IMG/VR virus record: IMGVR_UViG_3300013111_000758
Coordinates: 1 to 63,275 of that record
Reading direction: 5' to 3' (one strand)
DNA length: 63,275 nt
From: a virus
Within the stretch, counting starts at the first letter, position 1. Each line of letters opens with the position of its first letter. Both the position numbers and the translations under genes were made by a program. The notes beneath the pieces are model-generated. The model ran no database searches. It saw only the letters and a program-made list of their open reading frames with translations, and had not been told where the DNA came from. Below, one piece after another: positions 1 through 63,275 of the stretch.

Positions 1-61
1 TCCAACGCCCATCCCGACGAGCATCACAGGCGGTCTGGCCGCAGCGGCTGATCGGGGGTTG

Positions 62-1483
62 ATGAATCTGGTGGGGAAGGCGAAGGCAGCCTCCAGAAGT
101 GAAACCGTTTTGGGCGATTCCCCAGAAAACGCCCCTACTACGGGTCCAATTTTGGAAACCCAACTGGGCAAGTTGGGCGCCAAGGGCATCCCGGACAAGA
201 AGAAGCGCACCGACCCCCCGAAGCTGACCAGCCCGCAGACGATGGAGTTCGTCACCCAGCTGCATCACGCGCACAAGGCGGGGCCGCACATCGACCTGCG
301 CATCGGCGACACCAAGTCGGGGATCGCCCATTCCTGGGCGCTGCCGAAGGTCATCGTGCCGCAGCCCGGGGAGAGGGTCCTGGCCGTGCAGCAGCCGGAC
401 CACACCCTGCGCTACATGGACTTCCGTGGGCTCATCGGCAAGGGGTACGGGGCGGGGACCGTGAAGGCCGTGGACCGGCTCCAGACCGAGGTGCACCACT
501 CCGAGCCGGGGAAGCTGAAGTTCCGCCTGGACCGCGGACGCGGGGACGAGGAGTTCATCTTGCGGCGCACAGGCAAGGGCGACCAGAGCACGAAGTGGCT
601 CCTGCAGAACGTCACCAAGACCGCCGCGGCCATGGAGGAGCACGTGGCCTCCTCCAGCGAGCAGGTCCTGGCGACCGTGCGCGAGCGGGTGAAGCTGGCG
701 GCCGCGGACCCCGTCATCCCGACCCCGCGGCACCTCGAGATGGCCGAGGAGATCGTCACCGGCGACAGTCTGTCGCAGGACGACTGGGGCACGTTCCGAC
801 AACGACTGCAACGGAGCCCTGGCTATCGGCAGGCGGTTCTGCTACACCCCCAGGCCGACGCCAAGCTGAAGAGGCACGTGCGGGCCATGGGGGCTCTGCA
901 CGAGGGAACCCACCTAAAAAAGGTGCAGTCGCTGAGCGGGCCCCAGAAGTACCAGCTGAAGCTGATGTCTTCTGGGCGCCTGGGCTGCACCTGCCCAGAC
1001 TGGCGATACCGCAAGTCGCACGGTGGGGGCGACTGCAAGCACGTTCGGGCGTTCCGGTCGGCCTACGACGCAGGTGAGATGCCGCGGGGCTACAAGGGAC
1101 TGGAGAACGCCCTGAAGAAGACATCCGCCGTGGTCTCCTCCAAGGTCATCCAGCAGTCGCTCGACGAGCTGCCGAGGCTCTTGCAGAGCGCCGTGAAGAA
1201 CTACCCCCAGCAGACCATCCGGTCCGCGGAGGTAGTCGCTCAGGCGCCGGCGTGGATCCGCGCGCTGATGCCGCAGGGGCTGCGCCGCCAGGTGGGGTCG
1301 GCCGGGTGGACCGCGGACATCATGACGAAGGGGGCGCCCTCGCCCACGGAGCTCATGGCCAAGCGGATGTCGGCGCAGTTCGACCAGCGTGCGACGAAGA
1401 GCCTGCGGGACGCCTACCAGGCTGCCCTGATGCGGAACCCCAACCTCAGCATCCCAGACAGCGTCCGCCGGATGGGCTTCTAG
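62..1483 (+). CDS. LigD-type 3'-phosphoesterase domain fused to SWIM zinc finger
   Basis: About residues 60-185 match the 3'-phosphoesterase domain of bacterial LigD, which trims 3'-phosphates and ribonucleotides from DNA ends. The family's ligands are visible: a run HHAHKAGPHIDLR (His68, His76, Asp78, Arg80) and DHTLRYMDF (His114, Tyr118). Residues 309-327 form a CxC-x13-CxH SWIM knuckle, a nucleic-acid-binding zinc motif not usually joined to this domain. The ligase and polymerase parts of LigD are absent. ATG 62 follows a G-rich run; TTG 59 is an in-frame alternative. The stop abuts the convergent RNase HII gene with no gap. A role in processing phage DNA ends is inferred; K-T-A-type tetrapeptides shared with head proteins also allow a virion location. 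Confidence 0.75.
   Translation: MNLVGKAKAASRSETVLGDSPENAPTTGPILETQLGKLGAKGIPDKKKRTDPPKLTSPQTMEFVTQLHHAHKAGPHIDLRIGDTKSGIAHSWALPKVIVPQPGERVLAVQQPDHTLRYMDFRGLIGKGYGAGTVKAVDRLQTEVHHSEPGKLKFRLDRGRGDEEFILRRTGKGDQSTKWLLQNVTKTAAAMEEHVASSSEQVLATVRERVKLAAADPVIPTPRHLEMAEEIVTGDSLSQDDWGTFRQRLQRSPGYRQAVLLHPQADAKLKRHVRAMGALHEGTHLKKVQSLSGPQKYQLKLMSSGRLGCTCPDWRYRKSHGGGDCKHVRAFRSAYDAGEMPRGYKGLENALKKTSAVVSSKVIQQSLDELPRLLQSAVKNYPQQTIRSAEVVAQAPAWIRALMPQGLRRQVGSAGWTADIMTKGAPSPTELMAKRMSAQFDQRATKSLRDAYQAALMRNPNLSIPDSVRRMGF
762..776. repeat. Palindrome copy 1 (GCGACAGTCTGTCGC)
   Basis: Perfect 15-bp inverted repeat with 7-bp arms and a central T, inside the phosphoesterase/SWIM gene where it is read as part of D-S-L-S. 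One of eight copies in the window; see the findings. Confidence 0.85.
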
Positions 1484-2122
1484 TCAGAAGCTGGCCTTCC
1501 GTGCCGACCTGTACGGGGCGCCCTTGTCCAGGAACTTCTCGGTGTAGCGCATCCGGTGGATGGGGCTGGCCCCCTGGTTCTTGAGGCCCTCGATGTGGTG
1601 GGCCGTCGGGTACCCCACGTTCGTGTCGAACCTGTACCCAGGGTACAACTCGGCGTACTCGCGCATCAGGCGGTCCCGCCAGACCTTGGCGATGATGGAG
1701 GCCGCGGACACCTGCCACCACTGCTGGTCGGCCTTGTTCAGGGCCAGCTGAGGCAGGCCCAGCGCGCGCAGCTTGTACTTCTCGCCGTCGACGATGACGA
1801 TGTCGGGGGAGACCTCGAGGTCCTTCACGGCGCGCCGTAGAGCCTGCTTGTGCGCGACGTGGATCTCCAGCTTGTCGATCTCCTCGGGGGTGGCCCACCC
1901 GATGCCCACGTCGACGGCTGCGTCGATGAGGGGCTCGAAGAGGCGCTCGCGCGCCGTGGGGGTCAGCTGCTTGCTGTCCCGGTAGCGGTGGTTCTTGACC
2001 CGCACGACGCGGGCGAAGAGCTCGGGGAACGGGCAGACGAGCTCGTTGTACAGGGCGGCGACGGCGACGACAGGCCCCGCCAGGGGGCCCACGCCGACCT
2101 CGTCCAGCCCCGCCACGATCAT
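1484..2122 (-). CDS. rnhB: Ribonuclease HII
   Basis: 212 residues, the normal size for RNase HII, the endonuclease that nicks RNA in RNA:DNA hybrids and single ribonucleotides in duplex DNA. Family signatures are all present: AGLDEVGVGPLAGPV at residues 4-18 with the Asp7-Glu8 pair, RDSKQLTPTARE, IVDGEKYKL, SAASIIAKVWRD and the C-terminal GYPTAHHIEGL block. ATG 2122 overlaps the upstream stop codon (ATGA) and has a strong GGAGGAGG site five bases before it; longer starts upstream are unlikely. Third gene of a four-gene minus-strand run headed by a ParB-like gene. In phages such an enzyme could clear primers or excise ribonucleotides, which would suit a neighbour with a DNA-end-processing fold. 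Confidence 0.95.
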   Translation of the reverse strand: MIVAGLDEVGVGPLAGPVVAVAALYNELVCPFPELFARVVRVKNHRYRDSKQLTPTARERLFEPLIDAAVDVGIGWATPEEIDKLEIHVAHKQALRRAVKDLEVSPDIVIVDGEKYKLRALGLPQLALNKADQQWWQVSAASIIAKVWRDRLMREYAELYPGYRFDTNVGYPTAHHIEGLKNQGASPIHRMRYTEKFLDKGAPYRSARKASF

Positions 2123-2562
2123 CTGCCCCTCCTCCGTTTGGACGTTGAACTTCTTCCGAAGCCACCGCCTCGTCGCGAGGGCACTGGCCGTTTGTCCCAT
2201 GGGGTGTAGTTGGTTCCTCCGCCGCCCCGGTACTTGATGTGCAGGGTGGCAGTGATGGCCAGGGGAGTGATCTCCACCGACCGGGGTTCGACATCGTTCA
2301 GCCTGGCCCACTGGGTGACCAGGTCCTTCACGTAGCGGTCGCTTCCGTCCTCGAGGGGGTGCTGCAGCTGGAAGGTGACCGTGGCGAGGTCCTTGCGGGT
2401 CGGGTCCTCGCTGATGCTGGAGCTGAGCAGGTTGCCGCAGGCCCTGTGCAGGGACCCGTAGAGCGCCTCGACCCACTCCAGCCTCTGGGCTAATAGACGG
2501 TCGACGGGCGGCCCCGGGGAATCCCCGGAGCCACCCGCACCCTTGTTCGGTCCGTCAGCCAT
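2119..2562 (-). CDS. Hypothetical protein, basic C-terminal tail
   Basis: 147 residues, not recognised. The first 30 residues are Gly/Pro-rich and probably disordered, the middle is a mixed alpha/beta segment, and the last 20 residues are rich in Arg, Lys and Gly, suggesting nucleic-acid contact. ATG 2562 sits in ATGGCTGA, overlapping the stop of the upstream gene by eight bases, and its own stop overlaps the RNase HII start by four, so the three genes are translationally coupled. A role with RNase HII in DNA metabolism is only suggested by this coupling. Confidence 0.7.
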   Translation of the reverse strand: MADGPNKGAGGSGDSPGPPVDRLLAQRLEWVEALYGSLHRACGNLLSSSISEDPTRKDLATVTFQLQHPLEDGSDRYVKDLVTQWARLNDVEPRSVEITPLAITATLHIKYRGGGGTNYTPWDKRPVPSRRGGGFGRSSTSKRRRGR

Positions 2563-2932
2563 CGTCCCGGCAGAGCCGGAGGAACGGGCGACCCCCACCC
2601 CTCGGCTTGACCTCCTCGACCAGCGCCTTGCGGCCGAGCAGGCTCACGCCCTCGAGCCCGGCCTTCTTCCGCGCCTCGCGGACCAGGGCCTGCAGCTCCG
2701 TGGCGTTGGGGCAGGGAGCCTGCTGCCCCAGACGCTTGTCGATGACGCGGATGCGGCCCTGGTTGACAGAGCCGTCGTCCATCCGGTGGATGTAGGTCAG
2801 GTCGACCTCGATGCGGGGCAGGTAGGTGATGACGATCCCTCCCTTGTCCTGGTTCTTCTGGGGACGGAAGAAGGGCTGGATGGACGTCAGTTCGACCTCG
2901 AACGCGGTGGGACCACTCTCAGCTTGCGGCAT
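2555..2932 (-). CDS. Hypothetical protein
   Basis: 125 residues with no recognised family. It looks like a compact alternation of strands and helices with a conserved-looking FRPQKNQDKGG stretch and a basic C-terminal third. ATG 2932 is preferred because AGAGGAGG lies eight bases upstream; GTG 2941 would leave no spacing. An ATAAGGG element 36 bases upstream suggests its own promoter, so the gene heads a unit with the following gene and RNase HII. Confidence 0.7.
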   Translation of the reverse strand: MPQAESGPTAFEVELTSIQPFFRPQKNQDKGGIVITYLPRIEVDLTYIHRMDDGSVNQGRIRVIDKRLGQQAPCPNATELQALVREARKKAGLEGVSLLGRKALVEEVKPRGGGRPFLRLCRDDG

Positions 2933-2965
2933 GTTGTGCACCTCCTCTAGGCATAGCTGTTGGCT

Positions 2966-2972
2966 CCCTTAT
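2966..2972 (-). promoter_or_regulatory. ATAAGGG -10-like element
   Basis: On the minus strand the gap between the ParB-like stop and ATG 2932 carries GGGCATAAGGG. It belongs to the recurring ATAAG family found in front of minus-strand genes (see findings). No good -35 is visible here. Confidence 0.4.
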
Positions 2973-2979
2973 GCCCATT

Positions 2980-3864
2980 TCAGTCCAGATCTTCCCTCTC
3001 GCCGAGGGCCCATTCCAGCGCGTCGATCCGTCCCTGGAGGTTGTTGATGTCGGCGGTGAAGGCGACCACGCGGCCCGCGTTGGCGCCGTCGTTGACGATG
3101 TCCTGGATGGTGGTGGGCTTGTCGCGGTTCACCTCCATCATGGCCTCCTGCCGGGCGGTCATCTCACCGAGCTGCCCCTTCAGCTGCTTGACCGTCTTCT
3201 TGCCCGACTTGCGGCCGGTCTGCTGACGTACCTGCTGGCGCTTCTTGGTGACGTCGCCCTTCTTGCGGCCCTTCTTCTTCTCCTGCGTGTGGGCGTCGGC
3301 CGCCTGCTTCTGCTCCTCCGGGGGCTTCTGGGAGTAGTCGTAGGCGGCGTCGATGGAGACGTCCCCCTTGTGGACGCTGTCCATCAGCTCGGAGGTGGCA
3401 TCCTTCTTCAGCTTCATCAGCCGCTGCACGTGCCGGGTGGAGACACCCAGAGTCGTGGCGATCTCCGCCGGCGACATGCCGAAGCGCGCGAGGGTCTCGC
3501 AGGCCACGCACATCTCGGCGGGGGTGTACGCCTTGCGGTCGACGTCCAGGACGATGCCGGCGATGTTGGCGTCGCGGCGGGAGCCCTGGAGGCTGTAGTA
3601 GGGGACGCCGTCGGGGAAGCGAGCGGCGAAGTCGTCGGGGTGGTCGGTGGAGAGCATCTCGAGGGCGAGGTAGCGGCGCATGCCGTCGGCCAGGTAGGCG
3701 TCGCCCTTGTCGTCGAACCAGATGCCGAGGGGATCGGAGAGTCCTTGCGTCTTGATCCGGAAGGAGAGACCCTCCACGTCACCGAAGTCCCTCCTGGGAT
3801 TCTCGATGACCTCGGGGTCCACGATGATGGCGTCGAACGGGATGACAGGTTGCTTGTCGGTCAT
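2980..3864 (-). CDS. ParB-like DNA-binding protein
   Basis: 294 residues. The N-terminal domain has the ParB/Srx arrangement: a strand with NPRRDFGD, then LSFRIKTQGLSDPLGIWF and DGMRRYLALEML where canonical ParB has GERRxxA. A helix-turn-helix follows (MSPAEIATTLGVSTRHVQRLMKL), then a Lys/Arg/Gln-rich linker and a C-terminal coiled coil. Canonical ParB proteins bind palindromic parS sites and spread along DNA using CTP. ATG 3864 follows AGAGGAG. It is divergent from the terminase gene. No ParA is visible, so a role in packaging, transcription control or genome organisation is as likely as partition. It is a candidate reader of the dispersed palindrome, by inference only. Confidence 0.8.
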   Translation of the reverse strand: MTDKQPVIPFDAIIVDPEVIENPRRDFGDVEGLSFRIKTQGLSDPLGIWFDDKGDAYLADGMRRYLALEMLSTDHPDDFAARFPDGVPYYSLQGSRRDANIAGIVLDVDRKAYTPAEMCVACETLARFGMSPAEIATTLGVSTRHVQRLMKLKKDATSELMDSVHKGDVSIDAAYDYSQKPPEEQKQAADAHTQEKKKGRKKGDVTKKRQQVRQQTGRKSGKKTVKQLKGQLGEMTARQEAMMEVNRDKPTTIQDIVNDGANAGRVVAFTADINNLQGRIDALEWALGEREDLD

Positions 3865-3920
3865 GGTCTCCTCTGTATGGTAAGGTTGCCTGTACCCAGA
3901 TTTGTTGACAAGGAGGCTGT
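3865..3920. promoter_or_regulatory. Divergent ParB-like/terminase intergenic region
   Basis: 56 bases separating two divergent start codons. It holds both ribosome-binding sites (AGAGGAG for the minus gene, AGGAGG for the plus gene). A minus-strand ACAAAT with a TACCAT 17 bases on is promoter-like; a plus-strand TTGACA at 3905 lacks a matching -10. Promoter calls here are weak. Confidence 0.35.
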
Positions 3921-6900
3921 GTGCATCAGCCACTGTTTCATTCCCCAGGGCTGGCCCGGGTAGGTGTGAGTCGGGACGAGGCCCTCGCCCGAAGGGAAGA
4001 GGTACACGACCCGGAGTCCATGGTCTACGCCCGGCCCTCGGACTTCACCGAGTACGCCATCCGCGTGGTCGACCAGAAGGCCAACAAGGTCGTCCCCTTC
4101 TCGTACAAGGAGCGTCGCTACCTCCGACGGATCTACGACACAGGGGCCAAGCGCGTCCTGCTGAAGTGTGGCCGGCAGGTCGAGAAGACGCTGCACAAGT
4201 GTTCAGTAGTCACGACGGTGTCCGGTGCCCCGAAGACGATGGAGGACATCGAGGTAGGTGACCGAGTCATTGGCTTGGCTCCCGACGGGGCTCACACCGC
4301 CACGGGGGAAGTCACCTGGAAGTCTGAGGAGTACTCCAAGCCCTGCGTCCGGATGCGGACCCGACAGGGGCACGAGATCATCATCGCACTTACACACCCT
4401 ATGCGGACGTGGGGATCTTGGACGGAGGGCTCTGATCTGCGTGTTGGTACCAGGCTGGCCGTGGCAAGGCAGGCCGGGTTCTTCACGTGCCGAGGAGGGT
4501 CTGTCCTCAAGGACGAGTGGGTGGCTCTCGCTGGGGCGATGATTGCGGAGGGGGGTTGTGGTGGAAGCAGCTCCCCGAACTTCACGCAGAACGAGGGGGC
4601 ACTGCTCGACGACGTCCTCGACGCCTGCGTTCAGCTGGAGATTCCCTACAACCCGCACGAGAAGACGGACAGTGACGGCAGCTGGGTCCTGACGTTCGTT
4701 CAGCCTGAGCCTGGCGTGGACAACCCGGTCACGACCAAGCTGAAGCAGTGGGGGCTGTATGGCACCACCTCCCACACCAAGTTCGTTCCGGACTTCGTCT
4801 ACGAGCTGTCCCCCGGCCAGACGGCCCTCTTCCTCAACCGCCTCTGGGCCGGCGATGGGCACTGCAGCCTGCAGGACTCCTCGTACCACATCGAGTACGA
4901 CACCGTATCCGAGCGGCTGGCGCGGGATGTTCAACGCCTCCTCTGGAAATTCGGCATCCCCACCAGCTTCCGAAGGTGGAAGCCGAAGTTGTACTTGGGG
5001 ACCGACAAGTGGGCCTACAAGCTCCGCGTCGAGACGCAGGAGGGCGCCCGTAGATTCGTCGAGCACATAGGCGCGCTGAGCAAGACCGAGCACCTCCCCC
5101 TGTTGGGCGTTGACGAGAACAGCAACCGCGACACGTACCCGATGGAGATTGCGGAGGACATCAAAGCCATCCACCGCTCCCGCGAGGGCTACGCTCGTCG
5201 AGGTCGGTGGGTGCCCCAGCCCTCTCTCCGCTCGGCCGGTCTGCGCGAGAAGCCCAAGTACTCTCCCAGCAAGGCGAAGCTGCGGGAGTACGTCGAGTTC
5301 TTCCGGGCCGATGCTCGCTTCGACCAGGAGGCAGTGGACGAGCTCGAGGCCCACCTGGACACGGATCTGTTCTGGGATGAGGTCGTTGAGTACGTGGAGA
5401 TTGGGGAGCAGCCCTGCTACGACATCACGGTGGCTGCTACGGACAGCTTCATCGCCGATGGGTTCATCACCCACAACAGCACCATGCTCGGCAACCGGAT
5501 GCTGTCGATGTGCTGCCTCAACACAGGCTTCAAGTGCCTGTACGTGTCCCCCACCCACTCCCAGACGAACACGTTCAGCCGCGACAGACTGTCGGATCCC
5601 ATCACGCTGTCGCCGATCCTGTCGTCCTGGACGACGACCAAACTCACCGACAACATCCACCTCAAGAAGTTCATCAACCACAGCAACATCACCCTGCGCT
5701 ACGCGTACCACAACGCCGACCGTACTCGAGGTATCCCCTCGGACATGGTCACCATCGACGAGCTGCAGGACATCCTGATGACCAACATCCCGGTCATCGA
5801 GGAGACGGCCTCCCACTCCCCCTGGGGCATCTTCGTCTACTCGGGCACCCCGAAGACGACGGACAACCCCATGGAGCACTACTGGGTCTACTACTCGCGG
5901 CAGAACGAGTGGATGGTCCCGTGCGAGCGCCACGGCCTCCCCCGGCGGCCGGCCAGCTGGCACTGGAACATCCTGGGCGAGCGCAACATCGGCAAGCACG
6001 GCCCCATCTGCGACAAGTGCGGCGGGACCATCGACCCGATGCACCCCAAGGCGCACTGGCGGTCGCTCAACCCCAAGCCCGACATCCCCGAGCCGTTCGA
6101 GGGCTTCCGCATCCCGCAGCTGATGGTGCCCTGGATCGGGTGGACCGACATCCTCCAGAAGCAGAAGTTCTACGGCCGGGCCCAGTTCTACAACGAGGTC
6201 CTGGGCCTGAGCTACGACTCGGGGACCCGCCCCATCACGCGCAGGCACCTGCGAGCGCTGTGCAACCCCGAGCTGTCGATGTCGCGGGAGGGGCTGGAGA
6301 AGGTCCGGGAGAACATGGGCGGTGCCCGGGTCTTCATGGGCGTCGACTGGACCGGCGGGAGCAACAAGAGCTTCACGGTCGCCACCCTGGGGGCGTACCT
6401 CCCGGGGAGCCGGAAGTTCACCTACTTCTACGTGCACAGGTTCGAGGGCCAGGAGTCGGAGCCAGAGACCCAGCTCGAGCTCCTCAAGCAGCTCATCCGC
6501 AACTGGAACGTCGACGTCGTGGGTGTGGACTTCGGCGGCGGCTACTGGCCGAACAACGAGCTCATCAAGACCTTCGGCCCCCAGCGGGTCATCAAGTGGC
6601 AGTACAGCCAGCCCAACGAGAAGTGGCGGTGGGACGCGGGCCAGCAGCGGTACATGGTGAATCGCACGGCCGTGATGACCGACTTCTTCAACGCGCTGAA
6701 GCACGCCGACCGCCAGATCTTCGAGCTCCCCAAGTGGGAGGAGTTCCGTGAGCCCTACGCCACGGACTTCACCAACATCTTCAGCGAGTACAACGAGTCC
6801 CTCCGGCTCGACGAGTACAAGCTGGCCCCAGAGATGACGGACGACACCTGCCACTCCGCCCTCCTGTGCCTGCTGGCCTCCACCCTCCGGATCCCCCGCC

Positions 6901-6932
6901 TCGACATCTTCGCCGTACAGCAGGAAACATAG
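3921..6932 (+). CDS. terL: Terminase large subunit with intein
   Basis: 1003-residue precursor; removing a 430-residue intein leaves 573 residues, usual for TerL, the ATP-driven packaging motor and headful nuclease that docks on the portal. The P-loop, GRQVEK plus ST after splicing, has Glu where most Walker A motifs have Gly. Walker B is VTIDE (Asp613-Glu614). A zinc-ribbon-like Cys/His set (CERH and CDKC) separates ATPase and nuclease. RNase H-fold nuclease Asp residues appear in GVDW (Asp809), GVDFGGG (Asp870) and MTDDTCHS near the C-terminus. GTG 3921 is four bases after AGGAGG; ATG 4020 lacks such a site. No small terminase is recognised next to it. One copy of the dispersed palindrome lies just downstream of the intein. 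Confidence 0.93.
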   Translation: MHQPLFHSPGLARVGVSRDEALARREEVHDPESMVYARPSDFTEYAIRVVDQKANKVVPFSYKERRYLRRIYDTGAKRVLLKCGRQVEKTLHKCSVVTTVSGAPKTMEDIEVGDRVIGLAPDGAHTATGEVTWKSEEYSKPCVRMRTRQGHEIIIALTHPMRTWGSWTEGSDLRVGTRLAVARQAGFFTCRGGSVLKDEWVALAGAMIAEGGCGGSSSPNFTQNEGALLDDVLDACVQLEIPYNPHEKTDSDGSWVLTFVQPEPGVDNPVTTKLKQWGLYGTTSHTKFVPDFVYELSPGQTALFLNRLWAGDGHCSLQDSSYHIEYDTVSERLARDVQRLLWKFGIPTSFRRWKPKLYLGTDKWAYKLRVETQEGARRFVEHIGALSKTEHLPLLGVDENSNRDTYPMEIAEDIKAIHRSREGYARRGRWVPQPSLRSAGLREKPKYSPSKAKLREYVEFFRADARFDQEAVDELEAHLDTDLFWDEVVEYVEIGEQPCYDITVAATDSFIADGFITHNSTMLGNRMLSMCCLNTGFKCLYVSPTHSQTNTFSRDRLSDPITLSPILSSWTTTKLTDNIHLKKFINHSNITLRYAYHNADRTRGIPSDMVTIDELQDILMTNIPVIEETASHSPWGIFVYSGTPKTTDNPMEHYWVYYSRQNEWMVPCERHGLPRRPASWHWNILGERNIGKHGPICDKCGGTIDPMHPKAHWRSLNPKPDIPEPFEGFRIPQLMVPWIGWTDILQKQKFYGRAQFYNEVLGLSYDSGTRPITRRHLRALCNPELSMSREGLEKVRENMGGARVFMGVDWTGGSNKSFTVATLGAYLPGSRKFTYFYVHRFEGQESEPETQLELLKQLIRNWNVDVVGVDFGGGYWPNNELIKTFGPQRVIKWQYSQPNEKWRWDAGQQRYMVNRTAVMTDFFNALKHADRQIFELPKWEEFREPYATDFTNIFSEYNESLRLDEYKLAPEMTDDTCHSALLCLLASTLRIPRLDIFAVQQET
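4188..5477 (+). mobile_element. Intein with LAGLIDADG homing endonuclease in TerL P-loop
   Basis: Residues 90-519. The C-terminal splicing block reads YDITV...DSFIADGFITHN followed by Ser, a canonical F/G block with the penultimate His and terminal Asn. Block A is ...SGAPKTMEDIEVGDRVIG and block B contains LTHP. Two dodecapeptide motifs of a LAGLIDADG endonuclease are seen (LAGAMIAEGG and FLNRLWAGDG). If excision restores GRQVEK-ST, the intein begins with Thr90, which aligns with the usual Cys/Ser1 by spacing; beginning at Cys94 would leave TLHK in the P-loop. Insertion between the P-loop Lys and Ser/Thr is a classic intein site. Confidence 0.88.
5581..5595. repeat. Palindrome copy 2 (CGACAGACTGTCG core)
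   Basis: GCGACAGACTGTCGG within terL, just after the intein; 13-bp core perfect, central A, outermost pair mismatched. Read as R-D-R-L-S-D. Confidence 0.85.
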
Positions 6933-6940
6933 GGCTACGA

Positions 6941-6970
6941 CGTGGGGGCCCGCGGATGCGGGCCCCCACG
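6941..6970. terminator. Bidirectional hairpin terminator
   Basis: Perfect 13-bp stem CGTGGGGGCCCGC with a GGAT loop, between the convergent ends of terL and the minus-strand gene 6995-7693. No long T-tract follows, as often seen in GC-rich genomes. Confidence 0.8.
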
Positions 6971-6994
6971 CACCCACGCGAGGTAGCGGGGGTA

Positions 6995-7693
6995 TCAGAC
7001 CGTGCGGCCCTCGATGACCGGCGCGGTGCTCAGGCGGTAGGCCTCGACGGTCTGCAGCAGGAGCTTGCCGCCGACGTAGAGGGTCTCACCGACAGCGACG
7101 CCGGTGGCGCCAGCCAGCAGGATGGCCACCCAGCCGGTCGGCAGGGCGAACCGTGTCTCCAGCAGCCTGGCGATGAGGAGCCAGGCACCGGCGCCGATGG
7201 CGAACTGGATGCCGTGGCGGACCTTCGGGGAGGAGTTGGCGAACCGGATGGGGGCCCGGTATGCCTTCTGGCCGATGGTCTCATCCTCCGGCTTGACGCC
7301 GAGCTGCTTCTCGAGGTAGTTGGCGTGGTGGGCCGCCGCCTGAGCGGTGGCCTCGGCCGTCTCGATGCGCTTGAGGCCCTCGGACACCGAACCCTCGATC
7401 TGGGCGATCTTGAGCTCGATGTTCTCCTTGATGGCCTCGACCAGCTTGGGGTCGGTGGTCTCGGCCAGCGCCTCGACGGAGGACGCCAGACCGTCGAGCC
7501 GGTCCTGCAGCTCGGCGGCGAGCTCGCCCTGACCGGACAGCTCCTTGACCACCTCGTCGAACCTCTTGTCCATCGAGGCCTTGGTCGGCCGGTCCTTCAA
7601 CCGACCGAACTTGTCCTCGACGATGGACACCACCTCAGCCTTGGTGACCGGCGCCTTGCTGGCGTCGACCTTCTTCACGGGGTCTGCGGACAT
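6995..7693 (-). CDS. Membrane protein with long coiled coil
   Basis: 232 residues. Residues about 20-130 are a heptad-rich, highly charged helix (coiled coil); about 155-215 contain two hydrophobic segments (IQFAIGAGAWLLIA and a stretch around GWVAILLAGATGVAVG) predicted to span the membrane, leaving both long N-terminus and short C-terminus on the same side. No family recognised. ATG 7693 is five bases after GAGGAG. An ATAAGAC promoter-like element lies about 80 bases upstream. A membrane-tethered anchor or superinfection factor is conceivable but unsupported. Confidence 0.7.
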   Translation of the reverse strand: MSADPVKKVDASKAPVTKAEVVSIVEDKFGRLKDRPTKASMDKRFDEVVKELSGQGELAAELQDRLDGLASSVEALAETTDPKLVEAIKENIELKIAQIEGSVSEGLKRIETAEATAQAAAHHANYLEKQLGVKPEDETIGQKAYRAPIRFANSSPKVRHGIQFAIGAGAWLLIARLLETRFALPTGWVAILLAGATGVAVGETLYVGGKLLLQTVEAYRLSTAPVIEGRTV

Positions 7694-7771
7694 GAGTACT
7701 CCTCGTTCTTGGGGGTTTGCGGCCGCAAGGACGGGAGAACTACGGGATGTAGTCCTCCTGTCCAACCACTT

Positions 7772-7778
7772 GTCTTAT
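7772..7778 (-). promoter_or_regulatory. ATAAGAC -10-like element
   Basis: Minus-strand CATAAGAC with CGCAAA 17 bases upstream, between the stop of the helix-turn-helix gene and the start at 7693. Member of the recurring ATAAG family. Confidence 0.45.
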
Positions 7779-7784
7779 GGCTGA

Positions 7785-8480
7785 TCAGGTGCGGTTTTTG
7801 CGGATGATGGCGAGGACGTCGCCCTTGGGGTCCACGTTGGGGGTGCTGAGCGCCAGGAAGCGGTCGCGGATGGCCTCGTCCCGGTAGGTCTCGATGTAGA
7901 TGATGACGGCACCCCGGAGGTGCTTGCGGCAGAACTCCAGGCGGCTGTGGAGCTTCTGGGCGTCGAGGTCGGTCTTGTAGTCGGGCTGCCCACGCACCAG
8001 GGCTTGCAGCTCGAGGCAGAGCTTGAGGAACGTCAGCTCCGGCGTGTCCTCCTTCGTCGCCTCGTGGATGGCGTGGAACACCGTTTCGTCCAGCCGGGGG
8101 AAGAGCTCCACCCACCGAGCGGCCTCCTCGACGGAGGGGTGTAGCGTAGCGCGGTTCGCCATCTCCAGCATGGCCACGCACTCCTCCGCGTCCAGCTGGA
8201 GCGGGGGGAGGGTGATCTCGTGGATCTCGGTGAGCAGCCGGAGGTTGGACTCGAGCCGCAGGACGCGCCTCTGCAGGTCCAGGAGGGTCTTGCGGTTGAG
8301 GAGCGACCCGGTGTGGGCGTCGCGGTCGGCCGCCAGCTCCATGACCTCGTCGCGGAGGAGCATGGTGTACCGGCCCTGGGTGAAGCGGGTGAGCATCGAG
8401 CGGCCGATGTAGGTTTCCACCGTGCGGACGGAGACTCCGAGCAAGGTGGCGGCCTCCTTCTTGGTCAGCATTTCGGGCAT
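7785..8480 (-). CDS. MerR/excisionase-type helix-turn-helix regulator
   Basis: 231 residues. The first 50 (MLTKKEAATLLGVSVRTVETYIGRSML...FTQGRYTMLLRDEV) are a winged helix-turn-helix of the MerR/Xis type, whose wing reads the Y-I-x-x-S-x-L...R segment. The remainder is an all-helical domain of unknown type that could dimerise or bind a ligand. ATG 8480 lies nine bases after GGAGG. It is divergent from the main virion operon whose promoter is about 55-85 bases away, so control of that operon is an attractive inference. Confidence 0.75.
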   Translation of the reverse strand: MPEMLTKKEAATLLGVSVRTVETYIGRSMLTRFTQGRYTMLLRDEVMELAADRDAHTGSLLNRKTLLDLQRRVLRLESNLRLLTEIHEITLPPLQLDAEECVAMLEMANRATLHPSVEEAARWVELFPRLDETVFHAIHEATKEDTPELTFLKLCLELQALVRGQPDYKTDLDAQKLHSRLEFCRKHLRGAVIIYIETYRDEAIRDRFLALSTPNVDPKGDVLAIIRKNRT

Positions 8481-8534
8481 GAATCAGGACCTCCAGTTGC
8501 CTCTCTTGTAGCAGGAAGCGCCCCGGCTTTGCCG

Positions 8535-8564
8535 TTGACACTGTCTCTGGCCACTGCCTATAAC
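8535..8564 (+). promoter_or_regulatory. Sigma70-type promoter of virion operon
   Basis: TTGACA (8535-8540), 18-base spacer, TATAAC (8559-8564), 30 bases before the ATG of the first virion-operon gene. This is the best consensus promoter in the window, in the divergent gap with the helix-turn-helix gene. Confidence 0.8.
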
Positions 8565-8594
8565 GAGGGGAGGCCAACCCTGCTCGAGGTGTCC

Positions 8595-9482
8595 ATGTCC
8601 GACTTCAACGAGATGCTCTCCACGACCAAGGGTACCAAGGTGTCGGCAAGTACCCTCCTGCTGATGGCCAAGGAGGCGAGCAAGGCCTACCTGGACCACA
8701 AGACCCCGCTCAACGACTCCATCGTGAAGCTGGCTCAGCAGCACCCCGAGTGGGGTGGCGAGCACATCCGGCGCGTCATCGAGGCGGCCAACCAGGAGAC
8801 CTACGCGGCCCTGTTCCACAAGGAGGCCAGCGCGGTCAAGAACATCGTCTACGACCTGGCCGACCCCGAGGTCATCCTGCCCCAGCTGGAGAAGGAAGCA
8901 CGCGCACACGTGACCCTCCCTGCCGGCGCAGCCTACGACAGGGACATCCCCGACTTCCGTGACGCGCTGAACGAGGACGAGTCCGACGCCATCCTGGCCA
9001 ACGCCTTCGGCATCCCGGCGGCCCAGGAGAAGGTGGCGGAGGCAGCCCCCCACTCCACGCGCGACTGGGACCAGGCGCTGGGCGCCCTGGACCACGTGCG
9101 CGCCGAGGCGGGCGGGATCGACCGCATGCACGACGACCTCGTGCGCGACTTCAACCACCAGGTCAAGCAGGCGATGCTCGAGGGGCATGACCTCGCCGAC
9201 ATCGGCGCGGTGATGGAGGGGATGCTCGGTGAGAAGACGGCGGCGCTCAAGGACTACCTCGTTCGTGCCGTGCATCGCACGCTGGCGGAAGCGCCTGGGC
9301 TCGAGGTGTCGGCGGACCCTGCGAAGACGGCTGCGGCTCAGGCTCGAGTCGTGGATCCTGCAGGCCCACTGGCAGTGGTCACCAAGCAGCTGCATGACGT
9401 CGTGGAGCGTCGGGACCTGTTCAAGACCGCCGAGGCCATCCTCGTCGAGAAGGAACGGGAGATCCGGGCGGCCCTGACGTGA
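8595..9482 (+). CDS. Putative virion-associated helical protein
   Basis: 295 residues, predominantly helical, not recognised. It contains several K-x-A tetrapeptides shared with other proteins of the operon (HKEA, QEKVA, EKTA, AKTA, FKTA). ATG 8595 follows GAGG with five bases; earlier starts would precede the promoter. Its GTGA overlap with the next gene shows coupling. Position between terminase and protease suggests a head assembly or head-interior role, which is inference. Confidence 0.65.
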   Translation: MSDFNEMLSTTKGTKVSASTLLLMAKEASKAYLDHKTPLNDSIVKLAQQHPEWGGEHIRRVIEAANQETYAALFHKEASAVKNIVYDLADPEVILPQLEKEARAHVTLPAGAAYDRDIPDFRDALNEDESDAILANAFGIPAAQEKVAEAAPHSTRDWDQALGALDHVRAEAGGIDRMHDDLVRDFNHQVKQAMLEGHDLADIGAVMEGMLGEKTAALKDYLVRAVHRTLAEAPGLEVSADPAKTAAAQARVVDPAGPLAVVTKQLHDVVERRDLFKTAEAILVEKEREIRAALT

Positions 9483-9742
9483 GCGAGGACTGGGCCAGGC
9501 GAACGCGAGTCGCTGTGGTGGCCCGCACGATGGCCGGGCAGAAGAAGCTCGGCGGGGTGCTGAACGCGGCGGCCGCGGCACCCAAGCTCCTGTGGCAGCA
9601 CCCTGTCGCCGGGTCGATGGCCATCGCCGGCGGAGCACTGGGGGCACACGGCCTGAAGCAGACGTCGGACACGGCCAAGGCCCTGAAGTTCCAGGAGCAG
9701 GCCAAGTTCCGTACCATCAAGGGACCACTCGGGTACCAGTGA
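9479..9742 (+). CDS. Small hypothetical head-operon protein
   Basis: 87 residues: basic N-terminus, an Ala/Gly-rich hydrophobic segment (about residues 30-58) that could be membrane-interacting, and a polar end. GTG 9479 overlaps the preceding stop (GTGA). No family recognised. The Ala/Gly hydrophobic stretch resembles those in several other proteins of this operon. Confidence 0.6.
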   Translation: MSEDWARRTRVAVVARTMAGQKKLGGVLNAAAAAPKLLWQHPVAGSMAIAGGALGAHGLKQTSDTAKALKFQEQAKFRTIKGPLGYQ

Positions 9743-9749
9743 GGTGGCG

Positions 9750-10370
9750 ATGAGCGCTCGAGACGTGATTGCGAAGATGGTGAAGGAGGGCTCCCTCTCC
9801 CTGGAGCAGGTCCGCCACGTCGAGGCGAGGGCCGAGAAGGTCGCCAACGTCCTGACCCCCGAGATGCTGGCCGCCGTGGAGCACGCGGCGCGGGCCGCGA
9901 CCCGGGGCGGCGGAGCGCAGCACCCCCTCAAGTTCGTGCAGGCGATGACCGGCCGGAACGCCCTGCCGACCATGGCCGCCATCGGCGCGGGCGGCGCGGC
10001 ACTCACCGCCGGCGGCATCGGCGCCGCCATGCTGGGATCCCTGGGCGTGCACGGCGTCGACCGCTTCGTCCAGGCCGTGAAGAAGGGCAAGGACTACAAG
10101 GACATGATGGAGGCCAACCCGGAGCTGGAGCACTACGACCCCCAGGAGCTCCAGGACGCCTTCAACACGCTCCACAAGTTCAACCCCGAGCTGGCCGGCG
10201 ACCCGCTGGTGGCCGGCACCTTCGTGCGTCGCGTGGCCGACGCGGACGCCATCGACCACCGCACCGTGGGCGAGCTGGCCCGTACCCGCAAGGAGATGGG
10301 CCGCCCCTTCGGCCAGCAGGCCGCGCAGGGGGGTGCCTCCTTCAACGCGGCGATGGGCCTCCTCAAGTAG
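9750..10370 (+). CDS. Hypothetical head-operon protein with Gly/Ala segment
   Basis: 206 residues. Helical first 75 residues, a Gly/Ala-rich hydrophobic hairpin-like stretch (about 78-100), then a helical C-terminal domain with PELEHYDPQELQDAF and FNPELAGDPLVAGTF. ATG 9750 is chosen because GAGG lies five bases upstream; GTG 9744 is in frame. Ends four bases before the protease gene. The Gly/Ala hairpin is reminiscent of proteins that penetrate or line membranes, but the function is unknown. Confidence 0.6.
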   Translation: MSARDVIAKMVKEGSLSLEQVRHVEARAEKVANVLTPEMLAAVEHAARAATRGGGAQHPLKFVQAMTGRNALPTMAAIGAGGAALTAGGIGAAMLGSLGVHGVDRFVQAVKKGKDYKDMMEANPELEHYDPQELQDAFNTLHKFNPELAGDPLVAGTFVRRVADADAIDHRTVGELARTRKEMGRPFGQQAAQGGASFNAAMGLLK

Positions 10371-10373
10371 TCC

Positions 10374-12095
10374 ATGCTCAAGCTGCTGCACTACGCGGGG
10401 GAGGACGAGAGCGGCCCCCGCTCGCACATCATCACCCCGGGAGAGCCGGAGCTGGTCAAGACAGCTGCGCCGCTCCACCACGAGGTGCAGCAGTTCATCG
10501 CCCACCTGAAGCCGCGTGACGGCAAGACCTACGCCCTGGTCAACGCCCTGGGGGCCACCGAGCTGTACGGCCCCAACATCAACGCCGACGGCTTCTCCAT
10601 CGACGCGCTGAGGTACAAGCCCGACGGCTGGGACGACATCCCTCCGTGGGAGGTGGAGGCCCGCCGCGCACTTGCGGCGAAGGCCCCCTACGGGTTCACC
10701 ACCTTCTACGACGCCGGGGCCTTCCGCCACCACAAGAACAAGCCCTACGCCCCCCACAACCACCCGCAGTACGGCGTCGTCGACCTGGCCGTCTGGCACG
10801 AGGCGATGCGCCGGGTGGAGCTGGTGGTCGCGCTGGACCACGACCTGTGCCGCAAGGCCGGTGGCTGGGACATCGTCGAGAAGCTCGAGGCCGGGGAGTA
10901 CCTCCCGGTCTCCATGGGCTGCCGCGTCAAGTACGACACGTGCTCCCTCTGTGGCCAGAAGTCGAAGACCCGCAACGACTACTGCCACCACATGAACAAG
11001 CAGGACCCGCGGTTCAAGCCGAACCTCATCCTGCCGGACGGCCGCCAGATCTTCGTCTGGAACCCGTACCCCCGGTTCTTCGACATCTCCTTCGTGCTCA
11101 TCGGCGCCGACAAGACCGCCAAGGTGATGGGCCTGCTGTCCTCCGGGAAGCAGTCCTTCATCTCGGTCCCGCCACAGTCGTTGTCCGACCGCTCGGCAGA
11201 CCGCGCGGCCGACCTCGGCTACACTGACGGGGCCGTGGAGAAGGTGGCCAGCCCCGAAGAGGAACTGCTGGCCCTCCTCCAGGAAGACGAGATGGAGAAG
11301 GTCGCCCACCAGAAGGTCGCCGTCGAGCAGAAGCTCGCCGACATCATCAAGGAGCTGCCGCCCGACCGCGCGGCCGGGAAGGCGATGCCCCTGCTGGAGC
11401 GGGTCGAGCCCGACATCCCCAGCGGCATCCTCGACTCCCTCTCCAAGCCCCGAGGCTCCGTCGCAGACGACCTCGGCAGCATCGCTGCAACTGCCGGGAA
11501 GCTGGGCATCGTGCTCAAGCCCCGGGAGTTCCAACATCTCGTGCTGTCCCGTTGCGGAAACGGGGCACTCGCCAACGAACTGGGCGCCAGGAATCAGGTG
11601 TTCAGCCCGTGCTTGGGGACGAGCCCGTTCTCGATGGGGTCGCCCCTCCCAGACCTGCACAGGCTGCTGCATCCGTTCCTCGCGACGAGGTCGATGATGG
11701 GGGCGCCGCTGAAGAAGCGGATCACCATCGTCATCTCCGTCACCCCTCCGCCACCTCGGAACGAGGTGCGCTCCACGATGCCCCTGCTGGACGAGATCTC
11801 TCGGTCCTACAACGGGTACCGTCACTCCCTCCTGCGGTTCCTGGCGGGAGGGGGGTGCGACAGTCTGTCGCATCTCCACCAGGAAGCCAGCGACCCGCTG
11901 GCCAAGTTGTTCACAAGAAACCCTGTTGCCATTACCGACGATTCGCTGGCAGGATTGTTTTCGTTGGGGCCTCTGATGTACTTGCTTCGCGCGTACTGGG
12001 ACGCCACGAAGCACCTGGGTCCCGAGGTCAGTCAGCGAATTGCTGCAGAAAACCCAGGGCTGGTTGCCAAACTGGCGTATGCCAACCCAGCGTGA
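10374..12095 (+). CDS. Putative prohead maturation protease
   Basis: 573 residues. The first 210 resemble a prohead protease family of large phages: ALGATELYGPNINADGF, FRHHKNKPYAP (His119-His120), a VVDLAVWHEAMRRVELVVALD core, PVSMGCRV with Ser180 as likely nucleophile, and a Cys/His cluster C190-x2-C193-x10-C204-H205 that may bind zinc. Such proteases trim scaffold and capsid proteins during maturation. About residues 300-360 carry several K-x-A tetrapeptides; the C-terminal 220 residues are of unknown type and could be a scaffold-like extension. ATG 10374 follows the previous stop closely with no clear ribosome-binding site, suggesting coupled translation. Protease assignment rests on motif pattern, not on an alignment. 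Confidence 0.65.
   Translation: MLKLLHYAGEDESGPRSHIITPGEPELVKTAAPLHHEVQQFIAHLKPRDGKTYALVNALGATELYGPNINADGFSIDALRYKPDGWDDIPPWEVEARRALAAKAPYGFTTFYDAGAFRHHKNKPYAPHNHPQYGVVDLAVWHEAMRRVELVVALDHDLCRKAGGWDIVEKLEAGEYLPVSMGCRVKYDTCSLCGQKSKTRNDYCHHMNKQDPRFKPNLILPDGRQIFVWNPYPRFFDISFVLIGADKTAKVMGLLSSGKQSFISVPPQSLSDRSADRAADLGYTDGAVEKVASPEEELLALLQEDEMEKVAHQKVAVEQKLADIIKELPPDRAAGKAMPLLERVEPDIPSGILDSLSKPRGSVADDLGSIAATAGKLGIVLKPREFQHLVLSRCGNGALANELGARNQVFSPCLGTSPFSMGSPLPDLHRLLHPFLATRSMMGAPLKKRITIVISVTPPPPRNEVRSTMPLLDEISRSYNGYRHSLLRFLAGGGCDSLSHLHQEASDPLAKLFTRNPVAITDDSLAGLFSLGPLMYLLRAYWDATKHLGPEVSQRIAAENPGLVAKLAYANPA
11857..11871. repeat. Palindrome copy 3
   Basis: GCGACAGTCTGTCGC, perfect 15-bp inverted repeat near the 3' end of the protease gene, read as C-D-S-L-S-H. 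Confidence 0.85.
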
Positions 12096-12107
12096 GGAGA
12101 AGCCAAC

Positions 12108-12785
12108 ATGTCCGGAATGAACCAGTTCCTCGCAGAGGCCTACGGCACGGCCGCACCGACGCAGGAGCCCAGTGAGCAGGAGAAGGTCGCCGCGGCCTAC
12201 GAGTTCCTGGACAAGCTGGCCTCCGCCGACGGCATCGACATCCGTCAGCTCAACGACGCGGACGTCGAGAAGGTCGCCAACTTCTACTTCGCCAAGCTCG
12301 CCGAGGAGGAGGCCGCGGAAGCCGCCCCCGCCGAGGAGAAGAAGGAGGAGAAGAAGGAGGAGAAGGAGGACAAGGGCGAGGTCCCGCCCCAGTTCACCGA
12401 CCCCGAGAAGCAGGCCATGGCCGAGATGGGGGAGGCCGACTTCCTCGGTCGGCAGATGGCCCACGCCTTCGTCAACGAGCTGGACACCATCCAGAAGACC
12501 GCCATGGCGGCGCAAGCCGAGGCTCCCGCCGAGCCGGCGGCCGAGCAGCCCGCCGAGATCCCCGAGGCCCTGCTGAAGGTCGCCGAGGCGCGCGCCCTGG
12601 AGTTCCTGCAGCAGAAGGTCGCCGAGGGCAAGCTGTGCAAGTGCGGTGACCCCGCCTGCGACGGCGCGGCCTGCGCGAGCAACAAGGACGAGACCAAGGA
12701 GGCCTCCGCCGACCAGAGCCAGGTCGACGCCATCGCGGCGCAGATGCTGGCCCAGTCCGGCTACGGTCACCTGCTCGAGGGCTAG
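12108..12785 (+). CDS. Acidic scaffold-like protein
   Basis: 225 residues, strongly acidic with a Glu/Lys/Ala block at about 60-90, and a small Cys cluster (CKCGDPACDGAAC) near residue 180. It carries at least five K-x-A tetrapeptides (QEKVA, VEKVA, FAKLA, QKTA, QQKVA). High charge, low complexity and position between protease and capsid genes fit a scaffold or internal head protein. ATG 12108 follows GAGGAG. No family recognised. Confidence 0.6.
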   Translation: MSGMNQFLAEAYGTAAPTQEPSEQEKVAAAYEFLDKLASADGIDIRQLNDADVEKVANFYFAKLAEEEAAEAAPAEEKKEEKKEEKEDKGEVPPQFTDPEKQAMAEMGEADFLGRQMAHAFVNELDTIQKTAMAAQAEAPAEPAAEQPAEIPEALLKVAEARALEFLQQKVAEGKLCKCGDPACDGAACASNKDETKEASADQSQVDAIAAQMLAQSGYGHLLEG

Positions 12786-12804
12786 GACGCGAGGGCAGTG
12801 AGGC

Positions 12805-13080
12805 ATGACGGGCACAGGTCCAGCGCGGAGTCAGCAGTCGGGGGCGTTCTCGCCCAGCGGGCTGTCTGCGTTCCAGGACGAGCTCCGCAAGATCGGCGCG
12901 TCGCTCGGTGTCAAGCTCCCCAAGGCCAAGCTCCCGAAGAGTTCCGTCCCGACACCCAAGGCGCCGACGGCGCGGGGGCAGAAGGCGGAGTACATCACGG
13001 GCGTCAGCGAAACCTCCACGCCCCCACAAGTGACAGGTACCTTGCCGCCAGGATCGGCGGCCGGGGCCCCCACGAGGTGA
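12805..13080 (+). CDS. Small basic Pro/Ser-rich protein
   Basis: 91 residues, not recognised. An amphipathic segment AFQDELRKIGASLG near residue 22 is followed by a Lys/Pro-rich disordered tail. The same FxDELxxI pattern starts the protein at 22725. ATG 12805 follows GTGAGG. Probably a minor head component by position. Confidence 0.55.
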   Translation: MTGTGPARSQQSGAFSPSGLSAFQDELRKIGASLGVKLPKAKLPKSSVPTPKAPTARGQKAEYITGVSETSTPPQVTGTLPPGSAAGAPTR

Positions 13081-13083
13081 CAC

Positions 13084-14958
13084 ATGGGTGACCAGCACGG
13101 CTTCGCTCTCCAGAGCATGCTCAGCAGCGTCTTCTCCGAAGCGCAGCAGAGGATGGAGAAGACGGCCGAGGAGGCCCCTCCCGCTTCCGACGAGAAGAAG
13201 GAGAAGGACCTTCCGCCGTTCCTGGAGAAGAAGGACGACGACAAGGAAGAGGCGAAGGAAGCCTCCATCAACTACGAGTACTGCTACAAGCTGGCCAGCG
13301 CGGTCGAGCACGTCGCGACGCACCTCCCGGAGATGACCGACGGTCGCTCCAACGAGGAGAAGGTCGCGGAGGCGCTGCTCATCGCCGAGGCCATGGGCTT
13401 CCAGAAGGTGGCCGTCGAGGGGCAGGAGAAGAAGGACGCGGGCAACGCCCCGGCCTCCCTCACGCCGCCGAAGGATCCGCCGATGGGCCAGGGGCTCCAG
13501 GAGTCCCCGGCGCCCAGCAACGCCCTGCAGAACACGCAGGAGCAGCGCCCGGGCGGTGAGGGCGAGCAGCCCTACAAGCACGACAAGTCCAAGACCATGA
13601 CCCTGCCGACCGACCCCAAGCTGGAGAGCCCCGCGCTCGCAGCCGGGGACTCGACCACGGCCCTGGAGACCGACGAGAACCAGGCGCCCGGCAACAACAG
13701 CGGTCCGGTCCCGACCGAGGGCTACCCCGAGAAGGGCGTGTTCAAGGAGGCCGGCGTGCCGGCGTCCTTCGCTGACGCCCTCGTCAAGCAGGCCCTGTCC
13801 GACCCGTTCAGCGGGTTCGCCGAGGGCCAGGAGGCCGCCCGGGGAACCGGCCGCGGCTTCCGGGGTGGCATGCGCGTCGCCGGGGGCACGGCCCTTGGCG
13901 GCGCTGCCGGCGGCGCTGCCGGAACCGCAGCTGGCGGTCTCGGCGGTGGTGCCCTCGGTGGCCTCGGCGGTGCCGGCCTGGCGGGTCTGGCGATGCTGGT
14001 CCCGGGGCTGCGTGCCCAGGCGGCGAGGGTCCTCGGCGGTGGCGCCGGTCGGGCCATCGGTGCCGGTGCTGCTGGCGGAGCCGCTCTCGGCGGCCTCGGC
14101 GGCGCGGCCCTCGGCGGCCCCGCAGGGGCGCTGTACGGGAGCCAGCGTGGGCGGGACATGTCCATGCGCAAGATCGAGGAGCACCGCGGCGCCTACGGCG
14201 AGCCGACCGAGAAGGCCGTCGCGCGCTGGGAGAAGCGAGAGGACAAGGGCAAGCCCCCGGCCATGTCCGACCTCCGCGTCCCGACCCAGGCGCTCATCGA
14301 CCCGGACAACATGCCCAAGACCGGGTCGGCCAAGCCGGGCACCAGCCCCCTGGTCGACTACGTGCTCCAGAAGCTGTCCGAGGAGAACTCGGGCGCGACC
14401 ATCTCCGCCGGACCGTCGTCGACCACGACGGTGGACGGCGGCGACTTCCCCGGCACCGAGGCCGGCGAGGGCGTACCCCCCATGAAGACCCGCGGTCAGG
14501 ACTCCATGATCGCGGACAGCAACGCCGCCATCGACTTCACCAAGCGTGACGCGAAGGCGGAACCCAAGAAGGACCTCAAGAAGGTCCTGGACGAGCCCGC
14601 TCAGTCGAAGGCGACCGACTCCAAGCTCAAGGAGAACCTCACGGCGACGGACCAGGCAGGAGCCAAGATCGCGACCGCAGCGGCGCGCGAGCTCCTCCGA
14701 CGGGTCCTCTCTGGCGAGGAAGGCCACGAGAAGGAGGCCACGCTGAAGATGGCGCTGCGGAAGCTCGCCGGAGAGCCCGAGATCTCGGAGGAGCCGGAGA
14801 CCCCGGACACCGAAGAGGACGCTCGGGACGAAGAAGACCAGCAGGAACGCGCCGAGCAGGCCTTCGCCGAACTCCTCGAGGAGGCGGCACAGGCCGAGGG
14901 CGAGGAGGGCACTCCCGCCGCTCCCGCCGCAGCTCCCGACGTCCCGGCGACGGTGTAG
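13084..14958 (+). CDS. Large head-operon protein with glycine-zipper segment
   Basis: 624 residues. Charged, low-complexity ends flank a 90-residue Gly/Ala-rich region (about residues 258-350) of repeated GGxxGG glycine-zipper type, which can form membrane-inserting or pore-like helices. K-x-A tetrapeptides recur (MEKTA, EEKVA, FQKVA, KEAT, RKLA). ATG 13084 is eight bases into a gap of three after the previous stop. Such a layout fits an internal capsid or ejected protein, as well as a scaffold; no family is recognised, so this is inference from composition and position. Confidence 0.6.
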   Translation: MGDQHGFALQSMLSSVFSEAQQRMEKTAEEAPPASDEKKEKDLPPFLEKKDDDKEEAKEASINYEYCYKLASAVEHVATHLPEMTDGRSNEEKVAEALLIAEAMGFQKVAVEGQEKKDAGNAPASLTPPKDPPMGQGLQESPAPSNALQNTQEQRPGGEGEQPYKHDKSKTMTLPTDPKLESPALAAGDSTTALETDENQAPGNNSGPVPTEGYPEKGVFKEAGVPASFADALVKQALSDPFSGFAEGQEAARGTGRGFRGGMRVAGGTALGGAAGGAAGTAAGGLGGGALGGLGGAGLAGLAMLVPGLRAQAARVLGGGAGRAIGAGAAGGAALGGLGGAALGGPAGALYGSQRGRDMSMRKIEEHRGAYGEPTEKAVARWEKREDKGKPPAMSDLRVPTQALIDPDNMPKTGSAKPGTSPLVDYVLQKLSEENSGATISAGPSSTTTVDGGDFPGTEAGEGVPPMKTRGQDSMIADSNAAIDFTKRDAKAEPKKDLKKVLDEPAQSKATDSKLKENLTATDQAGAKIATAAARELLRRVLSGEEGHEKEATLKMALRKLAGEPEISEEPETPDTEEDARDEEDQQERAEQAFAELLEEAAQAEGEEGTPAAPAAAPDVPATV

Positions 14959-14972
14959 AGGAGGTACCGACC

Positions 14973-15341
14973 ATGCTGAAGACGGCAGATGCCTACTCCG
15001 TGCTCGACCAGGTTCCCGGCACCATGCGGGCCCTGACCAAGCGCGCGTCCTCCCTCGAGGAGGAGAACGCCAAGCTCCGGGCGGAGAACACGCAGTTCAA
15101 GCTGCGTGACCGCGCGGTCAAGGTCGCCCAGGAGATGGAGGCCAAGGGCCTCAACGAGGACCTCACCCTCGAGGAGAAGGTCGCGTCGCTCCTGGAAGAC
15201 CCCGACCAGCTCGCCACCCGCGAGGCCGCCGTTTCGATGGCAGCCCAGCAGGTCAAGCTCGGCTCCCCGGCCGAGGGCAAGCCCGACGCCGGCAGCAACG
15301 CCAGCCAGCTCGTGGCGTACCTGATGGACGACGACGAGTGA
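14973..15341 (+). CDS. Coiled-coil scaffold-like protein
   Basis: 122 residues. Residues about 25-60 form a coiled coil (SLEEENAKLRAENTQFKLR) and the rest is helical and acidic. It begins MLKTADAYSVL and contains EEKVA, both K-x-A tetrapeptides. GAGGAGG precedes ATG 14973. Size, helical content and place two genes before the capsid protein suggest a scaffolding role. Confidence 0.6.
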   Translation: MLKTADAYSVLDQVPGTMRALTKRASSLEEENAKLRAENTQFKLRDRAVKVAQEMEAKGLNEDLTLEEKVASLLEDPDQLATREAAVSMAAQQVKLGSPAEGKPDAGSNASQLVAYLMDDDE

Positions 15342-15390
15342 CCAACAACCAGCACATCTGAGGCGCTAGCCTCACGGAGGAAAAGATCAG

Positions 15391-15966
15391 ATGTTCACCC
15401 TGATCAGCGACTACGAGGAGACCAAGCGACGGGATCTCCCCATCATCGCCGGAACCGGCGACGCGGCGGGCCATGCCCCGCTGAACCCCAACGACGCGCG
15501 CTCCCTCGTCATCGGCGAGTGGCTCGAGCAGGACGACACCAACGGCGTGTGGTCCTTCGTGCGCGGCGGCACCAACAACGTGGCCGGTCTCCCGGCCGCC
15601 CCGCAGCCCTCCGTGGCGATGGCCTTCCCGTTCTTCCTGGAGCGGGGACGCTACGACATGCAGGCCATCTCCGGCGGCGGCAAGGCCACCGTCCTGTACA
15701 TGGGGCACTACGAGTTCGAGACGGACCTCACGCTCGACTTCGCGACCGACACCCCGACCCTCGGTGACCCCCTGACGGTCATCGACATCGACTGGCAGGG
15801 CGCCGGCGTCGTACGCCGCGGCCTCTGCTCCATCACCGAAGCCAACTTCGCAGCCGCGGCCGTCGCCGGTGGCTGGGTGCTCGGCGTCGACTACCACATC
15901 CACGCGCGCGTGACGTTCGTGGACGCAACCAACGAGCGGGTCCGCGCGATCCGCGTCTACAGCTGA
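15391..15966 (+). CDS. Putative capsid decoration protein
   Basis: 191 residues, beta-rich, with patterns such as VLYMGHYEFETDLTLDF and a C-terminal VRAIRVYS. A beta-rich protein of this size directly before the major capsid gene, behind a strong GGAGGAAA site, is the usual place and build of head decoration or stabilisation proteins. No specific family is recognised, so the role is inferred from order. A short GAGGC-GCTA-GCCTC hairpin lies in the 49-base gap upstream. Confidence 0.55.
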   Translation: MFTLISDYEETKRRDLPIIAGTGDAAGHAPLNPNDARSLVIGEWLEQDDTNGVWSFVRGGTNNVAGLPAAPQPSVAMAFPFFLERGRYDMQAISGGGKATVLYMGHYEFETDLTLDFATDTPTLGDPLTVIDIDWQGAGVVRRGLCSITEANFAAAAVAGGWVLGVDYHIHARVTFVDATNERVRAIRVYS

Positions 15967-15993
15967 TCCCTGAGAAGGGCAGGAGGAAACGCC

Positions 15994-17118
15994 ATGTCGC
16001 GTCCCGCAGACATCCTGAATCGGCTCTTCTCCCAGAAGGTCGAAACCGCGGAAGGCAAGGAGAAGATCGCCGAGTACGGCGGCACCTACATCCGCGACCA
16101 CCTCCGCGAGGTGAGCTTCGCCCGCAAGGTCGTTCCCCCGCAGCAGGTCACCAAGGCCGACTGCCAGCGGAGCGTCTCGCACGACACCCTGGTCAAGATC
16201 GTCGACATCGAGCCGGAGAGCCGGGCGATGGCGATCACCTTCCGGGGTGAGCCCACCGCGCGCTACATCAGCGCCCCGCGCTTCGAGATCCCCTTCTACA
16301 CGATCTCCTCGGAGAAGTTCGAGAAGACCGAGCAGGAGCTCCTGGCCTACGAGATGCCCATCACCAAGGTCATCGAGGACAACACGGCCAAGGACATCCA
16401 GGAGATCGAGGACCGCGAGTTCCTGCTGCACATCGAGGCCTGCATCGAGGCCGTCCAGCAGGAGAACAACGGCGGCATCGCCGTCGCGTTCAACCGCACC
16501 AACGTCAACGCCGGCGCCGTGGTGGGTGCCTCCAAGGTCAAGGGCCTCAACTCCCTGACCCTGGGCGGCGCGGACGACTTCACCGTCCGGCCCATCCTGC
16601 GGCCCGACATCGTCAACCTGCGCAAGCTGCTCAGCCGCAACCGGCTGCGCCCCGAGCGCATGCTGATGACCGAGCCGGACTTCGAGGACGTACTGCAGTG
16701 GACCATCGAGGACTTCGGTGACAAGATCCAGTCCGAGACGGTGGTCGACGGCTACAAGTACAACATGCTCCTCGGCACCAACTTCATCCGCACGATCAAG
16801 ACCGACATCCTGCGGGACGGCAACGTGTACATCTTCACGAAGCCGGAGTTCTTCGGCCGGTTCTACATCCTGAACCAGACGAAGTTCTACATCGACAAGA
16901 AGGCGAACGTCCTCTTCTGGCAGGCCTGGGAGGACATCGGCATGGGCTTCGGCAACATCGCCTCCGTGCGCAAGCTCGAGCTCTACCGGGGCTCGGTCAT
17001 CACGGGCGCGACCGACGCGGGCTTCGCGGCCCGGCAGCCGGTGGCCGAGACCGCGCTGGGCGCGATGCAGAACCGCGCCGCCGACGGCCTGACGTTCCCG
17101 CAGGTCAACCAGTTCTGA
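15994..17118 (+). CDS. Major capsid protein (HK97 fold)
   Basis: 374 residues, in the size range of HK97-fold shells. The predicted layout matches: a helical N-arm, an E-loop-like beta region (AMAITFRGEPTARYISAPRFEIPFYTISSEKF), a long spine-helix region (LLAYEMPITKVIEDNTAKDIQEIEDREFLLHIEACI), and an A-domain with the RPERMLMTEPDFEDVLQW and KTDILRDGNVYIFTKPEFFGRFYI strands. EKIA at residues 23-26 is a possible processing site. GGAGG precedes ATG 15994, and a GC-rich hairpin follows the stop, so it may end a highly expressed subunit of the operon. Assigned from fold pattern and order, not alignment. Confidence 0.85.
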   Translation: MSRPADILNRLFSQKVETAEGKEKIAEYGGTYIRDHLREVSFARKVVPPQQVTKADCQRSVSHDTLVKIVDIEPESRAMAITFRGEPTARYISAPRFEIPFYTISSEKFEKTEQELLAYEMPITKVIEDNTAKDIQEIEDREFLLHIEACIEAVQQENNGGIAVAFNRTNVNAGAVVGASKVKGLNSLTLGGADDFTVRPILRPDIVNLRKLLSRNRLRPERMLMTEPDFEDVLQWTIEDFGDKIQSETVVDGYKYNMLLGTNFIRTIKTDILRDGNVYIFTKPEFFGRFYILNQTKFYIDKKANVLFWQAWEDIGMGFGNIASVRKLELYRGSVITGATDAGFAARQPVAETALGAMQNRAADGLTFPQVNQF

Positions 17119-17131
17119 TTCCGCCGGGGCT

Positions 17132-17166
17132 CCCGCCCCCGTCTCCTACCCGGTGTCGGGGGCGGG
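17132..17166 (+). terminator. GC-rich hairpin after capsid gene
   Basis: Arms CCCGCCCCCG (17132-17141) and CGGGGGCGGG (17157-17166) around a 15-base loop. It lies in the 73-base gap after the capsid stop and may attenuate transcription or stabilise capsid mRNA; no T-tract follows. Confidence 0.55.
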
Positions 17167-17191
17167 GGTACCCAGCTTGGAAGGGGCCCCG

Positions 17192-17755
17192 ATGTCCAGC
17201 TACCACATCCTCAAGACCCGCACCGCCCCCCCGACCCTCTTCGCCGCAGGCAAGGGCGTGGGCCGCAGGTTCCCCCTCGTCCTGACCTACGCCGAGTACA
17301 AGGCGCACCAGCAGGAGCTGCTCCAGCTCAAGGGTCAGGGCTACATCACCATCGAGGAGGTCAAGGAGGCCGCTCCCCCCGAGCCGCCCCCGGCCCCCGC
17401 CGTCGAGCCCGATCCGGAACCGGCCCCCGAGCCGGAGCCCGAGCCGGTGACCGAGGAGCTCGCCGACGAGATCGACGAGGCCCGGGCCGAGCCCGAGCCG
17501 GAGGCCCTCGACGAGAAGCCCGAGGAGGTCGTCGAGGTTCCCCCCGAGGAGCCGGCGGACGAGCCGGTCGAGGAGGACCCGGAGGTGTACGACACCACCC
17601 TCCTGGACCAGGCCGTCAAGGGCCTCGTCAAGGACCTGGCCGAGATCACCGACCCCGCCTGGCTCCGTGCGCTCCGTGCGGCGGAGAACCTGGGCAAGAC
17701 CCGCAAGAGCGCCATCGCCGCCATCAAGGAGCGGCTCGAGGCCCTGGAGGGCTGA
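17192..17755 (+). CDS. Hypothetical protein with Glu/Pro-rich linker
   Basis: 187 residues: a small folded N-terminal domain (FPLVLTYAEYKAHQQELLQLKGQGYITIEEV), an 80-residue Glu/Pro-rich linker, and a helical C-terminus (TLLDQAVKGLVKDLAEITDPAWLRALRAAE...). ATG 17192 is preceded by GAAGG; a GTG at 17153 would start in the terminator loop. Likely a minor head or neck component by position. Confidence 0.6.
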   Translation: MSSYHILKTRTAPPTLFAAGKGVGRRFPLVLTYAEYKAHQQELLQLKGQGYITIEEVKEAAPPEPPPAPAVEPDPEPAPEPEPEPVTEELADEIDEARAEPEPEALDEKPEEVVEVPPEEPADEPVEEDPEVYDTTLLDQAVKGLVKDLAEITDPAWLRALRAAENLGKTRKSAIAAIKERLEALEG

Positions 17756-17758
17756 CCC

Positions 17759-18250
17759 ATGGGTGACCGCACCAACATCTACAACCTGACGGACGTGACG
17801 CCGCGGCCCACGCCGCTGAAGATCTTCCGGCAGTTCATCGCCCCCGGCGGGAAGATGATCGTCCCGGTGTCCAAGCTGCGGACGCGCTCGGTGCAGAAGC
17901 GCCTGGCGCGGATGCAGGAGAACCGGGCCATCTTCGTCGGGACCGCGCCGCCGGCGTGGTACGTCGCCGCCAAGAAGGCGGCCAAGACCGAGCGCCGGCA
18001 GGCCCAGGCCTACAAGCCCCCGGCCGCGGAGCCGACCCCCGAGCCCGAGCCCGCGACAGTCTGTCGCGACGATGTCATGAAGGTCCTGCGCAAGCGGACC
18101 AAGGGCGACATCGAGGCCCTGGCGGAGCTCCTCGACCGGCCGGACGTCACCACGGACATGACCAAGGCCGAGATGCTCACCTCCCTCGAGGCGGGCATGG
18201 ACGAGGTCATGCCGCTGACGGCCCCGCTGGAGAAGTACCTGGAGGGCTGA
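17759..18250 (+). CDS. Hypothetical protein, same domain layout as upstream neighbour
   Basis: 163 residues: basic N-terminal domain (IFRQFIAPGGKMIVPVSKLRTRSVQKRL), short Pro/Glu linker and a helical C-terminal domain (DDVMKVLRKRTKGDIEALAELLDR). The domain-linker-helix plan parallels the preceding gene. ATG 17759 starts four bases after the previous stop. The linker end contains a copy of the dispersed palindrome. Confidence 0.55.
   Translation: MGDRTNIYNLTDVTPRPTPLKIFRQFIAPGGKMIVPVSKLRTRSVQKRLARMQENRAIFVGTAPPAWYVAAKKAAKTERRQAQAYKPPAAEPTPEPEPATVCRDDVMKVLRKRTKGDIEALAELLDRPDVTTDMTKAEMLTSLEAGMDEVMPLTAPLEKYLEG
18053..18067. repeat. Palindrome copy 4
   Basis: GCGACAGTCTGTCGC, perfect, within gene 17759-18250, read as A-T-V-C-R, i.e. 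in a different frame from copies 1, 3 and 5. Confidence 0.85.
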
Positions 18251-18251
18251 C

Positions 18252-18740
18252 GTGGTCGAACCCACACTCACGATGGCTCGTGCGATCCAGCTGGTGCGGC
18301 TGGTGATGCGGGACTACCCCGAGCTCAACCGCCTCATCCGCGGTGAGGAGCACAGCGACCGCCTGGTCGCCTGGGCCATCATGGACGTGCTGGACGACTG
18401 GAACACGACGCCCCCGCTCATCGGGAATGTGACCATCGGCTCCTTCCCATCGACCCGCCTCCTGGTGAAGGGGGCCATCGCGCAGCTGCTGACCTCGGTC
18501 GGGCTGCTGTCCACACGCAACGCCGTGGCCTTCTCGGATGGTGGCTTCTCGTACAACACGGACAAGACCCGGGCCCTCACGACCTGGATCCAGCTGTTCC
18601 AGAACGAGTACGAGAAGAAGAAGCTGCGCCTCAAGACCGCGCAGAACATCGCCGGCGGCTTCGGCGGGGGCGTCCACAGCGAGTACGACTGGCTCAACTC
18701 GGGCTGGTATGGGAACTGGGATGAGAATTTCAGCCGATAG
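18252..18740 (+). CDS. Putative head-tail connector protein
   Basis: 162 residues, with a helical first half and an aromatic-rich C-terminal half ending in a Gly/Trp/Tyr-rich tail (HSEYDWLNSGWYGNWDENF). GTG 18252 begins one base after the upstream stop. A neck or adaptor role is suggested by size and position after the capsid gene but no family is recognised. Confidence 0.5.
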   Translation: MVEPTLTMARAIQLVRLVMRDYPELNRLIRGEEHSDRLVAWAIMDVLDDWNTTPPLIGNVTIGSFPSTRLLVKGAIAQLLTSVGLLSTRNAVAFSDGGFSYNTDKTRALTTWIQLFQNEYEKKKLRLKTAQNIAGGFGGGVHSEYDWLNSGWYGNWDENFSR

Positions 18741-19311
18741 CCTGGTAGGCCGGGCCCTCCTCAAGCTGGCCGAGGACCCCCGGTGGTCCTCCGGCTCTCT
18801 CCCGGTGCGTGCAACGGCCCCCGGTGGGGCAGCGCAGACGAGAGCCCGAGCCACTCAGCAGGCGCAGCAGAAGGCGCAGCTCGCTGCCGGCCAGAAGAAG
18901 GAAGCCCAAGCTCCCGCTGCCGCCGAGGCGGTGCTGAACGCCTGGGCCCGCCTCCCTGCCGCGGCGAAGGGCGCGATCATCGGCGCCCCCATCGGCGCCG
19001 TGACCACCGGCAGCGGCGAGATGCTGCTCAACCGACAGCTCGACGACGGCAGCACGCCTCAGCAGCACATGTACGGGTCGCTGGCCGAGCGTGCCCGGGC
19101 GGTGCGGGACGCCTCGGACAACCCGGGGCTCATGAAGAAGCTGCTGGCCGAGACCGGCGGCCACGCCGAGAACCTGGCCGGCATCACGGCGGAGCACCCC
19201 GTCAAGTCGGCCCTCATCGCGGCACTACTCGGAGGCGCACTCGGCGCTGGAGTAGGCGCCGGCTCTGGAGCTACACTCAGGATGCTGCCTCGGGCAGCAG
19301 CTGCGAGGTGA
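18721..19311 (+). CDS. Hypothetical protein with C-terminal Gly/Ala hydrophobic segment
   Basis: 196 residues. It begins MRISADSLVGRALLKLAEDP (LKLA is a K-x-A-type motif), continues with a Gln/Ala-rich stretch, one Ala/Gly hydrophobic segment (about 80-95) and a second near the C-terminus (SALIAALLGGALGAGVGAG). ATG 18721 overlaps the previous gene by 20 bases. Similar hydrophobic Gly/Ala hairpins recur in other proteins of this operon, perhaps for membrane interaction during DNA entry. Confidence 0.55.
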   Translation: MRISADSLVGRALLKLAEDPRWSSGSLPVRATAPGGAAQTRARATQQAQQKAQLAAGQKKEAQAPAAAEAVLNAWARLPAAAKGAIIGAPIGAVTTGSGEMLLNRQLDDGSTPQQHMYGSLAERARAVRDASDNPGLMKKLLAETGGHAENLAGITAEHPVKSALIAALLGGALGAGVGAGSGATLRMLPRAAAAR

Positions 19312-19314
19312 CCC

Positions 19315-21483
19315 ATGTTGGACCGCTGGCTCGATGAACTGGCTCGTGACGAGGAGGAGCAGACCAAGCTCGCCTCGGTCGAGGACTCGTTCGCCAACCT
19401 GAGCACCGAGGAGCTGATGAAGCTGTCCGGCCTGGACAAGAAGGCGCTCGCGCCGTCCACGCTGCAGCTCCCGACGCCCCCGCCGCCCACCCAGCCGGGT
19501 GTGCCGCCGGTGCCGGAAGAGCCCCCCGCGATGCCGGGGGAGGAGATGCCTCCCGAGGAGATGATGCCGGAGGAGGAGATGGGTCCCGAGACCGCCAGCG
19601 AGGCGGTGGCCGAGGAAGCCGCCATGCCCCTGGCTGGCGGAGCCCCCGTCACCCCCGGCCAGGTCGGCGCCGCCGTCGGATCCGGCGTGGCCACCGTCAT
19701 GGAGATGATGGGTGCCCTCGGAGCCGGTGCCGAGGCGATGGCTGCCGAGGAGGCACCGCCCGAGCCCTCCCCCGAGGAGGCCGCCATGATGGAGCAGCAG
19801 ATGGCGGAGGACCAGGCGGCCCAGATGCAGCCGGCCGCCGAGCAGGCCGCTCCGCCCCCGCCTCCCCCCGCTCCCGCCCCGATGCCGGCGTCGAACCCGG
19901 CCGTCGGTGGCGCAGGCGGCATGAGCATGCCGCCGGGCGCCGGCCCGTCCGGCGCGCAGGTGCCGGGGACGGGTGGCATGGGAGGCATGGGCATGCCGGG
20001 CATGACCCCCAAGATGAGCTCGGTGCGGGACCTCCAGGGCCTGCTGCAGGAGAAGCTCGCGCGCAAGGGGAACCGGACCCCGGCCAGCTACAAGGCGCGG
20101 CAGCACGCCGAGGACAACCCTCCCGCGGCGCGGCTGGTCCCGCGAAAGCCGGAGCAGGCGCCGGCATCCCCCGCGGGTGTCCCCCGCGGCCCAGGCAAGC
20201 TCCCCCCGAAGCGGACATCCCCGGCGGGTGACCGAACGGGGCTGTCCCCCTTCGCGGGCAAGGAGGCGACCTCCTCCGTGGACCCTACCGTAGGCGCTGA
20301 CTCGGTCAAGACCGGCTCGGCGCTGCCGCTGGACGTGTACGAGTCGGCCATCGTCAAGACCGCCCAGGCGGAGGCGATGGAGAAGGAGGCGGAGAACGTC
20401 GTCTACCCCAGCATCGGGATGGCGGAGCTCCGCCAGCTGCTCAAGACCAAGCTGAGCCCCCCGACTGGGGTCGAGAAGCTCGCCTGGGGCTGGCCTGCCG
20501 CGCTCGGGGCGGCCGGCGGCCTCGCCGGTGGCATCGGTGGCACCCTCGGCGCGCAGAAGCTGATGAAGGAACGGCGCGAGGGCAAGATCGAGTCGGCCCT
20601 GCAGCAGCTCCCCGGACCCCTCGGCGAGTTCTACCTGGCCAACCCGGAGCGCCGGGATGAGGTGGCCGACTTCATGAGCAGGATGCCGGCGGCGGACAAG
20701 AAGCCGATGGGCACCTTCGCCAACGTGCAGTTCGCCCCCATCTCCGACGAGATGATCGACCACCTGGAGCAGCTCCAGAAGGAGAGCTCCGTGCCCGAGG
20801 TCTACGCCTCCGCCCTGGAGAAGCAGGCGGTGGGCCCCGAGGCAGCCGCGGCCCTGGAGCAGTTCGTGGCCAAGGCGCCCCCACGGATGGGGCATGCCCG
20901 CTCGGTCGCTGGCGATCTCCTCAACCCGTTCAAGCACCTGAGCAAGCGCAAGGAGATGCGCGACGTCGCCCAGCACATGCGCGAGATCGGTGAGGCGCCG
21001 ATGAGCATCAAGGCGCTGCCCGAGCTGGTCGGGACCCCCAGCAGCTCCGGCCACCTCATGACCGTCGGTGACGACGTGATGACCCGGCCCGAGTTCCAGC
21101 AGCTGCTCGCGCAGCGTGCGCAGCTGGTCGAGGCGGGGCTCCCCTCCGGTGCCAAGATCAACCTGAACCCGCAGCAGCTCGAGACCCTGTTGGCTCAGCG
21201 CCACGGGCAGGCTCAGCGGGCCTTCGGGCAGGCCGAGGAGCTCGAGCGCGCAGCGCTGCGTGAGGGCCTCATCGGTGGTGGCATGCTGACCGCCGGACCT
21301 CTCGGGGTCGTCGGAGCTGGCGCGACTGGCGCGGCACTGCTGAGCGGCCTGGACGCCAACCCCAGCCGCAAGCACGACCGGGCCATCGCCCGGTCGGAGA
21401 GGCGGGCGGCCCGGGCCGAGCGCAAGGCGGCGCGGTCCCAGGAGAAGGGAGCGAGCGCACAGCTCCGCCCCTTTCGATCTTGA
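19315..21483 (+). CDS. Large low-complexity virion protein
   Basis: 722 residues. An acidic N-terminus with EEQTKLA, a Pro/Met/Glu-rich disordered region (about 50-240, including MGGMGMPGM-type runs), a middle with IVKTA, MEKEA and VEKLA tetrapeptides, a Gly-rich hydrophobic stretch (about 390-410), and a helical C-terminal part ending in a basic RSERRAARAERKAARS tail. Not recognised. GAGGTG precedes ATG 19315. The architecture resembles internal head proteins that are processed and ejected, but that is inference. Confidence 0.6.
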   Translation: MLDRWLDELARDEEEQTKLASVEDSFANLSTEELMKLSGLDKKALAPSTLQLPTPPPPTQPGVPPVPEEPPAMPGEEMPPEEMMPEEEMGPETASEAVAEEAAMPLAGGAPVTPGQVGAAVGSGVATVMEMMGALGAGAEAMAAEEAPPEPSPEEAAMMEQQMAEDQAAQMQPAAEQAAPPPPPPAPAPMPASNPAVGGAGGMSMPPGAGPSGAQVPGTGGMGGMGMPGMTPKMSSVRDLQGLLQEKLARKGNRTPASYKARQHAEDNPPAARLVPRKPEQAPASPAGVPRGPGKLPPKRTSPAGDRTGLSPFAGKEATSSVDPTVGADSVKTGSALPLDVYESAIVKTAQAEAMEKEAENVVYPSIGMAELRQLLKTKLSPPTGVEKLAWGWPAALGAAGGLAGGIGGTLGAQKLMKERREGKIESALQQLPGPLGEFYLANPERRDEVADFMSRMPAADKKPMGTFANVQFAPISDEMIDHLEQLQKESSVPEVYASALEKQAVGPEAAAALEQFVAKAPPRMGHARSVAGDLLNPFKHLSKRKEMRDVAQHMREIGEAPMSIKALPELVGTPSSSGHLMTVGDDVMTRPEFQQLLAQRAQLVEAGLPSGAKINLNPQQLETLLAQRHGQAQRAFGQAEELERAALREGLIGGGMLTAGPLGVVGAGATGAALLSGLDANPSRKHDRAIARSERRAARAERKAARSQEKGASAQLRPFRS

Positions 21484-21496
21484 GAAGGAGGCGTGG

Positions 21497-21820
21497 TTGG
21501 GCGGACTCAAGGGCCTCTTCACCCGTGGCGCAGGAGAGGTGGCAGAGGCCGCTGCCACGAAGACGCACCCCAAGGCGGTGACGGACATGACGGCGGCGAT
21601 CAGGGCACGACAGGCTGCGGGCATCCCCGCTGGAGTGAGCAGGACTGCTGCGCCACAGCCGACGAGGAGCCTCGATGACTACTTGAGGTGGCAGCAGGCC
21701 CAGCCGGTAGCCACCCAAGTGAGGGCGAGCACACCTGGTCGCCTCCGTGGCGGTGAGTGGATTGAGGGTGGTACTTCCGTGCAGACGGTGATGCGGCCCC
21801 CGGCCCGCCCGCGGTTCTAG
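21497..21820 (+). CDS. Small hypothetical virion-operon protein
   Basis: 107 residues, helical N-terminal part and a basic Pro-rich end. TTG 21497 is used because AAGGAGG lies five bases upstream and no ATG or GTG in this frame has a site. No family recognised. Confidence 0.55.
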   Translation: MGGLKGLFTRGAGEVAEAAATKTHPKAVTDMTAAIRARQAAGIPAGVSRTAAPQPTRSLDDYLRWQQAQPVATQVRASTPGRLRGGEWIEGGTSVQTVMRPPARPRF

Positions 21821-21828
21821 GAGGTAGG

Positions 21829-22728
21829 TTGATCGAGGTCACCAACATCAGAGTCCGGTCGTTCGACCTGGATCGACTCGACCTCTGGTGGGAGATCTCG
21901 ACCACCTCGGAGGACCCGCAGGACTACGACCTGTACGTGCTGCGGTCCACCTCCCCGCTGGGCCCCTACGAGCCGCTGCATGATCGGCCGCTGAGCGACG
22001 TCTACCACTTCCGCGACGCGCGCATGGGGCTGATGCACAACTGGCGTCAGCTCTACTACCGCATCCGGATGGTCAACCGGGCCACCGGGGAGACCAGGGA
22101 CTTCCCCGAGGACCGGGGCGCCTCCGTGGATCCCCCGCTGGCCCTGGACGCCCTCGAGGCCGCTCGGTACGAGGAGATCCTCTTCAAGGAGAAGATCGGC
22201 CGCCCGTGCTGGCTGTTCAAGAAGCGCACCTTCGGTCCGCGCTGCCCCCACTGCTTCGACGAGCGCCTGCAGCGGGCGAAGACCAAGCGCTGCCCGGCGT
22301 GCTACGGGGCCAGCTACCTGCACGGGTTCATGTCCCCCATCCAGTTCTACTGCCAGATCGACCCGACGACGCAGAGCAACCAGCAGTCGACCAAGAGCGA
22401 GCAGCGGGAAGAGCGCACGATGGCGCGGTGCATCTTCTTCCCGCCCGTCACGCCCGAGGACGTCATCGTCGAGCTGGAGAACGTGCGCTGGCGGGTAGCC
22501 AAGGTGACACCCACCAAGCGCCTGGGGTCGGTCATCCACCAGGAGCTCACCCTGCGCCGTATCCCGGAGGGCAGCATCGAGTACACGCTGCCCCTCGACG
22601 TGGACCTGGAGAACTTCGTGGGCGGGCCCGACCGGGAGTTCACCAACCCGCAGAACCTCGAGAACGCGGACCGGCCACACATGGACATCCGCGACCTGGC
22701 CGCCGCATACAGGTGGGTGACACGATGA
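21829..22728 (+). CDS. Putative neck protein with zinc ribbon
   Basis: 299 residues. An N-terminal fibronectin-like beta domain (residues 1-85: RLDLWWEISTTSEDPQDYDLYVLRSTSPLGPY...) is followed by a treble-clef-like zinc ribbon, CPHC-x11-CPAC around residues 145-165, and a C-terminal beta domain. TTG 21829 follows AGGAGG. It overlaps the next gene by ATGA. Position between head and sheath genes suggests a neck or tail-completion protein; no family recognised with certainty. Confidence 0.55.
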   Translation: MIEVTNIRVRSFDLDRLDLWWEISTTSEDPQDYDLYVLRSTSPLGPYEPLHDRPLSDVYHFRDARMGLMHNWRQLYYRIRMVNRATGETRDFPEDRGASVDPPLALDALEAARYEEILFKEKIGRPCWLFKKRTFGPRCPHCFDERLQRAKTKRCPACYGASYLHGFMSPIQFYCQIDPTTQSNQQSTKSEQREERTMARCIFFPPVTPEDVIVELENVRWRVAKVTPTKRLGSVIHQELTLRRIPEGSIEYTLPLDVDLENFVGGPDREFTNPQNLENADRPHMDIRDLAAAYRWVTR

Positions 22729-23171
22729 AGCCCTCGATGGCCGCCTTCCACGATGAGCTGAGCCGCATCCTCTCCTTGGAGAAGGTGGCGGACCAGCACG
22801 AGGACGACAGTCTGTCGCCGGACGAGCCGCTGCCCCGCGAGGCCCCGTCGGGTGCCTACGAGTTCGCGCGCTACGGCATCGCGGAGCCCCTGGTGCGGGT
22901 GGGCCTGCCCGCCGCCCTCGGGACAGGCGCGGGCTACCTCGCCGGCGGCGGCATGTACCATGCGCTGCGCAACGCGCCGCACCTGGGTCCGTGGTTCCAG
23001 TCCCTGCCGCACCAGAACGTCGTCTCGGGCGGGCTGAAGGCGGCCGTGGGCCTCGGCGGGCTGCTGACCGGGCTGGGCCTGGCGTGGAAGCGCCACCAGC
23101 TCTACAACGAGATCGAGCGTGCCCAGATGGAGCGGCGCGCCAAGATGGAGGAGGCTCTAGGTGAGGGGTAG
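22725..23171 (+). CDS. Small membrane-like virion-operon protein
   Basis: 148 residues. Begins MKPSMAAFHDELSRIL, sharing the FxDELxxI pattern with gene 12805-13080, followed by SLEKVA. Two Gly/Ala/Leu hydrophobic segments (about 58-75 and 100-122) separated by a polar loop, then a charged helix. ATG 22725 overlaps the previous stop. Function unknown. Confidence 0.55.
   Translation: MKPSMAAFHDELSRILSLEKVADQHEDDSLSPDEPLPREAPSGAYEFARYGIAEPLVRVGLPAALGTGAGYLAGGGMYHALRNAPHLGPWFQSLPHQNVVSGGLKAAVGLGGLLTGLGLAWKRHQLYNEIERAQMERRAKMEEALGEG
22804..22818. repeat. Palindrome copy 5
   Basis: ACGACAGTCTGTCGC; 13-bp core CGACAGTCTGTCG (22805-22817) perfect. Inside gene 22725-23171 and read as D-D-S-L-S-P. 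Confidence 0.85.
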
Positions 23172-23913
23172 TGTCAAGCACGTAGATCCGCCCGACGCCG
23201 CGCTGTCCGAAGGACCGGCGCAGTGGGCCGTCTACCTGTACACCTGCTTCCTCCAGGGGCTGTTCAACCACCTCCCGCACGGGTTCTTCCGGTGGGAGCC
23301 GGACCTCAAGGACACCGAGATCGTCATCACGGGTGAGCAGCCGCTGGACGCGGACGCCATCCAGAAGAACCCGCACCTCGTCGTGCTCCGCGGCCCGTAC
23401 AAGTGGGCCAACCTGAGCCTCGACAAGATGCGCAACACCGGATCGTTCACAGGGAACCGCACCCACACCGACCTCGTTGCGGGGACGATGGGTGTGTTCT
23501 GCATCGCCGAGGAGGGCATGGAGGCAGACCGCCTGGCGGACATCGTGTTCCGCGCCACGGTCTACCACCGCCGCCTCCTCCAGAAGACGGGTGGATTCCA
23601 CAAGATCGGCCACGACCTCTCCACCGGACCCGAGACCCCGCCTGGTGCCCTCATCCGGGACTCCAGCGAGGTGGAGGGCGTGATGGTGGAGGTCTCGGTC
23701 CCCTGGTTCCTCCAGTGGACCTGGACGTCTGAGTTGATCGTGCCACCGCAGAAGACAACGCTCGGTCTCATCTTTGACGAGCCCCGTGCCAGTGACGTCG
23801 AGAAGCCGGCCTTCGACGTGCTCAACGACGCCACGCTCCTGGCACATTACGGGGTAGCCAATAACGAGGAAGCCGAGTCAGAATTTGGGCTGCAGGCGTT
23901 GGTGACGCCGTAG
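23161..23913 (+). CDS. Putative tail completion/terminator protein
   Basis: 250 residues, mixed alpha/beta with strongly aromatic beta segments (HGFFRWEPDLKDTEIVITG; VEVSVPWFLQWTWTSELIVPPQKTTLGLIF). GTG 23161 follows GGAGGAGG and overlaps the upstream gene by 11 bases. Lying immediately before the sheath gene, it is in the usual place of tail terminator or neck proteins. No family recognised. Confidence 0.5.
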   Translation: MRGSVKHVDPPDAALSEGPAQWAVYLYTCFLQGLFNHLPHGFFRWEPDLKDTEIVITGEQPLDADAIQKNPHLVVLRGPYKWANLSLDKMRNTGSFTGNRTHTDLVAGTMGVFCIAEEGMEADRLADIVFRATVYHRRLLQKTGGFHKIGHDLSTGPETPPGALIRDSSEVEGVMVEVSVPWFLQWTWTSELIVPPQKTTLGLIFDEPRASDVEKPAFDVLNDATLLAHYGVANNEEAESEFGLQALVTP

Positions 23914-23929
23914 CCCAGAGGAGATTGCC

Positions 23930-26900
23930 ATGGCAGCTCTTGCAAAGCCCAACGTGTCCGTCATCCAGGAGTTCGCGACCACGAGTCCGACGATCCTGGT
24001 CCCGACCCTGCGCCCGTGCGTGGTGGGACCGGCGCTCGAGGTCGTGGAGGTGCTGGATGACGCCGGCGCCATCAACGACGACGCCAAGGACGGAGCCTAC
24101 GACCAGTTCCAGCAGGTGGTCACCCAGACCTCCTTCCCCGACCCGCGGGGGAACCTCGACGAGCTCGACATCCAGGAGAGCACCATCCGCGCCTTCCTGA
24201 CGTTCGGCGGCGCGATGTACGAGCTGGACAACGGGGACTCCCTCTACGGGACCTACGGCTCGTCCTTCCTGGCCTTCGCCAACTGGGCCTCCCGCGCGGC
24301 GATCATCGCCTCCGGGCCGGAGAACTACGCCTTCGGGGCCGGCCTGCTGTTGGCCTTCTGCGTCGACAACCCCCTGCGGACGGACACCTCCTCGGACATC
24401 ACCGTGGAGCTGACCGGCACGCTGACGGCCGAGGACACCGCCGACGAGATCAACGCGGCGGCGGGCGAGACCATCGCCTACTCCATCGAGGTCGCCCCCG
24501 GCGACACCCGCCTGGTGCTGGTGTCCAACACCTACGGTGCCGGGTCGTCCCTGACCATCCGGGCCAGCAGCGGCGCGGCAGGCATCCTGTACAGCGGCCT
24601 CCCCCTGAGCGGGGTCGAGGAGTACCGGATCGAGGGCTGCGGCTTCCGCGGCCAGGACGACGGCGACGTCGACACCACGACCCCGTGGATCGAGTTCTTC
24701 CGCGGTGAGGAGTACATGGACGGTGTCGCCGCCGGCGCGGCCGCGTGGCAGGCGGAGGGCAACCTCCGCGACGAGCTCGACGTCTTCACCAACGCGCGTG
24801 CGGCGGCCCGAACCTACTCCGGCGTGAGCCCGGACGTCCCCCTGCAGGCGGCCACGGCCGTCCTCCCGGGCGACATCTTCTACGCGGACGGCGCGCAGGT
24901 GGGCACCACGGCCGAGGTCATCGAGGTCCAGCAGGACCGCTTCCGTCTCGGGGTGCTCGACAGCGAGAACTCCGTCTTCGACGACGACGGCGTGCCCACC
25001 AGCCGGGTCTACACCGAGTTCGAGGTGGGCAACCTCTTCGACGGCACCCCGCTGGCGCCCCAGTACTGCTGGTTCGGCGCCCAGGGGCTGGTCGAAGGCA
25101 ACATCGTCCCGACCCCGGTGGCTGCGGCACTCACCGGCAGCACGGAGGCCTCCGCCGCCCTGTTCGGCTACCTCGTGGGCGGTCCGGTGGCCACGGCCAA
25201 CTTCCCACTCCTCATCGGCAACAAGCGCCTGTACCTGCGGGCCACGGTCGATGGCGTCCGTGGGGCCGAGCAGACCGTCCTGTTCAGCGGGACGTTCAAC
25301 TCCATGGCGGACGTGGCCGCGGCCATCACCGCGCAGGCCACCGACATCATCGCCACCTCCTACACCGACGTCACGGCTGCCGAGCAGTACCTGACCCTGC
25401 AGACCGGCGCGACCGGAGCGGACCAGGCCGTCGAGGTGAGCGAGACTGGCGCGTTCAACGCCGTGACCGACCTGGAGATGGACGCGGCCTCCCGCTCCGG
25501 CGGCAGCGGAGTCGGCGTGGACGCCGAGTTCTCCACCCAGGCCTTCGTCACCGGCGGCCCGGACGACGGCGAGACCCCCGGACCCTACGTCTTCCCGCTG
25601 GTGGGCGGTGAGCTGCTGGACTACACGGTCACCGACCGCAACGGTACGACCCTCAGCCTCGCCTACACCCTGGATGCTGCCGACGTCGGCGCACCGGCGG
25701 CGAACACCTGGGCCGGCCTGGCCGCCCACCTCAACGCCGGAGGCAACGGAACGGCGCTGCCGGCCAACGGCATGCCCAACTGCCCGATGGTGGAGTTCAT
25801 CGGGGACGACACCGCCAACGCTCGAGGCCTGACCATCCGGGTGCTCGAGGGCGGCAGCGGCACGGCCATCGACGTGGACGAGGCCACCACGCACGCCAAC
25901 TTCAGCTTCGCGGGCGCCCGCGTGGCTGCCACGGCGGACATCGTCATCGCAGGTGGCGACCCCGGTGCCGCCGCGGCCATCACCGTCGACACGACGGAGC
26001 TCGGTGGCGCGGCCCGCGTGTCCGCGGCGGCTGGCGGTGGGCCCACGGACTGGGTCATCACGGCGGGTGACATCCCGGCGACCATCGCCTCCCTCGCGGC
26101 AGGACTGTCGGCACACCCGGACATCACGGCGGTCGACAACGGCGTCGACACGGTGACCGTGACTGTGGCCACCACGGGCTGGCGCGGCAACCTCTGCACC
26201 ATCGTGTCGAGCGACTTCACCAACATGACCATCCAGGGTGGGGCGGTCATCGCCTTCCTCACGGGTGGAACGGCCACGTCTACCCAGACCGCACTCATCG
26301 GTCCCGCCACCGCGGGCGGTGACATCCTCACCGTCGACACCGCGGCCGTCGGCGGCTCGCAGGTGGACTACGAGGCTGGTGGTGTGGACTGGGTCGGCAA
26401 CGGGGCGGCTGGGGCCTCCTCCCTGGTCACCGCCATCAACACCGGGCCCCAGAACGGTGAGGTGTACGCCCACAACCTGGACGCCGTAGGCGCGGCCCAG
26501 GCCACTGTGACTCTCTACGCGCTCAACCCCGACGGCTACCTCGCCAACCTGTGCTGGGCGCAGACCACCGACTTCGCCCAGATCAACGTGGCAGGCGCGG
26601 GCGACCTCCTGGAGCACGAGTTCACGGGCGGCACCGAGGACAACGACAACGACACGGGCGCCGACGTGCTGACGGGCGAGGAGTTCGCCTTCCAGCTCGA
26701 CTACAACCCGCACGAGTGGGTGGTGACGCCGGCCAACGACTCCCTCGACGACCTGATCGAGATGATCAACGAGGAGGTCAACGACAACATCGTGGCCACG
26801 GCAGGCGGCACCAACACCCGCCAGCTGGTCCTGACCAGCCTCCTGCTGGGCCAGGCGTCGAGGGTGGAGGTCCTGGCGGACACCGCCAGCCGCATCATCA

Positions 26901-28465
26901 CCTCGGCGGCGCTGGGCATGGCGACCCCGAACCACGAGGCGGACGGCTCCGGCCGACCGAACCCGGACTTCTACCTGGACCTCAACCTCAGCGTGGTCAT
27001 CGGGGCGCAGATCCTCCGTGACACCGTCACGGGCATCCCCTTCGACAACGACTACCTGGGGACCTCCGACATCTACCTGCAGTACCACGCGCTGCGCCTG
27101 GACCTGAGCCCGTCGGCCGACAGCCCGGCGCTGCTCATCGTGGAGGACACCACCACGCTCGAGTCCATCCTGGATCCGCTGACCGCGGACAACCCGCTGG
27201 GCCTGGGCCTGTTCTTCGCCAAGCTGAACGCCCCGGGCGTGAGCGTGGCGGGGCTCGGCGTCGACGAGGTGACCGCGGCCATGCCGGAGGGCACCCTGAC
27301 GGCCTACACCCAGGCCGCCGAGTTCCTCGAGAGCGAGGAGGTCTACGCTCTCGCGCCGCTGACCCACGAGGAGGTGGTGCACCAGCTGTTCAAGACCCAC
27401 GTCGACTACATGAGCGGGTCGGACCTGCGCGGCGAGCGCATCGTCTTCATCAACCCGGAGGTCCCGGACGAGGAGGCGCCGACGACGGCCGCCAGCGGCA
27501 CCGACGGCAACAGCACCGGCGCGGACAACCAGTTCATCGTCGACGAGAACCCCCACACCGCCCTCGTGGCGGCGGGGGTCGCCAACCCGGCGGTCATGCC
27601 GGTGAGCGACGGGGTGTACCTCGAGATCACCGTCGGCGGTGAGCAGCGGCGGTACAACCTCAGCGCCATCAACGGAGCGCTGGTCACCATCAACCTGACC
27701 TTCGCGGCCGGGGAGAACGACGACAGCTTCTACTCCACCGAGACGCTCCTGGCCGGCCTGCTCATCAGCGTCGACTGGGCCATCAAGGTCCGGGGCGACG
27801 CCCTGGTGGTGGCCGGGGTCTCCGACCTCGACGGCATCGCCACGGCGGTGGCCACGGTCGCCTCGACCTACGCCGACCGCCGGGTCTACTACGTCTTCCC
27901 GGACTCGGTGACCGCGGAGCTCGACGCCGGGACGGCGGCGCTGCCGGCCTACTACGCCTGCTGCGCCATCGCCGGCATGGTGGGCCAGCTGGTGCCCCAG
28001 CAGGGCTTCACCAACTACCCGATGACCGGCTTCACGGGGGTCACCGGGTCGAACGACATCTTCAAGGACTCGCTGCTCGACGAGATCGCCGGCGGCGGGG
28101 TGTACATCCTCATCCAGGAGGCGGACGGGGCTCCGGTCATCTGCCGCCACCAGCTGTCCACGGACGTCACCAGCATCGAGACGAGGGAGCTCTCCATCAC
28201 CAAGGTGGTGGACTTCACCGCCAAGACGCTGCGGACGGGCCTGCGCAACTTCCTGGGGATCTACAACATCACCCCGGCGTTCATGGACACCCTGACCACG
28301 GTGGTCGACGGCATGCTCGACTTCCTCAAGCAGGGTGGCGTGCTCATCGGAGCCTCGCTGAACAGCATCAGCCAGGACACGACCAACCCGGACACGGTCC
28401 TCATCGACGTGACCCTGGAGGTCCCGTACCCGTGCAACTACATCAGGGTTACCTTGGTTGTCTGA
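23930..28465 (+). CDS. Tail sheath protein, very long
   Basis: 1511 residues, two to three times the usual sheath length. The C-terminal domain has the sheath signature: APVICRHQLSTDVTSIETRELSITKVVDF, LRTGLRNFLGIYN and a final beta strand YIRVTLVV that in known sheaths swaps into the neighbouring subunit. The N-terminus (KPNVSVIQEF...LVPTLRPCVVGP) is also typical. Between about residues 380 and 930 lie three or more beta-rich modules with A-x-x-I-x-A-type helices and T-V-x-T-V strands, probably surface domains. GAGGAG precedes ATG 23930. The last ten codons use AGG, GTT and TTG, unlike the rest of the gene, because an HNH element has replaced the original end. Confidence 0.9.
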   Translation: MAALAKPNVSVIQEFATTSPTILVPTLRPCVVGPALEVVEVLDDAGAINDDAKDGAYDQFQQVVTQTSFPDPRGNLDELDIQESTIRAFLTFGGAMYELDNGDSLYGTYGSSFLAFANWASRAAIIASGPENYAFGAGLLLAFCVDNPLRTDTSSDITVELTGTLTAEDTADEINAAAGETIAYSIEVAPGDTRLVLVSNTYGAGSSLTIRASSGAAGILYSGLPLSGVEEYRIEGCGFRGQDDGDVDTTTPWIEFFRGEEYMDGVAAGAAAWQAEGNLRDELDVFTNARAAARTYSGVSPDVPLQAATAVLPGDIFYADGAQVGTTAEVIEVQQDRFRLGVLDSENSVFDDDGVPTSRVYTEFEVGNLFDGTPLAPQYCWFGAQGLVEGNIVPTPVAAALTGSTEASAALFGYLVGGPVATANFPLLIGNKRLYLRATVDGVRGAEQTVLFSGTFNSMADVAAAITAQATDIIATSYTDVTAAEQYLTLQTGATGADQAVEVSETGAFNAVTDLEMDAASRSGGSGVGVDAEFSTQAFVTGGPDDGETPGPYVFPLVGGELLDYTVTDRNGTTLSLAYTLDAADVGAPAANTWAGLAAHLNAGGNGTALPANGMPNCPMVEFIGDDTANARGLTIRVLEGGSGTAIDVDEATTHANFSFAGARVAATADIVIAGGDPGAAAAITVDTTELGGAARVSAAAGGGPTDWVITAGDIPATIASLAAGLSAHPDITAVDNGVDTVTVTVATTGWRGNLCTIVSSDFTNMTIQGGAVIAFLTGGTATSTQTALIGPATAGGDILTVDTAAVGGSQVDYEAGGVDWVGNGAAGASSLVTAINTGPQNGEVYAHNLDAVGAAQATVTLYALNPDGYLANLCWAQTTDFAQINVAGAGDLLEHEFTGGTEDNDNDTGADVLTGEEFAFQLDYNPHEWVVTPANDSLDDLIEMINEEVNDNIVATAGGTNTRQLVLTSLLLGQASRVEVLADTASRIITSAALGMATPNHEADGSGRPNPDFYLDLNLSVVIGAQILRDTVTGIPFDNDYLGTSDIYLQYHALRLDLSPSADSPALLIVEDTTTLESILDPLTADNPLGLGLFFAKLNAPGVSVAGLGVDEVTAAMPEGTLTAYTQAAEFLESEEVYALAPLTHEEVVHQLFKTHVDYMSGSDLRGERIVFINPEVPDEEAPTTAASGTDGNSTGADNQFIVDENPHTALVAAGVANPAVMPVSDGVYLEITVGGEQRRYNLSAINGALVTINLTFAAGENDDSFYSTETLLAGLLISVDWAIKVRGDALVVAGVSDLDGIATAVATVASTYADRRVYYVFPDSVTAELDAGTAALPAYYACCAIAGMVGQLVPQQGFTNYPMTGFTGVTGSNDIFKDSLLDEIAGGGVYILIQEADGAPVICRHQLSTDVTSIETRELSITKVVDFTAKTLRTGLRNFLGIYNITPAFMDTLTTVVDGMLDFLKQGGVLIGASLNSISQDTTNPDTVLIDVTLEVPYPCNYIRVTLVV
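28436..28465 (+). repeat. Recoded sheath C-terminus (copy A)
   Basis: Codons for N-Y-I-R-V-T-L-V-V-stop that close the sheath gene. Nine of ten codons encode the same residues as the copy at 29141-29170, with six base changes, five of them synonymous. Codon choice (AGG, GTT, TTG) is atypical for this genome and like the adjacent HNH element. Confidence 0.8.
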
Positions 28466-28479
28466 CGCAGATGGTCTAA

Positions 28480-28503
28480 CATTCCGGGTGGAGGCCCGGA
28501 ATG
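28480..28503 (+). promoter_or_regulatory. Hairpin sequestering HNH start signals
   Basis: Perfect 9-bp stem CATTCCGGG / CCCGGAATG with loop TGGAGG. The Shine-Dalgarno sequence GGAGG fills the loop and the ATG start (28501-28503) closes the stem, so the structure should limit initiation on read-through sheath mRNA. Translational silencing by such hairpins is known for T4 homing endonucleases. Confidence 0.75.
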
Positions 28504-29142
28504 GGGAAGGTCAAGAAGTGCAAGATCTCAGTCTGCAGCAAGAAGATGCACGCCAGGGGGTTCTGTTCGACCCACTACGCGTACTGGAGGGCCGGCATCT
28601 TCGACCTGGAGGGCAACCAGCTCAGGCCGTTTGCACGCAAGGGCTCGTGGAAGGGCCACACGTGCAAGCAGGAGGGCTGCGATGACCCAGTGCGAGCGCG
28701 GGGATGGTGCAATCGGCACTACCTGCAAGTACGTAGTGGCATCATCGACGAGAGTGGCAATCAGCTTCGGGACCCCAAACGGCGAAAGCCACGGAAGGGG
28801 TACAGGTACTACCTGAAGGAGTACCTGAAGGTGCGGGCGCCCGATGGCCACCCGCACACGGACAAGGACGGCTACATCCTCGAGCACCGTCTCGTGATGG
28901 AGCAACACTTGGGCCGCTTCCTGGAGCCGGGAGAGGTCGTCCACCACCTCAACGGGGTGCGGGACGACAACCGGATTGAGAACCTGCAGCTCCGAAGGAG
29001 CCGCAAGGAGCATGGGCACGGCCACGAAAGGCTGGACGATGTGAGTGCTGCTCTGGCACTGTTGGAGCAGCTGGTGAACAAGGGGATGACTGATGGCCGC
29101 GAGACCAAACAGAGGCTGCAACGTCTGGCCCGTCGCCTCTGA
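28501..29142 (+). CDS. HNH homing endonuclease inserted after tail sheath
   Basis: 213 residues. Two N-terminal zinc modules repeat (C...C...[13 protein letters not shown] and [20 protein letters not shown]), probably for target recognition. The catalytic HNH segment is [38 protein letters not shown], with His-His and Asn residues in place for a metal-bound nicking or cutting site. The start is inside a hairpin. Codon use is less GC-biased than neighbours. Its last codons read through the remnant of the original sheath 3' end in another frame, and its stop overlaps that remnant. It is a free-standing mobile endonuclease rather than a virion protein. Confidence 0.88.
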
Positions 29143-29170
29143 CTACATCCGCGTCACCCTGGTGGTCTGA
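29141..29170 (+). pseudogene. Displaced original sheath 3' end (copy B)
   Basis: Encodes D-Y-I-R-V-T-L-V-V-stop with GC-rich codons normal for this phage. In the same frame upstream it continues as V-W-P-V-A-S, paralleling V-P-Y-P-C of the intact gene, so about 45 bases of the original 3' end appear to survive after insertion of the HNH element. Confidence 0.75.
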
Positions 29171-29228
29171 TACGGTTGTAGCCCGGCTGGTAGGTGCAAC
29201 CTCGCGCCTCCAGCCCTGGAGGTGAGAG

Positions 29229-30074
29229 ATGACCCAGGTACAAGCGTCGGCGGTCAAGGCCGATGCCGAGATGGATGTCTCCCCGGAGACCCTCAAGGCG
29301 CTGAGCCCGTTCCAGGACACGAGCCAGGCCTTCATCACGGTCCTCGACAACGACTCCCTCACCGGCGTCCAGGTCAACCTCGACCTCACGCTCATCGGTG
29401 GCGGGGTCACGGCCTACGTGGAGGGTGCGGCCTGGAACGCCGGGACGACCGCCGCCCTCTCGGCCACGGCACTGGCCGCGGCGATGAACGCGGACATGGT
29501 CGCCCAGGGCGGCACGGCCGTGGCGGTCGACGAGACGGTCGTCCTGACGACCAACAACGGCACGGACTTCGCCATCTTCCCGACCGTCGGGTCGGACGAC
29601 CCCACGGTGCTGCTCATCAACGACGCGTGGGGCTCCGGCCTCGAGCCGTTCCACAGCTTCTGGGACTCGGAGTTCAACGGCGGCGACAACATCGCCATGA
29701 ACGCCAACGACTACCTGCACCTCTACCTGGTGTTCGCCATCGTGGCGGGCAGCACGGTGACCCAGGTGCAGCTGCGGCTGCGGTACGGGATGGGCGAGGC
29801 CAGCCGGGGCCACGGCAAGATGTACGACGAGGTGGGTCTGGACCTGGGCCTCGCCGCCGCCGGGGTGCTCCCCATCGACACCCCGATCACGGAGTACCAG
29901 TTCACCGTGGCGGCCCCGGCCGCCGGGGTGCAGTGGTACTACAAGCGGCTCACCATCCCGGTCAACGACCCGATGGTGAAGGTCCTGGTGACCACGGACA
30001 ACCAGCCCGACGCAGACGACGGCCTGGAGATCCTCTACATGAGGACGATGCGCGACAGCGTCACGGGCCAGTAG
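29229..30074 (+). CDS. Beta-rich tail-region virion protein
   Basis: 281 residues. Residues about 35-110 contain a module (LTLIGGGVTAYVEGAAW...ALSATALAAAMNADMVAQGGTAVAVDETVVLTTNNGTDFAI) like those inside the sheath; the rest is beta-rich (TQVQLRLRYGMG, YYKRLTIPVNDPMVKVLVTT). ATG 29229 follows GAGGTGAG. Before HNH insertion it was the gene next to the sheath. Tail tube or accessory tail protein by position, uncertain. Confidence 0.6.
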   Translation: MTQVQASAVKADAEMDVSPETLKALSPFQDTSQAFITVLDNDSLTGVQVNLDLTLIGGGVTAYVEGAAWNAGTTAALSATALAAAMNADMVAQGGTAVAVDETVVLTTNNGTDFAIFPTVGSDDPTVLLINDAWGSGLEPFHSFWDSEFNGGDNIAMNANDYLHLYLVFAIVAGSTVTQVQLRLRYGMGEASRGHGKMYDEVGLDLGLAAAGVLPIDTPITEYQFTVAAPAAGVQWYYKRLTIPVNDPMVKVLVTTDNQPDADDGLEILYMRTMRDSVTGQ

Positions 30075-30083
30075 GAGGCAACC

Positions 30084-31655
30084 ATGCTCGGAGCCATCAA
30101 GCACGGCCTCCACACCCTGACCTCGGCCATCGCCTCGGCGCTGGGCGCCAAGTCCTTTGCTCAGCGTGTGCCCGTACACGTCGGCACGACCGAGTTCACC
30201 ATGGGTGGTGCCCCGGCGCAGGGCTTCGCCCTCATCGCTGCGGAGTTCCCTGGCGGTGCCGGCACCCTCGCCATCGGCGGCCCCGCAAGTACGACCGACG
30301 GCGGGTACGAGGCAGCGGTCTCGGCGGGCTTCGCCGCCGGGGTCATGACCCCGAGCGCCACGGACTACCTGGCGGTCGACGACGAGATCATCAACCGGGT
30401 CGACCTCTACAACGCCGACACCGGGGAGCCGTTCGAGACGGCCGAGGGTGAGCAGATCTTCGGGCTCCTCCAGGCCGCCAATGGCGCGGTCGATGGGGAC
30501 GCCATCGTGGACGCCCCGAATCCCGAGAACGTCCAGATCAGCTTCGTGTACCTGCCCCGGGCCAACCCGGCGCTGAACAACATGCAGCTGGTCAACCTGG
30601 ACGCGGGGCAGGACGTCCGCTTCGGCCTCCGACTGCACCGCATCCTGGTCAACATGTCGTACGCCACGATGGTCATGGGCGGGGACCCGATCCCTGACGT
30701 GGTCACCAGCGTGTACTACATCCCCTCGTTCAACGGCGCCGTGCTGGCGAACTACCCCGAGGGCTCCATCGTGGTCGCCGTGGACACCGGCGAGGTCCGC
30801 AGCGTCGCCGTGGGTGGCGCGAACTGGGAGTACCTCGGCAAGGGCACCCCAGCCACACTCACCGGAGCCGCAGCCGACACCACCATCACCGACTTCGACG
30901 GGCTCAAGACCATCCTCGTCGACTGCGACGGCGCCGACCGGACGCTGGTGCTGCCGACGCTGGCGGACAACCTCGGCCGGCCCATCACCATCGTGAAGAT
31001 CGACGCCGGGGCCGACCAGGTCATCCTCGACGGTGAGGGGGTCGAGACCATCAATGGTGCAGAGGAGCAGGCGCTCTCCCGACGCCGTCAGCGCATGACG
31101 GTGCTGGGGACCCCCACCGAGTGGGTGGTGCTCGAGGGCGACGCGGTTCCCGACGAGGTCTTGCTGCGCACCCTGAACCTGTGGATCGGTGGCCCGGCCG
31201 GCGGGCCTCCTGGGGCGGCGGTGGCCTACCTCGAGTCCATGGACTTCGCGGCCGCTGGCGGCGAGGAGGTCGTGGGGTCGTTCGTGCTGGGCCCGGATTA
31301 CATCCCCGGCCGGGGCCTGGAGATCGAGTTCCTGTACTCCAGCGATGCGGCCGCGGCCTCGAACGCGCTGTTCTCCACCTCCACGGCGCTCTTCCGCACG
31401 GGAACGGACACGGACTCCAATCCGCCGACCAACCTGCACGCGGACAACGCCAACGCGGTGCCCGAGAGCGCGCCGGTCGACGTGACCACCCTCTCTCCAC
31501 GCTTCGAGCTCACCGACGGGGCGGGGCAGATCAACGGCCTCACCCCCGCGGTTGGTGACAACATCGCGGTGCTGCTCGCGCGTGACGCAGGTGACCCCAG
31601 CGCCGCCGTCTTCCGGGTCTACATCGAGGCCCGCGTGTACATGATGGGAGCGTAG
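30084..31655 (+). CDS. Large beta-rich tail/fibre-like protein
   Basis: 523 residues. A helical N-terminal 25 residues, then long beta-rich regions; residues about 255-350 have the pattern TITDFDGLKTILVDCDGADRTLVLPTLADNLGRPITIVKIDAGADQVIL typical of phage surface or fibre modules. C-terminal part resembles jelly-roll-like virion domains. GGAGG precedes ATG 30084. No definite family. Confidence 0.6.
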   Translation: MLGAIKHGLHTLTSAIASALGAKSFAQRVPVHVGTTEFTMGGAPAQGFALIAAEFPGGAGTLAIGGPASTTDGGYEAAVSAGFAAGVMTPSATDYLAVDDEIINRVDLYNADTGEPFETAEGEQIFGLLQAANGAVDGDAIVDAPNPENVQISFVYLPRANPALNNMQLVNLDAGQDVRFGLRLHRILVNMSYATMVMGGDPIPDVVTSVYYIPSFNGAVLANYPEGSIVVAVDTGEVRSVAVGGANWEYLGKGTPATLTGAAADTTITDFDGLKTILVDCDGADRTLVLPTLADNLGRPITIVKIDAGADQVILDGEGVETINGAEEQALSRRRQRMTVLGTPTEWVVLEGDAVPDEVLLRTLNLWIGGPAGGPPGAAVAYLESMDFAAAGGEEVVGSFVLGPDYIPGRGLEIEFLYSSDAAAASNALFSTSTALFRTGTDTDSNPPTNLHADNANAVPESAPVDVTTLSPRFELTDGAGQINGLTPAVGDNIAVLLARDAGDPSAAVFRVYIEARVYMMGA

Positions 31656-31656
31656 G

Positions 31657-31842
31657 ATGGGTGGCTACTCTCAGATTCCTGGTGGCGGTGGTGGCGGTGG
31701 GACTCCGACTCCTCCCGTTCCGCAGTTCGCGATCTCCGAGGACCTCATCGAGGAGGAGGTCTACGACAACAACTGCGTCCCCGATGCCCAGGAGGGCCTG
31801 TGGGACGTCGACAACCCGACCGATACCACTGTGTACCCGTGA
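31657..31842 (+). CDS. Small Gly/Pro-rich protein
   Basis: 61 residues: a Gly7 run and Pro-rich linker followed by an acidic tail (EDLIEEEVYDNNCVP). ATG 31657 starts one base after the upstream stop. Not recognised; likely an adaptor peptide of the tail region. Confidence 0.5.
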   Translation: MGGYSQIPGGGGGGGTPTPPVPQFAISEDLIEEEVYDNNCVPDAQEGLWDVDNPTDTTVYP

Positions 31843-31853
31843 GGTAGAGCATC

Positions 31854-32828
31854 ATGGCGAACCCCTCGAACCTCCCCGACCTCAACTGGACGCTCAGCGG
31901 CATGAAGCGCTTCGAGCTGGAGCACGGTGACTCCGGCATCGGGCTGCTCGAGACGCTGTACGACCTGGTCACGGCCAGCACGCACTGGGACGTCGTCTCG
32001 TTCGACCCCGGCTTCACGTGGATCGAGGTGGCCCCCAAGGACGCCGGCGCGGTCGGCCTGGACGACATGCGGGCCATCTTCCGCAACGGAGCGGCCACGA
32101 ACCGCCTCCGTGGTGGGCCGTGGAACGCCGACGACATCAGCGTGGGGGTACACCCCAACGTCTCCGGCGCAGGAGCCATGGCGGACCACGACAGCACCAC
32201 GCCGTGGGGCGGTGGCGCAAGTTGGGCGTTCTCCAACTACGTGCGCTGCGTGGACATCGCCGCCATCGACATGATCCAGATCGTGGAGTCCGAAGAGGTT
32301 CTGGTGCTCATCGGTTACGACTGGGCGGCTGACCAGATGCACTGCCTCACGATGGTCGGGTTCTGGCTGGATCCCGTCACCGAGGAGAACGGTATCGACT
32401 TCTACTCCGAGGGCAGCATCGGCCGCATCGTCGGCATGCAGAACACGGAGAACATGCAGGTCTCCAACGGCTTCTGGAACTCCACCAACAACCTGCTCAA
32501 CTACAACAACGGTGCGAACAACAACAGCATGTACTGCCTGAAGCCGGACGGCACGACCTGGAGCCACGTGCAGAGGTTCGAGGTCACCGGGTACCCGACT
32601 GAGCAGCGTCACGTCACTATGGACCCCGGAGCTGTGGTGACGCGGGTCAACTACTACTACATCACGGGCAGTCAGTACGCAGGCACGTCCCGCCAGTGGG
32701 GAATGACCTCGGACGGTATGGGTGTGCGTGCGCGTAGGGAGGGCGGCCCCAGCGGTGACCTCAAGCAGATCGCCGTATCGTCGGTGCCCCGCGGCGAGGC
32801 GGACTCCGTGGGCTTCGCCAACGTGTAG
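31854..32828 (+). CDS. Virion protein, tandem paralogue 1
   Basis: 324 residues. Shares with the next gene a common plan: LxTLYDLVTASTHWDVVS near residue 35, ISVGVHPNVSGAGAMADHDSTTPWGG, an AFSxY segment, a VSNGFWNSTNNLLNYNNGANN block, and an RQWGMT motif near the end. Beta-rich with many Asn/Thr, as in surface-exposed tail or fibre proteins. ATG 31854 follows GAGGTAG. Probably a host-contact or tail-decoration protein; family unknown. Confidence 0.6.
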   Translation: MANPSNLPDLNWTLSGMKRFELEHGDSGIGLLETLYDLVTASTHWDVVSFDPGFTWIEVAPKDAGAVGLDDMRAIFRNGAATNRLRGGPWNADDISVGVHPNVSGAGAMADHDSTTPWGGGASWAFSNYVRCVDIAAIDMIQIVESEEVLVLIGYDWAADQMHCLTMVGFWLDPVTEENGIDFYSEGSIGRIVGMQNTENMQVSNGFWNSTNNLLNYNNGANNNSMYCLKPDGTTWSHVQRFEVTGYPTEQRHVTMDPGAVVTRVNYYYITGSQYAGTSRQWGMTSDGMGVRARREGGPSGDLKQIAVSSVPRGEADSVGFANV

Positions 32829-32837
32829 GAGGACAGC

Positions 32838-33791
32838 GTGAGCGACACCAATTTGCCCAAGCTCACCTGGGATACGAGCGCGGTGGTGAACCTCGCCGCG
32901 GGGCACGGCCAGGATGGTGCGGGGATGGTCGAGACCATCCACGACATCATCGACGCCAGCACCTACTGGCGGGTGGTGAGCGAGCACGGCACCTTCGACT
33001 GGATCGAGATCGCGCCGAAGGTCGGCGAGGACTGCGAGGACATGCGTGTCCTCGTGCGCCACACCGTCCCGACCAACAAGATTCGGGCCTACACCTCTGG
33101 CGTCGACGACCTGTACGTCGGCATCCACCCCAACGTGGGCGGCGCAGCGCTGGTGGACCACGACGCGGTGGACCCGTGGGGTGGCGCGACCGGCTACGCT
33201 TTCAGCCAGTACGCCAACGCCTTCCACGCAACCGCTGTCTCTGGGGTCGAGGACCTCATGGTCATCGAGTGCGAGGAGGCGCTGCACATCCTGGGCCTGG
33301 ACACCGGGGGCAACCTGCGGCACGCCTTCTTGGGGCACCTCTTGGACCCCCGCTCCTCCATCAACGGCGACGACTTCTACTCGGAGACGCCTGCGGTGTA
33401 CCGAAAGCTGGCGTTGTTCTCCAGCGAGGACAAGGTGGCCCAGAACGGCTTCTGGAACACGGGCAACGACTTCCTCACGTACAACAACGGCGCAAACAAC
33501 CACCTGTGCTACACCTTGCGCCCGGACGGCGTCTGGGCGCACATGCAGCGCCTCGAGCAGACTCCTTTCCTCACGACCACACGCAATACGGATGCGGGTG
33601 GGCGCGAGTACTCTTTCCCGGTGTCGTACTTCCACATCAACCAGACGTTCGCTGGGGTATCGCGCCAGTGGGGCACGACCAACAACATGCAGGGGGTCGT
33701 CGAGCAGGAGGTGGCGGCTGTTCTGGTGCGAGTACAGGTCGGGGCGCACAGGTCTTCGGACCAGCATGCCATGGCGCACAACAACGAGTAG
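32838..33791 (+). CDS. Virion protein, tandem paralogue 2
   Basis: 317 residues, clearly homologous to the preceding protein: METIHDIIDASTYWRVVS, LYVGIHPNVGGAALVDHDAVDPWGG, AFSQY, NGFWNTGNDFLTYNNGANN and SRQWGTTNN align in order. The C-terminal 40 residues differ. GTG 32838 follows GGAGG. The pair arose by tandem duplication and may form alternative or hetero-oligomeric surface structures. Confidence 0.6.
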   Translation: MSDTNLPKLTWDTSAVVNLAAGHGQDGAGMVETIHDIIDASTYWRVVSEHGTFDWIEIAPKVGEDCEDMRVLVRHTVPTNKIRAYTSGVDDLYVGIHPNVGGAALVDHDAVDPWGGATGYAFSQYANAFHATAVSGVEDLMVIECEEALHILGLDTGGNLRHAFLGHLLDPRSSINGDDFYSETPAVYRKLALFSSEDKVAQNGFWNTGNDFLTYNNGANNHLCYTLRPDGVWAHMQRLEQTPFLTTTRNTDAGGREYSFPVSYFHINQTFAGVSRQWGTTNNMQGVVEQEVAAVLVRVQVGAHRSSDQHAMAHNNE

Positions 33792-33800
33792 GAGGACGAC

Positions 33801-34094
33801 GTGGCGTACAGCGCGGTGCCAGGAGGTGGGAAGCCCGGCGTGCCCTTCCGTCCGCGCAACGCAGTGCCGGTGCCGCGCAAGGGCCCGAAGCGGCCCAAGA
33901 GACCGGAGAACGACGAAGAGCGCGCCGCGATGGAGCAGTGGAAGGCGGACAAGAGGCGCAAGGCCGAGGAGCGCTACGCGCGGCAGGAGGCCGACCGCAT
34001 CCAGACCGAGAAGGAGCGGGCCAAGGAGGAGAAGGACAAGAGGGGTCCGAAGGACGATAAACTGGGTGGAGGGGAGAAGGGTCCGCAGCCATGA
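33801..34094 (+). CDS. Small highly charged protein
   Basis: 97 residues: a Gly/Pro-rich basic N-terminus then a long Lys/Glu/Arg helix (ENDEERAAMEQWKADKRRKAEERYARQEADR), ending in a basic, disordered tail. GTG 33801 follows AGGAGG. Unknown; the helix could form a coiled coil. Confidence 0.55.
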   Translation: MAYSAVPGGGKPGVPFRPRNAVPVPRKGPKRPKRPENDEERAAMEQWKADKRRKAEERYARQEADRIQTEKERAKEEKDKRGPKDDKLGGGEKGPQP

Positions 34095-34187
34095 CGACAA
34101 GTGACGAAGCGCTCGCCCTGTGGGATGAGAGCCTGACGTCGTTGGAGAACAGCCAGGCTGAAGCACGGGCGACCATGAGGAGCTGGA

Positions 34188-34652
34188 ATGGGGACGGACG
34201 ACAAGAAGGGTACTGCTCCCCCGGCGGAAACGACAGATGCGGCGTTCCTCAGAACGGTGATCGACCTGGCGGAGCGGACCGCCTCATCGTTGCGGGGCCA
34301 GGAGGACATCTCCGCGGAGATGGTCCGCACCACCCAGCACTGCTTGGACGAGCGGAAGGAAGCCGAGCAGCTGACGCAGGGACGGATCGACGCCCTGATC
34401 AAGTCCAAGGACGAGAACGCCAAGGCACTCGTGAAGGCTCTGGAGGAGCTGACGAAGAAGGTCACGGAGGTCTGCGCCTTGGCCCCACGACAGCCGAAAT
34501 GGCTGTGGTGTTTCCGGGAGCTGGTGTCTCTGGTGGAGAAGAAGCCGCTGGCGACGATGGCGACACTGCTCGGGCTGATGCTGTTCGCCGTGGTCTTGGC
34601 CGAGCTCGGGTGGAACATCACCGACTGGATTCAACCACCGTCGGGTGGGTAG
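34188..34652 (+). CDS. Coiled-coil protein with C-terminal membrane anchor
   Basis: 154 residues: helical, charged coiled coil (about 20-105) followed by one transmembrane segment (ATMATLLGLMLFAVVLAELGW). GGAG precedes ATG 34188 and GC-rich third positions support this frame. The 97 bases upstream (34091-34187) begin with an ATG overlapping the previous stop and code for MTTSDEALALWDESLTSL and more in another frame, without a stop until 34714; a short overlapping gene or a +1 frameshift joining it to this gene are both possible. Confidence 0.6.
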   Translation: MGTDDKKGTAPPAETTDAAFLRTVIDLAERTASSLRGQEDISAEMVRTTQHCLDERKEAEQLTQGRIDALIKSKDENAKALVKALEELTKKVTEVCALAPRQPKWLWCFRELVSLVEKKPLATMATLLGLMLFAVVLAELGWNITDWIQPPSGG

Positions 34653-34714
34653 TTGGCCTGGTGGTGTTCCTGATGGGTCTGGGGGCTGTCGCGCAGCTCC
34701 TCACGGGAGGATAG
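34610..34714 (+). CDS. Possible 34-residue membrane peptide
   Basis: A GTG within the end of the previous gene opens a 34-residue frame: eight polar residues, then TTVGWVVGLVVFLMGLGAV as a transmembrane segment and a short tail. The hydrophobic segment lies mostly beyond the previous stop, where nothing else is encoded. The ribosome-binding site is weak (GAG), so the call is tentative. Confidence 0.3.
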   Translation: MEHHRLDSTTVGWVVGLVVFLMGLGAVAQLLTGG

Positions 34715-34717
34715 CTC

Positions 34718-34747
34718 TCGACACTACGTGTCGGGGTGTTCTACAGT
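34718..34747 (+). promoter_or_regulatory. Promoter upstream of second tail block
   Basis: TCGACA (34718-34723), 18-base spacer, TACAGT (34742-34747). Same 18-base spacing as the promoters at 8535 and 50143. The -35 overlaps a CGACAC-TAC-GTGTCG inverted repeat that could be an operator. Confidence 0.55.
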
Positions 34748-34849
34748 AATCGCAACCGGCCCGGCCAACGGTGGGCGCATCGGGCGTGCCACAGGACCTG
34801 ACCCAAAAGGCTGGTCCCGGCTGGGGGCCATGAATCAAGGGATACACAG
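34748..34849 (+). other. GC-rich structured leader
   Basis: About 100 untranslated bases before ATG 34850, with paired elements GGCCCGGCC, GGGCGC...GGGCGTGCC and GGACC...GGTCC. No known riboswitch class recognised. AAGGGA near its end serves as ribosome-binding site. Confidence 0.4.
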
Positions 34850-36217
34850 ATGACGCGTGCACGCACTCGCATCCCGCTGCTCCCCCACTTCAACCTGGGG
34901 AACCGGCAGCGGAGGCATCACCGCTTCCTGGATGAGGTCCGCGAGGTCCTGGCCAGGGGGCTCCTCTCCCCCATCGACGATGGAGCCTTCCCCCACGCCG
35001 CCGGCGTGTCGGGCACCTTCGCGCCGGCGGTGGCCCAGCCCGTCACCCTGACGGGGACCCACTTCCTGCAGGACGGCGTCCAGGCGGTCGGCGCCACGGA
35101 CGCCCTCGTCGCCGCCGCCGACGTGGACTGGAAGGTCATCACCCCCGGCCTGGCCGGCAACAACATGACCCTGTCCATCGTGGACGGTGGCGGTGGTGCC
35201 CCGACGGTGGTCACCACCCCGACGGCCACCTCCGTCGTGGTCACCCTGGACGTGGCCGGTGGTGTGACCGCCACCGCCGTCATCGCAGCGGTCGCCGCGC
35301 ACGCCACGGCTCGCGGCATGATCATCGGTGTGGCCTCCGGTGGTGGTGGTGGCAACGTCACCGCGCAGGTGGCCACCTTCTCCGGTGGCATCGGTGAGGG
35401 CGACTACGGCGTCGAGATCGCCGCCGTGGCCCAGACCATCCTGGACTGGACCGCCACCTCCATCAGCGCCGAGCTGGACCTGAGCGGCTTCAGCCACGGC
35501 GACCTGGTCGAGATGATCATCATCGCCGACGGCATCGAGTACCGCTTCAACGCGCTGTGCTCCGCCGGTGGCCGGGTGGGCACGGGCCACTTCCTGGGCA
35601 CCCCGGGCCTGATCGCCGACGGTGACACGTTCACCATCAACGGCCGGTCCTACGGCTGCTACCTGGCGCTGCCGGGCCCCGGCACCGAGGACGTCGAGAT
35701 CCTCATCACGGCCGTGGACGTCGACACCAACGTCGACGAGGTCGTGGCCGGCGTCAACGGCGACGCGCTCCGCGAGGTCGACGCGGCCCCGGTCGGTCCG
35801 GCCGCCGCGTTCACCGGCGTGGGCTTCGTGCCGCACACCCCGGCGGGCAACTACGCGCTCGTCCACACCATGACCAACTGGGTCTGGTCCGAGGGCGCCT
35901 CGCCGTCGGCCCTGACCGACGGGTCGGGCAACCCGCTGACCGTCGTGCCGTTCCAGCACACCGTCAGCGCCGGCGAGGGAGCCGAGCTGGCCGCGGGCCG
36001 CTGGATCCAGATCGCCAGCTTCCCGAGCGCCAACGCTCCCATCCTGGCCGGGTTCGTCCTGATGGACGCCACGGGCAGCCACTACTCCAAGGCCAACGTC
36101 GAGACGCAGGTCGCCTTCGACGGAGCCACGGGGATGTACAACCTCCAGATGCTCGACCCCGGTGGTGCCATCGGCATCGCCGCGACCGACATCGTCTCCG
36201 GCTTCCTGGCCGTGTAG
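34850..36217 (+). CDS. Beta-rich tail protein with repeated modules
   Basis: 455 residues. Basic first 40 residues, then at least two modules related to those in the sheath and in gene 29229: VDWKVITPGLAGNNMTLSIV...VIAAVAAHATARGMIIGV, and ISAELDLSGFSHGDLVEMIIIADGIEYRF...FTINGRSYGCYLAL. The C-terminal 130 residues (WIQIASFPSANAPILAGFVLMDATG) are beta-rich. ATG 34850 follows AAGGGA. Surface or fibre-like role probable; family unknown. Confidence 0.6.
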   Translation: MTRARTRIPLLPHFNLGNRQRRHHRFLDEVREVLARGLLSPIDDGAFPHAAGVSGTFAPAVAQPVTLTGTHFLQDGVQAVGATDALVAAADVDWKVITPGLAGNNMTLSIVDGGGGAPTVVTTPTATSVVVTLDVAGGVTATAVIAAVAAHATARGMIIGVASGGGGGNVTAQVATFSGGIGEGDYGVEIAAVAQTILDWTATSISAELDLSGFSHGDLVEMIIIADGIEYRFNALCSAGGRVGTGHFLGTPGLIADGDTFTINGRSYGCYLALPGPGTEDVEILITAVDVDTNVDEVVAGVNGDALREVDAAPVGPAAAFTGVGFVPHTPAGNYALVHTMTNWVWSEGASPSALTDGSGNPLTVVPFQHTVSAGEGAELAAGRWIQIASFPSANAPILAGFVLMDATGSHYSKANVETQVAFDGATGMYNLQMLDPGGAIGIAATDIVSGFLAV

Positions 36218-36230
36218 GAAGGAGCAGAAC

Positions 36231-37004
36231 ATGCCGGACATCAGTGACGGACAACGCGCAGACATCGGTCTCAGCGAGTTCACCCCCACCATCGAGCAGA
36301 CGGCGGAGCAGATCGCCGTCGGCTACTTCTGGCACGACGTGGCCGGTGGCGCCAACGCCGGCCGCCCGGCCGACCAGGTCCAGTACTCCATCGGTGGCCG
36401 CCTCTACGAGGTGGACAAGAACGCCACCCCGCTCGACGGCGGCGGCGACGTCTCCATCGACTGCAACGCCGCGGCCAACCTCGCCGACGACATCGACGCG
36501 GCCGTGCTCGCCATCAACAACGATGGTTCCACCAACGTGATCGCGTGGAACATCGACGACATCATCCTGGCCGTGGCCAACGACCAGAACACGGGCTCCG
36601 CTGGCAACGGCCTGGCCCTGGCCGACGTCGGCGACGCTGGTGCGGACGTGCTCCCGGTCACGGGAGGCGTCACCGTCGACGGTGACGACCCCGAGGACGT
36701 CACGGTCTACGAGGGCAAGCACGCCGTCGAGCTCAGCGACGTGGGTGCCTGGGCGGCCGCGGGCCCGGCCTACACGCCCATCAACTACTTCGAGGTCCCC
36801 GCAGGCACCACGCCCACCGTGGACTTCATGCAGGTGTGGTCGGCGACCGGCCAGATGCGGAACCCCGAGGCGATCATCGGTCCCGTCCACCTGACCCACC
36901 GCCTGGTCAACGTGGCCGGGGACTTCTACTCGCTGGAGGTGTACGACGAGGTGGGCACCCTGGTGGCCACCGACATCATCAGCTGGAAGGTCACGGCTCG
37001 CTAG
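36231..37004 (+). CDS. Beta-rich tail protein, module-containing
   Basis: 257 residues. Residues about 50-145 hold a module VQYSIGGRLYEVD...ANLADDIDAAVLAINNDGSTNVIAWNIDDIILAVAN of the same type as in the sheath and gene 34850. The C-terminal 90 residues (FMQVWSATGQMRNPEAIIGPVHLTHRLVNVAGDFYSLEVYD) are a beta sandwich-like domain similar in pattern to the end of gene 34850 (VLMDATGSHYSKANVETQV...YNLQML). GGAAGGAG precedes ATG 36231. Confidence 0.6.
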   Translation: MPDISDGQRADIGLSEFTPTIEQTAEQIAVGYFWHDVAGGANAGRPADQVQYSIGGRLYEVDKNATPLDGGGDVSIDCNAAANLADDIDAAVLAINNDGSTNVIAWNIDDIILAVANDQNTGSAGNGLALADVGDAGADVLPVTGGVTVDGDDPEDVTVYEGKHAVELSDVGAWAAAGPAYTPINYFEVPAGTTPTVDFMQVWSATGQMRNPEAIIGPVHLTHRLVNVAGDFYSLEVYDEVGTLVATDIISWKVTAR

Positions 37005-37016
37005 AGGAGGTAGCCC

Positions 37017-37748
37017 ATGGGCTCCATCGGTGACTGGAGGCCGTACGAGAACTACGTACAGGATGGCCTCGTCGACGGTCGCTTCATGTCAGCGGCCTTC
37101 ACGCTCCTGGCCGCAGGTCCTCCGCGCCTCTCCGCTCTCGGTGGAGCCAGTGGTGCCGAAGACCTCGCAGGGGCAGCAGCAGGTGGGTCCCAGGGTGGGA
37201 CCGAGCTGGTGCACCCCATCGGCGTCGTGCAGAACATCAGCCTCGCCCAGAACCGGCAGTTCAGCCGGTTCTGGGAGGTGGGCTCGGAGCGGAGCTACTT
37301 CGTGTCCGGCCGCACCATGGGGCAGATCGGGCTGAGCCGGGTCCTGTACCACGGCCCCAGCCTCCTGCGCGTGCTGTACGGGTACTACCAGGACACCGAG
37401 GGGACCACGCAGTTCCCCGCGCTGTTCAACAACCCCGGCATCACGGGCGTGGCCAACCCCCACGACGTGAAGGTCGCTCCCGGCCACAAGAACGTCTTCC
37501 TGAACCTCGCCTCCGACCTCTTCAGCCAGCCCATCGGGCTGATGCTGTACCTCCGGGACAGCAACGAGGAGACCCTGGGCGCGGTGTACCTCGAGGCCTG
37601 CTACATCCCGACCCACAACATGGCGACGGACGCGCAGGGCGTGGTGATGCAGGAGAACGTGACCATCCAGTACGAGCGGATGATCCCCGTGGCCGTCGGC
37701 GCCATCAACCTCATCGAGGGCATCTACGGGCAGGAGGTCCTGTCGTAG
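37017..37748 (+). CDS. Putative tail tube-like protein
   Basis: 243 residues with a Gly/Ala loop near residue 55 and a compact beta/alpha domain (VVQNISLAQNRQFSRFWEVGSERSYFVSGRTMGQIGLSRVLYHGPSLLRVLYGYY...). The FxxVGSxRxYFVxGRTxGxIxLSR pattern recalls tube-fold proteins. GAGGAGG precedes ATG 37017. Tube assignment is tentative because the usual place next to the sheath is occupied by gene 29229. Confidence 0.5.
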   Translation: MGSIGDWRPYENYVQDGLVDGRFMSAAFTLLAAGPPRLSALGGASGAEDLAGAAAGGSQGGTELVHPIGVVQNISLAQNRQFSRFWEVGSERSYFVSGRTMGQIGLSRVLYHGPSLLRVLYGYYQDTEGTTQFPALFNNPGITGVANPHDVKVAPGHKNVFLNLASDLFSQPIGLMLYLRDSNEETLGAVYLEACYIPTHNMATDAQGVVMQENVTIQYERMIPVAVGAINLIEGIYGQEVLS

Positions 37749-38855
37749 ATGCTGGAGAAGCAGGCAGAGGCCGACCGCCGAGCAGCGGTCTGCTTGATGG
37801 CTGACTCCGCTGGCCGCGTGCTGGCGAGGGACTTCTCCGACTCCACCCTCGCGGACTCCGTCCTCCTCGAGAAGATGTCCTCGGCGCAGGCCGAGGCTCT
37901 CGCGACAGTCTGTCGCACCAAGCTGGCTGCCGGCATCGAGCCCACCGAGCTGGAGAAGCAGGCCTTCGTCGGCTCGCTCTCCGGTTCCCTGGCCGTCGGC
38001 AAGCACATGATGCGCGGTGCAGGACGAGGGTGGGGTGAGGGGTTCAAGCTCACCACCAAGCTCCGCAACATGCTCGGTGGGGCGTCCAAGGCACGCACCA
38101 GCGCCGTCAAGGCGGTGGAGCGCGGTGAGAGGCAGGCCCTCGACGCCGGCCTGAGCCGGAGTGCCTGGAAGAACGTCTCCCCCGTCACGAAGACCCCCAT
38201 GGTGGCCTCACCCGCCAGGGTGCCTCATGCGAGGCCTCCGGCCAAGGCACCGGCAGCTCCTGCCTCCTCAGCGAAGCCTCCCGCGGCTCCGGCCGCGGCA
38301 GCGAAGGAAGCCCCCACCCCGCTCATGCAGGGAACCCTGGGTGCTGGAGCTCGCGGTGCTGGTTGGGGCGGCCTGGGTGGTGCTGGCGTGGGTGCCGCAG
38401 GTGGTGCCGCCGTCGGCGCCGGGACCGCCGAGGAAGGACATCGCCTGCGCGGTGCCCTCGTCGGTGGAGCCCTCGGCGCCACAGGCGGTGCAGCCCTCGG
38501 AGCTACCGGAGGCGCGGCCATCGGCATGGGGCGGCAGATGAGCCGCAACGCCGCAGGTGCCGCAGCCAAGGGTGGCCAGCAGGCAGGTCAGCAGGCGGCC
38601 CAGAAGGGAACCCAGCAGGCCGCTCAGGCGACGGAGGCCGCGGTGCCCCAGAACCTGAGCACCGAGGTCGCCGGCGACGTGGCCAAGAAGGGGCTGAGCC
38701 CGATGCACTACGGTCTCGGGGCCCTGGGCCTCGGCGCGGCCGGCACCGGCGCCTACTTCGCAGGCCGGGGCTACCTCAACCGCCGCAAGCAGCTCCAGCA
38801 GGGCGTCCAGCAGTACCCGCAGCCGATGATGGCTCCCCCGGCACATTACAGCTAA
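37749..38855 (+). CDS. Virion-operon protein with Gly-rich hydrophobic region
   Basis: 368 residues. Begins MLEKQAEADRRAAV, with LEKM, TKLA and LEKQA tetrapeptides in the first 80 residues, a Pro/Ala linker, a Gly/Ala-rich hydrophobic region (about 200-265) of glycine-zipper type, a Gln-rich stretch and a C-terminal hydrophobic segment (GLGALGLGAAGTGAYFAG). ATG directly follows the upstream stop. Its build mirrors genes 13084 and 18721, suggesting a family of membrane-active virion proteins. Confidence 0.55.
   Translation: MLEKQAEADRRAAVCLMADSAGRVLARDFSDSTLADSVLLEKMSSAQAEALATVCRTKLAAGIEPTELEKQAFVGSLSGSLAVGKHMMRGAGRGWGEGFKLTTKLRNMLGGASKARTSAVKAVERGERQALDAGLSRSAWKNVSPVTKTPMVASPARVPHARPPAKAPAAPASSAKPPAAPAAAAKEAPTPLMQGTLGAGARGAGWGGLGGAGVGAAGGAAVGAGTAEEGHRLRGALVGGALGATGGAALGATGGAAIGMGRQMSRNAAGAAAKGGQQAGQQAAQKGTQQAAQATEAAVPQNLSTEVAGDVAKKGLSPMHYGLGALGLGAAGTGAYFAGRGYLNRRKQLQQGVQQYPQPMMAPPAHYS
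37902..37916. repeat. Palindrome copy 6
   Basis: GCGACAGTCTGTCGC, perfect, in gene 37749-38855, read as A-T-V-C-R as in copy 4. Confidence 0.85.
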
Positions 38856-38860
38856 CAGAA

Positions 38861-38896
38861 GGGCGCACGAGGCGCCCACGGACGGCGGATGCCGTC
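38861..38896. terminator. Tandem hairpins at convergent junction
   Basis: GGGCGC-ACGAG-GCGCCC (38861-38877) followed by GACGGC-GGAT-GCCGTC (38881-38896), between the end of the plus-strand virion operon and the end of the minus-strand operon. Likely bidirectional termination. The GGAT loop also occurs in the terminator at 6941. Confidence 0.7.
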
Positions 38897-39083
38897 ACTT
38901 CTGCTTGTAGGGCAGGTCGCTCCAGTCTGCGGCAGCGCACCTGAGCTTGGGGCCGAGCTTGCACAGCTTCCGGCCGTCAGGGGTCCGGTCGATGTCCGGG
39001 CAGTCCCCGATGTCCTCGCGAACGCACAGCCTCTGCGGTCTCTTGCCGGGCAAGGTACCGGAAGTGAGCCTGGCAGATGGCAT
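38895..39083 (-). CDS. Possible small Cys-containing protein
   Basis: The last 43 codons (VREDIGDCPDIDRTPDGRKL and a Cys-containing end finishing in DLPYKQK) look protein-like, with three Cys. No good start is visible: ATG 39083 gives 62 residues but overlaps the upstream gene by about 107 bases. It may be a small overlapping gene or an extension reached by frameshifting. Confidence 0.35.
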   Translation of the reverse strand: MPSARLTSGTLPGKRPQRLCVREDIGDCPDIDRTPDGRKLCKLGPKLRCAAADWSDLPYKQK

Positions 39084-39204
39084 CGACGAGCTCGCTGAGC
39101 TCGACGCGGCGCCCGACCGCATCACTCATCTCCCTCTTGAGGCGGTTGAGTCCCCTCATCGTCTCCGGCTGGAGCTGCAGGCTCACGCGATACGGGCTCG
39201 TCAT
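38977..39204 (-). CDS. Putative ribbon-helix-helix regulator
   Basis: 75 residues. SPYRVSLQLQPETMRGLNRL resembles the strand and first helix of a ribbon-helix-helix DNA-binding domain, followed by VGRRVELSELVDAICQAHF as second helix with the ELVDA pattern. ATG 39204 has GGAGGA nine bases upstream although it overlaps the previous gene by 83 bases. It is at the distal end of the minus-strand operon and might act as its repressor, by analogy only. Confidence 0.5.
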   Translation of the reverse strand: MTSPYRVSLQLQPETMRGLNRLKREMSDAVGRRVELSELVDAICQAHFRYLARQETAEAVRSRGHRGLPGHRPDP

Positions 39205-39664
39205 CGGGGATGGTCCTCCGGAGCCACACGATGGTGGTGGCCGGGTTGGTGACCTCGGCGAAGTCCGGGTTGTTCTGGAACCGAGCCAGGGTCTCGCCGA
39301 AGTCCTCGCCATCGGCGAAGGTGAGCAGCCGGTCGGTGTGGCAGCCCATCACCCGGTAGGGCAGCAGGCGGCTCCCCTGGTAGACGCTGTGGGTCGGACC
39401 GACCTCCGCGTTGCCGGGGATCAGGATGGTGCGCGCCCCGTGGTCCAGGGCGCTCATGTCGCGGATGGACAGCTGGAGCTGGTCGAACTCGACCACGGAG
39501 TGGTGGTGCAGGGCGACGAACTCGGGCTCCTTCACCTCGGGCGGCTCCTCGGCGAAGACGGCCGCGGCGCTGAGGTCCTGGGCCAGGCGGTGGATGAGCC
39601 AGAGCTGGTCGGCCACGCTGAGGCGCTGTGCGTCGCGCAGAACGGTTTCGGTTACAGGTGCCAT
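39122..39664 (-). CDS. Hypothetical protein following CobT-like gene
   Basis: 180 residues; helical first 35, then a mixed domain with HHHSVVEFDQLQLSIRDM and SRLLPYRVMGCHTDRLL, and a disordered acidic tail. GAGGAG precedes ATG 39664. It starts nine bases after the CobT-like gene, so the two are probably translated from one message. Family unknown. Confidence 0.6.
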   Translation of the reverse strand: MAPVTETVLRDAQRLSVADQLWLIHRLAQDLSAAAVFAEEPPEVKEPEFVALHHHSVVEFDQLQLSIRDMSALDHGARTILIPGNAEVGPTHSVYQGSRLLPYRVMGCHTDRLLTFADGEDFGETLARFQNNPDFAEVTNPATTIVWLRRTIPDDEPVSREPAAPAGDDEGTQPPQEGDE

Positions 39665-39672
39665 GTCTCTCC

Positions 39673-41706
39673 TCAGTGCCTCGTCCGAAGATACTCCACG
39701 AACTGCTTGCGGACCAGCTGAACGAGGGCGTCACAGATGTCGTCGGAGGTCTTCGCCCGCTCCCAGAACTTGGGGTGGCCGAAGACGCGGTTGGCGGACT
39801 TGTCGTCCAGGCGGCCGATGACCATGCCGAAGGTCCCGACGTGGTTGTGCCGGGCCTCGGCGACGTTGCGGGCGCAGAAGGTGTACAGCAGGTCGGTGGA
39901 GACGCTCTTGCCCCGGAAGTCGTGGTAGACGGGCGCGCCGTCGGTGAGCACGAACATCCGCCGGACCTTGTCGTGCAGCATGCACTGCCTGGCCCCGACC
40001 TTGATGGCCTCGTGCATGGGGGTGAGCCCCCAGGCCTCGACGCCCCTGGCCGTGCCGTTGAGCTTGGGATCCACGCGGAACAGGTCCACCTGGCCCTTCT
40101 CCTTCTGGGTGAACAGCCACTTCTCGATGTGCACGAAGGGGAACTCCATGGCGATGCGGAGCATCTTCTCGGCCTTCTCCACCGCGGCGAACTTGTGGTT
40201 GTTCATGGACCCGCTGGCGTCGCAGACGATGAGGCCGTAGAAGCCCGGGCCGGGCTCCTCGAACTCGAACACCTCGGTGACAGTGGGGTCGAGCTTGCGG
40301 TCGATGAGCGCCTGGACGTTGGGCTCGTCGCCGTCGTCCTCGAGGGAGTGGCGCTTCTGGCCGAGGATCTTGACGAACTCGACCTTCATGCTCTGCGCGC
40401 GCTTCTTCTCCTCGTCGGTGAGCTCCACCGGCGCGCCCAGCTCCTCGCGGCCGACGTCGTGGAAGGCGATCTTGCACTTGCTGCCCTTGGTCAGCCAGTC
40501 GTCGGTGGACACGTTCTGCACGTGGGAGCGCGCCTGCTCGACGCGCCGGACCATCTCGTCCCGGCCCACCTCGAGGGCGAAGTCGAACTCCTCGTTGTGG
40601 TGGGGGTTGACCTGCAGCGACTGGTTGACCAGCGCGTGGGCCTTGCTGAGCTTCTGCTTGTTGCGCTTCTGGAAGTCGTTGGGGACGACGTCGCCGTGGC
40701 GCTCGGTGTCGCGGCCGGGCTTCTTGTCGTTCTTGCTCATGGCCGTGAGCAGGCCGAGCATGGTGGCTCGGCGCTTGTCCACGCTCTTGACGTCGGGCTT
40801 CTGCTTGCCCTGCTTGGGGTCCTGCTGGCCCTTGCCCTTCCCCTGTCCTCCCTGCTGAGGCTTCGGGTCCTGACCCTGGGGGTCCTTCTGCTTGCCGTCG
40901 TCCAGAGCTGCGGCGGCCATCGCCTGTGCGGCGCGGGCCTTGGTGCTGCTGGCGCTGGGGAACGGGTTCTGGATGGCCTTCTGCTGCTCCTCGAGCTGGT
41001 CCAGGAGCACGTTGAGGATGCGGTCCATGGTCTGGCGCACGACGATGAGGCACCCCTCGAAGTCCACGGTCTCCACCTTGCGGAAGCCGTCCTCGAGCAC
41101 GGGCCGGATGGCCAGGAACTCCGGCCGGGGGTCGGTGACCTCGTCACCCAGGCCGGCCGAGACGCACAGGGCGTAGTCGAAGAACTGCCGGTTGGCCTCG
41201 CCGGAGGCGATGCGGTCGCGGTCCAGGCGCTGCCACCGCCGGCGGAGCGTGTCGTCGTCGCCGGGGTAGATGCGCCCCCACAGCGCGGAGCAGCGATGGT
41301 CGTCGAAGACGTTGATGAGGAAGCGGGTGAGCTCCTTGAACTGCTCCTCGAAGGAGGGCTGGGTCACGATGGGGGATCCCGCCAGCTTGAATCGCAGGAT
41401 GAGCCTGGCGGTGTAGTCGTCGACGAAGATGTCCCTGGCCAGCATGTTGCTGCCGAAGTACCAGTGGCTGAGCTCGTGGACGGTGATGATGTAGGCCTCG
41501 GGGTCGTGCAGCGGCACGTAGAGGTACCGCTCGCAGTCGGTCATCCCCTGGGCACCCTGCTTGAGCCAGATGGTGGCGTCCATGAGGCCGGCGAAGATGT
41601 CGCAGACCCGGCGGCACAGCTCGCGCGTGCGCCACTGGGGGATCTGCAGGCACTTGGGCAGGGAGAGGAAGATCTCCCCAGTCGAGGCCGGGTGAGCTCC
41701 GCTCAC
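39673..41706 (-). CDS. CobT-like VWA domain protein with HExxH motif
   Basis: 677 residues. The C-terminal 200 are a von Willebrand A domain with an intact MIDAS: DASGSM (Asp496), Thr in GLTPMHEA (about 562) and Asp in LTDG (about 589), close to CobT, the chelatase subunit that pairs with the AAA+ protein CobS. A long Gln/Gly/Lys/Asp-rich linker (about 265-330) precedes it. The N-terminal region carries VHELSHWYFG (HExxH at residues 77-81), a possible zinc site unusual in CobT. GTG 41706 overlaps the upstream stop. Its presumed partner AAA+ ATPase is at the other end of the same operon. Phage CobS/CobT-like pairs are known in marine T4-like phages; the substrate here is unknown. Confidence 0.8.
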   Translation of the reverse strand: MSGAHPASTGEIFLSLPKCLQIPQWRTRELCRRVCDIFAGLMDATIWLKQGAQGMTDCERYLYVPLHDPEAYIITVHELSHWYFGSNMLARDIFVDDYTARLILRFKLAGSPIVTQPSFEEQFKELTRFLINVFDDHRCSALWGRIYPGDDDTLRRRWQRLDRDRIASGEANRQFFDYALCVSAGLGDEVTDPRPEFLAIRPVLEDGFRKVETVDFEGCLIVVRQTMDRILNVLLDQLEEQQKAIQNPFPSASSTKARAAQAMAAAALDDGKQKDPQGQDPKPQQGGQGKGKGQQDPKQGKQKPDVKSVDKRRATMLGLLTAMSKNDKKPGRDTERHGDVVPNDFQKRNKQKLSKAHALVNQSLQVNPHHNEEFDFALEVGRDEMVRRVEQARSHVQNVSTDDWLTKGSKCKIAFHDVGREELGAPVELTDEEKKRAQSMKVEFVKILGQKRHSLEDDGDEPNVQALIDRKLDPTVTEVFEFEEPGPGFYGLIVCDASGSMNNHKFAAVEKAEKMLRIAMEFPFVHIEKWLFTQKEKGQVDLFRVDPKLNGTARGVEAWGLTPMHEAIKVGARQCMLHDKVRRMFVLTDGAPVYHDFRGKSVSTDLLYTFCARNVAEARHNHVGTFGMVIGRLDDKSANRVFGHPKFWERAKTSDDICDALVQLVRKQFVEYLRTRH

Positions 41707-41762
41707 ACCGGACCTGCGACGAGGTAGAGGAAGATGTAGAACAGTCCGATCAGGATGAACAC
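41703..41762 (-). CDS. 19-residue membrane micro-protein
   Basis: GTG 41762 overlaps the upstream TAG, has GGAGG seven bases before it, and ends in a TGA overlapping the GTG of the CobT-like gene. The product, MFILIGLFYIFLYLVAGPV, is a single transmembrane helix. Overlaps on both sides and the strong site support translation; it may be a peptide regulator or simply keep ribosomes coupled. Confidence 0.6.
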   Translation of the reverse strand: MFILIGLFYIFLYLVAGPV

Positions 41763-42148
41763 TAGTAGGCCTCCGGGTGGCACGCAGGGCATGCCTGGGT
41801 TCGCTCTTCGGTGAATGGGCCAGGCACCTTGCCGTAGCCCTGGCACTTGGCGCAGCCCACCCTGGACTGCTCGCCCGACCTGGGCTTGAAGTGGATGGCG
41901 ACGTCGAGGTTCACCTGCCACTCGGCGCCGCAGCCCTTGTCCTCCTCGTCGGGCCAGCAGGAGAAGTACACGGTGGGATCCAGCCCACCGGGGATGTAGT
42001 CGTCTCCGAGGTCGACCTCGTGTACGTACCCGCAGGTGGGGCAGGGGCACCGGATGGTCACCCCCTCGACGTAGCAGCGCTTGACCTCGGGGAGCTGGGT
42101 GGCGACCCCGAGGACCTCGACCTTGTCGATGGCGAGGGGCTCAGCCAC
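41762..42148 (-). CDS. Zinc-ribbon protein
   Basis: 128 residues with three Cys sets: CPCPTCGYVHE, CWPDEEDKGCGAEW and CAKCQGYG...CPACH, consistent with one or two zinc ribbons. GTG 42148 overlaps the upstream stop. No family; first of many small zinc-ribbon proteins in this operon. Confidence 0.6.
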   Translation of the reverse strand: MAEPLAIDKVEVLGVATQLPEVKRCYVEGVTIRCPCPTCGYVHEVDLGDDYIPGGLDPTVYFSCWPDEEDKGCGAEWQVNLDVAIHFKPRSGEQSRVGCAKCQGYGKVPGPFTEERTQACPACHPEAY

Positions 42149-42620
42149 AGCTCGTGACCAGGAACAGCGTGGGCTTGGTGTGGATGTCGTGGCGTTGCAA
42201 CCACTCGGCCACCTCCCGGTAGGCCTCGATGGTCACCTTGAACGGCCGGAGGTCCTTGCCTGACTCGATGATGTCGTCGTCCTCCACCAGGACCAGGCCG
42301 AGGACCTCCTCCGCGTCGTCCCACTCGGAGTTGCCAGCGGTGTGCAGGACCTCGCGGTCTCCCCACGAGGGGGCGTCCTCCTCGAGCATCCTCTCGAACT
42401 CGTACATCTCGAAGTCCTCGTTCTCGACCTCTTCGCTCTTGCGCACGTGCGCAGTCGGAGCACCACAGGTGCTGCAGAAGTCGCCGGAGGCCTTGTGCCT
42501 CTTGTCCTTGGTGCAGACGTACTCCACCCAGGCCTCGGTCTTGTGCGTGAGGGACCTGGGGATCATGCTCTCGTCGAACTTCACACCCAGGACCACTGCG
42601 GCTCTGAAGGTCACTCCCAT
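42141..42620 (-). CDS. Hypothetical protein with CxxC pair
   Basis: 159 residues: N-terminal segment with CTKDKRHKASGDFCSTCG (zinc-knuckle-like), an acidic middle and a C-terminal alpha/beta part (PFKVTIEAYREVAEWLQRHD). ATG 42620 immediately follows the TAG of the preceding gene. Function unknown. Confidence 0.55.
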   Translation of the reverse strand: MGVTFRAAVVLGVKFDESMIPRSLTHKTEAWVEYVCTKDKRHKASGDFCSTCGAPTAHVRKSEEVENEDFEMYEFERMLEEDAPSWGDREVLHTAGNSEWDDAEEVLGLVLVEDDDIIESGKDLRPFKVTIEAYREVAEWLQRHDIHTKPTLFLVTSCG

Positions 42621-43676
42621 CTATCTCATCCTCTCATCCCAGCAGCACTCGCCGTACCACTGGTCGGTTCCGTCCTTGTTCACGTAGTGGGCCGTCCGGC
42701 CCGAGGTCTTCTTCTTGCAGCCGCCGCAGGTGAGCAGCAGGGTCCTGGGGGGCATGCCCGCATCCAGTTCCGCCGCGGTGAGGATGTCCTCCTCGGTCCA
42801 GCCGCAGGACAGCAGGTACTCCACCTGCTCGTCGAGGCCGCCGTTGTTGATGCTGGCACGCTGCCTGGACTTCTCCTGGTCCATGGCGCCGTCGAGGTGC
42901 TCGGCCTCGATGTGGTTGCGCTCCAGGAACTGGACGATGGCGGTGGCGAGGCCAGAGTTGTCGGGTGGCCCCTCGGCGTCGATGTGCTGGATCTGCTGGA
43001 TGAGGTATGCCCGCTGCTCGGGGTCGTTGAGGGCGTACTCCTGGGCGGCGACGTCGTCGTCGAACTGGGCGCACGTGTCGCACCGCTGGATGGACCAGCC
43101 GCGGTTGGAGTCGAAGAGGTCCCAGCCCCGGCAGCCCGGGTCGCAGTCGTGGCCCTCGTCGAGGGAGGCGAACCCCTCGGTGGGGGCGAAGGCCGCGGCC
43201 TCGCACTCGGCCAGAGCCTTGCCGTGAGGCAGCTGCTCCTTGAACCGCGCCTCGAGGGACAGCTTGATGTCGCCGGTGACGCCGAGGATCAGTGTGTCGC
43301 CCTCGTTGGACAGCACGTCGTAGTGGATGTCGGTCATCAGGGGGTGGCCACAGCGCGCAGCCATGGTCTCCAGCACCGTCTCGACGTCGTGGCCGATGAA
43401 CTCGGAGAGCTCCATCTTGATGGTGTAGGCGCGGTGGGTGTTCTCCTCGGGGATCCCGAGCTCCTTGATGATGGGGCGGTCCGGGCCATCCCCGTCGTAG
43501 TAGTCGACCAGGAAGCGGTCGCCGTTGGGCATGGTGCACTCGAAGGCGTGCCGGTTGCCGGGGTCGCGCATCTGCTCCTCAGCTCGAGCACACGCCACCT
43601 GGAGGGCGTCCTCGGTGGTGTACTGCTCGTCTACGTCGAAGACGTCGGCAGCCCACTCGACGCGGATGTCTGGCAT
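42621..43676 (-). CDS. Cys-rich hypothetical protein
   Basis: 351 residues. Alpha/beta N-terminal domain (residues 1-150), then Cys clusters CDPGCRGW and CDTC (about 185-205), a helical part, and a C-terminal zinc ribbon CGGCKKKT...WYGECCWDE. ATG 43676 overlaps the preceding gene by 46 bases; a GAGGAG lies just upstream. No family recognised. Confidence 0.55.
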   Translation of the reverse strand: MPDIRVEWAADVFDVDEQYTTEDALQVACARAEEQMRDPGNRHAFECTMPNGDRFLVDYYDGDGPDRPIIKELGIPEENTHRAYTIKMELSEFIGHDVETVLETMAARCGHPLMTDIHYDVLSNEGDTLILGVTGDIKLSLEARFKEQLPHGKALAECEAAAFAPTEGFASLDEGHDCDPGCRGWDLFDSNRGWSIQRCDTCAQFDDDVAAQEYALNDPEQRAYLIQQIQHIDAEGPPDNSGLATAIVQFLERNHIEAEHLDGAMDQEKSRQRASINNGGLDEQVEYLLSCGWTEEDILTAAELDAGMPPRTLLLTCGGCKKKTSGRTAHYVNKDGTDQWYGECCWDERMR

Positions 43677-44092
43677 GGGGTCTCCTCTCTCGGGGCCACG
43701 GTGACGAGGTGGGGGCCCTTGCCCCCACGGTCCGCCCTGTCCCTCTCGTACAGCACCTCGACGGTGCAGGGTTCGGTGATCAGCTGGGGCAGGACCTCCT
43801 CGAGGAACACGTCGATCTCATCGCCGTAGTTCTTCAGGCTGCACACGACGTCCCAGACGCCGTCCACGACCTTCCTCGTGTTGTCTCCCCACTCTGGGGG
43901 CATGTAGCAGACGGCGCCGCGGGGGATGAAGTCCCGGCGGCCGATCTTCGACCACTGCGGAATCTCCAGCTCCGGGGTGTCAGCTGCGATGTCGCTCCAG
44001 CTCGGCCACGGGTCCTTGTCCAGCCTGTCGGCTACTCGGGCACCCAGCTCGTTGAGCTTGGCGGTGAAGCGGACGCCGGTGTAGTCGCCCAT
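43631..44092 (-). CDS. Hypothetical protein
   Basis: 153 residues. Contains WPSWSDIAADTPELEIPQWSKIG and a region ending VFLEEVLPQLITEPCTVEVLYERDR, with a Ser/Pro-rich tail that overlaps the next gene. ATG 44092 shares its first base region with the stop of the preceding gene. Unknown function. Confidence 0.5.
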   Translation of the reverse strand: MGDYTGVRFTAKLNELGARVADRLDKDPWPSWSDIAADTPELEIPQWSKIGRRDFIPRGAVCYMPPEWGDNTRKVVDGVWDVVCSLKNYGDEIDVFLEEVLPQLITEPCTVEVLYERDRADRGGKGPHLVTVAPREETPCQTSASSGLPTSST

Positions 44093-44604
44093 CAGGTCCT
44101 CCCGTACTTCTTGTTGAGGCGGTCGCGCTCAGCGCGCTCCCGCTTGCGCTTGACCTCCTCGTCCGCCGCGGACCACACGGTGCCGAAGGTGGCGCCGTGG
44201 ATGTCGACGACGGCCCAGCCGCCGCCGAAGCTGCCCAGCAGGGGCCGGGTGCAGGTCCCTGCCCAGGTCATCTTCCAGACCATCTTCGGGCGGAACTTCT
44301 TGATGAAGGCGTGCACGAACTCGGTGACGTGCTCCGCTCGGAAGCAGCCGCCATCGTCGTACATCCATACGCCCTCGGCGTCGACCTCCCAGGTGAAGCG
44401 CGGCCAGTCGTCGTCCTCGATGAGGGTGGGTTCGATGTGCTCCAGGAGGAAGGCTGTTTCCTCGTCCCCCTCCTGCTTGATGGTTTCGGCATCCCAGCCG
44501 CCGGTGGAGTCCACGGGGCGCAGGATCTTCTCGACCCACGCCTTCTCCTCGTCAGTCAGCTCCACGATGAGCTGGTCGCTGAATTGCTCGTAGTAGTCAG
44601 CCAT
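44092..44604 (-). CDS. Hypothetical protein, MADYY family member 1
   Basis: 170 residues beginning MADYYEQFSDQLIVELTDEE; an acidic first half with a WPRFTWEVDAEGVWMYDDGG strand region and a basic C-terminal helix. The start is in ATGGCTGA, overlapping the upstream stop. The next gene upstream encodes a shorter protein with the same MADYY start, suggesting duplication of at least the N-terminal segment. Confidence 0.55.
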   Translation of the reverse strand: MADYYEQFSDQLIVELTDEEKAWVEKILRPVDSTGGWDAETIKQEGDEETAFLLEHIEPTLIEDDDWPRFTWEVDAEGVWMYDDGGCFRAEHVTEFVHAFIKKFRPKMVWKMTWAGTCTRPLLGSFGGGWAVVDIHGATFGTVWSAADEEVKRKRERAERDRLNKKYGRT

Positions 44605-44881
44605 CGTCGTTCTCCTCGTCCTGGCACGGGTAGCAGTCGCAGCACTCACACAGCTCGTTGCCGTGCTCGTCCAGACCCATGAACTCCGGTGCGCTCCGCT
44701 GCTCGATGAGCAGCTTGGCCATCTCGGCGGGTGTGACCTTGATGCACTCCTGGGTCTTCACGTCCCCGGAGAACGCGCCCGTCTCGGCCTCGGTCAGGCA
44801 CTCCTTGAGGTCTGCGTCGCCGAGGTCCTCGTCCTGGGACAGGATCTCGACCACGAACGTGGTCTTGTAGTAGTCAGCCAT
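44597..44881 (-). CDS. Hypothetical protein, MADYY family member 2
   Basis: 94 residues beginning MADYYKTTFVVEILSQDEDLG and ending with a Cys cluster CECCDCYPCQDEEN, a likely metal site. Overlaps both neighbours through ATGGCTGA-type junctions. Function unknown. Confidence 0.55.
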   Translation of the reverse strand: MADYYKTTFVVEILSQDEDLGDADLKECLTEAETGAFSGDVKTQECIKVTPAEMAKLLIEQRSAPEFMGLDEHGNELCECCDCYPCQDEENDDG

Positions 44882-45683
44882 CGTCTTCCTCCTCGAAGAT
44901 GCTCAGCGCCTCCTCCACGAGGGTGGGGGCGTGCTTGTCCAGGATGCGCCGCCAGCTGGGGTCCTCCAGCATGCGGGACACGAGGCTCCAGCACTGGTTG
45001 GCACGCTCCTGCGGCGGCGTCTTGCGGTCCGGGGCCTTGAGAGCCAGCATCGCCCCGTCGACGACCTTGCCCAGGTGGTGCAGCATGTCGGCGAAGGCGA
45101 TGGCGGGCTGCCGCCTGTTGAACTTGGCCACCGCGCTGTAGCTGAGGTCCACGTCCTGGTAGTGGTCGAGGTCCTCGCAGATCTCCTCCACGCTGACCCA
45201 GACCTTGTAGTCCATGAATGGGGCCTTCTCGACCTCGCAGTCGAGGCACCAGCCGTTCTCCTCGATGGAGAGGCGGTGCTGGACGGCGACGCCGCCGTAG
45301 ATGGTCCGGCACTTCGGGCAGATGAAGTCGGGGATGGTGATGTTCTCCCCGCACTCGCCGCGGCACACGGCGATCAGGGTGCTGTGCTTGCCCTCGCCCC
45401 GCCGCTCGTGGCCGACGGTGCCGCACTCGCACAGCGGGCACTCATCGCCCTCGTCCACGTCGAGCAGGTCGTACTTGGTGTACTTCTCCAGGGTGAAGGG
45501 CGCGTTGAAGACGGCGCAGAACTGCGCCTTCCGGAAGCGCGCCTGGGTCAGCAGGTTGTCGTTGGCCCAGTCCACCAGCACGTCGTGGTTGGGGTTGGTG
45601 ACGCTGGTCAGGAAGTCGGGCACCGCCACCACGACGGTCTCCCAGGTGTGGTCGTCGAAGGCGAGGATGTACTCAACGCGCAT
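44874..45683 (-). CDS. Zinc-ribbon hypothetical protein
   Basis: 269 residues. N-terminal domain MRVEYILAFDDHTWETVVV with DVLVDWANDNLL, then CPLCECG, CRGECGENITIPDFICPKC and CLDCE, indicating one or two zinc ribbons at about 80-150, and a helical C-terminal half. ATG 45683 is chosen because GGAGG lies seven bases upstream; it overlaps the preceding gene by 11 bases. Confidence 0.55.
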   Translation of the reverse strand: MRVEYILAFDDHTWETVVVAVPDFLTSVTNPNHDVLVDWANDNLLTQARFRKAQFCAVFNAPFTLEKYTKYDLLDVDEGDECPLCECGTVGHERRGEGKHSTLIAVCRGECGENITIPDFICPKCRTIYGGVAVQHRLSIEENGWCLDCEVEKAPFMDYKVWVSVEEICEDLDHYQDVDLSYSAVAKFNRRQPAIAFADMLHHLGKVVDGAMLALKAPDRKTPPQERANQCWSLVSRMLEDPSWRRILDKHAPTLVEEALSIFEEEDDG

Positions 45684-45972
45684 CGTCATCCTCCAGGTCG
45701 AGCTCGTTGCACTTCCGGTCGATGTACTCCTGCTGCCGGCGCGCACGCCACTTGGAGAGCATGCCGAGGATGAGGAAGCACCACAGGGGGATGCAGATGA
45801 CGCCGGAGACGATGATGCCCGCGAGGACGCCGCGGTTGAGGATGAGCTCGGCCTCCCACTCGGGGCGGACGAGCCACAGGACGAAGCAGAAGATGGCGGA
45901 CCACGAGATCAGGTGCCAGAAGGTGGCCATGGTCATCATGAAGACGCGCTCGCCGTTGGTGCGGTACTTCAC
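45673..45972 (-). CDS. Two-helix membrane protein
   Basis: 99 residues. Two transmembrane segments: MMTMATFWHLISWSAIFCFVL and VLAGIIVSGVICIPLWCFLIL, followed by a charged tail. GTG 45972 overlaps the preceding stop (GTGA) and has GGAGG seven bases upstream. Unknown role at the host membrane. Confidence 0.6.
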   Translation of the reverse strand: MKYRTNGERVFMMTMATFWHLISWSAIFCFVLWLVRPEWEAELILNRGVLAGIIVSGVICIPLWCFLILGMLSKWRARRQQEYIDRKCNELDLEDDDAR

Positions 45973-46319
45973 TTCGACACCTCCAGGCCGATGACGAACC
46001 ACAGCTCGTCACCGCCATCCTCCTCGTTGTAGGTGTGGTCCCAGTCCAGCGAGAGCTCCGTGGAGCAGTCGGGGCACGTCATCTCGAAGGTGGGTGCCGC
46101 GAGCTCGCAGATGGGCTCCTCGAGGTCGACGAGGCAGTGGGGGCAGATCGGGGGCCACTTGAAGTGGTCCGAGCCCACGTGGGGGTTGTAGGCCTTGGCC
46201 TTGTCAGGCTCAGGCTTCTCCGTCTCCGGAGGCACCAGGGGCTTCACAGGGATCGGGCCGAGGCCCGTCCACTGCTCCAGCTCCTTGCGCATCTCCTTGT
46301 CGTCCTTGTCGCTCAACAT
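45969..46319 (-). CDS. Zinc-ribbon protein
   Basis: 116 residues: charged N-terminal 50, then CPHC-x21-CPDC forming a zinc ribbon with DELWFVIGLE at the end. ATG 46319 is preceded by GAGAGG. Overlaps neighbours on both sides. Confidence 0.6.
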   Translation of the reverse strand: MLSDKDDKEMRKELEQWTGLGPIPVKPLVPPETEKPEPDKAKAYNPHVGSDHFKWPPICPHCLVDLEEPICELAAPTFEMTCPDCSTELSLDWDHTYNEEDGGDELWFVIGLEVSK

Positions 46320-46662
46320 CAGTCCTCTCCAGCCACTGGCGCCTCATGCGCAGGGCTTCTTGCAGGGTTTCGGGCACGTCCACCTCGTCCCGGTAGTTGC
46401 TCCCAGTGCAGGTGAAGCGCTGGCAGATCCCGGGGCGGTTCTCGTAGTCGATGCAGCCCACGTCGGGCCGGTAGTTGCGGCAGAAGGCACGCCACAGGGT
46501 CGTGGGCTGCTCGTTGCCTGGGATGATGACCTCGCTGTTCTCCTGCTGGGAGTAGATGACCAGCAGGGACTCGAACTCTGGGAGCATGTTGGGTCGGGTG
46601 CTGCCCCACACAGGCGGGAGGTAGATGTTGCGACAGCAGCGGCCACACTTCTGGCAGGTCAA
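46210..46662 (-). CDS. YkgJ-type Cys-cluster protein
   Basis: 150 residues. MTCQKCGRCCRNIYLPP at the N-terminus plus FCRNYRPDVGCIDYENRPGIC...F give the CxxCGxCC and CxxY/xxRPxxC pattern of the YkgJ family, putative metal-cluster proteins. The last 35 residues overlap the next gene and are low-complexity. TTG 46662 overlaps the upstream stop (TTGA). Confidence 0.6.
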   Translation of the reverse strand: MTCQKCGRCCRNIYLPPVWGSTRPNMLPEFESLLVIYSQQENSEVIIPGNEQPTTLWRAFCRNYRPDVGCIDYENRPGICQRFTCTGSNYRDEVDVPETLQEALRMRRQWLERTDVERQGRQGDAQGAGAVDGPRPDPCEAPGASGDGEA

Positions 46663-46985
46663 TACTTGTTCACCTTCGGGTACGCCTCGTCGAGCCCGGG
46701 CCGGCCCTTCTCGTGGCGGATGAAGTGCTGCTTCGCTCCCGTGATGATCGGGGTCTTGTGTGCGTCGACCAGGTAGTCCGCGTAGGCGTGGGCCATCATG
46801 CGGCCGAGGTATTCGGCCTCGCGCGTGGTGGGGTGGTCTGGTGGGGCGTAGCGGTCGGCCTCCAGCTCCTCTTCGGCCTGGTGCAGTGAGGCTCCGCAGC
46901 TCTCGCAGGAGTCGAGCCCCTCTGCCTCGAGGAAGTCCTCGTAGAACTCGGCGGAGCAGTCGGGGCAGATGACGATGACGCTCAC
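46659..46985 (-). CDS. Zinc-ribbon protein
   Basis: 108 residues: CPDC-x16-CESCG at residues 8-31 forms a rubredoxin-like knuckle pair, followed by a helical domain (REAEYLGRMMAHAYADYLVDAH). GTG 46985 overlaps the upstream stop. Function unknown. Confidence 0.6.
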   Translation of the reverse strand: MSVIVICPDCSAEFYEDFLEAEGLDSCESCGASLHQAEEELEADRYAPPDHPTTREAEYLGRMMAHAYADYLVDAHKTPIITGAKQHFIRHEKGRPGLDEAYPKVNKY

Positions 46986-47437
46986 GGCATCCCCCTCATC
47001 AGCTCCTTGTAGTCGAAGGGGCTCCCCAGTGCGTTGACGACCGACACAGTCTCGCTGCTGAAGTCCTGGGGCTCATTGTTGCGGAGCTCCACCCACCTGG
47101 AGACCTCGATGCGGTCCATGACGAAGTCGATGCCCTCCTCCGTGGGACGGTACTCTCCCCGGCCCCTGCGCTCCAGCAGGCCCCAGTGGACGAGGTAGGA
47201 CGCGTCCGTGGAGGACTTCCGGGTTCCTGCGGCGTCCAGGTCGCGGACGTGGGTCCACTCCCCGGTCCGCCGGTATTGCCTGACGAGGTGGATGAGGAAG
47301 GTGGCCATCTCCCGGTGGAGCTTCCGCCGGTAGACCTTGACGAAATGCCGGCAGCAGGGGCACTCCACCCCGTCGCGTGCGCGAGCGTCCACGTAGTCTC
47401 TGGCCTCCTTCAGGGGTGTCTTGGGCCCGAGGATCAT
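46982..47437 (-). CDS. Putative winged-helix protein with Cys pair
   Basis: 151 residues. CPCC near residue 27, then MATFLIHLVRQYRRTGEWTHVRDL and SYLVHWGLLERRGRGEYRPTEEGIDFV, a pattern of helices and wing like PadR/MarR-type winged-helix DNA-binding domains. ATG 47437 overlaps the upstream stop. Possibly a transcriptional regulator. Confidence 0.55.
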   Translation of the reverse strand: MILGPKTPLKEARDYVDARARDGVECPCCRHFVKVYRRKLHREMATFLIHLVRQYRRTGEWTHVRDLDAAGTRKSSTDASYLVHWGLLERRGRGEYRPTEEGIDFVMDRIEVSRWVELRNNEPQDFSSETVSVVNALGSPFDYKELMRGMP

Positions 47438-48075
47438 CGTGCCAGCCCCAGCAGCATGAGGGCGAGGTCGTTGGCCACGGCCTCACGCTCGGCCTCGTTG
47501 TCCAGGCAGGCTCCGTCGTTCCGGATGAGGGCAAGCAGGAGCTTGTTCGTCAGCCACTCCTCCTCGGTCTCCTCCCCCAGCTTCATGCAGGGGATGATGA
47601 TGTTGGCCTTGCTGAAGTGGTCGAGGTCCTCCTCGAACTCGTCGATGGTGGCCGCCAGGCGCGTCACACGCTCGTCGGTGACGGAGGCCGGCCGCAGCTC
47701 GGCCAGGCGCGCCTTGAGCTCACGCAGGTTGTAGCCGAAGGCCTCCTTGGCGCCCTCGTCGTCGGGCGGCCGGGGGATGATGGTGTACACCAGCGTCGAG
47801 AGGGCCTCGGTGGTCTCGCTGTCCCACTCGTGGTCAGGGTCCCCGTGGGGGTGCAGGACCCCGTGCATCTGCTCGAGCACCCGCAGCATGAGGCGGCCTC
47901 TCGAGTAGTCCTCGGGGGGATCCAGGATGCGGGGGTGCCCCTCGACGCCCGTGCGCTCCTTGATGTGCTCGGCGTGCCCCTGGATGAGGCACAGGGGACA
48001 GTATGCGGCGTTGTTGCGGGTGACGTAGGACGGCTGGTCGCCGTGCCTGGGGCAGTCAATCCTGGGGTGGTCCAT
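47434..48075 (-). CDS. Helical protein with N-terminal zinc motif
   Basis: 213 residues. CPRHGDQPSYVTRNNAAYCPLC at residues 8-29 is a zinc ribbon; the remainder is helical and acidic. ATG 48075 follows GAGGAGG and overlaps the preceding gene by 20 bases. No family recognised. Confidence 0.55.
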   Translation of the reverse strand: MDHPRIDCPRHGDQPSYVTRNNAAYCPLCLIQGHAEHIKERTGVEGHPRILDPPEDYSRGRLMLRVLEQMHGVLHPHGDPDHEWDSETTEALSTLVYTIIPRPPDDEGAKEAFGYNLRELKARLAELRPASVTDERVTRLAATIDEFEEDLDHFSKANIIIPCMKLGEETEEEWLTNKLLLALIRNDGACLDNEAEREAVANDLALMLLGLAR

Positions 48076-49012
48076 CGGACTCCTCCTCTCCTCCCACCGT
48101 GACGGTCAGGTTGACGAGCTCCACCGGCGTCGCGGGCAGGTAGACGGCCTTCAGGTGCTCGCCATCGTACTCGGTCTTCTCGAGCAGCATCTTGCCCACG
48201 TGGCGTCTGTGGCCGTCGGGGCCCACAGTCCAGACCTGCCCCGACCTGGGGTTCATCTCGCAGGCCTTGAGGTCCCACCAGGCCGCGAGGATCTGGTTGC
48301 CTGCGGCGCGCATGTCCTCCTCGGGCCGGGTCTCGTGGATGAACCGCTCGGCGGCGGAGCGCACGGTCTCGACGATGAAGTCGGAGATCCAGGACTCGAA
48401 GGCCTTGGGGTCCTCGGCCAGCGCCGCCTTGACGTGCTCGCACTCGTTGAAGCCCTTGCCGCAGACGTTGCAGGTGTCGACGAACTTCAGGGGCTTCAGC
48501 GTCTCCGCTCCCTGCGCGTCCAGCGCGTTCCCCATCCCCACGAGGATGGGACCCAGCAGCTGGTCGACCTCCTGGTCTCGGCTGTGCAGGTGTCTCGCGA
48601 GGGTGTCGCGGTGGGGCATGTCCTCGCTCTTCAGGGCCGCCTCGAAGGCGCTGGCGATCTCGCCCCAGCCCCAGATGAACGAGCCATCAGCACTGGTGCG
48701 TCTCTCCGGGAGCGGGTCGCGGGTGGGGGTCCAGTCCTCACCGCGGTACTGCACCAGGCCGGCGTCCCACTCGCTGTAGTGGTCGCTGGAGCGGTCGAAG
48801 AAGATGCGGTGCCGGACGAGGAACTCCTCGAGCTCCTCGAAGCGGCCATAGGAGGCCTCGGAGTTGCCGGCGTGGAAGTCGTCGCCCTCCTCGAAGGTGG
48901 AGTCGACCTCGTAGGGGTCGAAGTTCTCGATGATCATCTCGTGGATACGTGGGACGAGCCACTTGGGCACGTCCCCCCCGATGCAGATGCTGCCCCAGAA
49001 GCGCTCACCCAT
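48056..49012 (-). CDS. Hypothetical protein following the AAA+ gene
   Basis: 318 residues, acidic, alpha/beta. A CNVCGKGFNECEH cluster near residue 180 is the only clear motif. ATG 49012 overlaps the stop of the CobS/MoxR-like gene (TGATG), so the two are coupled. It may be an accessory protein of the ATPase, by position. Confidence 0.55.
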   Translation of the reverse strand: MGERFWGSICIGGDVPKWLVPRIHEMIIENFDPYEVDSTFEEGDDFHAGNSEASYGRFEELEEFLVRHRIFFDRSSDHYSEWDAGLVQYRGEDWTPTRDPLPERRTSADGSFIWGWGEIASAFEAALKSEDMPHRDTLARHLHSRDQEVDQLLGPILVGMGNALDAQGAETLKPLKFVDTCNVCGKGFNECEHVKAALAEDPKAFESWISDFIVETVRSAAERFIHETRPEEDMRAAGNQILAAWWDLKACEMNPRSGQVWTVGPDGHRRHVGKMLLEKTEYDGEHLKAVYLPATPVELVNLTVTVGGEEESDGPPQD

Positions 49013-49953
49013 CAGAGCACCGACCTTCTCGTCCCGGGCTTGGACGGAGCGCGCAGGTTGGGCGGCGGGACCATCAGCTCGACGGCCGCGATGTCGACGC
49101 CGGCCTTGGCCTGGACGCGGGCATGGAAGGTGTCGCGCTCGGTCCCCTCGTCGTAGCGGTAGGACAGCAGCTTCAGGGCCTTGTCCAGCCCCATCGCCTG
49201 CGCGTCCTCCAGGGCCTGGACGAGGTCGCGTGTGCTGAGCTGGTAGGCCATGTCACCGGAGCGGGTCTCCTGGGCGACGGACAGCATGGTGTCCACCCAC
49301 TTCTCGTCGATGCCCGGCAGCACGGTCATGGCGATGACGCGCTCGGGGGAGATGCCCTTGACCAGGTCGAGCTCGGGGTAGCCGACCCACAGCTGCCTGA
49401 AGCGGCTCTGGAGGTCCTCGTTGAGCGCGTACGTGCCGCCGTGGGCCGCGGGGTTCATGGTGCCGATGGTCCAGAGCTTGGCCTTCTTGGCGGTCTTGAA
49501 GACGCGGCCGAGGGAGGGGATGCTGACCTGGCGCTGCCAGTCGGCGAAGCTGTTCAGCCCCTTCTGGAGCTGGGGGGTGAGGCCGTTGATCTCGTTGAGG
49601 AGCAGCACCACGCCGGCGGGCTTGTCCGGGTCCGTGCTGTCCATGATCTCGTTGGCCACGTCGATGGCCGAGGTGAGGCACCCGAGGGTGAAGTAGATGT
49701 GGTCGCCTTCCATGCCCAGGGCGCCGTAGAGGTGCTTCTCGCGCGTGCCCTCGGTGCAGCCGAACTCGATGACGAGGTAGTTGTGCTGGGCCGCCCAGGC
49801 GTAGACGCCCATGGTCTTGCCCACGCCCTTGGGGCCGAAGATGATGAGGGGCCTGCCCTCGAGCAGGTCCAGCGCACCCAGCAGGCCCACGGCATCCACA
49901 TACCCCGGGTCCTCCACGTGCAGGTCCTTGATGTCCAAACGACGAATCTCCAC
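49012..49953 (-). CDS. CobS/MoxR-like AAA+ ATPase
   Basis: 313 residues. Walker A GPKGVGKT at residues 40-47, Walker B GVVLLLNEINGL about 125-136 with Asn-Glu, sensor 1 in WTIGTMNP, and the Arg-finger-like LNEDLQSRF. Proteins of this type use ATP to remodel partner proteins, usually through a VWA-domain adaptor; the CobT-like VWA protein in the same operon is the obvious partner. GTG 49953 has GGAGG seven bases upstream. It heads the minus-strand operon, behind an ATAAGAG element. Confidence 0.85.
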   Translation of the reverse strand: MEIRRLDIKDLHVEDPGYVDAVGLLGALDLLEGRPLIIFGPKGVGKTMGVYAWAAQHNYLVIEFGCTEGTREKHLYGALGMEGDHIYFTLGCLTSAIDVANEIMDSTDPDKPAGVVLLLNEINGLTPQLQKGLNSFADWQRQVSIPSLGRVFKTAKKAKLWTIGTMNPAAHGGTYALNEDLQSRFRQLWVGYPELDLVKGISPERVIAMTVLPGIDEKWVDTMLSVAQETRSGDMAYQLSTRDLVQALEDAQAMGLDKALKLLSYRYDEGTERDTFHARVQAKAGVDIAAVELMVPPPNLRAPSKPGTRRSVL

Positions 49954-49991
49954 TGCCGTACCTCCTTGGCTGTTTGCAGCTACGTTCGAGT

Positions 49992-49998
49992 CTCTTAT
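49992..49998 (-). promoter_or_regulatory. ATAAGAG -10-like element
   Basis: Minus-strand CGGGGATAAGAG with ATCAAA 17 bases upstream, 39 bases before the GTG of the AAA+ gene; the 12-base string recurs exactly at 62307. Likely promoter of the large minus-strand operon. Confidence 0.55.
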
Positions 49999-50049
49999 CC
50001 CCGAAACCCTCGCATATTTGATTACGCGCGAAGGGCACTTTGCGGGGTC

Positions 50050-50064
50050 GCGACAGACTGTCGC
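50050..50064. repeat. Palindrome copy 7
   Basis: GCGACAGACTGTCGC, perfect, in the divergent intergenic region about 52 bases upstream of the ATAAGAG element and about 80 bases upstream of the plus-strand promoter at 50143. Confidence 0.85.
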
Positions 50065-50142
50065 GGGCGGCGCCTGGCTCGGACATGCGGACTGAGTATC
50101 AGAGGTCTGCACCAACTGGGGGTTGTTGTGTAAAGGAATCCG

Positions 50143-50172
50143 TTGACAACGCCTGCGACAGGACGGGATACT
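50143..50172 (+). promoter_or_regulatory. Promoter of lysis-region cassette
   Basis: TTGACA (50143-50148), 18-base spacer, GATACT (50167-50172). Transcription would start near 50180, where an ATG could be read as a leaderless start. Confidence 0.65.
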
Positions 50173-50248
50173 CCCAGCGATGGGCAACGACAATGGGCAG
50201 GTGAAAGAGGTCGGACAGGTCGGCACAACCCCGCTGACCCGGAGCACC

Positions 50249-50536
50249 ATGGCCACCCCCGCAGCCGTCGAGATCCTCGGCGGCCTCGTCGTCCGACAGC
50301 TCATCGAGTACGGCCACGTCACCTTCCGCATCAACCCGCCCGACGAGGGTGTCCACCTCATCGAGCCTTGGCGGGTCACCATCGACGGCGCGCCCCTGGC
50401 CATCCCACCTCACGCTCTGCTCGACGCCCTGACCGAAGAAGCCGCCATGGAGAAGATGATCCAGCAGGGGATGACCGACCAGGAGATCGTTCTGGCCCTG
50501 CAGGAGAGAGCCCGCCGCACCCACGTCAAGCAGTGA
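50249..50536 (+). CDS. Hypothetical protein
   Basis: 95 residues from ATG 50249, which has GGAG four bases upstream; ATG 50180 would add 23 residues and a leaderless start. MATPAAVEILGGLVVRQLIEYGHVTFRI then VTIDGAPLAIPPHALLDALTEEAAM, a small alpha/beta protein ending in a basic tail. Function unknown; first gene of the cassette with the endolysin. Confidence 0.55.
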   Translation: MATPAAVEILGGLVVRQLIEYGHVTFRINPPDEGVHLIEPWRVTIDGAPLAIPPHALLDALTEEAAMEKMIQQGMTDQEIVLALQERARRTHVKQ

Positions 50537-50554
50537 GGCGGGGGAGGACTGGAT

Positions 50555-50800
50555 ATGCACCTCAACACCGCTGCTGCCCTCATTCTCGCCGCCGGCGTCC
50601 TCGCCCTCGGCTACTTCTGGCCGGCCAAGGCTGACCTGAACTCGGTCGTACCCTATGCCGCTCAGGGGTGGTTCGAGGTAGAGTGTTCGGACGTGGACTG
50701 CATCCGGTACAATCCGAGAACTGGGGAGAGCTGGATCATGGCGTGTCCGGGGGCGCCCAAGGGCTGCGAGTGGGATCCCATCGAGGTACGTGAGCCGTGA
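50555..50800 (+). CDS. Small membrane-anchored Cys protein
   Basis: 81 residues. Residues 6-22 (AAALILAAGVLALGYFW) are a transmembrane anchor or uncleaved signal; the rest is probably periplasmic with four Cys (CSDVDC, ACPGAPKGC) able to form disulfides. GGGGAGG precedes ATG 50555. Next to the endolysin, so a lysis or exclusion role is possible. Confidence 0.6.
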   Translation: MHLNTAAALILAAGVLALGYFWPAKADLNSVVPYAAQGWFEVECSDVDCIRYNPRTGESWIMACPGAPKGCEWDPIEVREP

Positions 50801-50865
50801 CTACCGGCCGCCTTGCACCAACCGCCGGGCCGAGCTTCGGCGCGGACAGAAACAGGGAGTTCGAG

Positions 50866-51759
50866 ATGAGCATGGACATCGTGAAGCGCGGGGACCGCAA
50901 CGACACCGTCAAGGAGCTGCAGCAGCGGCTCAACATCCACGGCCTCAACGCCGGGCGCCCCGACGGCATCTTCGGCCGCGGCACCGAGCGCGCGGTCAAG
51001 GACTTCTGCCGGAAGAACGAGCTCGTCTTCGACGGCACCGTCGGCCCGCACATCTGGGCCGTGCTACTCACGGACCCGCCCAAGACCGGCATGGAGCCGG
51101 ACGTGGCCATCCCTGGCGGCTCCCGCCTCGCCCAGACCTGGAACAAGTACGGCAAGGTCCTGCAGGAGCAGGCCGTGGAGATGGGCGTGAGTCCCGCCGC
51201 CGTGCTGGCCGTGCTGCTCGTCGAGGCCGGGGGCATGGCCTTCGGCTACAAGGGCGCCCTGCTGGCCCGGTTCGAGAACCACGTGTTCTGGGACTACTGG
51301 GGCAAGAAGGGCAACGAGGCCAAGTTCAAGGAGCACTTCCGCTACAGCTCCGGCAAGCGCTGGACTGGCCACGAGGTGCGCTTCGAGGGCGGCGAGTGGG
51401 AGAAGTGCCACACCTCCCAGAAGCACGAGTGGAAGGTGCTGGCCCTGGCCGTGTCCCTGGACGCCGAGGCCGCCTACGACGCCACCAGCTTCGGGCTGCC
51501 CCAGATGATGGGGTTCAACGCGGAGACCTGTGGCTACGCCAACGCCGTGGCCATGGTCAACGCCTGGTCCAAGTCTGCGGCCGCGCAGATCGACGGCATG
51601 TTCGAGTTCATCGAGGCCAACCGCAAGATGCACGCCGCGCTCAAGGCCGGCGACTACGTCACCTTCGCGCGCTACTACAACGGCCCGGGCAAGTCCGAGG
51701 ACTACGGCGCCAAGATCGCCGACGCCGCGGCGCGCGCCAAGGCCGCGGGAGTGAGCTGA
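50866..51759 (+). CDS. Endolysin: peptidoglycan-binding domain plus N-acetylmuramidase
   Basis: 297 residues. Residues 5-68 are a PG_binding_1 domain (VKELQQRLNIHGLNAGRPDGIFGRGTERAVKDF). Residues about 95-295 fit the N-acetylmuramidase (DUF3380) family: VSPAAVLAVLLVEAGG, LLARFENHVFWDYW, a SFGLPQMMGFN block, QIDGMFEFIEANRKMHAAL and FARYYNGPGKSEDYGAKIADA. These enzymes cut the glycan backbone of murein. ATG 50866 follows AGGGAG; a GTG at 50797 overlaps the upstream stop and is the alternative. No signal peptide, so export would need a holin, for which nearby membrane proteins are candidates. Confidence 0.88.
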   Translation: MSMDIVKRGDRNDTVKELQQRLNIHGLNAGRPDGIFGRGTERAVKDFCRKNELVFDGTVGPHIWAVLLTDPPKTGMEPDVAIPGGSRLAQTWNKYGKVLQEQAVEMGVSPAAVLAVLLVEAGGMAFGYKGALLARFENHVFWDYWGKKGNEAKFKEHFRYSSGKRWTGHEVRFEGGEWEKCHTSQKHEWKVLALAVSLDAEAAYDATSFGLPQMMGFNAETCGYANAVAMVNAWSKSAAAQIDGMFEFIEANRKMHAALKAGDYVTFARYYNGPGKSEDYGAKIADAAARAKAAGVS

Positions 51760-52151
51760 TGGATCCCTGGGTCGTCGTACTACTGGTCATCGCCATCTGC
51801 GTGGGCGCTTCCATCGGGGTGCTCTACCTGATCCCCAGCACCCGGCCGTTCATCCAGAAGTGGTGGCCGGCCTTCCTGGTGGTGGTGCTGTCGCTCGTGG
51901 CAGCGGCCATGGCTGCGGCGGCCCGGAGCAAGAAGCCCACACGGCTGCAGACCGACCTGGACAAGAAGATCGAGAAGGCGAAGGAGGACATCACCGACGC
52001 CAAGATCGAGGCCGCCATCAAGCACGCCGAGGCTGCCTCCGTCCACGACCACGTGATCGCCGAGCTGGACGAGGCCAACAAGGTCCAGGACGTGTTCGCG
52101 CGCCACGCGGCGAAGCGGACGCTCCTGGAAGAGGCGAGGAGGTCGCCGTGA
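51759..52151 (+). CDS. Holin-like membrane protein
   Basis: 130 residues. Two transmembrane helices in the first 60 residues (VVVLLVIAICVGASIGVLYLI and PAFLVVVLSLVAAAMAAAA), then a charged coiled coil. ATG overlaps the endolysin stop (TGATG). Size, topology and place directly after the endolysin suit a holin or a pinholin-like partner; no family recognised. Confidence 0.6.
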   Translation: MDPWVVVLLVIAICVGASIGVLYLIPSTRPFIQKWWPAFLVVVLSLVAAAMAAAARSKKPTRLQTDLDKKIEKAKEDITDAKIEAAIKHAEAASVHDHVIAELDEANKVQDVFARHAAKRTLLEEARRSP

Positions 52152-52708
52152 GCGCCGAGCCCCGAGGAGTGCTGGTCGAGATGGCGGTGATGTTCCTGCT
52201 GGTGCTGATCTGCGTGACCATCGGCGCGTGGCCGGTGCAGGCCCAGGAGGCGGAGGACTACGGCGAGGTCGTGGGCGAGGGCAAGGACACCGACCCCTTC
52301 ACCGACGGCTTCGGCCCCCTCCCCCTGGCCTACCGCTGCCCCGACGAGCCGCACCCCGATCAGGGCTGCGCGCCGGGCATGTGGTACATCGGCTCGCTGT
52401 TCGGCGACACCGCCTTCGACCTGGCCATCAAGCACGCCGCCGACGCGCGCAGGTACAAGATGGACTGGGACACCTGCGAGGAGGAGAAGCGGCGCATCGA
52501 GACGGGCATGGGCATCCAGCTCGACGCCCGCACCAAGCAGTTCGAGAAGGCCGAGCTCCGCGCCTACCGGGCGGAGAAGGCCCAGCCCATCCTCTTCGGG
52601 GTGGGCGTCGGCCTGGGTGTGGCTGCCACCATCCTCATCGTCGCCCTGGTCGAGCGCACGAGTGACGAGCCAGCGGCGATGGAGCCAGCCTTCGGCGTGA
52701 GGTGGTGA
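52148..52708 (+). CDS. Exported protein with C-terminal membrane helix
   Basis: 186 residues. Signal peptide (MAVMFLLVLICVTIGAWPVQA then QEAEDY, probable cleavage after A-Q-A), an acidic domain with CPDEPHPDQGC, a helical region, and a C-terminal transmembrane helix (ILFGVGVGLGVAATILIVALV). GTG 52148 overlaps the previous stop and follows GAGGAGG. May be a spanin-like or envelope-acting protein; unproven. Confidence 0.6.
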   Translation: MSAEPRGVLVEMAVMFLLVLICVTIGAWPVQAQEAEDYGEVVGEGKDTDPFTDGFGPLPLAYRCPDEPHPDQGCAPGMWYIGSLFGDTAFDLAIKHAADARRYKMDWDTCEEEKRRIETGMGIQLDARTKQFEKAELRAYRAEKAQPILFGVGVGLGVAATILIVALVERTSDEPAAMEPAFGVRW

Positions 52709-53277
52709 TGTACTACTGGGACAACACCATGTACGCGTTCGTCTTCATGGTCCTAACCATGTGCGGCGGCCTCATCATGGCCCTCGTGGGAGGCGTCGGC
52801 TGCTTCGTGCTGGCGATGATGGGCAAGGACGAGTCCACGGGCGAGGTGAAGGTCGGCAAGTTCTTCACCGTCAGGGGGGTGTCCCTGATCGTGCTCTCCG
52901 TCTGCGGCGTCGCCTTGATGGGGTACAGCGTGTACTCCTTCACCCAGATGCAGAAGGGCAACGACGGCGACGTGCCCTACGACTGGGGGTATGCGGAGGA
53001 GGACTGGGGCGACGACGACACCGACTTCGTCCCCATGGACGTCGAGATGGCGTTCGACGACGACGTCGAGGACCCCGCAGCCTCTGTACTGGACCACGCC
53101 CTCAACCAGGAGGTCGTCGTAGCCAAGGGCGGCCAGCCTGCCTTCCTCGAGCAGCTCGAGTACATCGAGCCCCCGGACCTCGACGACGATGACGACACCG
53201 TCGGCGACGACGACTCGATGGAGGAGATGCAGCTGCTGCTCGACTCCCTGTTCGACCTGGAGGCGCACGAGCCATGA
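52708..53277 (+). CDS. Two-helix membrane protein with acidic tail
   Basis: 189 residues. Hydrophobic segments AFVFMVLTMCGGLIMALVGGV-like (about 10-40) and VSLIVLSVCGVALMGYSVYSF (about 55-78), then a 110-residue tail very rich in Asp. ATG 52708 overlaps the previous stop (TGATG) with GAGG five bases upstream. Could be a holin accessory; unknown. Confidence 0.6.
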   Translation: MYYWDNTMYAFVFMVLTMCGGLIMALVGGVGCFVLAMMGKDESTGEVKVGKFFTVRGVSLIVLSVCGVALMGYSVYSFTQMQKGNDGDVPYDWGYAEEDWGDDDTDFVPMDVEMAFDDDVEDPAASVLDHALNQEVVVAKGGQPAFLEQLEYIEPPDLDDDDDTVGDDDSMEEMQLLLDSLFDLEAHEP

Positions 53278-53498
53278 GCACCCTGACCTACAGCGGGGAC
53301 ACCATCGACTTCCATGCGCGAGGCATGGCCGACGGCAGCTACGTCGTAGAGGTACGCCAGCGCCGCAAGCTGGACAGGTATCGCGACCCCGGCGGCATGA
53401 AGGGGGAGGGCGACGTCGAGGAGACCCTGCAGGAGACGGCCGTGGACCGCGCCGAGCTCCGCAAGATCTTCAACCAGTGCTTCCCGGAGGATGCGTGA
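53274..53498 (+). CDS. Small hypothetical protein
   Basis: 74 residues, beta strands then a helix (VEVRQRRKLDRYRDPGG...LRKIFNQCF). ATG 53274 overlaps the upstream stop. Unknown. Confidence 0.55.
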   Translation: MSTLTYSGDTIDFHARGMADGSYVVEVRQRRKLDRYRDPGGMKGEGDVEETLQETAVDRAELRKIFNQCFPEDA

Positions 53499-53593
53499 GG
53501 CATCGCCGGCTGGGGAGCAAGAAGCGGAAGAAGGCCAACCAGAAGAAGGCCTACAAGAAGGGCAAGGAGCCCCGAGGAGGACGAGGACGATGA
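53495..53593 (+). CDS. 32-residue basic micro-protein
   Basis: GTG 53495 overlaps the previous stop (GTGA), GGAGG lies four bases upstream, and its TGA overlaps the next ATG (ATGA). The product is almost entirely Lys, Arg, Gly and Asn (for example GSKKRKKANQKKAYKKGKEP). Both junctions support a real gene; nucleic-acid or membrane binding are possible. Confidence 0.55.
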   Translation: MRHRRLGSKKRKKANQKKAYKKGKEPRGGRGR

Positions 53594-54300
53594 GACGACT
53601 CGCGATGATCCTGTTCCTGACCGCGGTGTGCCTGCTGATGGGCAACACCGACTGCCACACGCCACCGGAGACCGGCGGTGAGCAGGCCCCCGACACCCCC
53701 ATGGACCCGGAGAAGTTCGCCGACAACCTCGAGCTGAGCTTCCAGACGGGGATCTACGGCATCGAGCTGGCCGAGGCCTGGGCCACGGTGAGCACCGAGC
53801 CCAGCTTCGACCCGTGCATGGCCGCCGACCCCTCCAAGGGTGGGCTGACCATCGCCATGGGCTGGGTGGATCCCATCAAGGACGAGTCCGTGACACCGGA
53901 CGGGCACCTGACCCTCGAAGGCGGATGGATCGACGTGCAACGCTGTTTCGACATGCACGATGCGCCCGAGGTCTGGCCCCCGGTAGAGCCCAACGAGCAG
54001 GTCATCATGGTCATGCAGTCGACCGTGCCAGCCGCCGTGGGGACCGTGAAGCTGTTCATCATGAGCAACCAGGAAGAGGAGGGCCCGGCCTGTGTGCAGG
54101 CGGAGATCTGGCTGGGCATCCTCGGCGACGACACCCAGGGCCTGGAGTCCTTCATCACCGACACCGTCCTCAGCATGGCGGCAGGTGAGCAGCGGATCTG
54201 GTTCCCAGGCGTCACCGTCGACTACGAGGGCTGTGGCCTGGACTTCGAGGACGTGACCCTGACCCCTGGCGTGCCCAGCGTGGTGTGGACGCTCGAGTAG
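53590..54300 (+). CDS. Secreted or lipoprotein-like hypothetical protein
   Basis: 236 residues. Signal sequence MRRLAMILFLTAVCLLMGNT followed by DCHTPPE; the Cys could be lipidated, though the lipobox is imperfect. Mature part is acidic and beta-rich with paired Cys (DPCMAADPS, VQRCFDMHD, GPACVQAE, YEGCGLDF). GAGGACGAGG precedes ATG 53590. Envelope protein of unknown function, perhaps a superinfection or lysis factor. Confidence 0.6.
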   Translation: MRRLAMILFLTAVCLLMGNTDCHTPPETGGEQAPDTPMDPEKFADNLELSFQTGIYGIELAEAWATVSTEPSFDPCMAADPSKGGLTIAMGWVDPIKDESVTPDGHLTLEGGWIDVQRCFDMHDAPEVWPPVEPNEQVIMVMQSTVPAAVGTVKLFIMSNQEEEGPACVQAEIWLGILGDDTQGLESFITDTVLSMAAGEQRIWFPGVTVDYEGCGLDFEDVTLTPGVPSVVWTLE

Positions 54301-54307
54301 CCTGCCT

Positions 54308-55282
54308 GTGACCGAGGTACTGGCCAGCTGCATCATCCCCACCGGCGGTCCCCCAGGGGAGAACCGAGACCGGGTGATGGCATCGGCCGTCCTGTCCTGC
54401 CTCGGCCAGACCGTCAAGAACATCGAGGTGATCGTCGTCGACGACGCCACCACGGACCACACGGCCGAGATCCTCGAGGCCATCCAGTCCTACGACGACA
54501 GGCTGTCCGTGCTCAGGCTGCCCATGCAGCTGGGCATCTCCGGGGGCCTGCAGCGCAACGAGGGCCTCAAGATCGCCCGCGGCAAGTACATCTGCTACCT
54601 CGACGATGACGACGTGATGACCCCATGGTCGGTGGAGAAGCGCGTCGAGGTCCTGGAGGCGCACCCGGAGCTGGACTTCGTGTGGGCCAAGACCATGTTC
54701 GTGCGCAACTACATGCCGGGCTGGGAGCACGACGTCTACGAGCGCCTGGTGCCCGAGTTCAAGATCGGGCCGGGCGTGCACTGGAGCGTGGGCACCATCA
54801 TCCCCGACGAGTTCACCCACCGAGCCGGCGTCGTCGGCTCCGAGTCCGGTATCTGGTGGACCCCCGGCCGCGGGGAGGACCAGCGCCTCCTTGCTGAGAT
54901 CGTCGATGCCGGGTACAAGGGAGCCCCGGTCGACACGCTGGCCGCCATCTACGGGAGAGGCAACGCCTACTCCACCACACACGTCAAGGACAAGGCTCAG
55001 CGAGCCCGCCTCCTGGCCGCAGAGAAGGACAAGCTCAAGGACGTCGGGGTGCTGACCCCAGGAGACGTCATCGCTCGTCCTCAGCCGGCACCAACCCGCA
55101 TGCCTCGCTCGTTCAGCGAGCGGGTGCAGGCCAGAAACCGGAGCAGACTCCGTGCGCAGGAATCCAGGAACGCCACGACCGCGGGGGTGATGCAAGGGGA
55201 CGCCGGTGGTTCGCCGGTGCCCGAAGTGCGGCGGGACGATGAAGAGGTACATCTTCGCGAAGCCGCAGAAGTGGAGATGTAG
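54308..55282 (+). CDS. Family 2 glycosyltransferase
   Basis: 324 residues. GT-A fold: ASCIIPTGG at the N-terminus, IEVIVVDDATTDHTAEIL (nucleotide-sugar binding Asp pair), GGLQRNEGLKIARGKYICYLDDDDVMTPW with the DxD metal motif, and a GRGEDQRLL block supplying the usual ED catalytic base. It probably transfers a sugar to a phage DNA, protein or host surface acceptor. GTG 54308 is used. The last 25 codons overlap a convincing zinc-ribbon gene in another frame, so the C-terminus is of doubtful importance. Confidence 0.85.
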   Translation: MTEVLASCIIPTGGPPGENRDRVMASAVLSCLGQTVKNIEVIVVDDATTDHTAEILEAIQSYDDRLSVLRLPMQLGISGGLQRNEGLKIARGKYICYLDDDDVMTPWSVEKRVEVLEAHPELDFVWAKTMFVRNYMPGWEHDVYERLVPEFKIGPGVHWSVGTIIPDEFTHRAGVVGSESGIWWTPGRGEDQRLLAEIVDAGYKGAPVDTLAAIYGRGNAYSTTHVKDKAQRARLLAAEKDKLKDVGVLTPGDVIARPQPAPTRMPRSFSERVQARNRSRLRAQESRNATTAGVMQGDAGGSPVPEVRRDDEEVHLREAAEVEM

Positions 55283-55322
55283 CCGATGTCGGAGCGAACT
55301 CCCAATACGTCCGGGAAGGTGA
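55206..55322 (+). CDS. 38-residue zinc-ribbon protein overlapping two genes
   Basis: GTG 55206 with AAGGGG upstream opens V-R-R-CPKCGGTMKRY then WRCSRCRSE: a CxxC-x17-CxxC zinc ribbon with typical Lys/Arg spacing. It overlaps the end of the glycosyltransferase by 77 bases and the next gene by 37. The ribbon is unlikely to arise by chance; the overlapping glycosyltransferase tail looks random by comparison. Confidence 0.55.
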   Translation: MVRRCPKCGGTMKRYIFAKPQKWRCSRCRSELPIRPGR

Positions 55323-55621
55323 TCCCCCTCCCCGGCATGTTGCACCAGCCGGACACCATGCGGGCTGGAGAGGTCAACCTCGCCACGGTACAGCGCCGAG
55401 TCATCGAGGAGGTGCTCCCCGACTTCGAGCCAGGGTTCGATCCGCAGGACCTGCTCGATGACATCGTGGAGCTGCTCAACACGATGATGGCCGACGAGAC
55501 CTCGGTGATGTACAACGCCGCCAATGGCAACCTGTACCTCACCACCGTCAGCCCCGAGGGGCTCGAGTACCTGTACGCGTGTGCTCTCCCTGTGGACATC
55601 CCCGACGAGGAGATGAACTGA
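55286..55621 (+). CDS. Hypothetical protein
   Basis: 111 residues, helical centre (LATVQRRVIEEVLPDFEPGFDPQDLLDDIVELLNTMMADE) and a C-terminal strand pair. ATG 55286 starts three bases after the glycosyltransferase stop. Unknown. Confidence 0.55.
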   Translation: MSERTPNTSGKVIPLPGMLHQPDTMRAGEVNLATVQRRVIEEVLPDFEPGFDPQDLLDDIVELLNTMMADETSVMYNAANGNLYLTTVSPEGLEYLYACALPVDIPDEEMN

Positions 55622-55622
55622 G

Positions 55623-55862
55623 GTGAGCACCGTCTTCCTCCTCCCTCCAGAGGCGTCGCCCCTGCGCAAGACCCTGAACGAGGAGCTGGCGCCACTGGTT
55701 GAGGGGCTGCTGATGCACGCCATCGAGGAGTGCCCAGAGGACCTCGCAGCCATCCTCTCCGTGGACTTCGCGGAGAAGATGCTGTCGCCCAAGATCATCT
55801 TCGTGCTGCAGAACCACCCCGAGCTGCTCGAGCACCTCTACGGTGGCTGCGTGGAGAGCTGA
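55623..55862 (+). CDS. Small hypothetical protein
   Basis: 79 residues, all helical and acidic (LNEELAPLVEGLLMHAIEECPEDLAAILS). GTG 55623 directly follows the upstream TGA. Unknown. Confidence 0.55.
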   Translation: MSTVFLLPPEASPLRKTLNEELAPLVEGLLMHAIEECPEDLAAILSVDFAEKMLSPKIIFVLQNHPELLEHLYGGCVES

Positions 55863-55863
55863 T

Positions 55864-56148
55864 ATGCCCTGTCAAGACGAAGCCCTGGACGCCCTGGTGG
55901 AGTACAGCGACGCCCTCGAGGACCCGGCCCGGGACCTACACCTGATCGTCTGCGGGGAGGCGGGGACGCTGCCCGTCGACTGCCTCTTCGCGGCAGGGCT
56001 TGGTCACCTGACCGTGGATGTCCCTCTCGTGATTGACCCGCTGCTGGGAGAGCCTCCTGTGATTGACCCGGGTGACCCACCCATCATCCCCGATGGGCCA
56101 GTGGGCAAGCCGGGCGACATCACCGTGGCCACACCGGTGAAGCTGTGA
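55864..56148 (+). CDS. Small hypothetical protein with Pro/Asp-rich end
   Basis: 94 residues. Two Cys in LHLIVCGEAGTLPVDCLFAAG and a C-terminal half of Pro, Asp and Val repeats (VIDPLLGEPPVIDPGDPPIIPDG). ATG 55864 is one base after the previous stop. Unknown. Confidence 0.5.
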   Translation: MPCQDEALDALVEYSDALEDPARDLHLIVCGEAGTLPVDCLFAAGLGHLTVDVPLVIDPLLGEPPVIDPGDPPIIPDGPVGKPGDITVATPVKL

Positions 56149-56426
56149 CAGCCGGCGAAGAGCAGCTGGTGCGCCTGGAGCATGGGGGCCGGTCGACCTT
56201 CCTCCCAGCGCGCCCCCTGAGCCTCATGCTGGGCGCCCTGCCCCAGAAGGCCCTGGCGGTCAGGCATGGGGTCGAACGGCGCACACAGGAGGGCTGGGAG
56301 CCCTTCCCGTTGGACAAGACGCCCCGGCCGGGGGACCACCTGCGCATCGCCGCGCCGCCAGCCAAGGACATGCCCTACCTGCGCAGCCTCGTCGGCAAGC
56401 TCGTGAAGCGAGTAGTTCAGGGCTAA
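56145..56426 (+). CDS. Small hypothetical protein
   Basis: 93 residues: RLEHGGRSTFLPARPLSLMLGALPQ, WEPFPLDKTPRPGDHLRIAAPP and a basic helix at the end. GTG 56145 overlaps the upstream stop. Last gene of the plus-strand cassette, followed by a long hairpin. Confidence 0.5.
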   Translation: MTAGEEQLVRLEHGGRSTFLPARPLSLMLGALPQKALAVRHGVERRTQEGWEPFPLDKTPRPGDHLRIAAPPAKDMPYLRSLVGKLVKRVVQG

Positions 56427-56427
56427 T

Positions 56428-56487
56428 GGGCGGCGACGAGATCGCCCTCCAGGACGGGGCCTGTGTCCCAGAGCCCCGCCGCCGCCC
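56428..56487. terminator. Bidirectional terminator-like double hairpin
   Basis: Outer arms GGGCGGCG (56428-56435) and CGCCGCCC (56480-56487) enclose a second GGGGC/GCCCC pairing. It lies between convergent genes ending at 56426 and 56504. Confidence 0.65.
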
Positions 56488-56503
56488 GATGAGATAGTAC
56501 CAC

Positions 56504-56731
56504 TCAGAAGATGCTCTGGTGGCCGTGGATGAGGAAGCTGTCCGGCCCCACCAGGAAGGTGAGACCGGCGTCAGGTGCCTCGGGTGGGTCCTCGTCCCAG
56601 GGGCGGCGCATCATCAGCTCGAGGCGGACCCCGTGCTGCCATGCGCGCGTGGGCTTGAGCCACTCGATGGAGAGCAGCATCAGCCCTCCCGGGAGGAGGA
56701 TTTCGATGTTGTCGAGCGCGTCGTGGTTCAC
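56504..56731 (-). CDS. Small hypothetical protein
   Basis: 75 residues, beta-rich: IEILLPGGLMLLSIEWLKPTR, VRLELMMRRPWDEDPP and a final LTFLVGPDSFLIHGHQSIF. GTG 56731 overlaps the upstream stop (GTGA). Unknown. Confidence 0.55.
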   Translation of the reverse strand: MNHDALDNIEILLPGGLMLLSIEWLKPTRAWQHGVRLELMMRRPWDEDPPEAPDAGLTFLVGPDSFLIHGHQSIF

Positions 56732-57809
56732 TTCATCCTCATGCGGAAGAGCTTGGTGCCGCGGGAGATGAGGGCGGTGCCCCCGTCCTTGTGCAGCAGC
56801 ATGTCGCCGCTGAGGCCAGTGTCCTCCACGATCTTCATCCCTGTCGAGCTCATCCGGCTGGAGAACACCTCGAGCTTCTCCTCCTCGGTCATGCACACGC
56901 AGATGCCGCTGTCGAGGGTGACGAAGTTGAGGTTGGTCGCGCCCACGTCGTGCTCGGTGCGCAGGTCGTAGACGCTGCCGTCCGTGAAGCGGAAGACCAG
57001 CCTGTCGAACTGCCCACCGCGCTCGCCGATGACCATCAGCACGCCGCGGTCGTACTTGGCGTCCAGGATGCGGTAGCCATCGAGCTCCTGGATGCGCACC
57101 TGCATGTGTGTGCTGGGGGTGGGGAAGTAGGACACGAAGACCGAACCCAGCAGGTTCTGGATGGCGACGCCGGGGTACAGCGTCGTCGAGCGGCCCAGGA
57201 TGTGGGCCACCTCACGTGTCTGCGCCAGCTCCTTGCCCCCTGCCTCGCGGAAGGTCACCTCGACGATGGTCCGCCTGGTCTTGGCGTAGAGCCGGCCGTC
57301 GTAGGACATGACGTCGTCGACGTCGAGGGCGAACGCGCCGTAGTTCACATTCATCCGCATGACTGCAGTCATGAGGCTGTGGCCGCGCAGGGTGCACAGG
57401 ACCGGCCGGTTGTCGATGTCGCGGACCACCACGGTCTTGTCGGGCGGCAGTGAGTAGTTGTGCCGCATGTAGAAGGCGCTGGCTGTGGTGAGTACGACGT
57501 CGTCGTACACCGCGAGGATGGGAGGCCCACCCGTGTCCAGCATCTCGTCGAAGTCCAGTCCAGCGGTGGACACCACCTTGGACACCACCTGCGGCACCAC
57601 GAGGACCATCTGCGGGGTGTCTGGCGGTGCGACGCGCTGTCCGCGCTCGAGCACAGCCCCTGGCCGCCGGTGTCCTTGATGACGTCCCTGAGCATGCCAG
57701 GGATGAACATGTCGCCGATGTCGATGTCAGTGCTGAAGCACTCCTCGAGGAACATCATGATCTGCTTGGTGGTGAGCACAGGCTCTGTGAGGTTGCGGTA
57801 CTCAGGCAT
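56728..57809 (-). CDS. Beta-rich protein gene with frameshift
   Basis: A good start (ATG 57809, GGAG upstream) encodes MPEYRNLTEPVLTTKQIMMF and about 51 residues in all up to DTGGQG; the protein-like sequence then continues in the -1 frame as AVLERGQRVAPPDTPQM for about 308 residues to 56728. The switch falls at a run CAGGGGCTG near 57663. Either one G is missing, or ribosomes shift -1 there, or two overlapping genes exist with GTG 57654 as second start. The long part is beta-rich (VYDDVVLTTASAFYMRHNY, RILDAKYDRGVLMVIGERGG) in a beta-propeller-like pattern. Function unknown. Confidence 0.55.
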
Positions 57810-57831
57810 AACGGGTCTCCAGGGGTGGGGA

Positions 57832-57867
57832 CCCCGGACGCGTGGAGGGAGAGCCACGCGCCCGGGG
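57832..57867 (-). other. Strong hairpin upstream of frameshifted gene
   Basis: CCCCGG-A-CGCGTGG / CCACGCG-C-CCGGGG with an eight-base loop and one mismatch, 23 bases before ATG 57809. Could be a terminator for upstream minus-strand transcription or a 5' UTR structure. A further CCGGCC...GGCCGG pair lies just upstream on that strand. Confidence 0.6.
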
Positions 57868-57906
57868 TGCACACGGCCGGCCGAGGAGGCTAGGCCGGTA
57901 GAACCC

Positions 57907-58007
57907 CCTCCTGTCTTCATCGAACCGCAGGGCCGCGGGGCCGCAGCGGTGGGGGGGAGGGCCGCCCGGCACGCCGGCAGGCCCTACGGTCCGATGAAGA
58001 CAGGAGG
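57907..58007 (-). ncRNA. Candidate structured RNA
   Basis: A perfect 16-bp inverted repeat (57907-57922 and 57992-58007, CCTCCTGTCTTCATCG and its complement) encloses 69 bases that are themselves very GC-rich and self-complementary (ACCGC...GCGGT, GGGCC...GGCCC, GCCGG). An ATAAGAA promoter-like element lies 33 bases upstream on the minus strand. No coding frame is convincing. Could be a small RNA or a structured leader of the downstream gene. Confidence 0.5.
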
Positions 58008-58039
58008 GAAGAGACGAGCGGGTCTGCTCCGTCTCATCC

Positions 58040-58046
58040 TTCTTAT
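58040..58046 (-). promoter_or_regulatory. ATAAGAA -10-like element
   Basis: Minus-strand GCGATAAGAAGG with GCAAGAA about 17 bases upstream, between the pilin-like gene and the structured region. Member of the ATAAG family. Confidence 0.45.
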
Positions 58047-58074
58047 CGCATGACGGCCTGTCGTTCTTGCAGGC

Positions 58075-58728
58075 CTACTGGGAGGTGAGCGTGAGGGCCG
58101 GACTGGCGTTGAGGGCGGGGGTCACGCGGTTGGTGGTGTAGTCCACGACGACCGGGTAGGGGAAGGTGGTGACCTTGGACTCGATGTAGATGGGCACGGT
58201 CTCGCCGTCGTACACGCACCTCACCCAGGTGGCGATGGAGTTCTTCGAGGGGAAGAGGCCGTTGGGCTCGGCCTGCTCGGTGATGGCCGCGCTCACCCCA
58301 CTGTACCGCTTCCACTCGGCCTTGAGCGGGTTGGTGATGGAGGTGTCGAAGGGGATGGGGTAGCCGATGCTGGGGCAGTCGAACTCCACCAGCCCGTAGT
58401 CGGAGCGCCAGACGGTGTGGGTGGCCACGTTCTCCTGGCGCGCCTGGTAGAGCTGGATGTAGATGTCGCGCTCGAGGGAGTAGTCCAGGAAGGGCACCGG
58501 CTGGGACTTCTGGTAGTGGTCCATCTGCCGGTTGGTGGCTGCGACATCCTGCTGGTCGGCCGAGGGCGTCGTCGCCGAGCAGCCCATGGTGTTGAGCTGC
58601 GTGCTGCTGCCATCGGCGTTGCGGCCGCTCAGGGCGGCTCCGATGACGGCGAGGATGATGCCGAGGATGGCGACGACGATCATCACCTCGATGAGGGTGA
58701 CGCCCTTGCGGTTGTGGAACGGGCTCAT
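58075..58728 (-). CDS. Type IV pilin-like protein
   Basis: 217 residues. MSPFHNRKGVTLIEVMIVVA has a short basic leader, the Gly before the prepilin cleavage point, Glu at mature position 5, and a hydrophobic helix continuing ILGIILAVIGAAL; this is the N-terminal methylation motif of type IV pilins and pseudopilins, which host prepilin peptidase would process. The rest has Cys in MGCSATT, EFDCPSIG and WVRCVYD, in a globular beta-rich domain. ATG 58728 overlaps the upstream stop. No other pilus genes are near. It may be a decoy, a modifier of host pili, or acquired cargo. Confidence 0.75.
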   Translation of the reverse strand: MSPFHNRKGVTLIEVMIVVAILGIILAVIGAALSGRNADGSSTQLNTMGCSATTPSADQQDVAATNRQMDHYQKSQPVPFLDYSLERDIYIQLYQARQENVATHTVWRSDYGLVEFDCPSIGYPIPFDTSITNPLKAEWKRYSGVSAAITEQAEPNGLFPSKNSIATWVRCVYDGETVPIYIESKVTTFPYPVVVDYTTNRVTPALNASPALTLTSQ

Positions 58729-59159
58729 TGGGTCTCCTTCAGGAAGGCGAGCACCGACTCGGGCAGCTCGTCCTCCGGCAGTCGTTGAGCCTCCCGCTCG
58801 ATGCGGTCGGCGAGGGTTGCGTTCTGGGCCTCGAGGGCCATGGCCACGTCGGTCAGGCCAGCGGCCTGCGCCTCAGCAGCCTCGACCTGGCCCTCACGGT
58901 ACTCGTCGAGCCAGGTCAGGAGCATCGACTCCTTCCCCTCGACGTACTGGTGGCTGTGCTTGGCGACGTCACGCTCGACCTCGGCCACCGCCACCTTGGA
59001 CTTGCCCTCCAGCTTGATGATGGAGGGCTTGACGCTGAACCAGACCACGAGGAGCACGACCACCACAGCCAGGCCGCCGAGGCCCCAGATGATGGCCTTG
59101 GAGAAGAGCCAGCTGTCGCTGGGTCCGTGTTCATCGTAGTCGTCTTCGAATCGGGACAT
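58725..59159 (-). CDS. Membrane-anchored coiled-coil protein
   Basis: 144 residues. Transmembrane helix at about 20-42 (AIIWGLGGLAVVVVLLVVWF) and a long helical, acidic extracytoplasmic domain. GGAGG precedes ATG 59159. It resembles LemA-type proteins in layout (short N-terminus, one helix, coiled coil), but the match is loose. Coupled to the pilin-like gene by an ATGA overlap. Confidence 0.6.
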   Translation of the reverse strand: MSRFEDDYDEHGPSDSWLFSKAIIWGLGGLAVVVVLLVVWFSVKPSIIKLEGKSKVAVAEVERDVAKHSHQYVEGKESMLLTWLDEYREGQVEAAEAQAAGLTDVAMALEAQNATLADRIEREAQRLPEDELPESVLAFLKETQ

Positions 59160-59190
59160 GGGTGTTCCTCCAGTGTGGGGTACGGACGTG

Positions 59191-59493
59191 TCAGTCCTTC
59201 ATTCCGAACCACTCGAGGTCGTCGGGTGGGTCGCCCAGCTCCTCGGTCTTCTCGGCGATGTAGTCCTTGACCTCCTGCGGGAGGCCAGCGCTGAACAACA
59301 TCGCCTCGGTGCGCCCACTGCCGTTCCACCGTGGGTCGCTCTCGCTGCTCACGGTCCAGCTGCCAGGCTTGGGTCCGAACATCACGCCCCGGATGTTCAC
59401 CTCCGGGTTCCACGGGCACTCGCCGCACTCCTTGGCGGGCCCTCGCACCTTCACCCCGCACTCGGGGCACAGCCCATGTCTGTGGTCTCTCAT
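59191..59493 (-). CDS. Zinc-ribbon protein
   Basis: 100 residues. CPECG-x8-CGECPWNPE at residues 9-28 forms a short zinc ribbon; the C-terminal part is helical and acidic (LPQEVKDYIAEKTEELGDPPDDLEWF). ATG 59493 overlaps the upstream stop with GAGGAGGGG just before it. Confidence 0.6.
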   Translation of the reverse strand: MRDHRHGLCPECGVKVRGPAKECGECPWNPEVNIRGVMFGPKPGSWTVSSESDPRWNGSGRTEAMLFSAGLPQEVKDYIAEKTEELGDPPDDLEWFGMKD

Positions 59494-60029
59494 GGCCCCT
59501 CCTCGGCCTTCTCCGGCTCGGGCAGGTCGAGGTGCTTGCGTGCCCCTCCCAGCGTGGTGATGCCCGTCGGCACCTGGGACAGCACGGCGTTCTTGACGCT
59601 GAGCACCCACAGGCCGTTGCGCCACCGCACGGGGATGGAGATGAGCCAGGTGCCCTCGCACTCCGGCGTCTTCAGCCTGGCGAAGAAGGCCGTCTTGTCC
59701 AGGATGCCGTCCTTGGTGTAGTAGTCCAGGCGCTCTCCAGCGCCCTGACCCTCGTGGTCGAAGATGGTGGCGTTGGCGTAGTGCCCACGACCCGCACGCT
59801 CGGGCGTCAGCACCAGCAGGTGGATGGTGTGCGGCTCCGGCCGCGGCTTCGGGGGCTCCTTGGGCTTGGGCGCCGGCTCGGCGGGCGGCTCCAGCAGGCT
59901 CTCCAGGTGCTCCACTCGCTGCTGGAGACCACCCAGGGCCTCGGCGGTGTTCTGGGCTGCGAGGTCCAGGCGCCCCTGCATCTGGTCGAGCTGGTCCTGC
60001 ATCTTCTTCAGGGCTGCGTAGTCGGTCAT
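59490..60029 (-). CDS. Coiled-coil plus globular domain protein
   Basis: 179 residues: N-terminal coiled coil (LKKMQDQLDQMQGRLDLAAQ), Pro/Lys linker, then an alpha/beta domain (TIHLLVLTPERAGRGHYANATIF...TWLISIPVRWRNGLWVLSV). ATG 60029 follows AGAGGAGAG and a CATAACGA promoter-like string similar to the -10 region at 8559. Unknown function. Confidence 0.55.
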   Translation of the reverse strand: MTDYAALKKMQDQLDQMQGRLDLAAQNTAEALGGLQQRVEHLESLLEPPAEPAPKPKEPPKPRPEPHTIHLLVLTPERAGRGHYANATIFDHEGQGAGERLDYYTKDGILDKTAFFARLKTPECEGTWLISIPVRWRNGLWVLSVKNAVLSQVPTGITTLGGARKHLDLPEPEKAEEGP

Positions 60030-60048
60030 CGATTCTCTCCTCTGTTCG

Positions 60049-60420
60049 TTATGGGTTGCTCTCGATCTCGTCCATGACGCTTCTCAGGCGTCGCTCCTGT
60101 TCATGGGTGAGACAGACCATCGTGCGCACGGTCGGGTAGGACCGCTGCTCGAGCCCCACGTGGGGAGGCACCACCACGAACAGCAGGTCGCTGCCATCCC
60201 AGTAGTGCCAGTGCATCAGCGCCACGCTTCGAGTCCGCCACAGGGTCGTGTCCACCATCTCCAGTACGTCGACAGCCACGTCCGGGCGCACTCGACAGGT
60301 GCGTCCCAACACGTAGCTCACCACGTACCCACGGGTATGCCCTGGATGCGCCAGGTCGCTTCGTTCCAGCCACCGCTCCCACGCATGGTGAGAGCACTGC
60401 AGGTCCAGCAGCTCCTCCAA
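60049..60420 (-). CDS. Hypothetical protein
   Basis: 123 residues: SHHAWERWLERSDL, YVLGRTCRVRPDVAVDVLEMVDTTLWRTRSVALMHWHYWDGSDLLFVVVPP, and a basic C-terminal helix. The H-x-x-x-R-W-x-x-R start resembles small phage proteins related to toxins of the BrnT/HigB kind, but this is too weak to assign. TTG 60420 has AAAGGAGG upstream; TATAAGAG lies 32 bases further. Confidence 0.5.
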   Translation of the reverse strand: MEELLDLQCSHHAWERWLERSDLAHPGHTRGYVVSYVLGRTCRVRPDVAVDVLEMVDTTLWRTRSVALMHWHYWDGSDLLFVVVPPHVGLEQRSYPTVRTMVCLTHEQERRLRSVMDEIESNP

Positions 60421-60451
60421 AGCTCAGGCCTCCTTTCACAAGCGGTTCATC

Positions 60452-60458
60452 CTCTTAT
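60452..60458 (-). promoter_or_regulatory. TATAAGAG -10-like element
   Basis: Minus-strand GTATAAGAGGATGAAC upstream of gene 60049-60420; exact ATAAGAG member of the family. Confidence 0.5.
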
Positions 60459-60537
60459 ACCCACAGGCCGACGGTCCTTGGCAGGAGCCCAGAGATCGTG
60501 TAGATCCGATCACAACACCAACCCGAGAGGAGTTCAG

Positions 60538-60762
60538 ATGCCCCTACCCGAGACCCTGGTACACAACCTGGAAGGTGAGGACCTCTACGCCCTGGAAGAG
60601 GCAGTGGAGAAGTTCTTGAAGGCCCACGATGAGCGCTACCACGGTGGGCACTGCCAGCACCACATCCAGGTCCTGAGCTCGCCCATCGTCATCTCCCCCG
60701 AGGGGCGCTACCAGATGCTGCTCATCTACAGGACGGATGACGACAGCCTGACCCCCCCCTAG
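60538..60762 (+). CDS. Small hypothetical protein
   Basis: 74 residues: helix ETLVHNLEGEDLYALEEAVEKFLKAHDERY, a His/Cys cluster HGGHCQHH, then beta strands IQVLSSPIVIS and YQMLLIYRTDD. GAGAGGAG precedes ATG 60538. Unknown function; isolated plus-strand gene at the edge of a non-coding region. Confidence 0.6.
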   Translation: MPLPETLVHNLEGEDLYALEEAVEKFLKAHDERYHGGHCQHHIQVLSSPIVISPEGRYQMLLIYRTDDDSLTPP

Positions 60763-61449
60763 GCCCCAGCCACCACACCCAAAATCCCCATACCGCTTCA
60801 GGCCGCAAGACCACAAAGGCACCTCGGCGCAAAGCACAGATGGTCCTGGCATGGGTGTTACCCCTAGTAGTACAGGGAACTAGCAGGAAGACAGGGCCAG
60901 CCGTGCCGTGCAGGGCCCTCCCCACGTGCAGCCCCCCAGTCCGCCACAGGGCTCAACAGGGGCAGTTGGTCTTTTACAGCCCAGGGGGAACATCAACCCA
61001 ACAACCAACAAGTTGGAGTTGGACGTGGTAGTCCATAGGGGGCTCACAGCCCATGGGAGCACCATCCAGGGCGCCAATCACATGCACTCTGGATGTGCGT
61101 ATGCTCATGCAGCTATCGAAAGGGGCACTTGGTCGAAACAGGGGGGACCCCCGGGTATGACAAATTTGGTGGGGTGGGGGCACCCAACAAAATTTTTTTG
61201 GTTCTCCCTGGGGACCAACAGCCGGGAGTTGGCTCGTGTGCGCAGCTGGGAGTTCGGGGGTAAAAGAGAGAGGAGGGGCGGCCGGTGCGCGCACAGTCCG
61301 GCGCGCCGGGGGCGGCACGGGACCGACAGTCCTCCTCCCTCCCGCAGTGAGGCACGCTGGCCCGGCGGCACTCGCGTACCCACGGGCTCAGCTACACCCT
61401 CACCACTTGCGGGAGCGACCCGCCAGTTGGAGCCGGTAAGCGACCCGGC
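60763..61449. other. Non-coding region with CCAAC/GTTGG inverted repeats
   Basis: About 690 bases with no convincing gene. It is A+T-richer in places than its surroundings and contains inverted repeats built on CCAAC/GTTGG at 60998-61022, 61184-61201 and 61215-61232, a terminator-like hairpin with a T7 tract (about 61164-61199), and CTAGT...ACTAG near 60880. Possible origin, packaging or regulatory region. Confidence 0.5.
61164..61199 (+). terminator. Hairpin followed by T7 tract
   Basis: AATTTGGTGGGGTG and CACCCAACAAAATT pair imperfectly around GGGG and are followed by seven T. The only hairpin in the window with a real T-tract; no gene immediately upstream. Confidence 0.45.
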
Positions 61450-62241
61450 TCAGTGCCTCGAGCCCAGCCGCCCGTTCTGGCAGCGGGGGCAGGGGATCGT
61501 GGTCCCCTCCCAGGCGTTGGGGCTGAGGTCCGGCACCGTCTCGTCCCCCTTGCACAGGGAGCAGACCGGCTTCTCCTTGGCCTGGGGGACCAGGGTCACC
61601 ACCGCGGGCAGGCAGCTGCACTCGCCCACCGTGTCCCGGCCCATGCCCACCTCGCCGCTGCCCTCGCAGATGCGGCAGCCCACGTCCGGCGCCAGCTCCT
61701 CGAGGTCCCCGACGCCCGTGATGGCCCACACCGCCCGGACCAGCCGCTCGTAGTTCAGCTGCGGCTTGTCGGTGAGGACCATGGAGGTGGTGCGGTGGTC
61801 GGTCTTGGACCGCAGCAACAGCCGCAGGTCCGGATCCACCGTGGCCTCCAGGACGGGGCCCGACGTGCCGAACATGCCGTCCTGGATGATGCCCACCTCG
61901 AAGGCCGCGCTGCCGGTGAAGCTGCCCGTGTAGTCCTCCCCGCGGTCGTCCACGTAGGACTGCGGGAGGTCGTTCAGCAACGCGCGCATCGCCAGCAGGA
62001 ACCGCCCGACGCTCTCCTGGACGTGGACGACCAGCACCTGGACGTAGGTGCCGTCGCGCTCCTCGGTCCCCAGCAGGAAGGAGCGGTTCCCCCGGCGCGC
62101 CAGGATGGCCTCGTCGGAGATGTCGACGGCCGTGCCGTCATCAGGGCTGTCCTCGTACAGCTCGACCCTCTTCTCAGCCTTGAGCTGCTCGAAGGTGTTC
62201 TGCGCGCGGGACTCGAACGAACCAATCGTTTCCAGAGCCAT
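61450..62241 (-). CDS. Protein with DnaJ-type zinc-finger repeats
   Basis: 263 residues. Acidic alpha/beta N-terminal part (MALETIGSFESRAQNTFEQL, DGTYVQVLVVHVQESVGRFLLAMRALLND) and a C-terminal cysteine-rich region with CRICEGSGEVG, CSC, CSLCKGDET and CPRCQNGRLG, the CxxCxGxG pattern of DnaJ zinc fingers used to bind unfolded protein or nucleic acid. No J domain is present. ATG 62241 follows AAGGGAG; longer starts would enter the promoter region. Expression appears tightly controlled by inverted repeats upstream. Confidence 0.65.
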   Translation of the reverse strand: MALETIGSFESRAQNTFEQLKAEKRVELYEDSPDDGTAVDISDEAILARRGNRSFLLGTEERDGTYVQVLVVHVQESVGRFLLAMRALLNDLPQSYVDDRGEDYTGSFTGSAAFEVGIIQDGMFGTSGPVLEATVDPDLRLLLRSKTDHRTTSMVLTDKPQLNYERLVRAVWAITGVGDLEELAPDVGCRICEGSGEVGMGRDTVGECSCLPAVVTLVPQAKEKPVCSLCKGDETVPDLSPNAWEGTTIPCPRCQNGRLGSRH

Positions 62242-62264
62242 CTGGCTCTCCCTTGTGCCCCCTG

Positions 62265-62307
62265 GTTGTAGCCAGAGCATGGGGGCGTGTACTTCTCTGG
62301 CTACAAC
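62265..62307 (-). promoter_or_regulatory. 13-bp inverted repeat at promoter/5' UTR
   Basis: GTTGTAGCCAGAG (62265-62277) and its exact complement (62295-62307), 17-base loop, directly downstream of the ATAAGAG element. A related AGAGCCA...TGGCTCT repeat spans the start codon (62234-62249). Operator or RNA hairpin. Confidence 0.6.
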
Positions 62308-62313
62308 TCTTAT
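62307..62313 (-). promoter_or_regulatory. ATAAGAG -10-like element
   Basis: Minus-strand CGGGGATAAGAG, identical over 12 bases to the element at 49992. The palindrome copy 8 lies where the spacer between -35 and -10 would be. Confidence 0.55.
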
Positions 62314-62317
62314 CCCC

Positions 62318-62332
62318 GCGACAGTCTGTCGT
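62318..62332. repeat. Palindrome copy 8
   Basis: GCGACAGTCTGTCGT; 13-bp core perfect. It sits immediately upstream of the ATAAGAG element, a typical place for a repressor operator. Confidence 0.85.
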
Positions 62333-63051
62333 TTTGCAGATTTCGGGGTAAGAGACGCCGACACCGATGAGGTGCCGACGCTCCTGCCGGAGGACTATTG
62401 CTGCTGGCGGCCCAACGACAAACCGCAGGGACGGCCGGCTCGCGTCGCGTCGCGCCGCGGCTGAAGTAGCCACGGACACGCCGGCTCTTGCGCCTGGGGA
62501 CCGCAAGCAGTCCCTTCCGCCCAGCCAGCTCTGGACCCGGGGCTCCGGCCATCGGGAGGTCCCGCAGGCCTACCTGACCACCCCAGCACCGTCCAACCTC
62601 GAGTCCGCGGTTCCTGAGTCCGGACACTCCAGCGTCGCTGCCTGGTCGCGAGAGTACGCGAGGTCCATCCGGATCCTGCCCCAACGGGCTGACCGCTCGC
62701 TGTGCGGCCCATCCCACCGTGGGGCCTCCATCCCTACCCCCTTCCTGGTGCCGACGGCGCACGCCATGAAGGCGGCCGACAGCTACTCGTGGGTAGGCGT
62801 CCTACCTCTCTTATGGCAGGGGACCCAACAGAATTTGTTGGCTAAACAAAGCGGCCCGGGGGCCGCAGTGTTTGCTCCCCCCCGTCCCTCGGGGGACAAT
62901 CCTGCCAGCCGACGAAGGGGGGGAGCGAGCCCCGTCGGCGTCGTCGCCCCGTTACGCGAACCCTGACCAGGCGGTGGCGTTCTACCTGGGCCGAGGGTGC
63001 ACCCTTCCTCCGGGCCAACCCCCGGGTGCCGAGGGGTTGGGGGGTTGCAGG
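62333..63051. other. Non-coding or uncertain region
   Basis: About 720 bases. Open frames on both strands (for example plus 62367-62966) lack ribosome-binding sites and the GC-rich third positions of real genes here. It contains CCAACA-GAATT-TGTTGG (62825-62841), a GCGGCCC-GG-GGGCCGC hairpin extended by AAACA/TGTTT (about 62846-62873), and an orphan ATAAGAG on the minus strand at 62808-62814. Confidence 0.45.
62808..62814 (-). promoter_or_regulatory. Orphan ATAAGAG element
   Basis: Minus-strand CCATAAGAG with ACAAAT about 17 bases upstream. The only frame downstream is a weak 65-codon one (62570-62767) without a ribosome-binding site, so it may drive a small RNA or be incidental. Confidence 0.35.
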
Positions 63052-63261
63052 TTAGAGGCGGCGGTACGGTCGCACGAAGTCACCGGACTCGATGTAGTGC
63101 CCGGTGGCCACCAGCTGCTCGACCAGCCAGCGGTTGGCCTCCTCCTCACCGAGGACCGCCTCCACCTTGTCCAGCTTGCGCTGGAGCTTGGGGAAGCGGA
63201 GCAGGCGCATGGCCAGCATGAACTTGCCGCGTGGTCTGTCGCCGAGGTGCTCGCGCACCAT
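63052..63261 (-). CDS. Hypothetical protein, possibly truncated by window edge
   Basis: 69 residues from ATG 63261, basic and helical: FMLAMRLLRFPKLQRKLDKVEAVLGEEEANRWLVEQLV then HYIESGDFVRPYRRL. A GGAG lies nine bases before the ATG, but the frame stays open to the window edge, so the gene may start further right. Unknown function. Confidence 0.5.
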   Translation of the reverse strand: MVREHLGDRPRGKFMLAMRLLRFPKLQRKLDKVEAVLGEEEANRWLVEQLVATGHYIESGDFVRPYRRL

Positions 63262-63275
63262 GGCGGCCGTCTCCG

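What the first reader, a model, noticed from the sequence alone, without database searches (positions are those of the whole stretch)
28430..29170. HNH element carries a recoded sheath C-terminus and leaves the old end downstream
The sheath gene now ends with codons for N-Y-I-R-V-T-L-V-V using AGG, GTT and TTG; straight after the HNH gene the same peptide (D-Y-I-R-V-T-L-V-V-stop) is encoded again with GC-rich codons, and homologous sequence (V-W-P-V-A-S) continues upstream in that frame. Five of the six differences are synonymous. The simplest model is a free-standing endonuclease that inserts near a gene's 3' end and brings its own synonymous end, restoring the host gene and destroying the cleavage site. 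This resembles intein/intron logic without splicing.
Basis: partly seen in the sequence, partly recalled or inferred. Interest (0 to 1): 0.88.

Follow-up and report, generated by a model that had tools for sequence, protein, structure and literature searches.

The report
Phage endonuclease carries recoded gene ending
A small selfish DNA-cutting gene sits in the end of an essential phage gene, brings a synonymously rewritten copy of that gene's last codons so the gene still works, and leaves the old ending behind; this is a natural counterpart of engineered 'home-and-rescue' gene drives.

Summary
In the window the tail-sheath gene ends YIRVTLVV* in codons rare for this phage (28437-28465). An HNH_3 endonuclease gene follows (28501-29142), then the same peptide in native codons (29142-29170). 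The claimed upstream homology 'VWPVAS' is not homology. This HNH family follows 15 of 73 distinct sheath 3' ends in IMG/VR. Two further phages keep an old-end remnant, and all three remnants fit one insertion point, 25 nt before the gene end. Counting all genes, 12 of 157 HNH loci repeat the upstream gene's C-terminus near the HNH stop (0.15 expected).

The decisive case is cultured. Gordonia phage Kabocha carries an 813-bp HNH element in its terminase 3' end. Joining its flanks reproduces sisters Hanem and Gray exactly over 1600 nt. Its last 18 codons differ at 18 nt with no amino-acid change, and the displaced end equals the sisters' native end. ChisanaKitsune has a chimeric element/native end without the HNH gene, consistent with loss. 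Cleavage, immunity and homing were not tested. The logic is known from fungal-mitochondrial mobile ORFs; I found no phage description in the open-access library.

The parts
23930..28465 (+). Tail sheath gene (1511 aa), the invaded gene
   Evidence: PHROG 279 tail sheath, E 1.1e-12, residues 1311-1511
28437..28465 (+). New, element-borne sheath ending (ACTACATC shared with the old end, then AGG GTT ACC TTG GTT GTC TGA recoded)
   Evidence: Rare codons for this phage; five synonymous nt differences from the old end
28480..28503 (+). Perfect 9-bp hairpin CATTCCGGG-TGGAGG-CCCGGAATG with the ribosome-binding site in the loop and the HNH start codon in the stem
   Evidence: Predicted fold -21 kcal/mol for 28470-28512, z -4.45; equivalent hairpins before the HNH gene of sheath relatives
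28501..29142 (+). HNH_3 endonuclease gene (213 aa) with repeated C-x4-C-x9-C-x2-H zinc-finger-like motifs in front of the HNH domain
   Evidence: Pfam PF13392, E 1.2e-12; PHROG HNH endonucleases; alignment of 11 sheath-linked homologues
29142..29170 (+). Displaced old sheath ending ACTACATCCGCGTCACCCTGGTGGTCTGA
   Evidence: Encodes YIRVTLVV* in native codons; 20 of 21 nt match to the best element-free sheath end
28441..29145 (+). Inferred mobile element, 705 bp, if the insertion point is 25 nt before the old gene end (equivalently 28437-29141)
   Evidence: Copy spacing is exactly 705 bp; the remnants of L043 and L182 fit the same point; base-precise insertion in Kabocha

Best explanation
The segment is a homing-type mobile element made of a free-standing HNH endonuclease gene plus a rescue ending for its target gene. 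Proposed cycle. (1) The HNH protein recognises and cuts or nicks the 3' end of an essential, conserved gene (here the tail sheath, about 25 nt before the end) in a co-infecting phage that lacks the element; inferred. (2) The left broken end recombines with the donor's homologous gene and copies the donor's gene ending and the HNH gene; transfer of tail plus HNH as one block is shown by comparison in related phages. (3) The right end is joined at the break, so the recipient's old ending is left behind after the HNH gene; the outcome is shown by comparison in Kabocha and by remnants in three sheath genes. (4) The imported ending encodes the same peptide in different codons, so the target protein is intact (shown) and the cut site should be destroyed (inferred). 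(5) The element can be lost by recombination between the two endings, leaving a chimeric scar such as that in ChisanaKitsune (sequence shown, route inferred). A hairpin over the ribosome-binding site probably keeps nuclease expression low or late (inferred).
For: Kabocha versus Hanem and Gray: precise 813-bp insertion, identical flanks over 1600 nt, 18 synonymous nt changes and no amino-acid change in the last 18 codons, displaced end identical to the native one. ChisanaKitsune end: the element's nucleotide at all 8 distinguishing sites of the first six codons, native nucleotides at all later ones, no HNH gene. L173/L176: 1021-bp identical block from 39 nt before the end of the sheath stop through the HNH gene, inside DNA 8.5% and 5% diverged. 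Three independent sheath remnants at one compatible insertion point. Twelve of 157 HNH loci with a repeated C-terminus against 0.15 expected. Over ten new/old pairs, 52 synonymous against 10 amino-acid codon changes. Foreign codon usage of the new end. Sheath-linked HNH genes at 15 of 73 distinct sheath 3' ends.
Against: No cleavage, immunity or homing assay exists. HNH and sheath distances correlate (Mantel r 0.67), so most sheath-linked copies look vertically or locally inherited. Only three of 15 sheath elements keep a recognisable remnant, and 24 further HNH loci in named phages show no clear repeat. The recoding tests on sheaths (Mann-Whitney p 0.006 and 0.0008) do not correct for shared ancestry. 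The imported ending may be merely diverged, not selected for resistance.
Confidence: 0.85

Rival explanations
1. Passive passenger: the HNH gene and a diverged gene ending came in by ordinary homologous plus illegitimate recombination from another phage. The codon differences are only donor divergence and the endonuclease plays no part in the insertion.
For: The block shared by L173 and L176 could be any recombination tract. The last third of Kabocha's new end shares several codons with the relative FlyingTortilla, so donor divergence is a plausible source of the codon changes.
Against: Insertion at one point of the sheath gene in three remnant-bearing phages, base-precise insertion in Kabocha, and the same arrangement in many unrelated genes, always with an HNH gene in this scan, need a site-specific agent.
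Confidence: 0.1
2. Target-site duplication: insertion duplicated the gene's own last 25-29 nt, and the attached copy later changed its codons under selection or drift.
For: The window copies share ACTACATC exactly and the L182 copies share 14 nt, as a diverged direct repeat would.
Against: In Kabocha the flanks and the displaced end are identical to the sisters' DNA, while the attached end differs at 18 of 57 nt; in-place mutation at that pace with everything else unchanged is not credible.
Confidence: 0.03
3. Spliced intron: the segment from the sheath end to the remnant is removed from the RNA, so that the downstream ending is the one used.
For: The insertion is base-precise, as expected for an intron, and HNH genes are common in group I introns (PMC3984707).
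Against: No Rfam intron match at E up to 1 in six occupied loci. Kabocha's insert ends in T or A, not the terminal G of group I introns. A complete alternative coding end with its own stop codon would serve no purpose in an intron, and in L043 the HNH frame runs through the remnant.
Confidence: 0.02

Closest known systems
Fungal mitochondrial mobile ORFs with C-terminal gene hybrids (Glomus atp6, atp9, cox2, nad3; Allomyces atp6), PMC3630166
   Same: An endonuclease ORF inserted at a gene's 3' part brings its own C-terminus, the native C-terminus is left downstream, the native copy matches relatives, and the DNA differs far more than the protein.
   Different: LAGLIDADG or GIY-YIG nucleases in mitochondria, not HNH_3 genes in dsDNA phages. 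There the imported ends reach 240 nt; here the directly measured replacement is about 25 to 57 nt. A sister pair identical on both flanks is available here.
Free-standing phage homing endonucleases of T4 (Seg and Mob), PMC2988022
   Same: Free-standing endonuclease gene outside introns, next to essential genes, hairpin over the ribosome-binding site (mobE, segB), co-conversion of flanking DNA.
   Different: The review describes cut sites hundreds or thousands of bp from the gene and no replaced gene ending or displaced remnant.
ShiLan insertion with hidden HNH gene in a phage methylase, PMC11855218
   Same: HNH gene inserted in a phage gene without intron or intein features; the first 11 residues of the insert resemble the 11 residues beyond the insertion site, the same signature.
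   Different: It lies inside the gene and is read through in frame with the HNH gene in another frame; the resemblance was discussed there as a possible intron signature, not as a rescue ending.
Engineered home-and-rescue (HomeR) gene drive, PMC7968924
   Same: Targets the 3' coding end of an essential gene and carries a re-coded ending that restores function and is protected from cleavage.
   Different: An engineered Cas9 system in insects, against a natural HNH element in phages. HomeR uses an added 3' UTR to prevent recombination, while the natural element keeps the old end and may be lost through it.

Membership tests
Free-standing HNH homing endonuclease | HNH nuclease domain with a DNA-binding region | tested here: met
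   Pfam HNH_3 in window, L043, L182 and Kabocha proteins; conserved zinc-finger-like Cys/His repeats in the alignment
Free-standing HNH homing endonuclease | Gene stands outside any intron or intein | tested here: met
   No Rfam intron; separate ORF with its own start and stop
Free-standing HNH homing endonuclease | Present/absent polymorphism between close relatives | tested here: met
   Kabocha occupied; Hanem, Gray, Chidiebere, Schomber empty; for the window no close empty relative was found
Free-standing HNH homing endonuclease | Site-specific cleavage and biased inheritance | not testable with these tools
   Needs purified protein and mixed infection
Free-standing HNH homing endonuclease | Cut site hundreds to thousands of bp from the gene (T4 type) | tested here: inconclusive
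   The remnants suggest a break at the insertion point, but cleavage itself was not measured
Fungal mitochondrial C-terminal mobile ORF | Imported C-terminus attached to the gene, native C-terminus displaced behind the endonuclease ORF | tested here: met
   Window, L043, L182 and Kabocha
Fungal mitochondrial C-terminal mobile ORF | LAGLIDADG or GIY-YIG endonuclease in a mitochondrial genome | tested here: not met
   HNH_3 in phage genomes
Group I intron | Conserved catalytic RNA core | tested here: not met
   No match at E up to 1 in six loci
Group I intron | Insert ends in G | tested here: not met
   Kabocha insert ends in T or A
Intein | Insert translated in frame with the host protein and no stop codon between | tested here: not met
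   Stop codon at 28463-28465 before the HNH gene
DNA transposon | Target-site duplication | tested here: not met
   Kabocha insertion adds no duplicated target beyond one ambiguous T; the repeat is a diverged copy

The most novel reading that the evidence does not exclude
Phages and bacteria host a general class of terminus-replacing homing elements. Nucleases of more than one family (HNH_3 and, at the same sheath site, EndoVII-like proteins) insert at the ends of essential genes with a recoded ending or, in a mirror-image form, a replacement start (L173). They persist by rescuing the gene instead of by splicing, and are lost through recombination that leaves cleavage-resistant scars.
Probability: 0.6. 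Interest if true: 0.87.

Novelty: new variant of a known kind. Interest (0 to 1): 0.8.

Why it matters
Introns and inteins let homing endonucleases live inside essential genes by splicing. This element uses a third route, replacing the interrupted end with a synonymous one. That would explain why some 'intergenic' phage HNH genes sit directly behind essential genes, and it reveals a source of synonymous change at gene ends. It is a natural precedent for engineered home-and-rescue drives. Cultured sister phages with occupied, empty and scar-like sites make every step directly testable.

Tried and rejected
'VWPVAS' as homologous sheath sequence: rejected. ATCTGA after the HNH stop in L031 and L040 as a short remnant: rejected, because a terminator-like hairpin follows and close variants of the hexamer recur in related elements. 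Empty close relative of the window: not found; only its near-identical twin contig L002/L042 (occupied) and relatives at or below 64% protein identity. Remnants at 24 further HNH loci of named phages: none clear. Rfam introns: none; the weak cspA match in L043 is far below its cut-off. Tail-tube gene of L248 in cultured phages: only relatives at 33-41% identity, useless as empty sites. The genome search could not be centred on a locus id, and prevalence in bacteria was not pursued beyond. Pfam did not name the L135 and L140 nucleases; calling them EndoVII-like is by eye. L107 and L055 in the C-terminus scan may be chance matches and are not relied on.

Full report
What is in the window. The window is an uncultured virus contig. 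Its tail sheath gene (23930-28465; PHROG 279) ends TAC ATC AGG GTT ACC TTG GTT GTC TGA. An HNH_3 endonuclease gene follows at 28501-29142 (Pfam E 1.2e-12). Immediately after it, overlapping its stop codon, lies ACTACATCCGCGTCACCCTGGTGGTCTGA (29142-29170), the same peptide and stop in other codons. The two copies are exactly 705 bp apart, and their differences in the shared codons are all synonymous. The upstream copy uses codons that are rare in this phage's structural genes (5.2, 1.3, 1.1 and 1.3% of their amino acids), while the downstream copy uses common ones. The foreign ending is therefore the one now attached to the sheath.

A family of elements at sheath 3' ends. Searches with the sheath C-terminus and with the HNH protein gave 73 distinct sheath 3' ends, 15 of which are followed directly by this HNH family. 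The closest HNH homologues all sit there. The usual anatomy is: altered sheath end, a short gap, a hairpin with the ribosome-binding site in or next to its loop, the HNH gene, and then either a remnant of the old sheath end, a terminator-like hairpin, or the next gene. Two further remnants exist. In L043 the HNH reading frame runs straight into IRLTLVV*. In L182 the sheath ends NQIRVTLVV* and the remnant is QIRVTLVV*, so a lineage-specific Gln is present in both copies. All three remnants are compatible with one insertion point, 25 nt before the end of the native gene. Element-bearing sheaths have AT-shifted, less native last codons than the others, but that test ignores shared ancestry. L173 and L176 share a 1021-bp identical block, from 39 nt before the end of the sheath stop through the HNH gene, inside DNA that is 8.5% (upstream) and 5% (downstream) diverged. 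The recoded tail and the nuclease therefore moved as one unit. Over the whole family HNH and sheath distances correlate (Mantel r 0.67), so most inheritance looks vertical or local.

Not only sheaths. I scanned distinct HNH loci from viral and bacterial contigs for a repeat of the upstream gene's C-terminus near the HNH stop. At a BLOSUM score of 30 or more, 12 of 157 loci have one, against 0.15 expected from permuted peptides. This count includes the three sheath loci and the related pair L247/L248. Other host genes include a tail tube protein, a C5 DNA methyltransferase, a TROVE protein and an Hjc-like protein. Over ten new/old pairs there are 52 synonymous codon changes and 10 amino-acid changes.

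Direct empty-site test in cultured phages. Gordonia phage Kabocha has an HNH gene after its terminase gene, and the terminase C-terminus is encoded again after the HNH gene. Its sisters Hanem and Gray lack the HNH gene. Kabocha contains an 813-bp element between GTCGACGCACT and CAGCGGTGCG, and joining its flanks gives DNA identical to both sisters over 1600 nt. The last 18 codons of Kabocha's terminase differ from the sisters at 18 nt and at no amino acid, and the displaced end is identical to theirs. ChisanaKitsune, which has no HNH gene there, carries the element's nucleotide at all 8 distinguishing sites in the first six codons of this end and native nucleotides at all later ones. This is what recombination between the two endings would leave; a truncated conversion tract is an alternative.

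Mechanism. The best model is homing with rescue. The nuclease cuts the 3' end of an essential gene; repair copies the donor's diverged ending and the nuclease gene; the recipient's old end is joined behind it; and the imported ending keeps the protein and should remove the cut site. Shown here by comparison: insertion at a defined point, protein-preserving replacement, displacement of the old end, transfer as a unit, and a scar consistent with loss. Inferred: cleavage, immunity of the recoded end, hairpin control, and homing bias. Whether the codon changes were selected or simply came from a diverged donor is open; the functional consequence would be the same.

Comparison with the known. The same logic is published for fungal mitochondrial mobile ORFs with LAGLIDADG and GIY-YIG nucleases (PMC3630166). 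T4 free-standing endonucleases share the gene type and hairpin control, but their cut sites are described as hundreds or thousands of bp away (PMC2988022). The ShiLan insertion paper notes that the insert's first 11 residues resemble those beyond the site, without this interpretation (PMC11855218). Engineered home-and-rescue drives use the same design on purpose (PMC7968924). I found no description of terminus-replacing HNH elements in phages in the open-access library; subscription papers were not searched. I therefore class it as a new variant of a known kind.

Noticed in passing
L173 (IMGVR_UViG_3300050025_000074) 4585-5354: A second, EndoVII-like endonuclease insert lies after codon 7 of the gene following the HNH element. 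The old start (ATG TCT GAT TTT TCA ACT TGG) is left upstream and a new start (ATG AGC TCT TCA TTC TCC GAC TGG) is supplied at 5333: a mirror-image, N-terminal version.
   Followed up: partly
L135 about 3626-4348 and L140 about 3620-4360: Zinc-ribbon, EndoVII-like genes of another family sit directly after the sheath gene; the L135 sheath end is also atypical (AGA CTC ACG CTT GTG ATA TAG). Pfam gives no name.
   Followed up: partly
L038 and L146, just after the sheath stop: Sheath ends with AGG codons followed only by a terminator-like hairpin resembling the one that ends HNH elements, with no HNH gene; possible scars of lost elements.
   Followed up: no
L333 1783-2490 (Gordonia phage Kabocha gp17): The annotated HNH start (1897) is probably too late; an in-frame ATG overlapping the terminase stop (1783) adds zinc-finger-like motifs.
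   Followed up: partly
L343 947-2374 (Mycobacterium phage Constella): A methyltransferase gene with an HNH gene overlapping it in another frame, as in the published ShiLan insertion.
   Followed up: no
L346 1630-2349 (Gordonia phage UBSmoodge): The HNH ORF between tape-measure and LysM genes begins MATVQ..., like the VATVQ start of the LysM gene after it; possibly another displaced gene start.
   Followed up: no
window 23930-28465: The sheath is unusually long (1511 aa) and only its last 200 residues match the sheath family.
   Followed up: no
window 31854-32828 and 32838-33791: Two adjacent ORFs encode proteins that look like diverged tandem paralogues.
   Followed up: no
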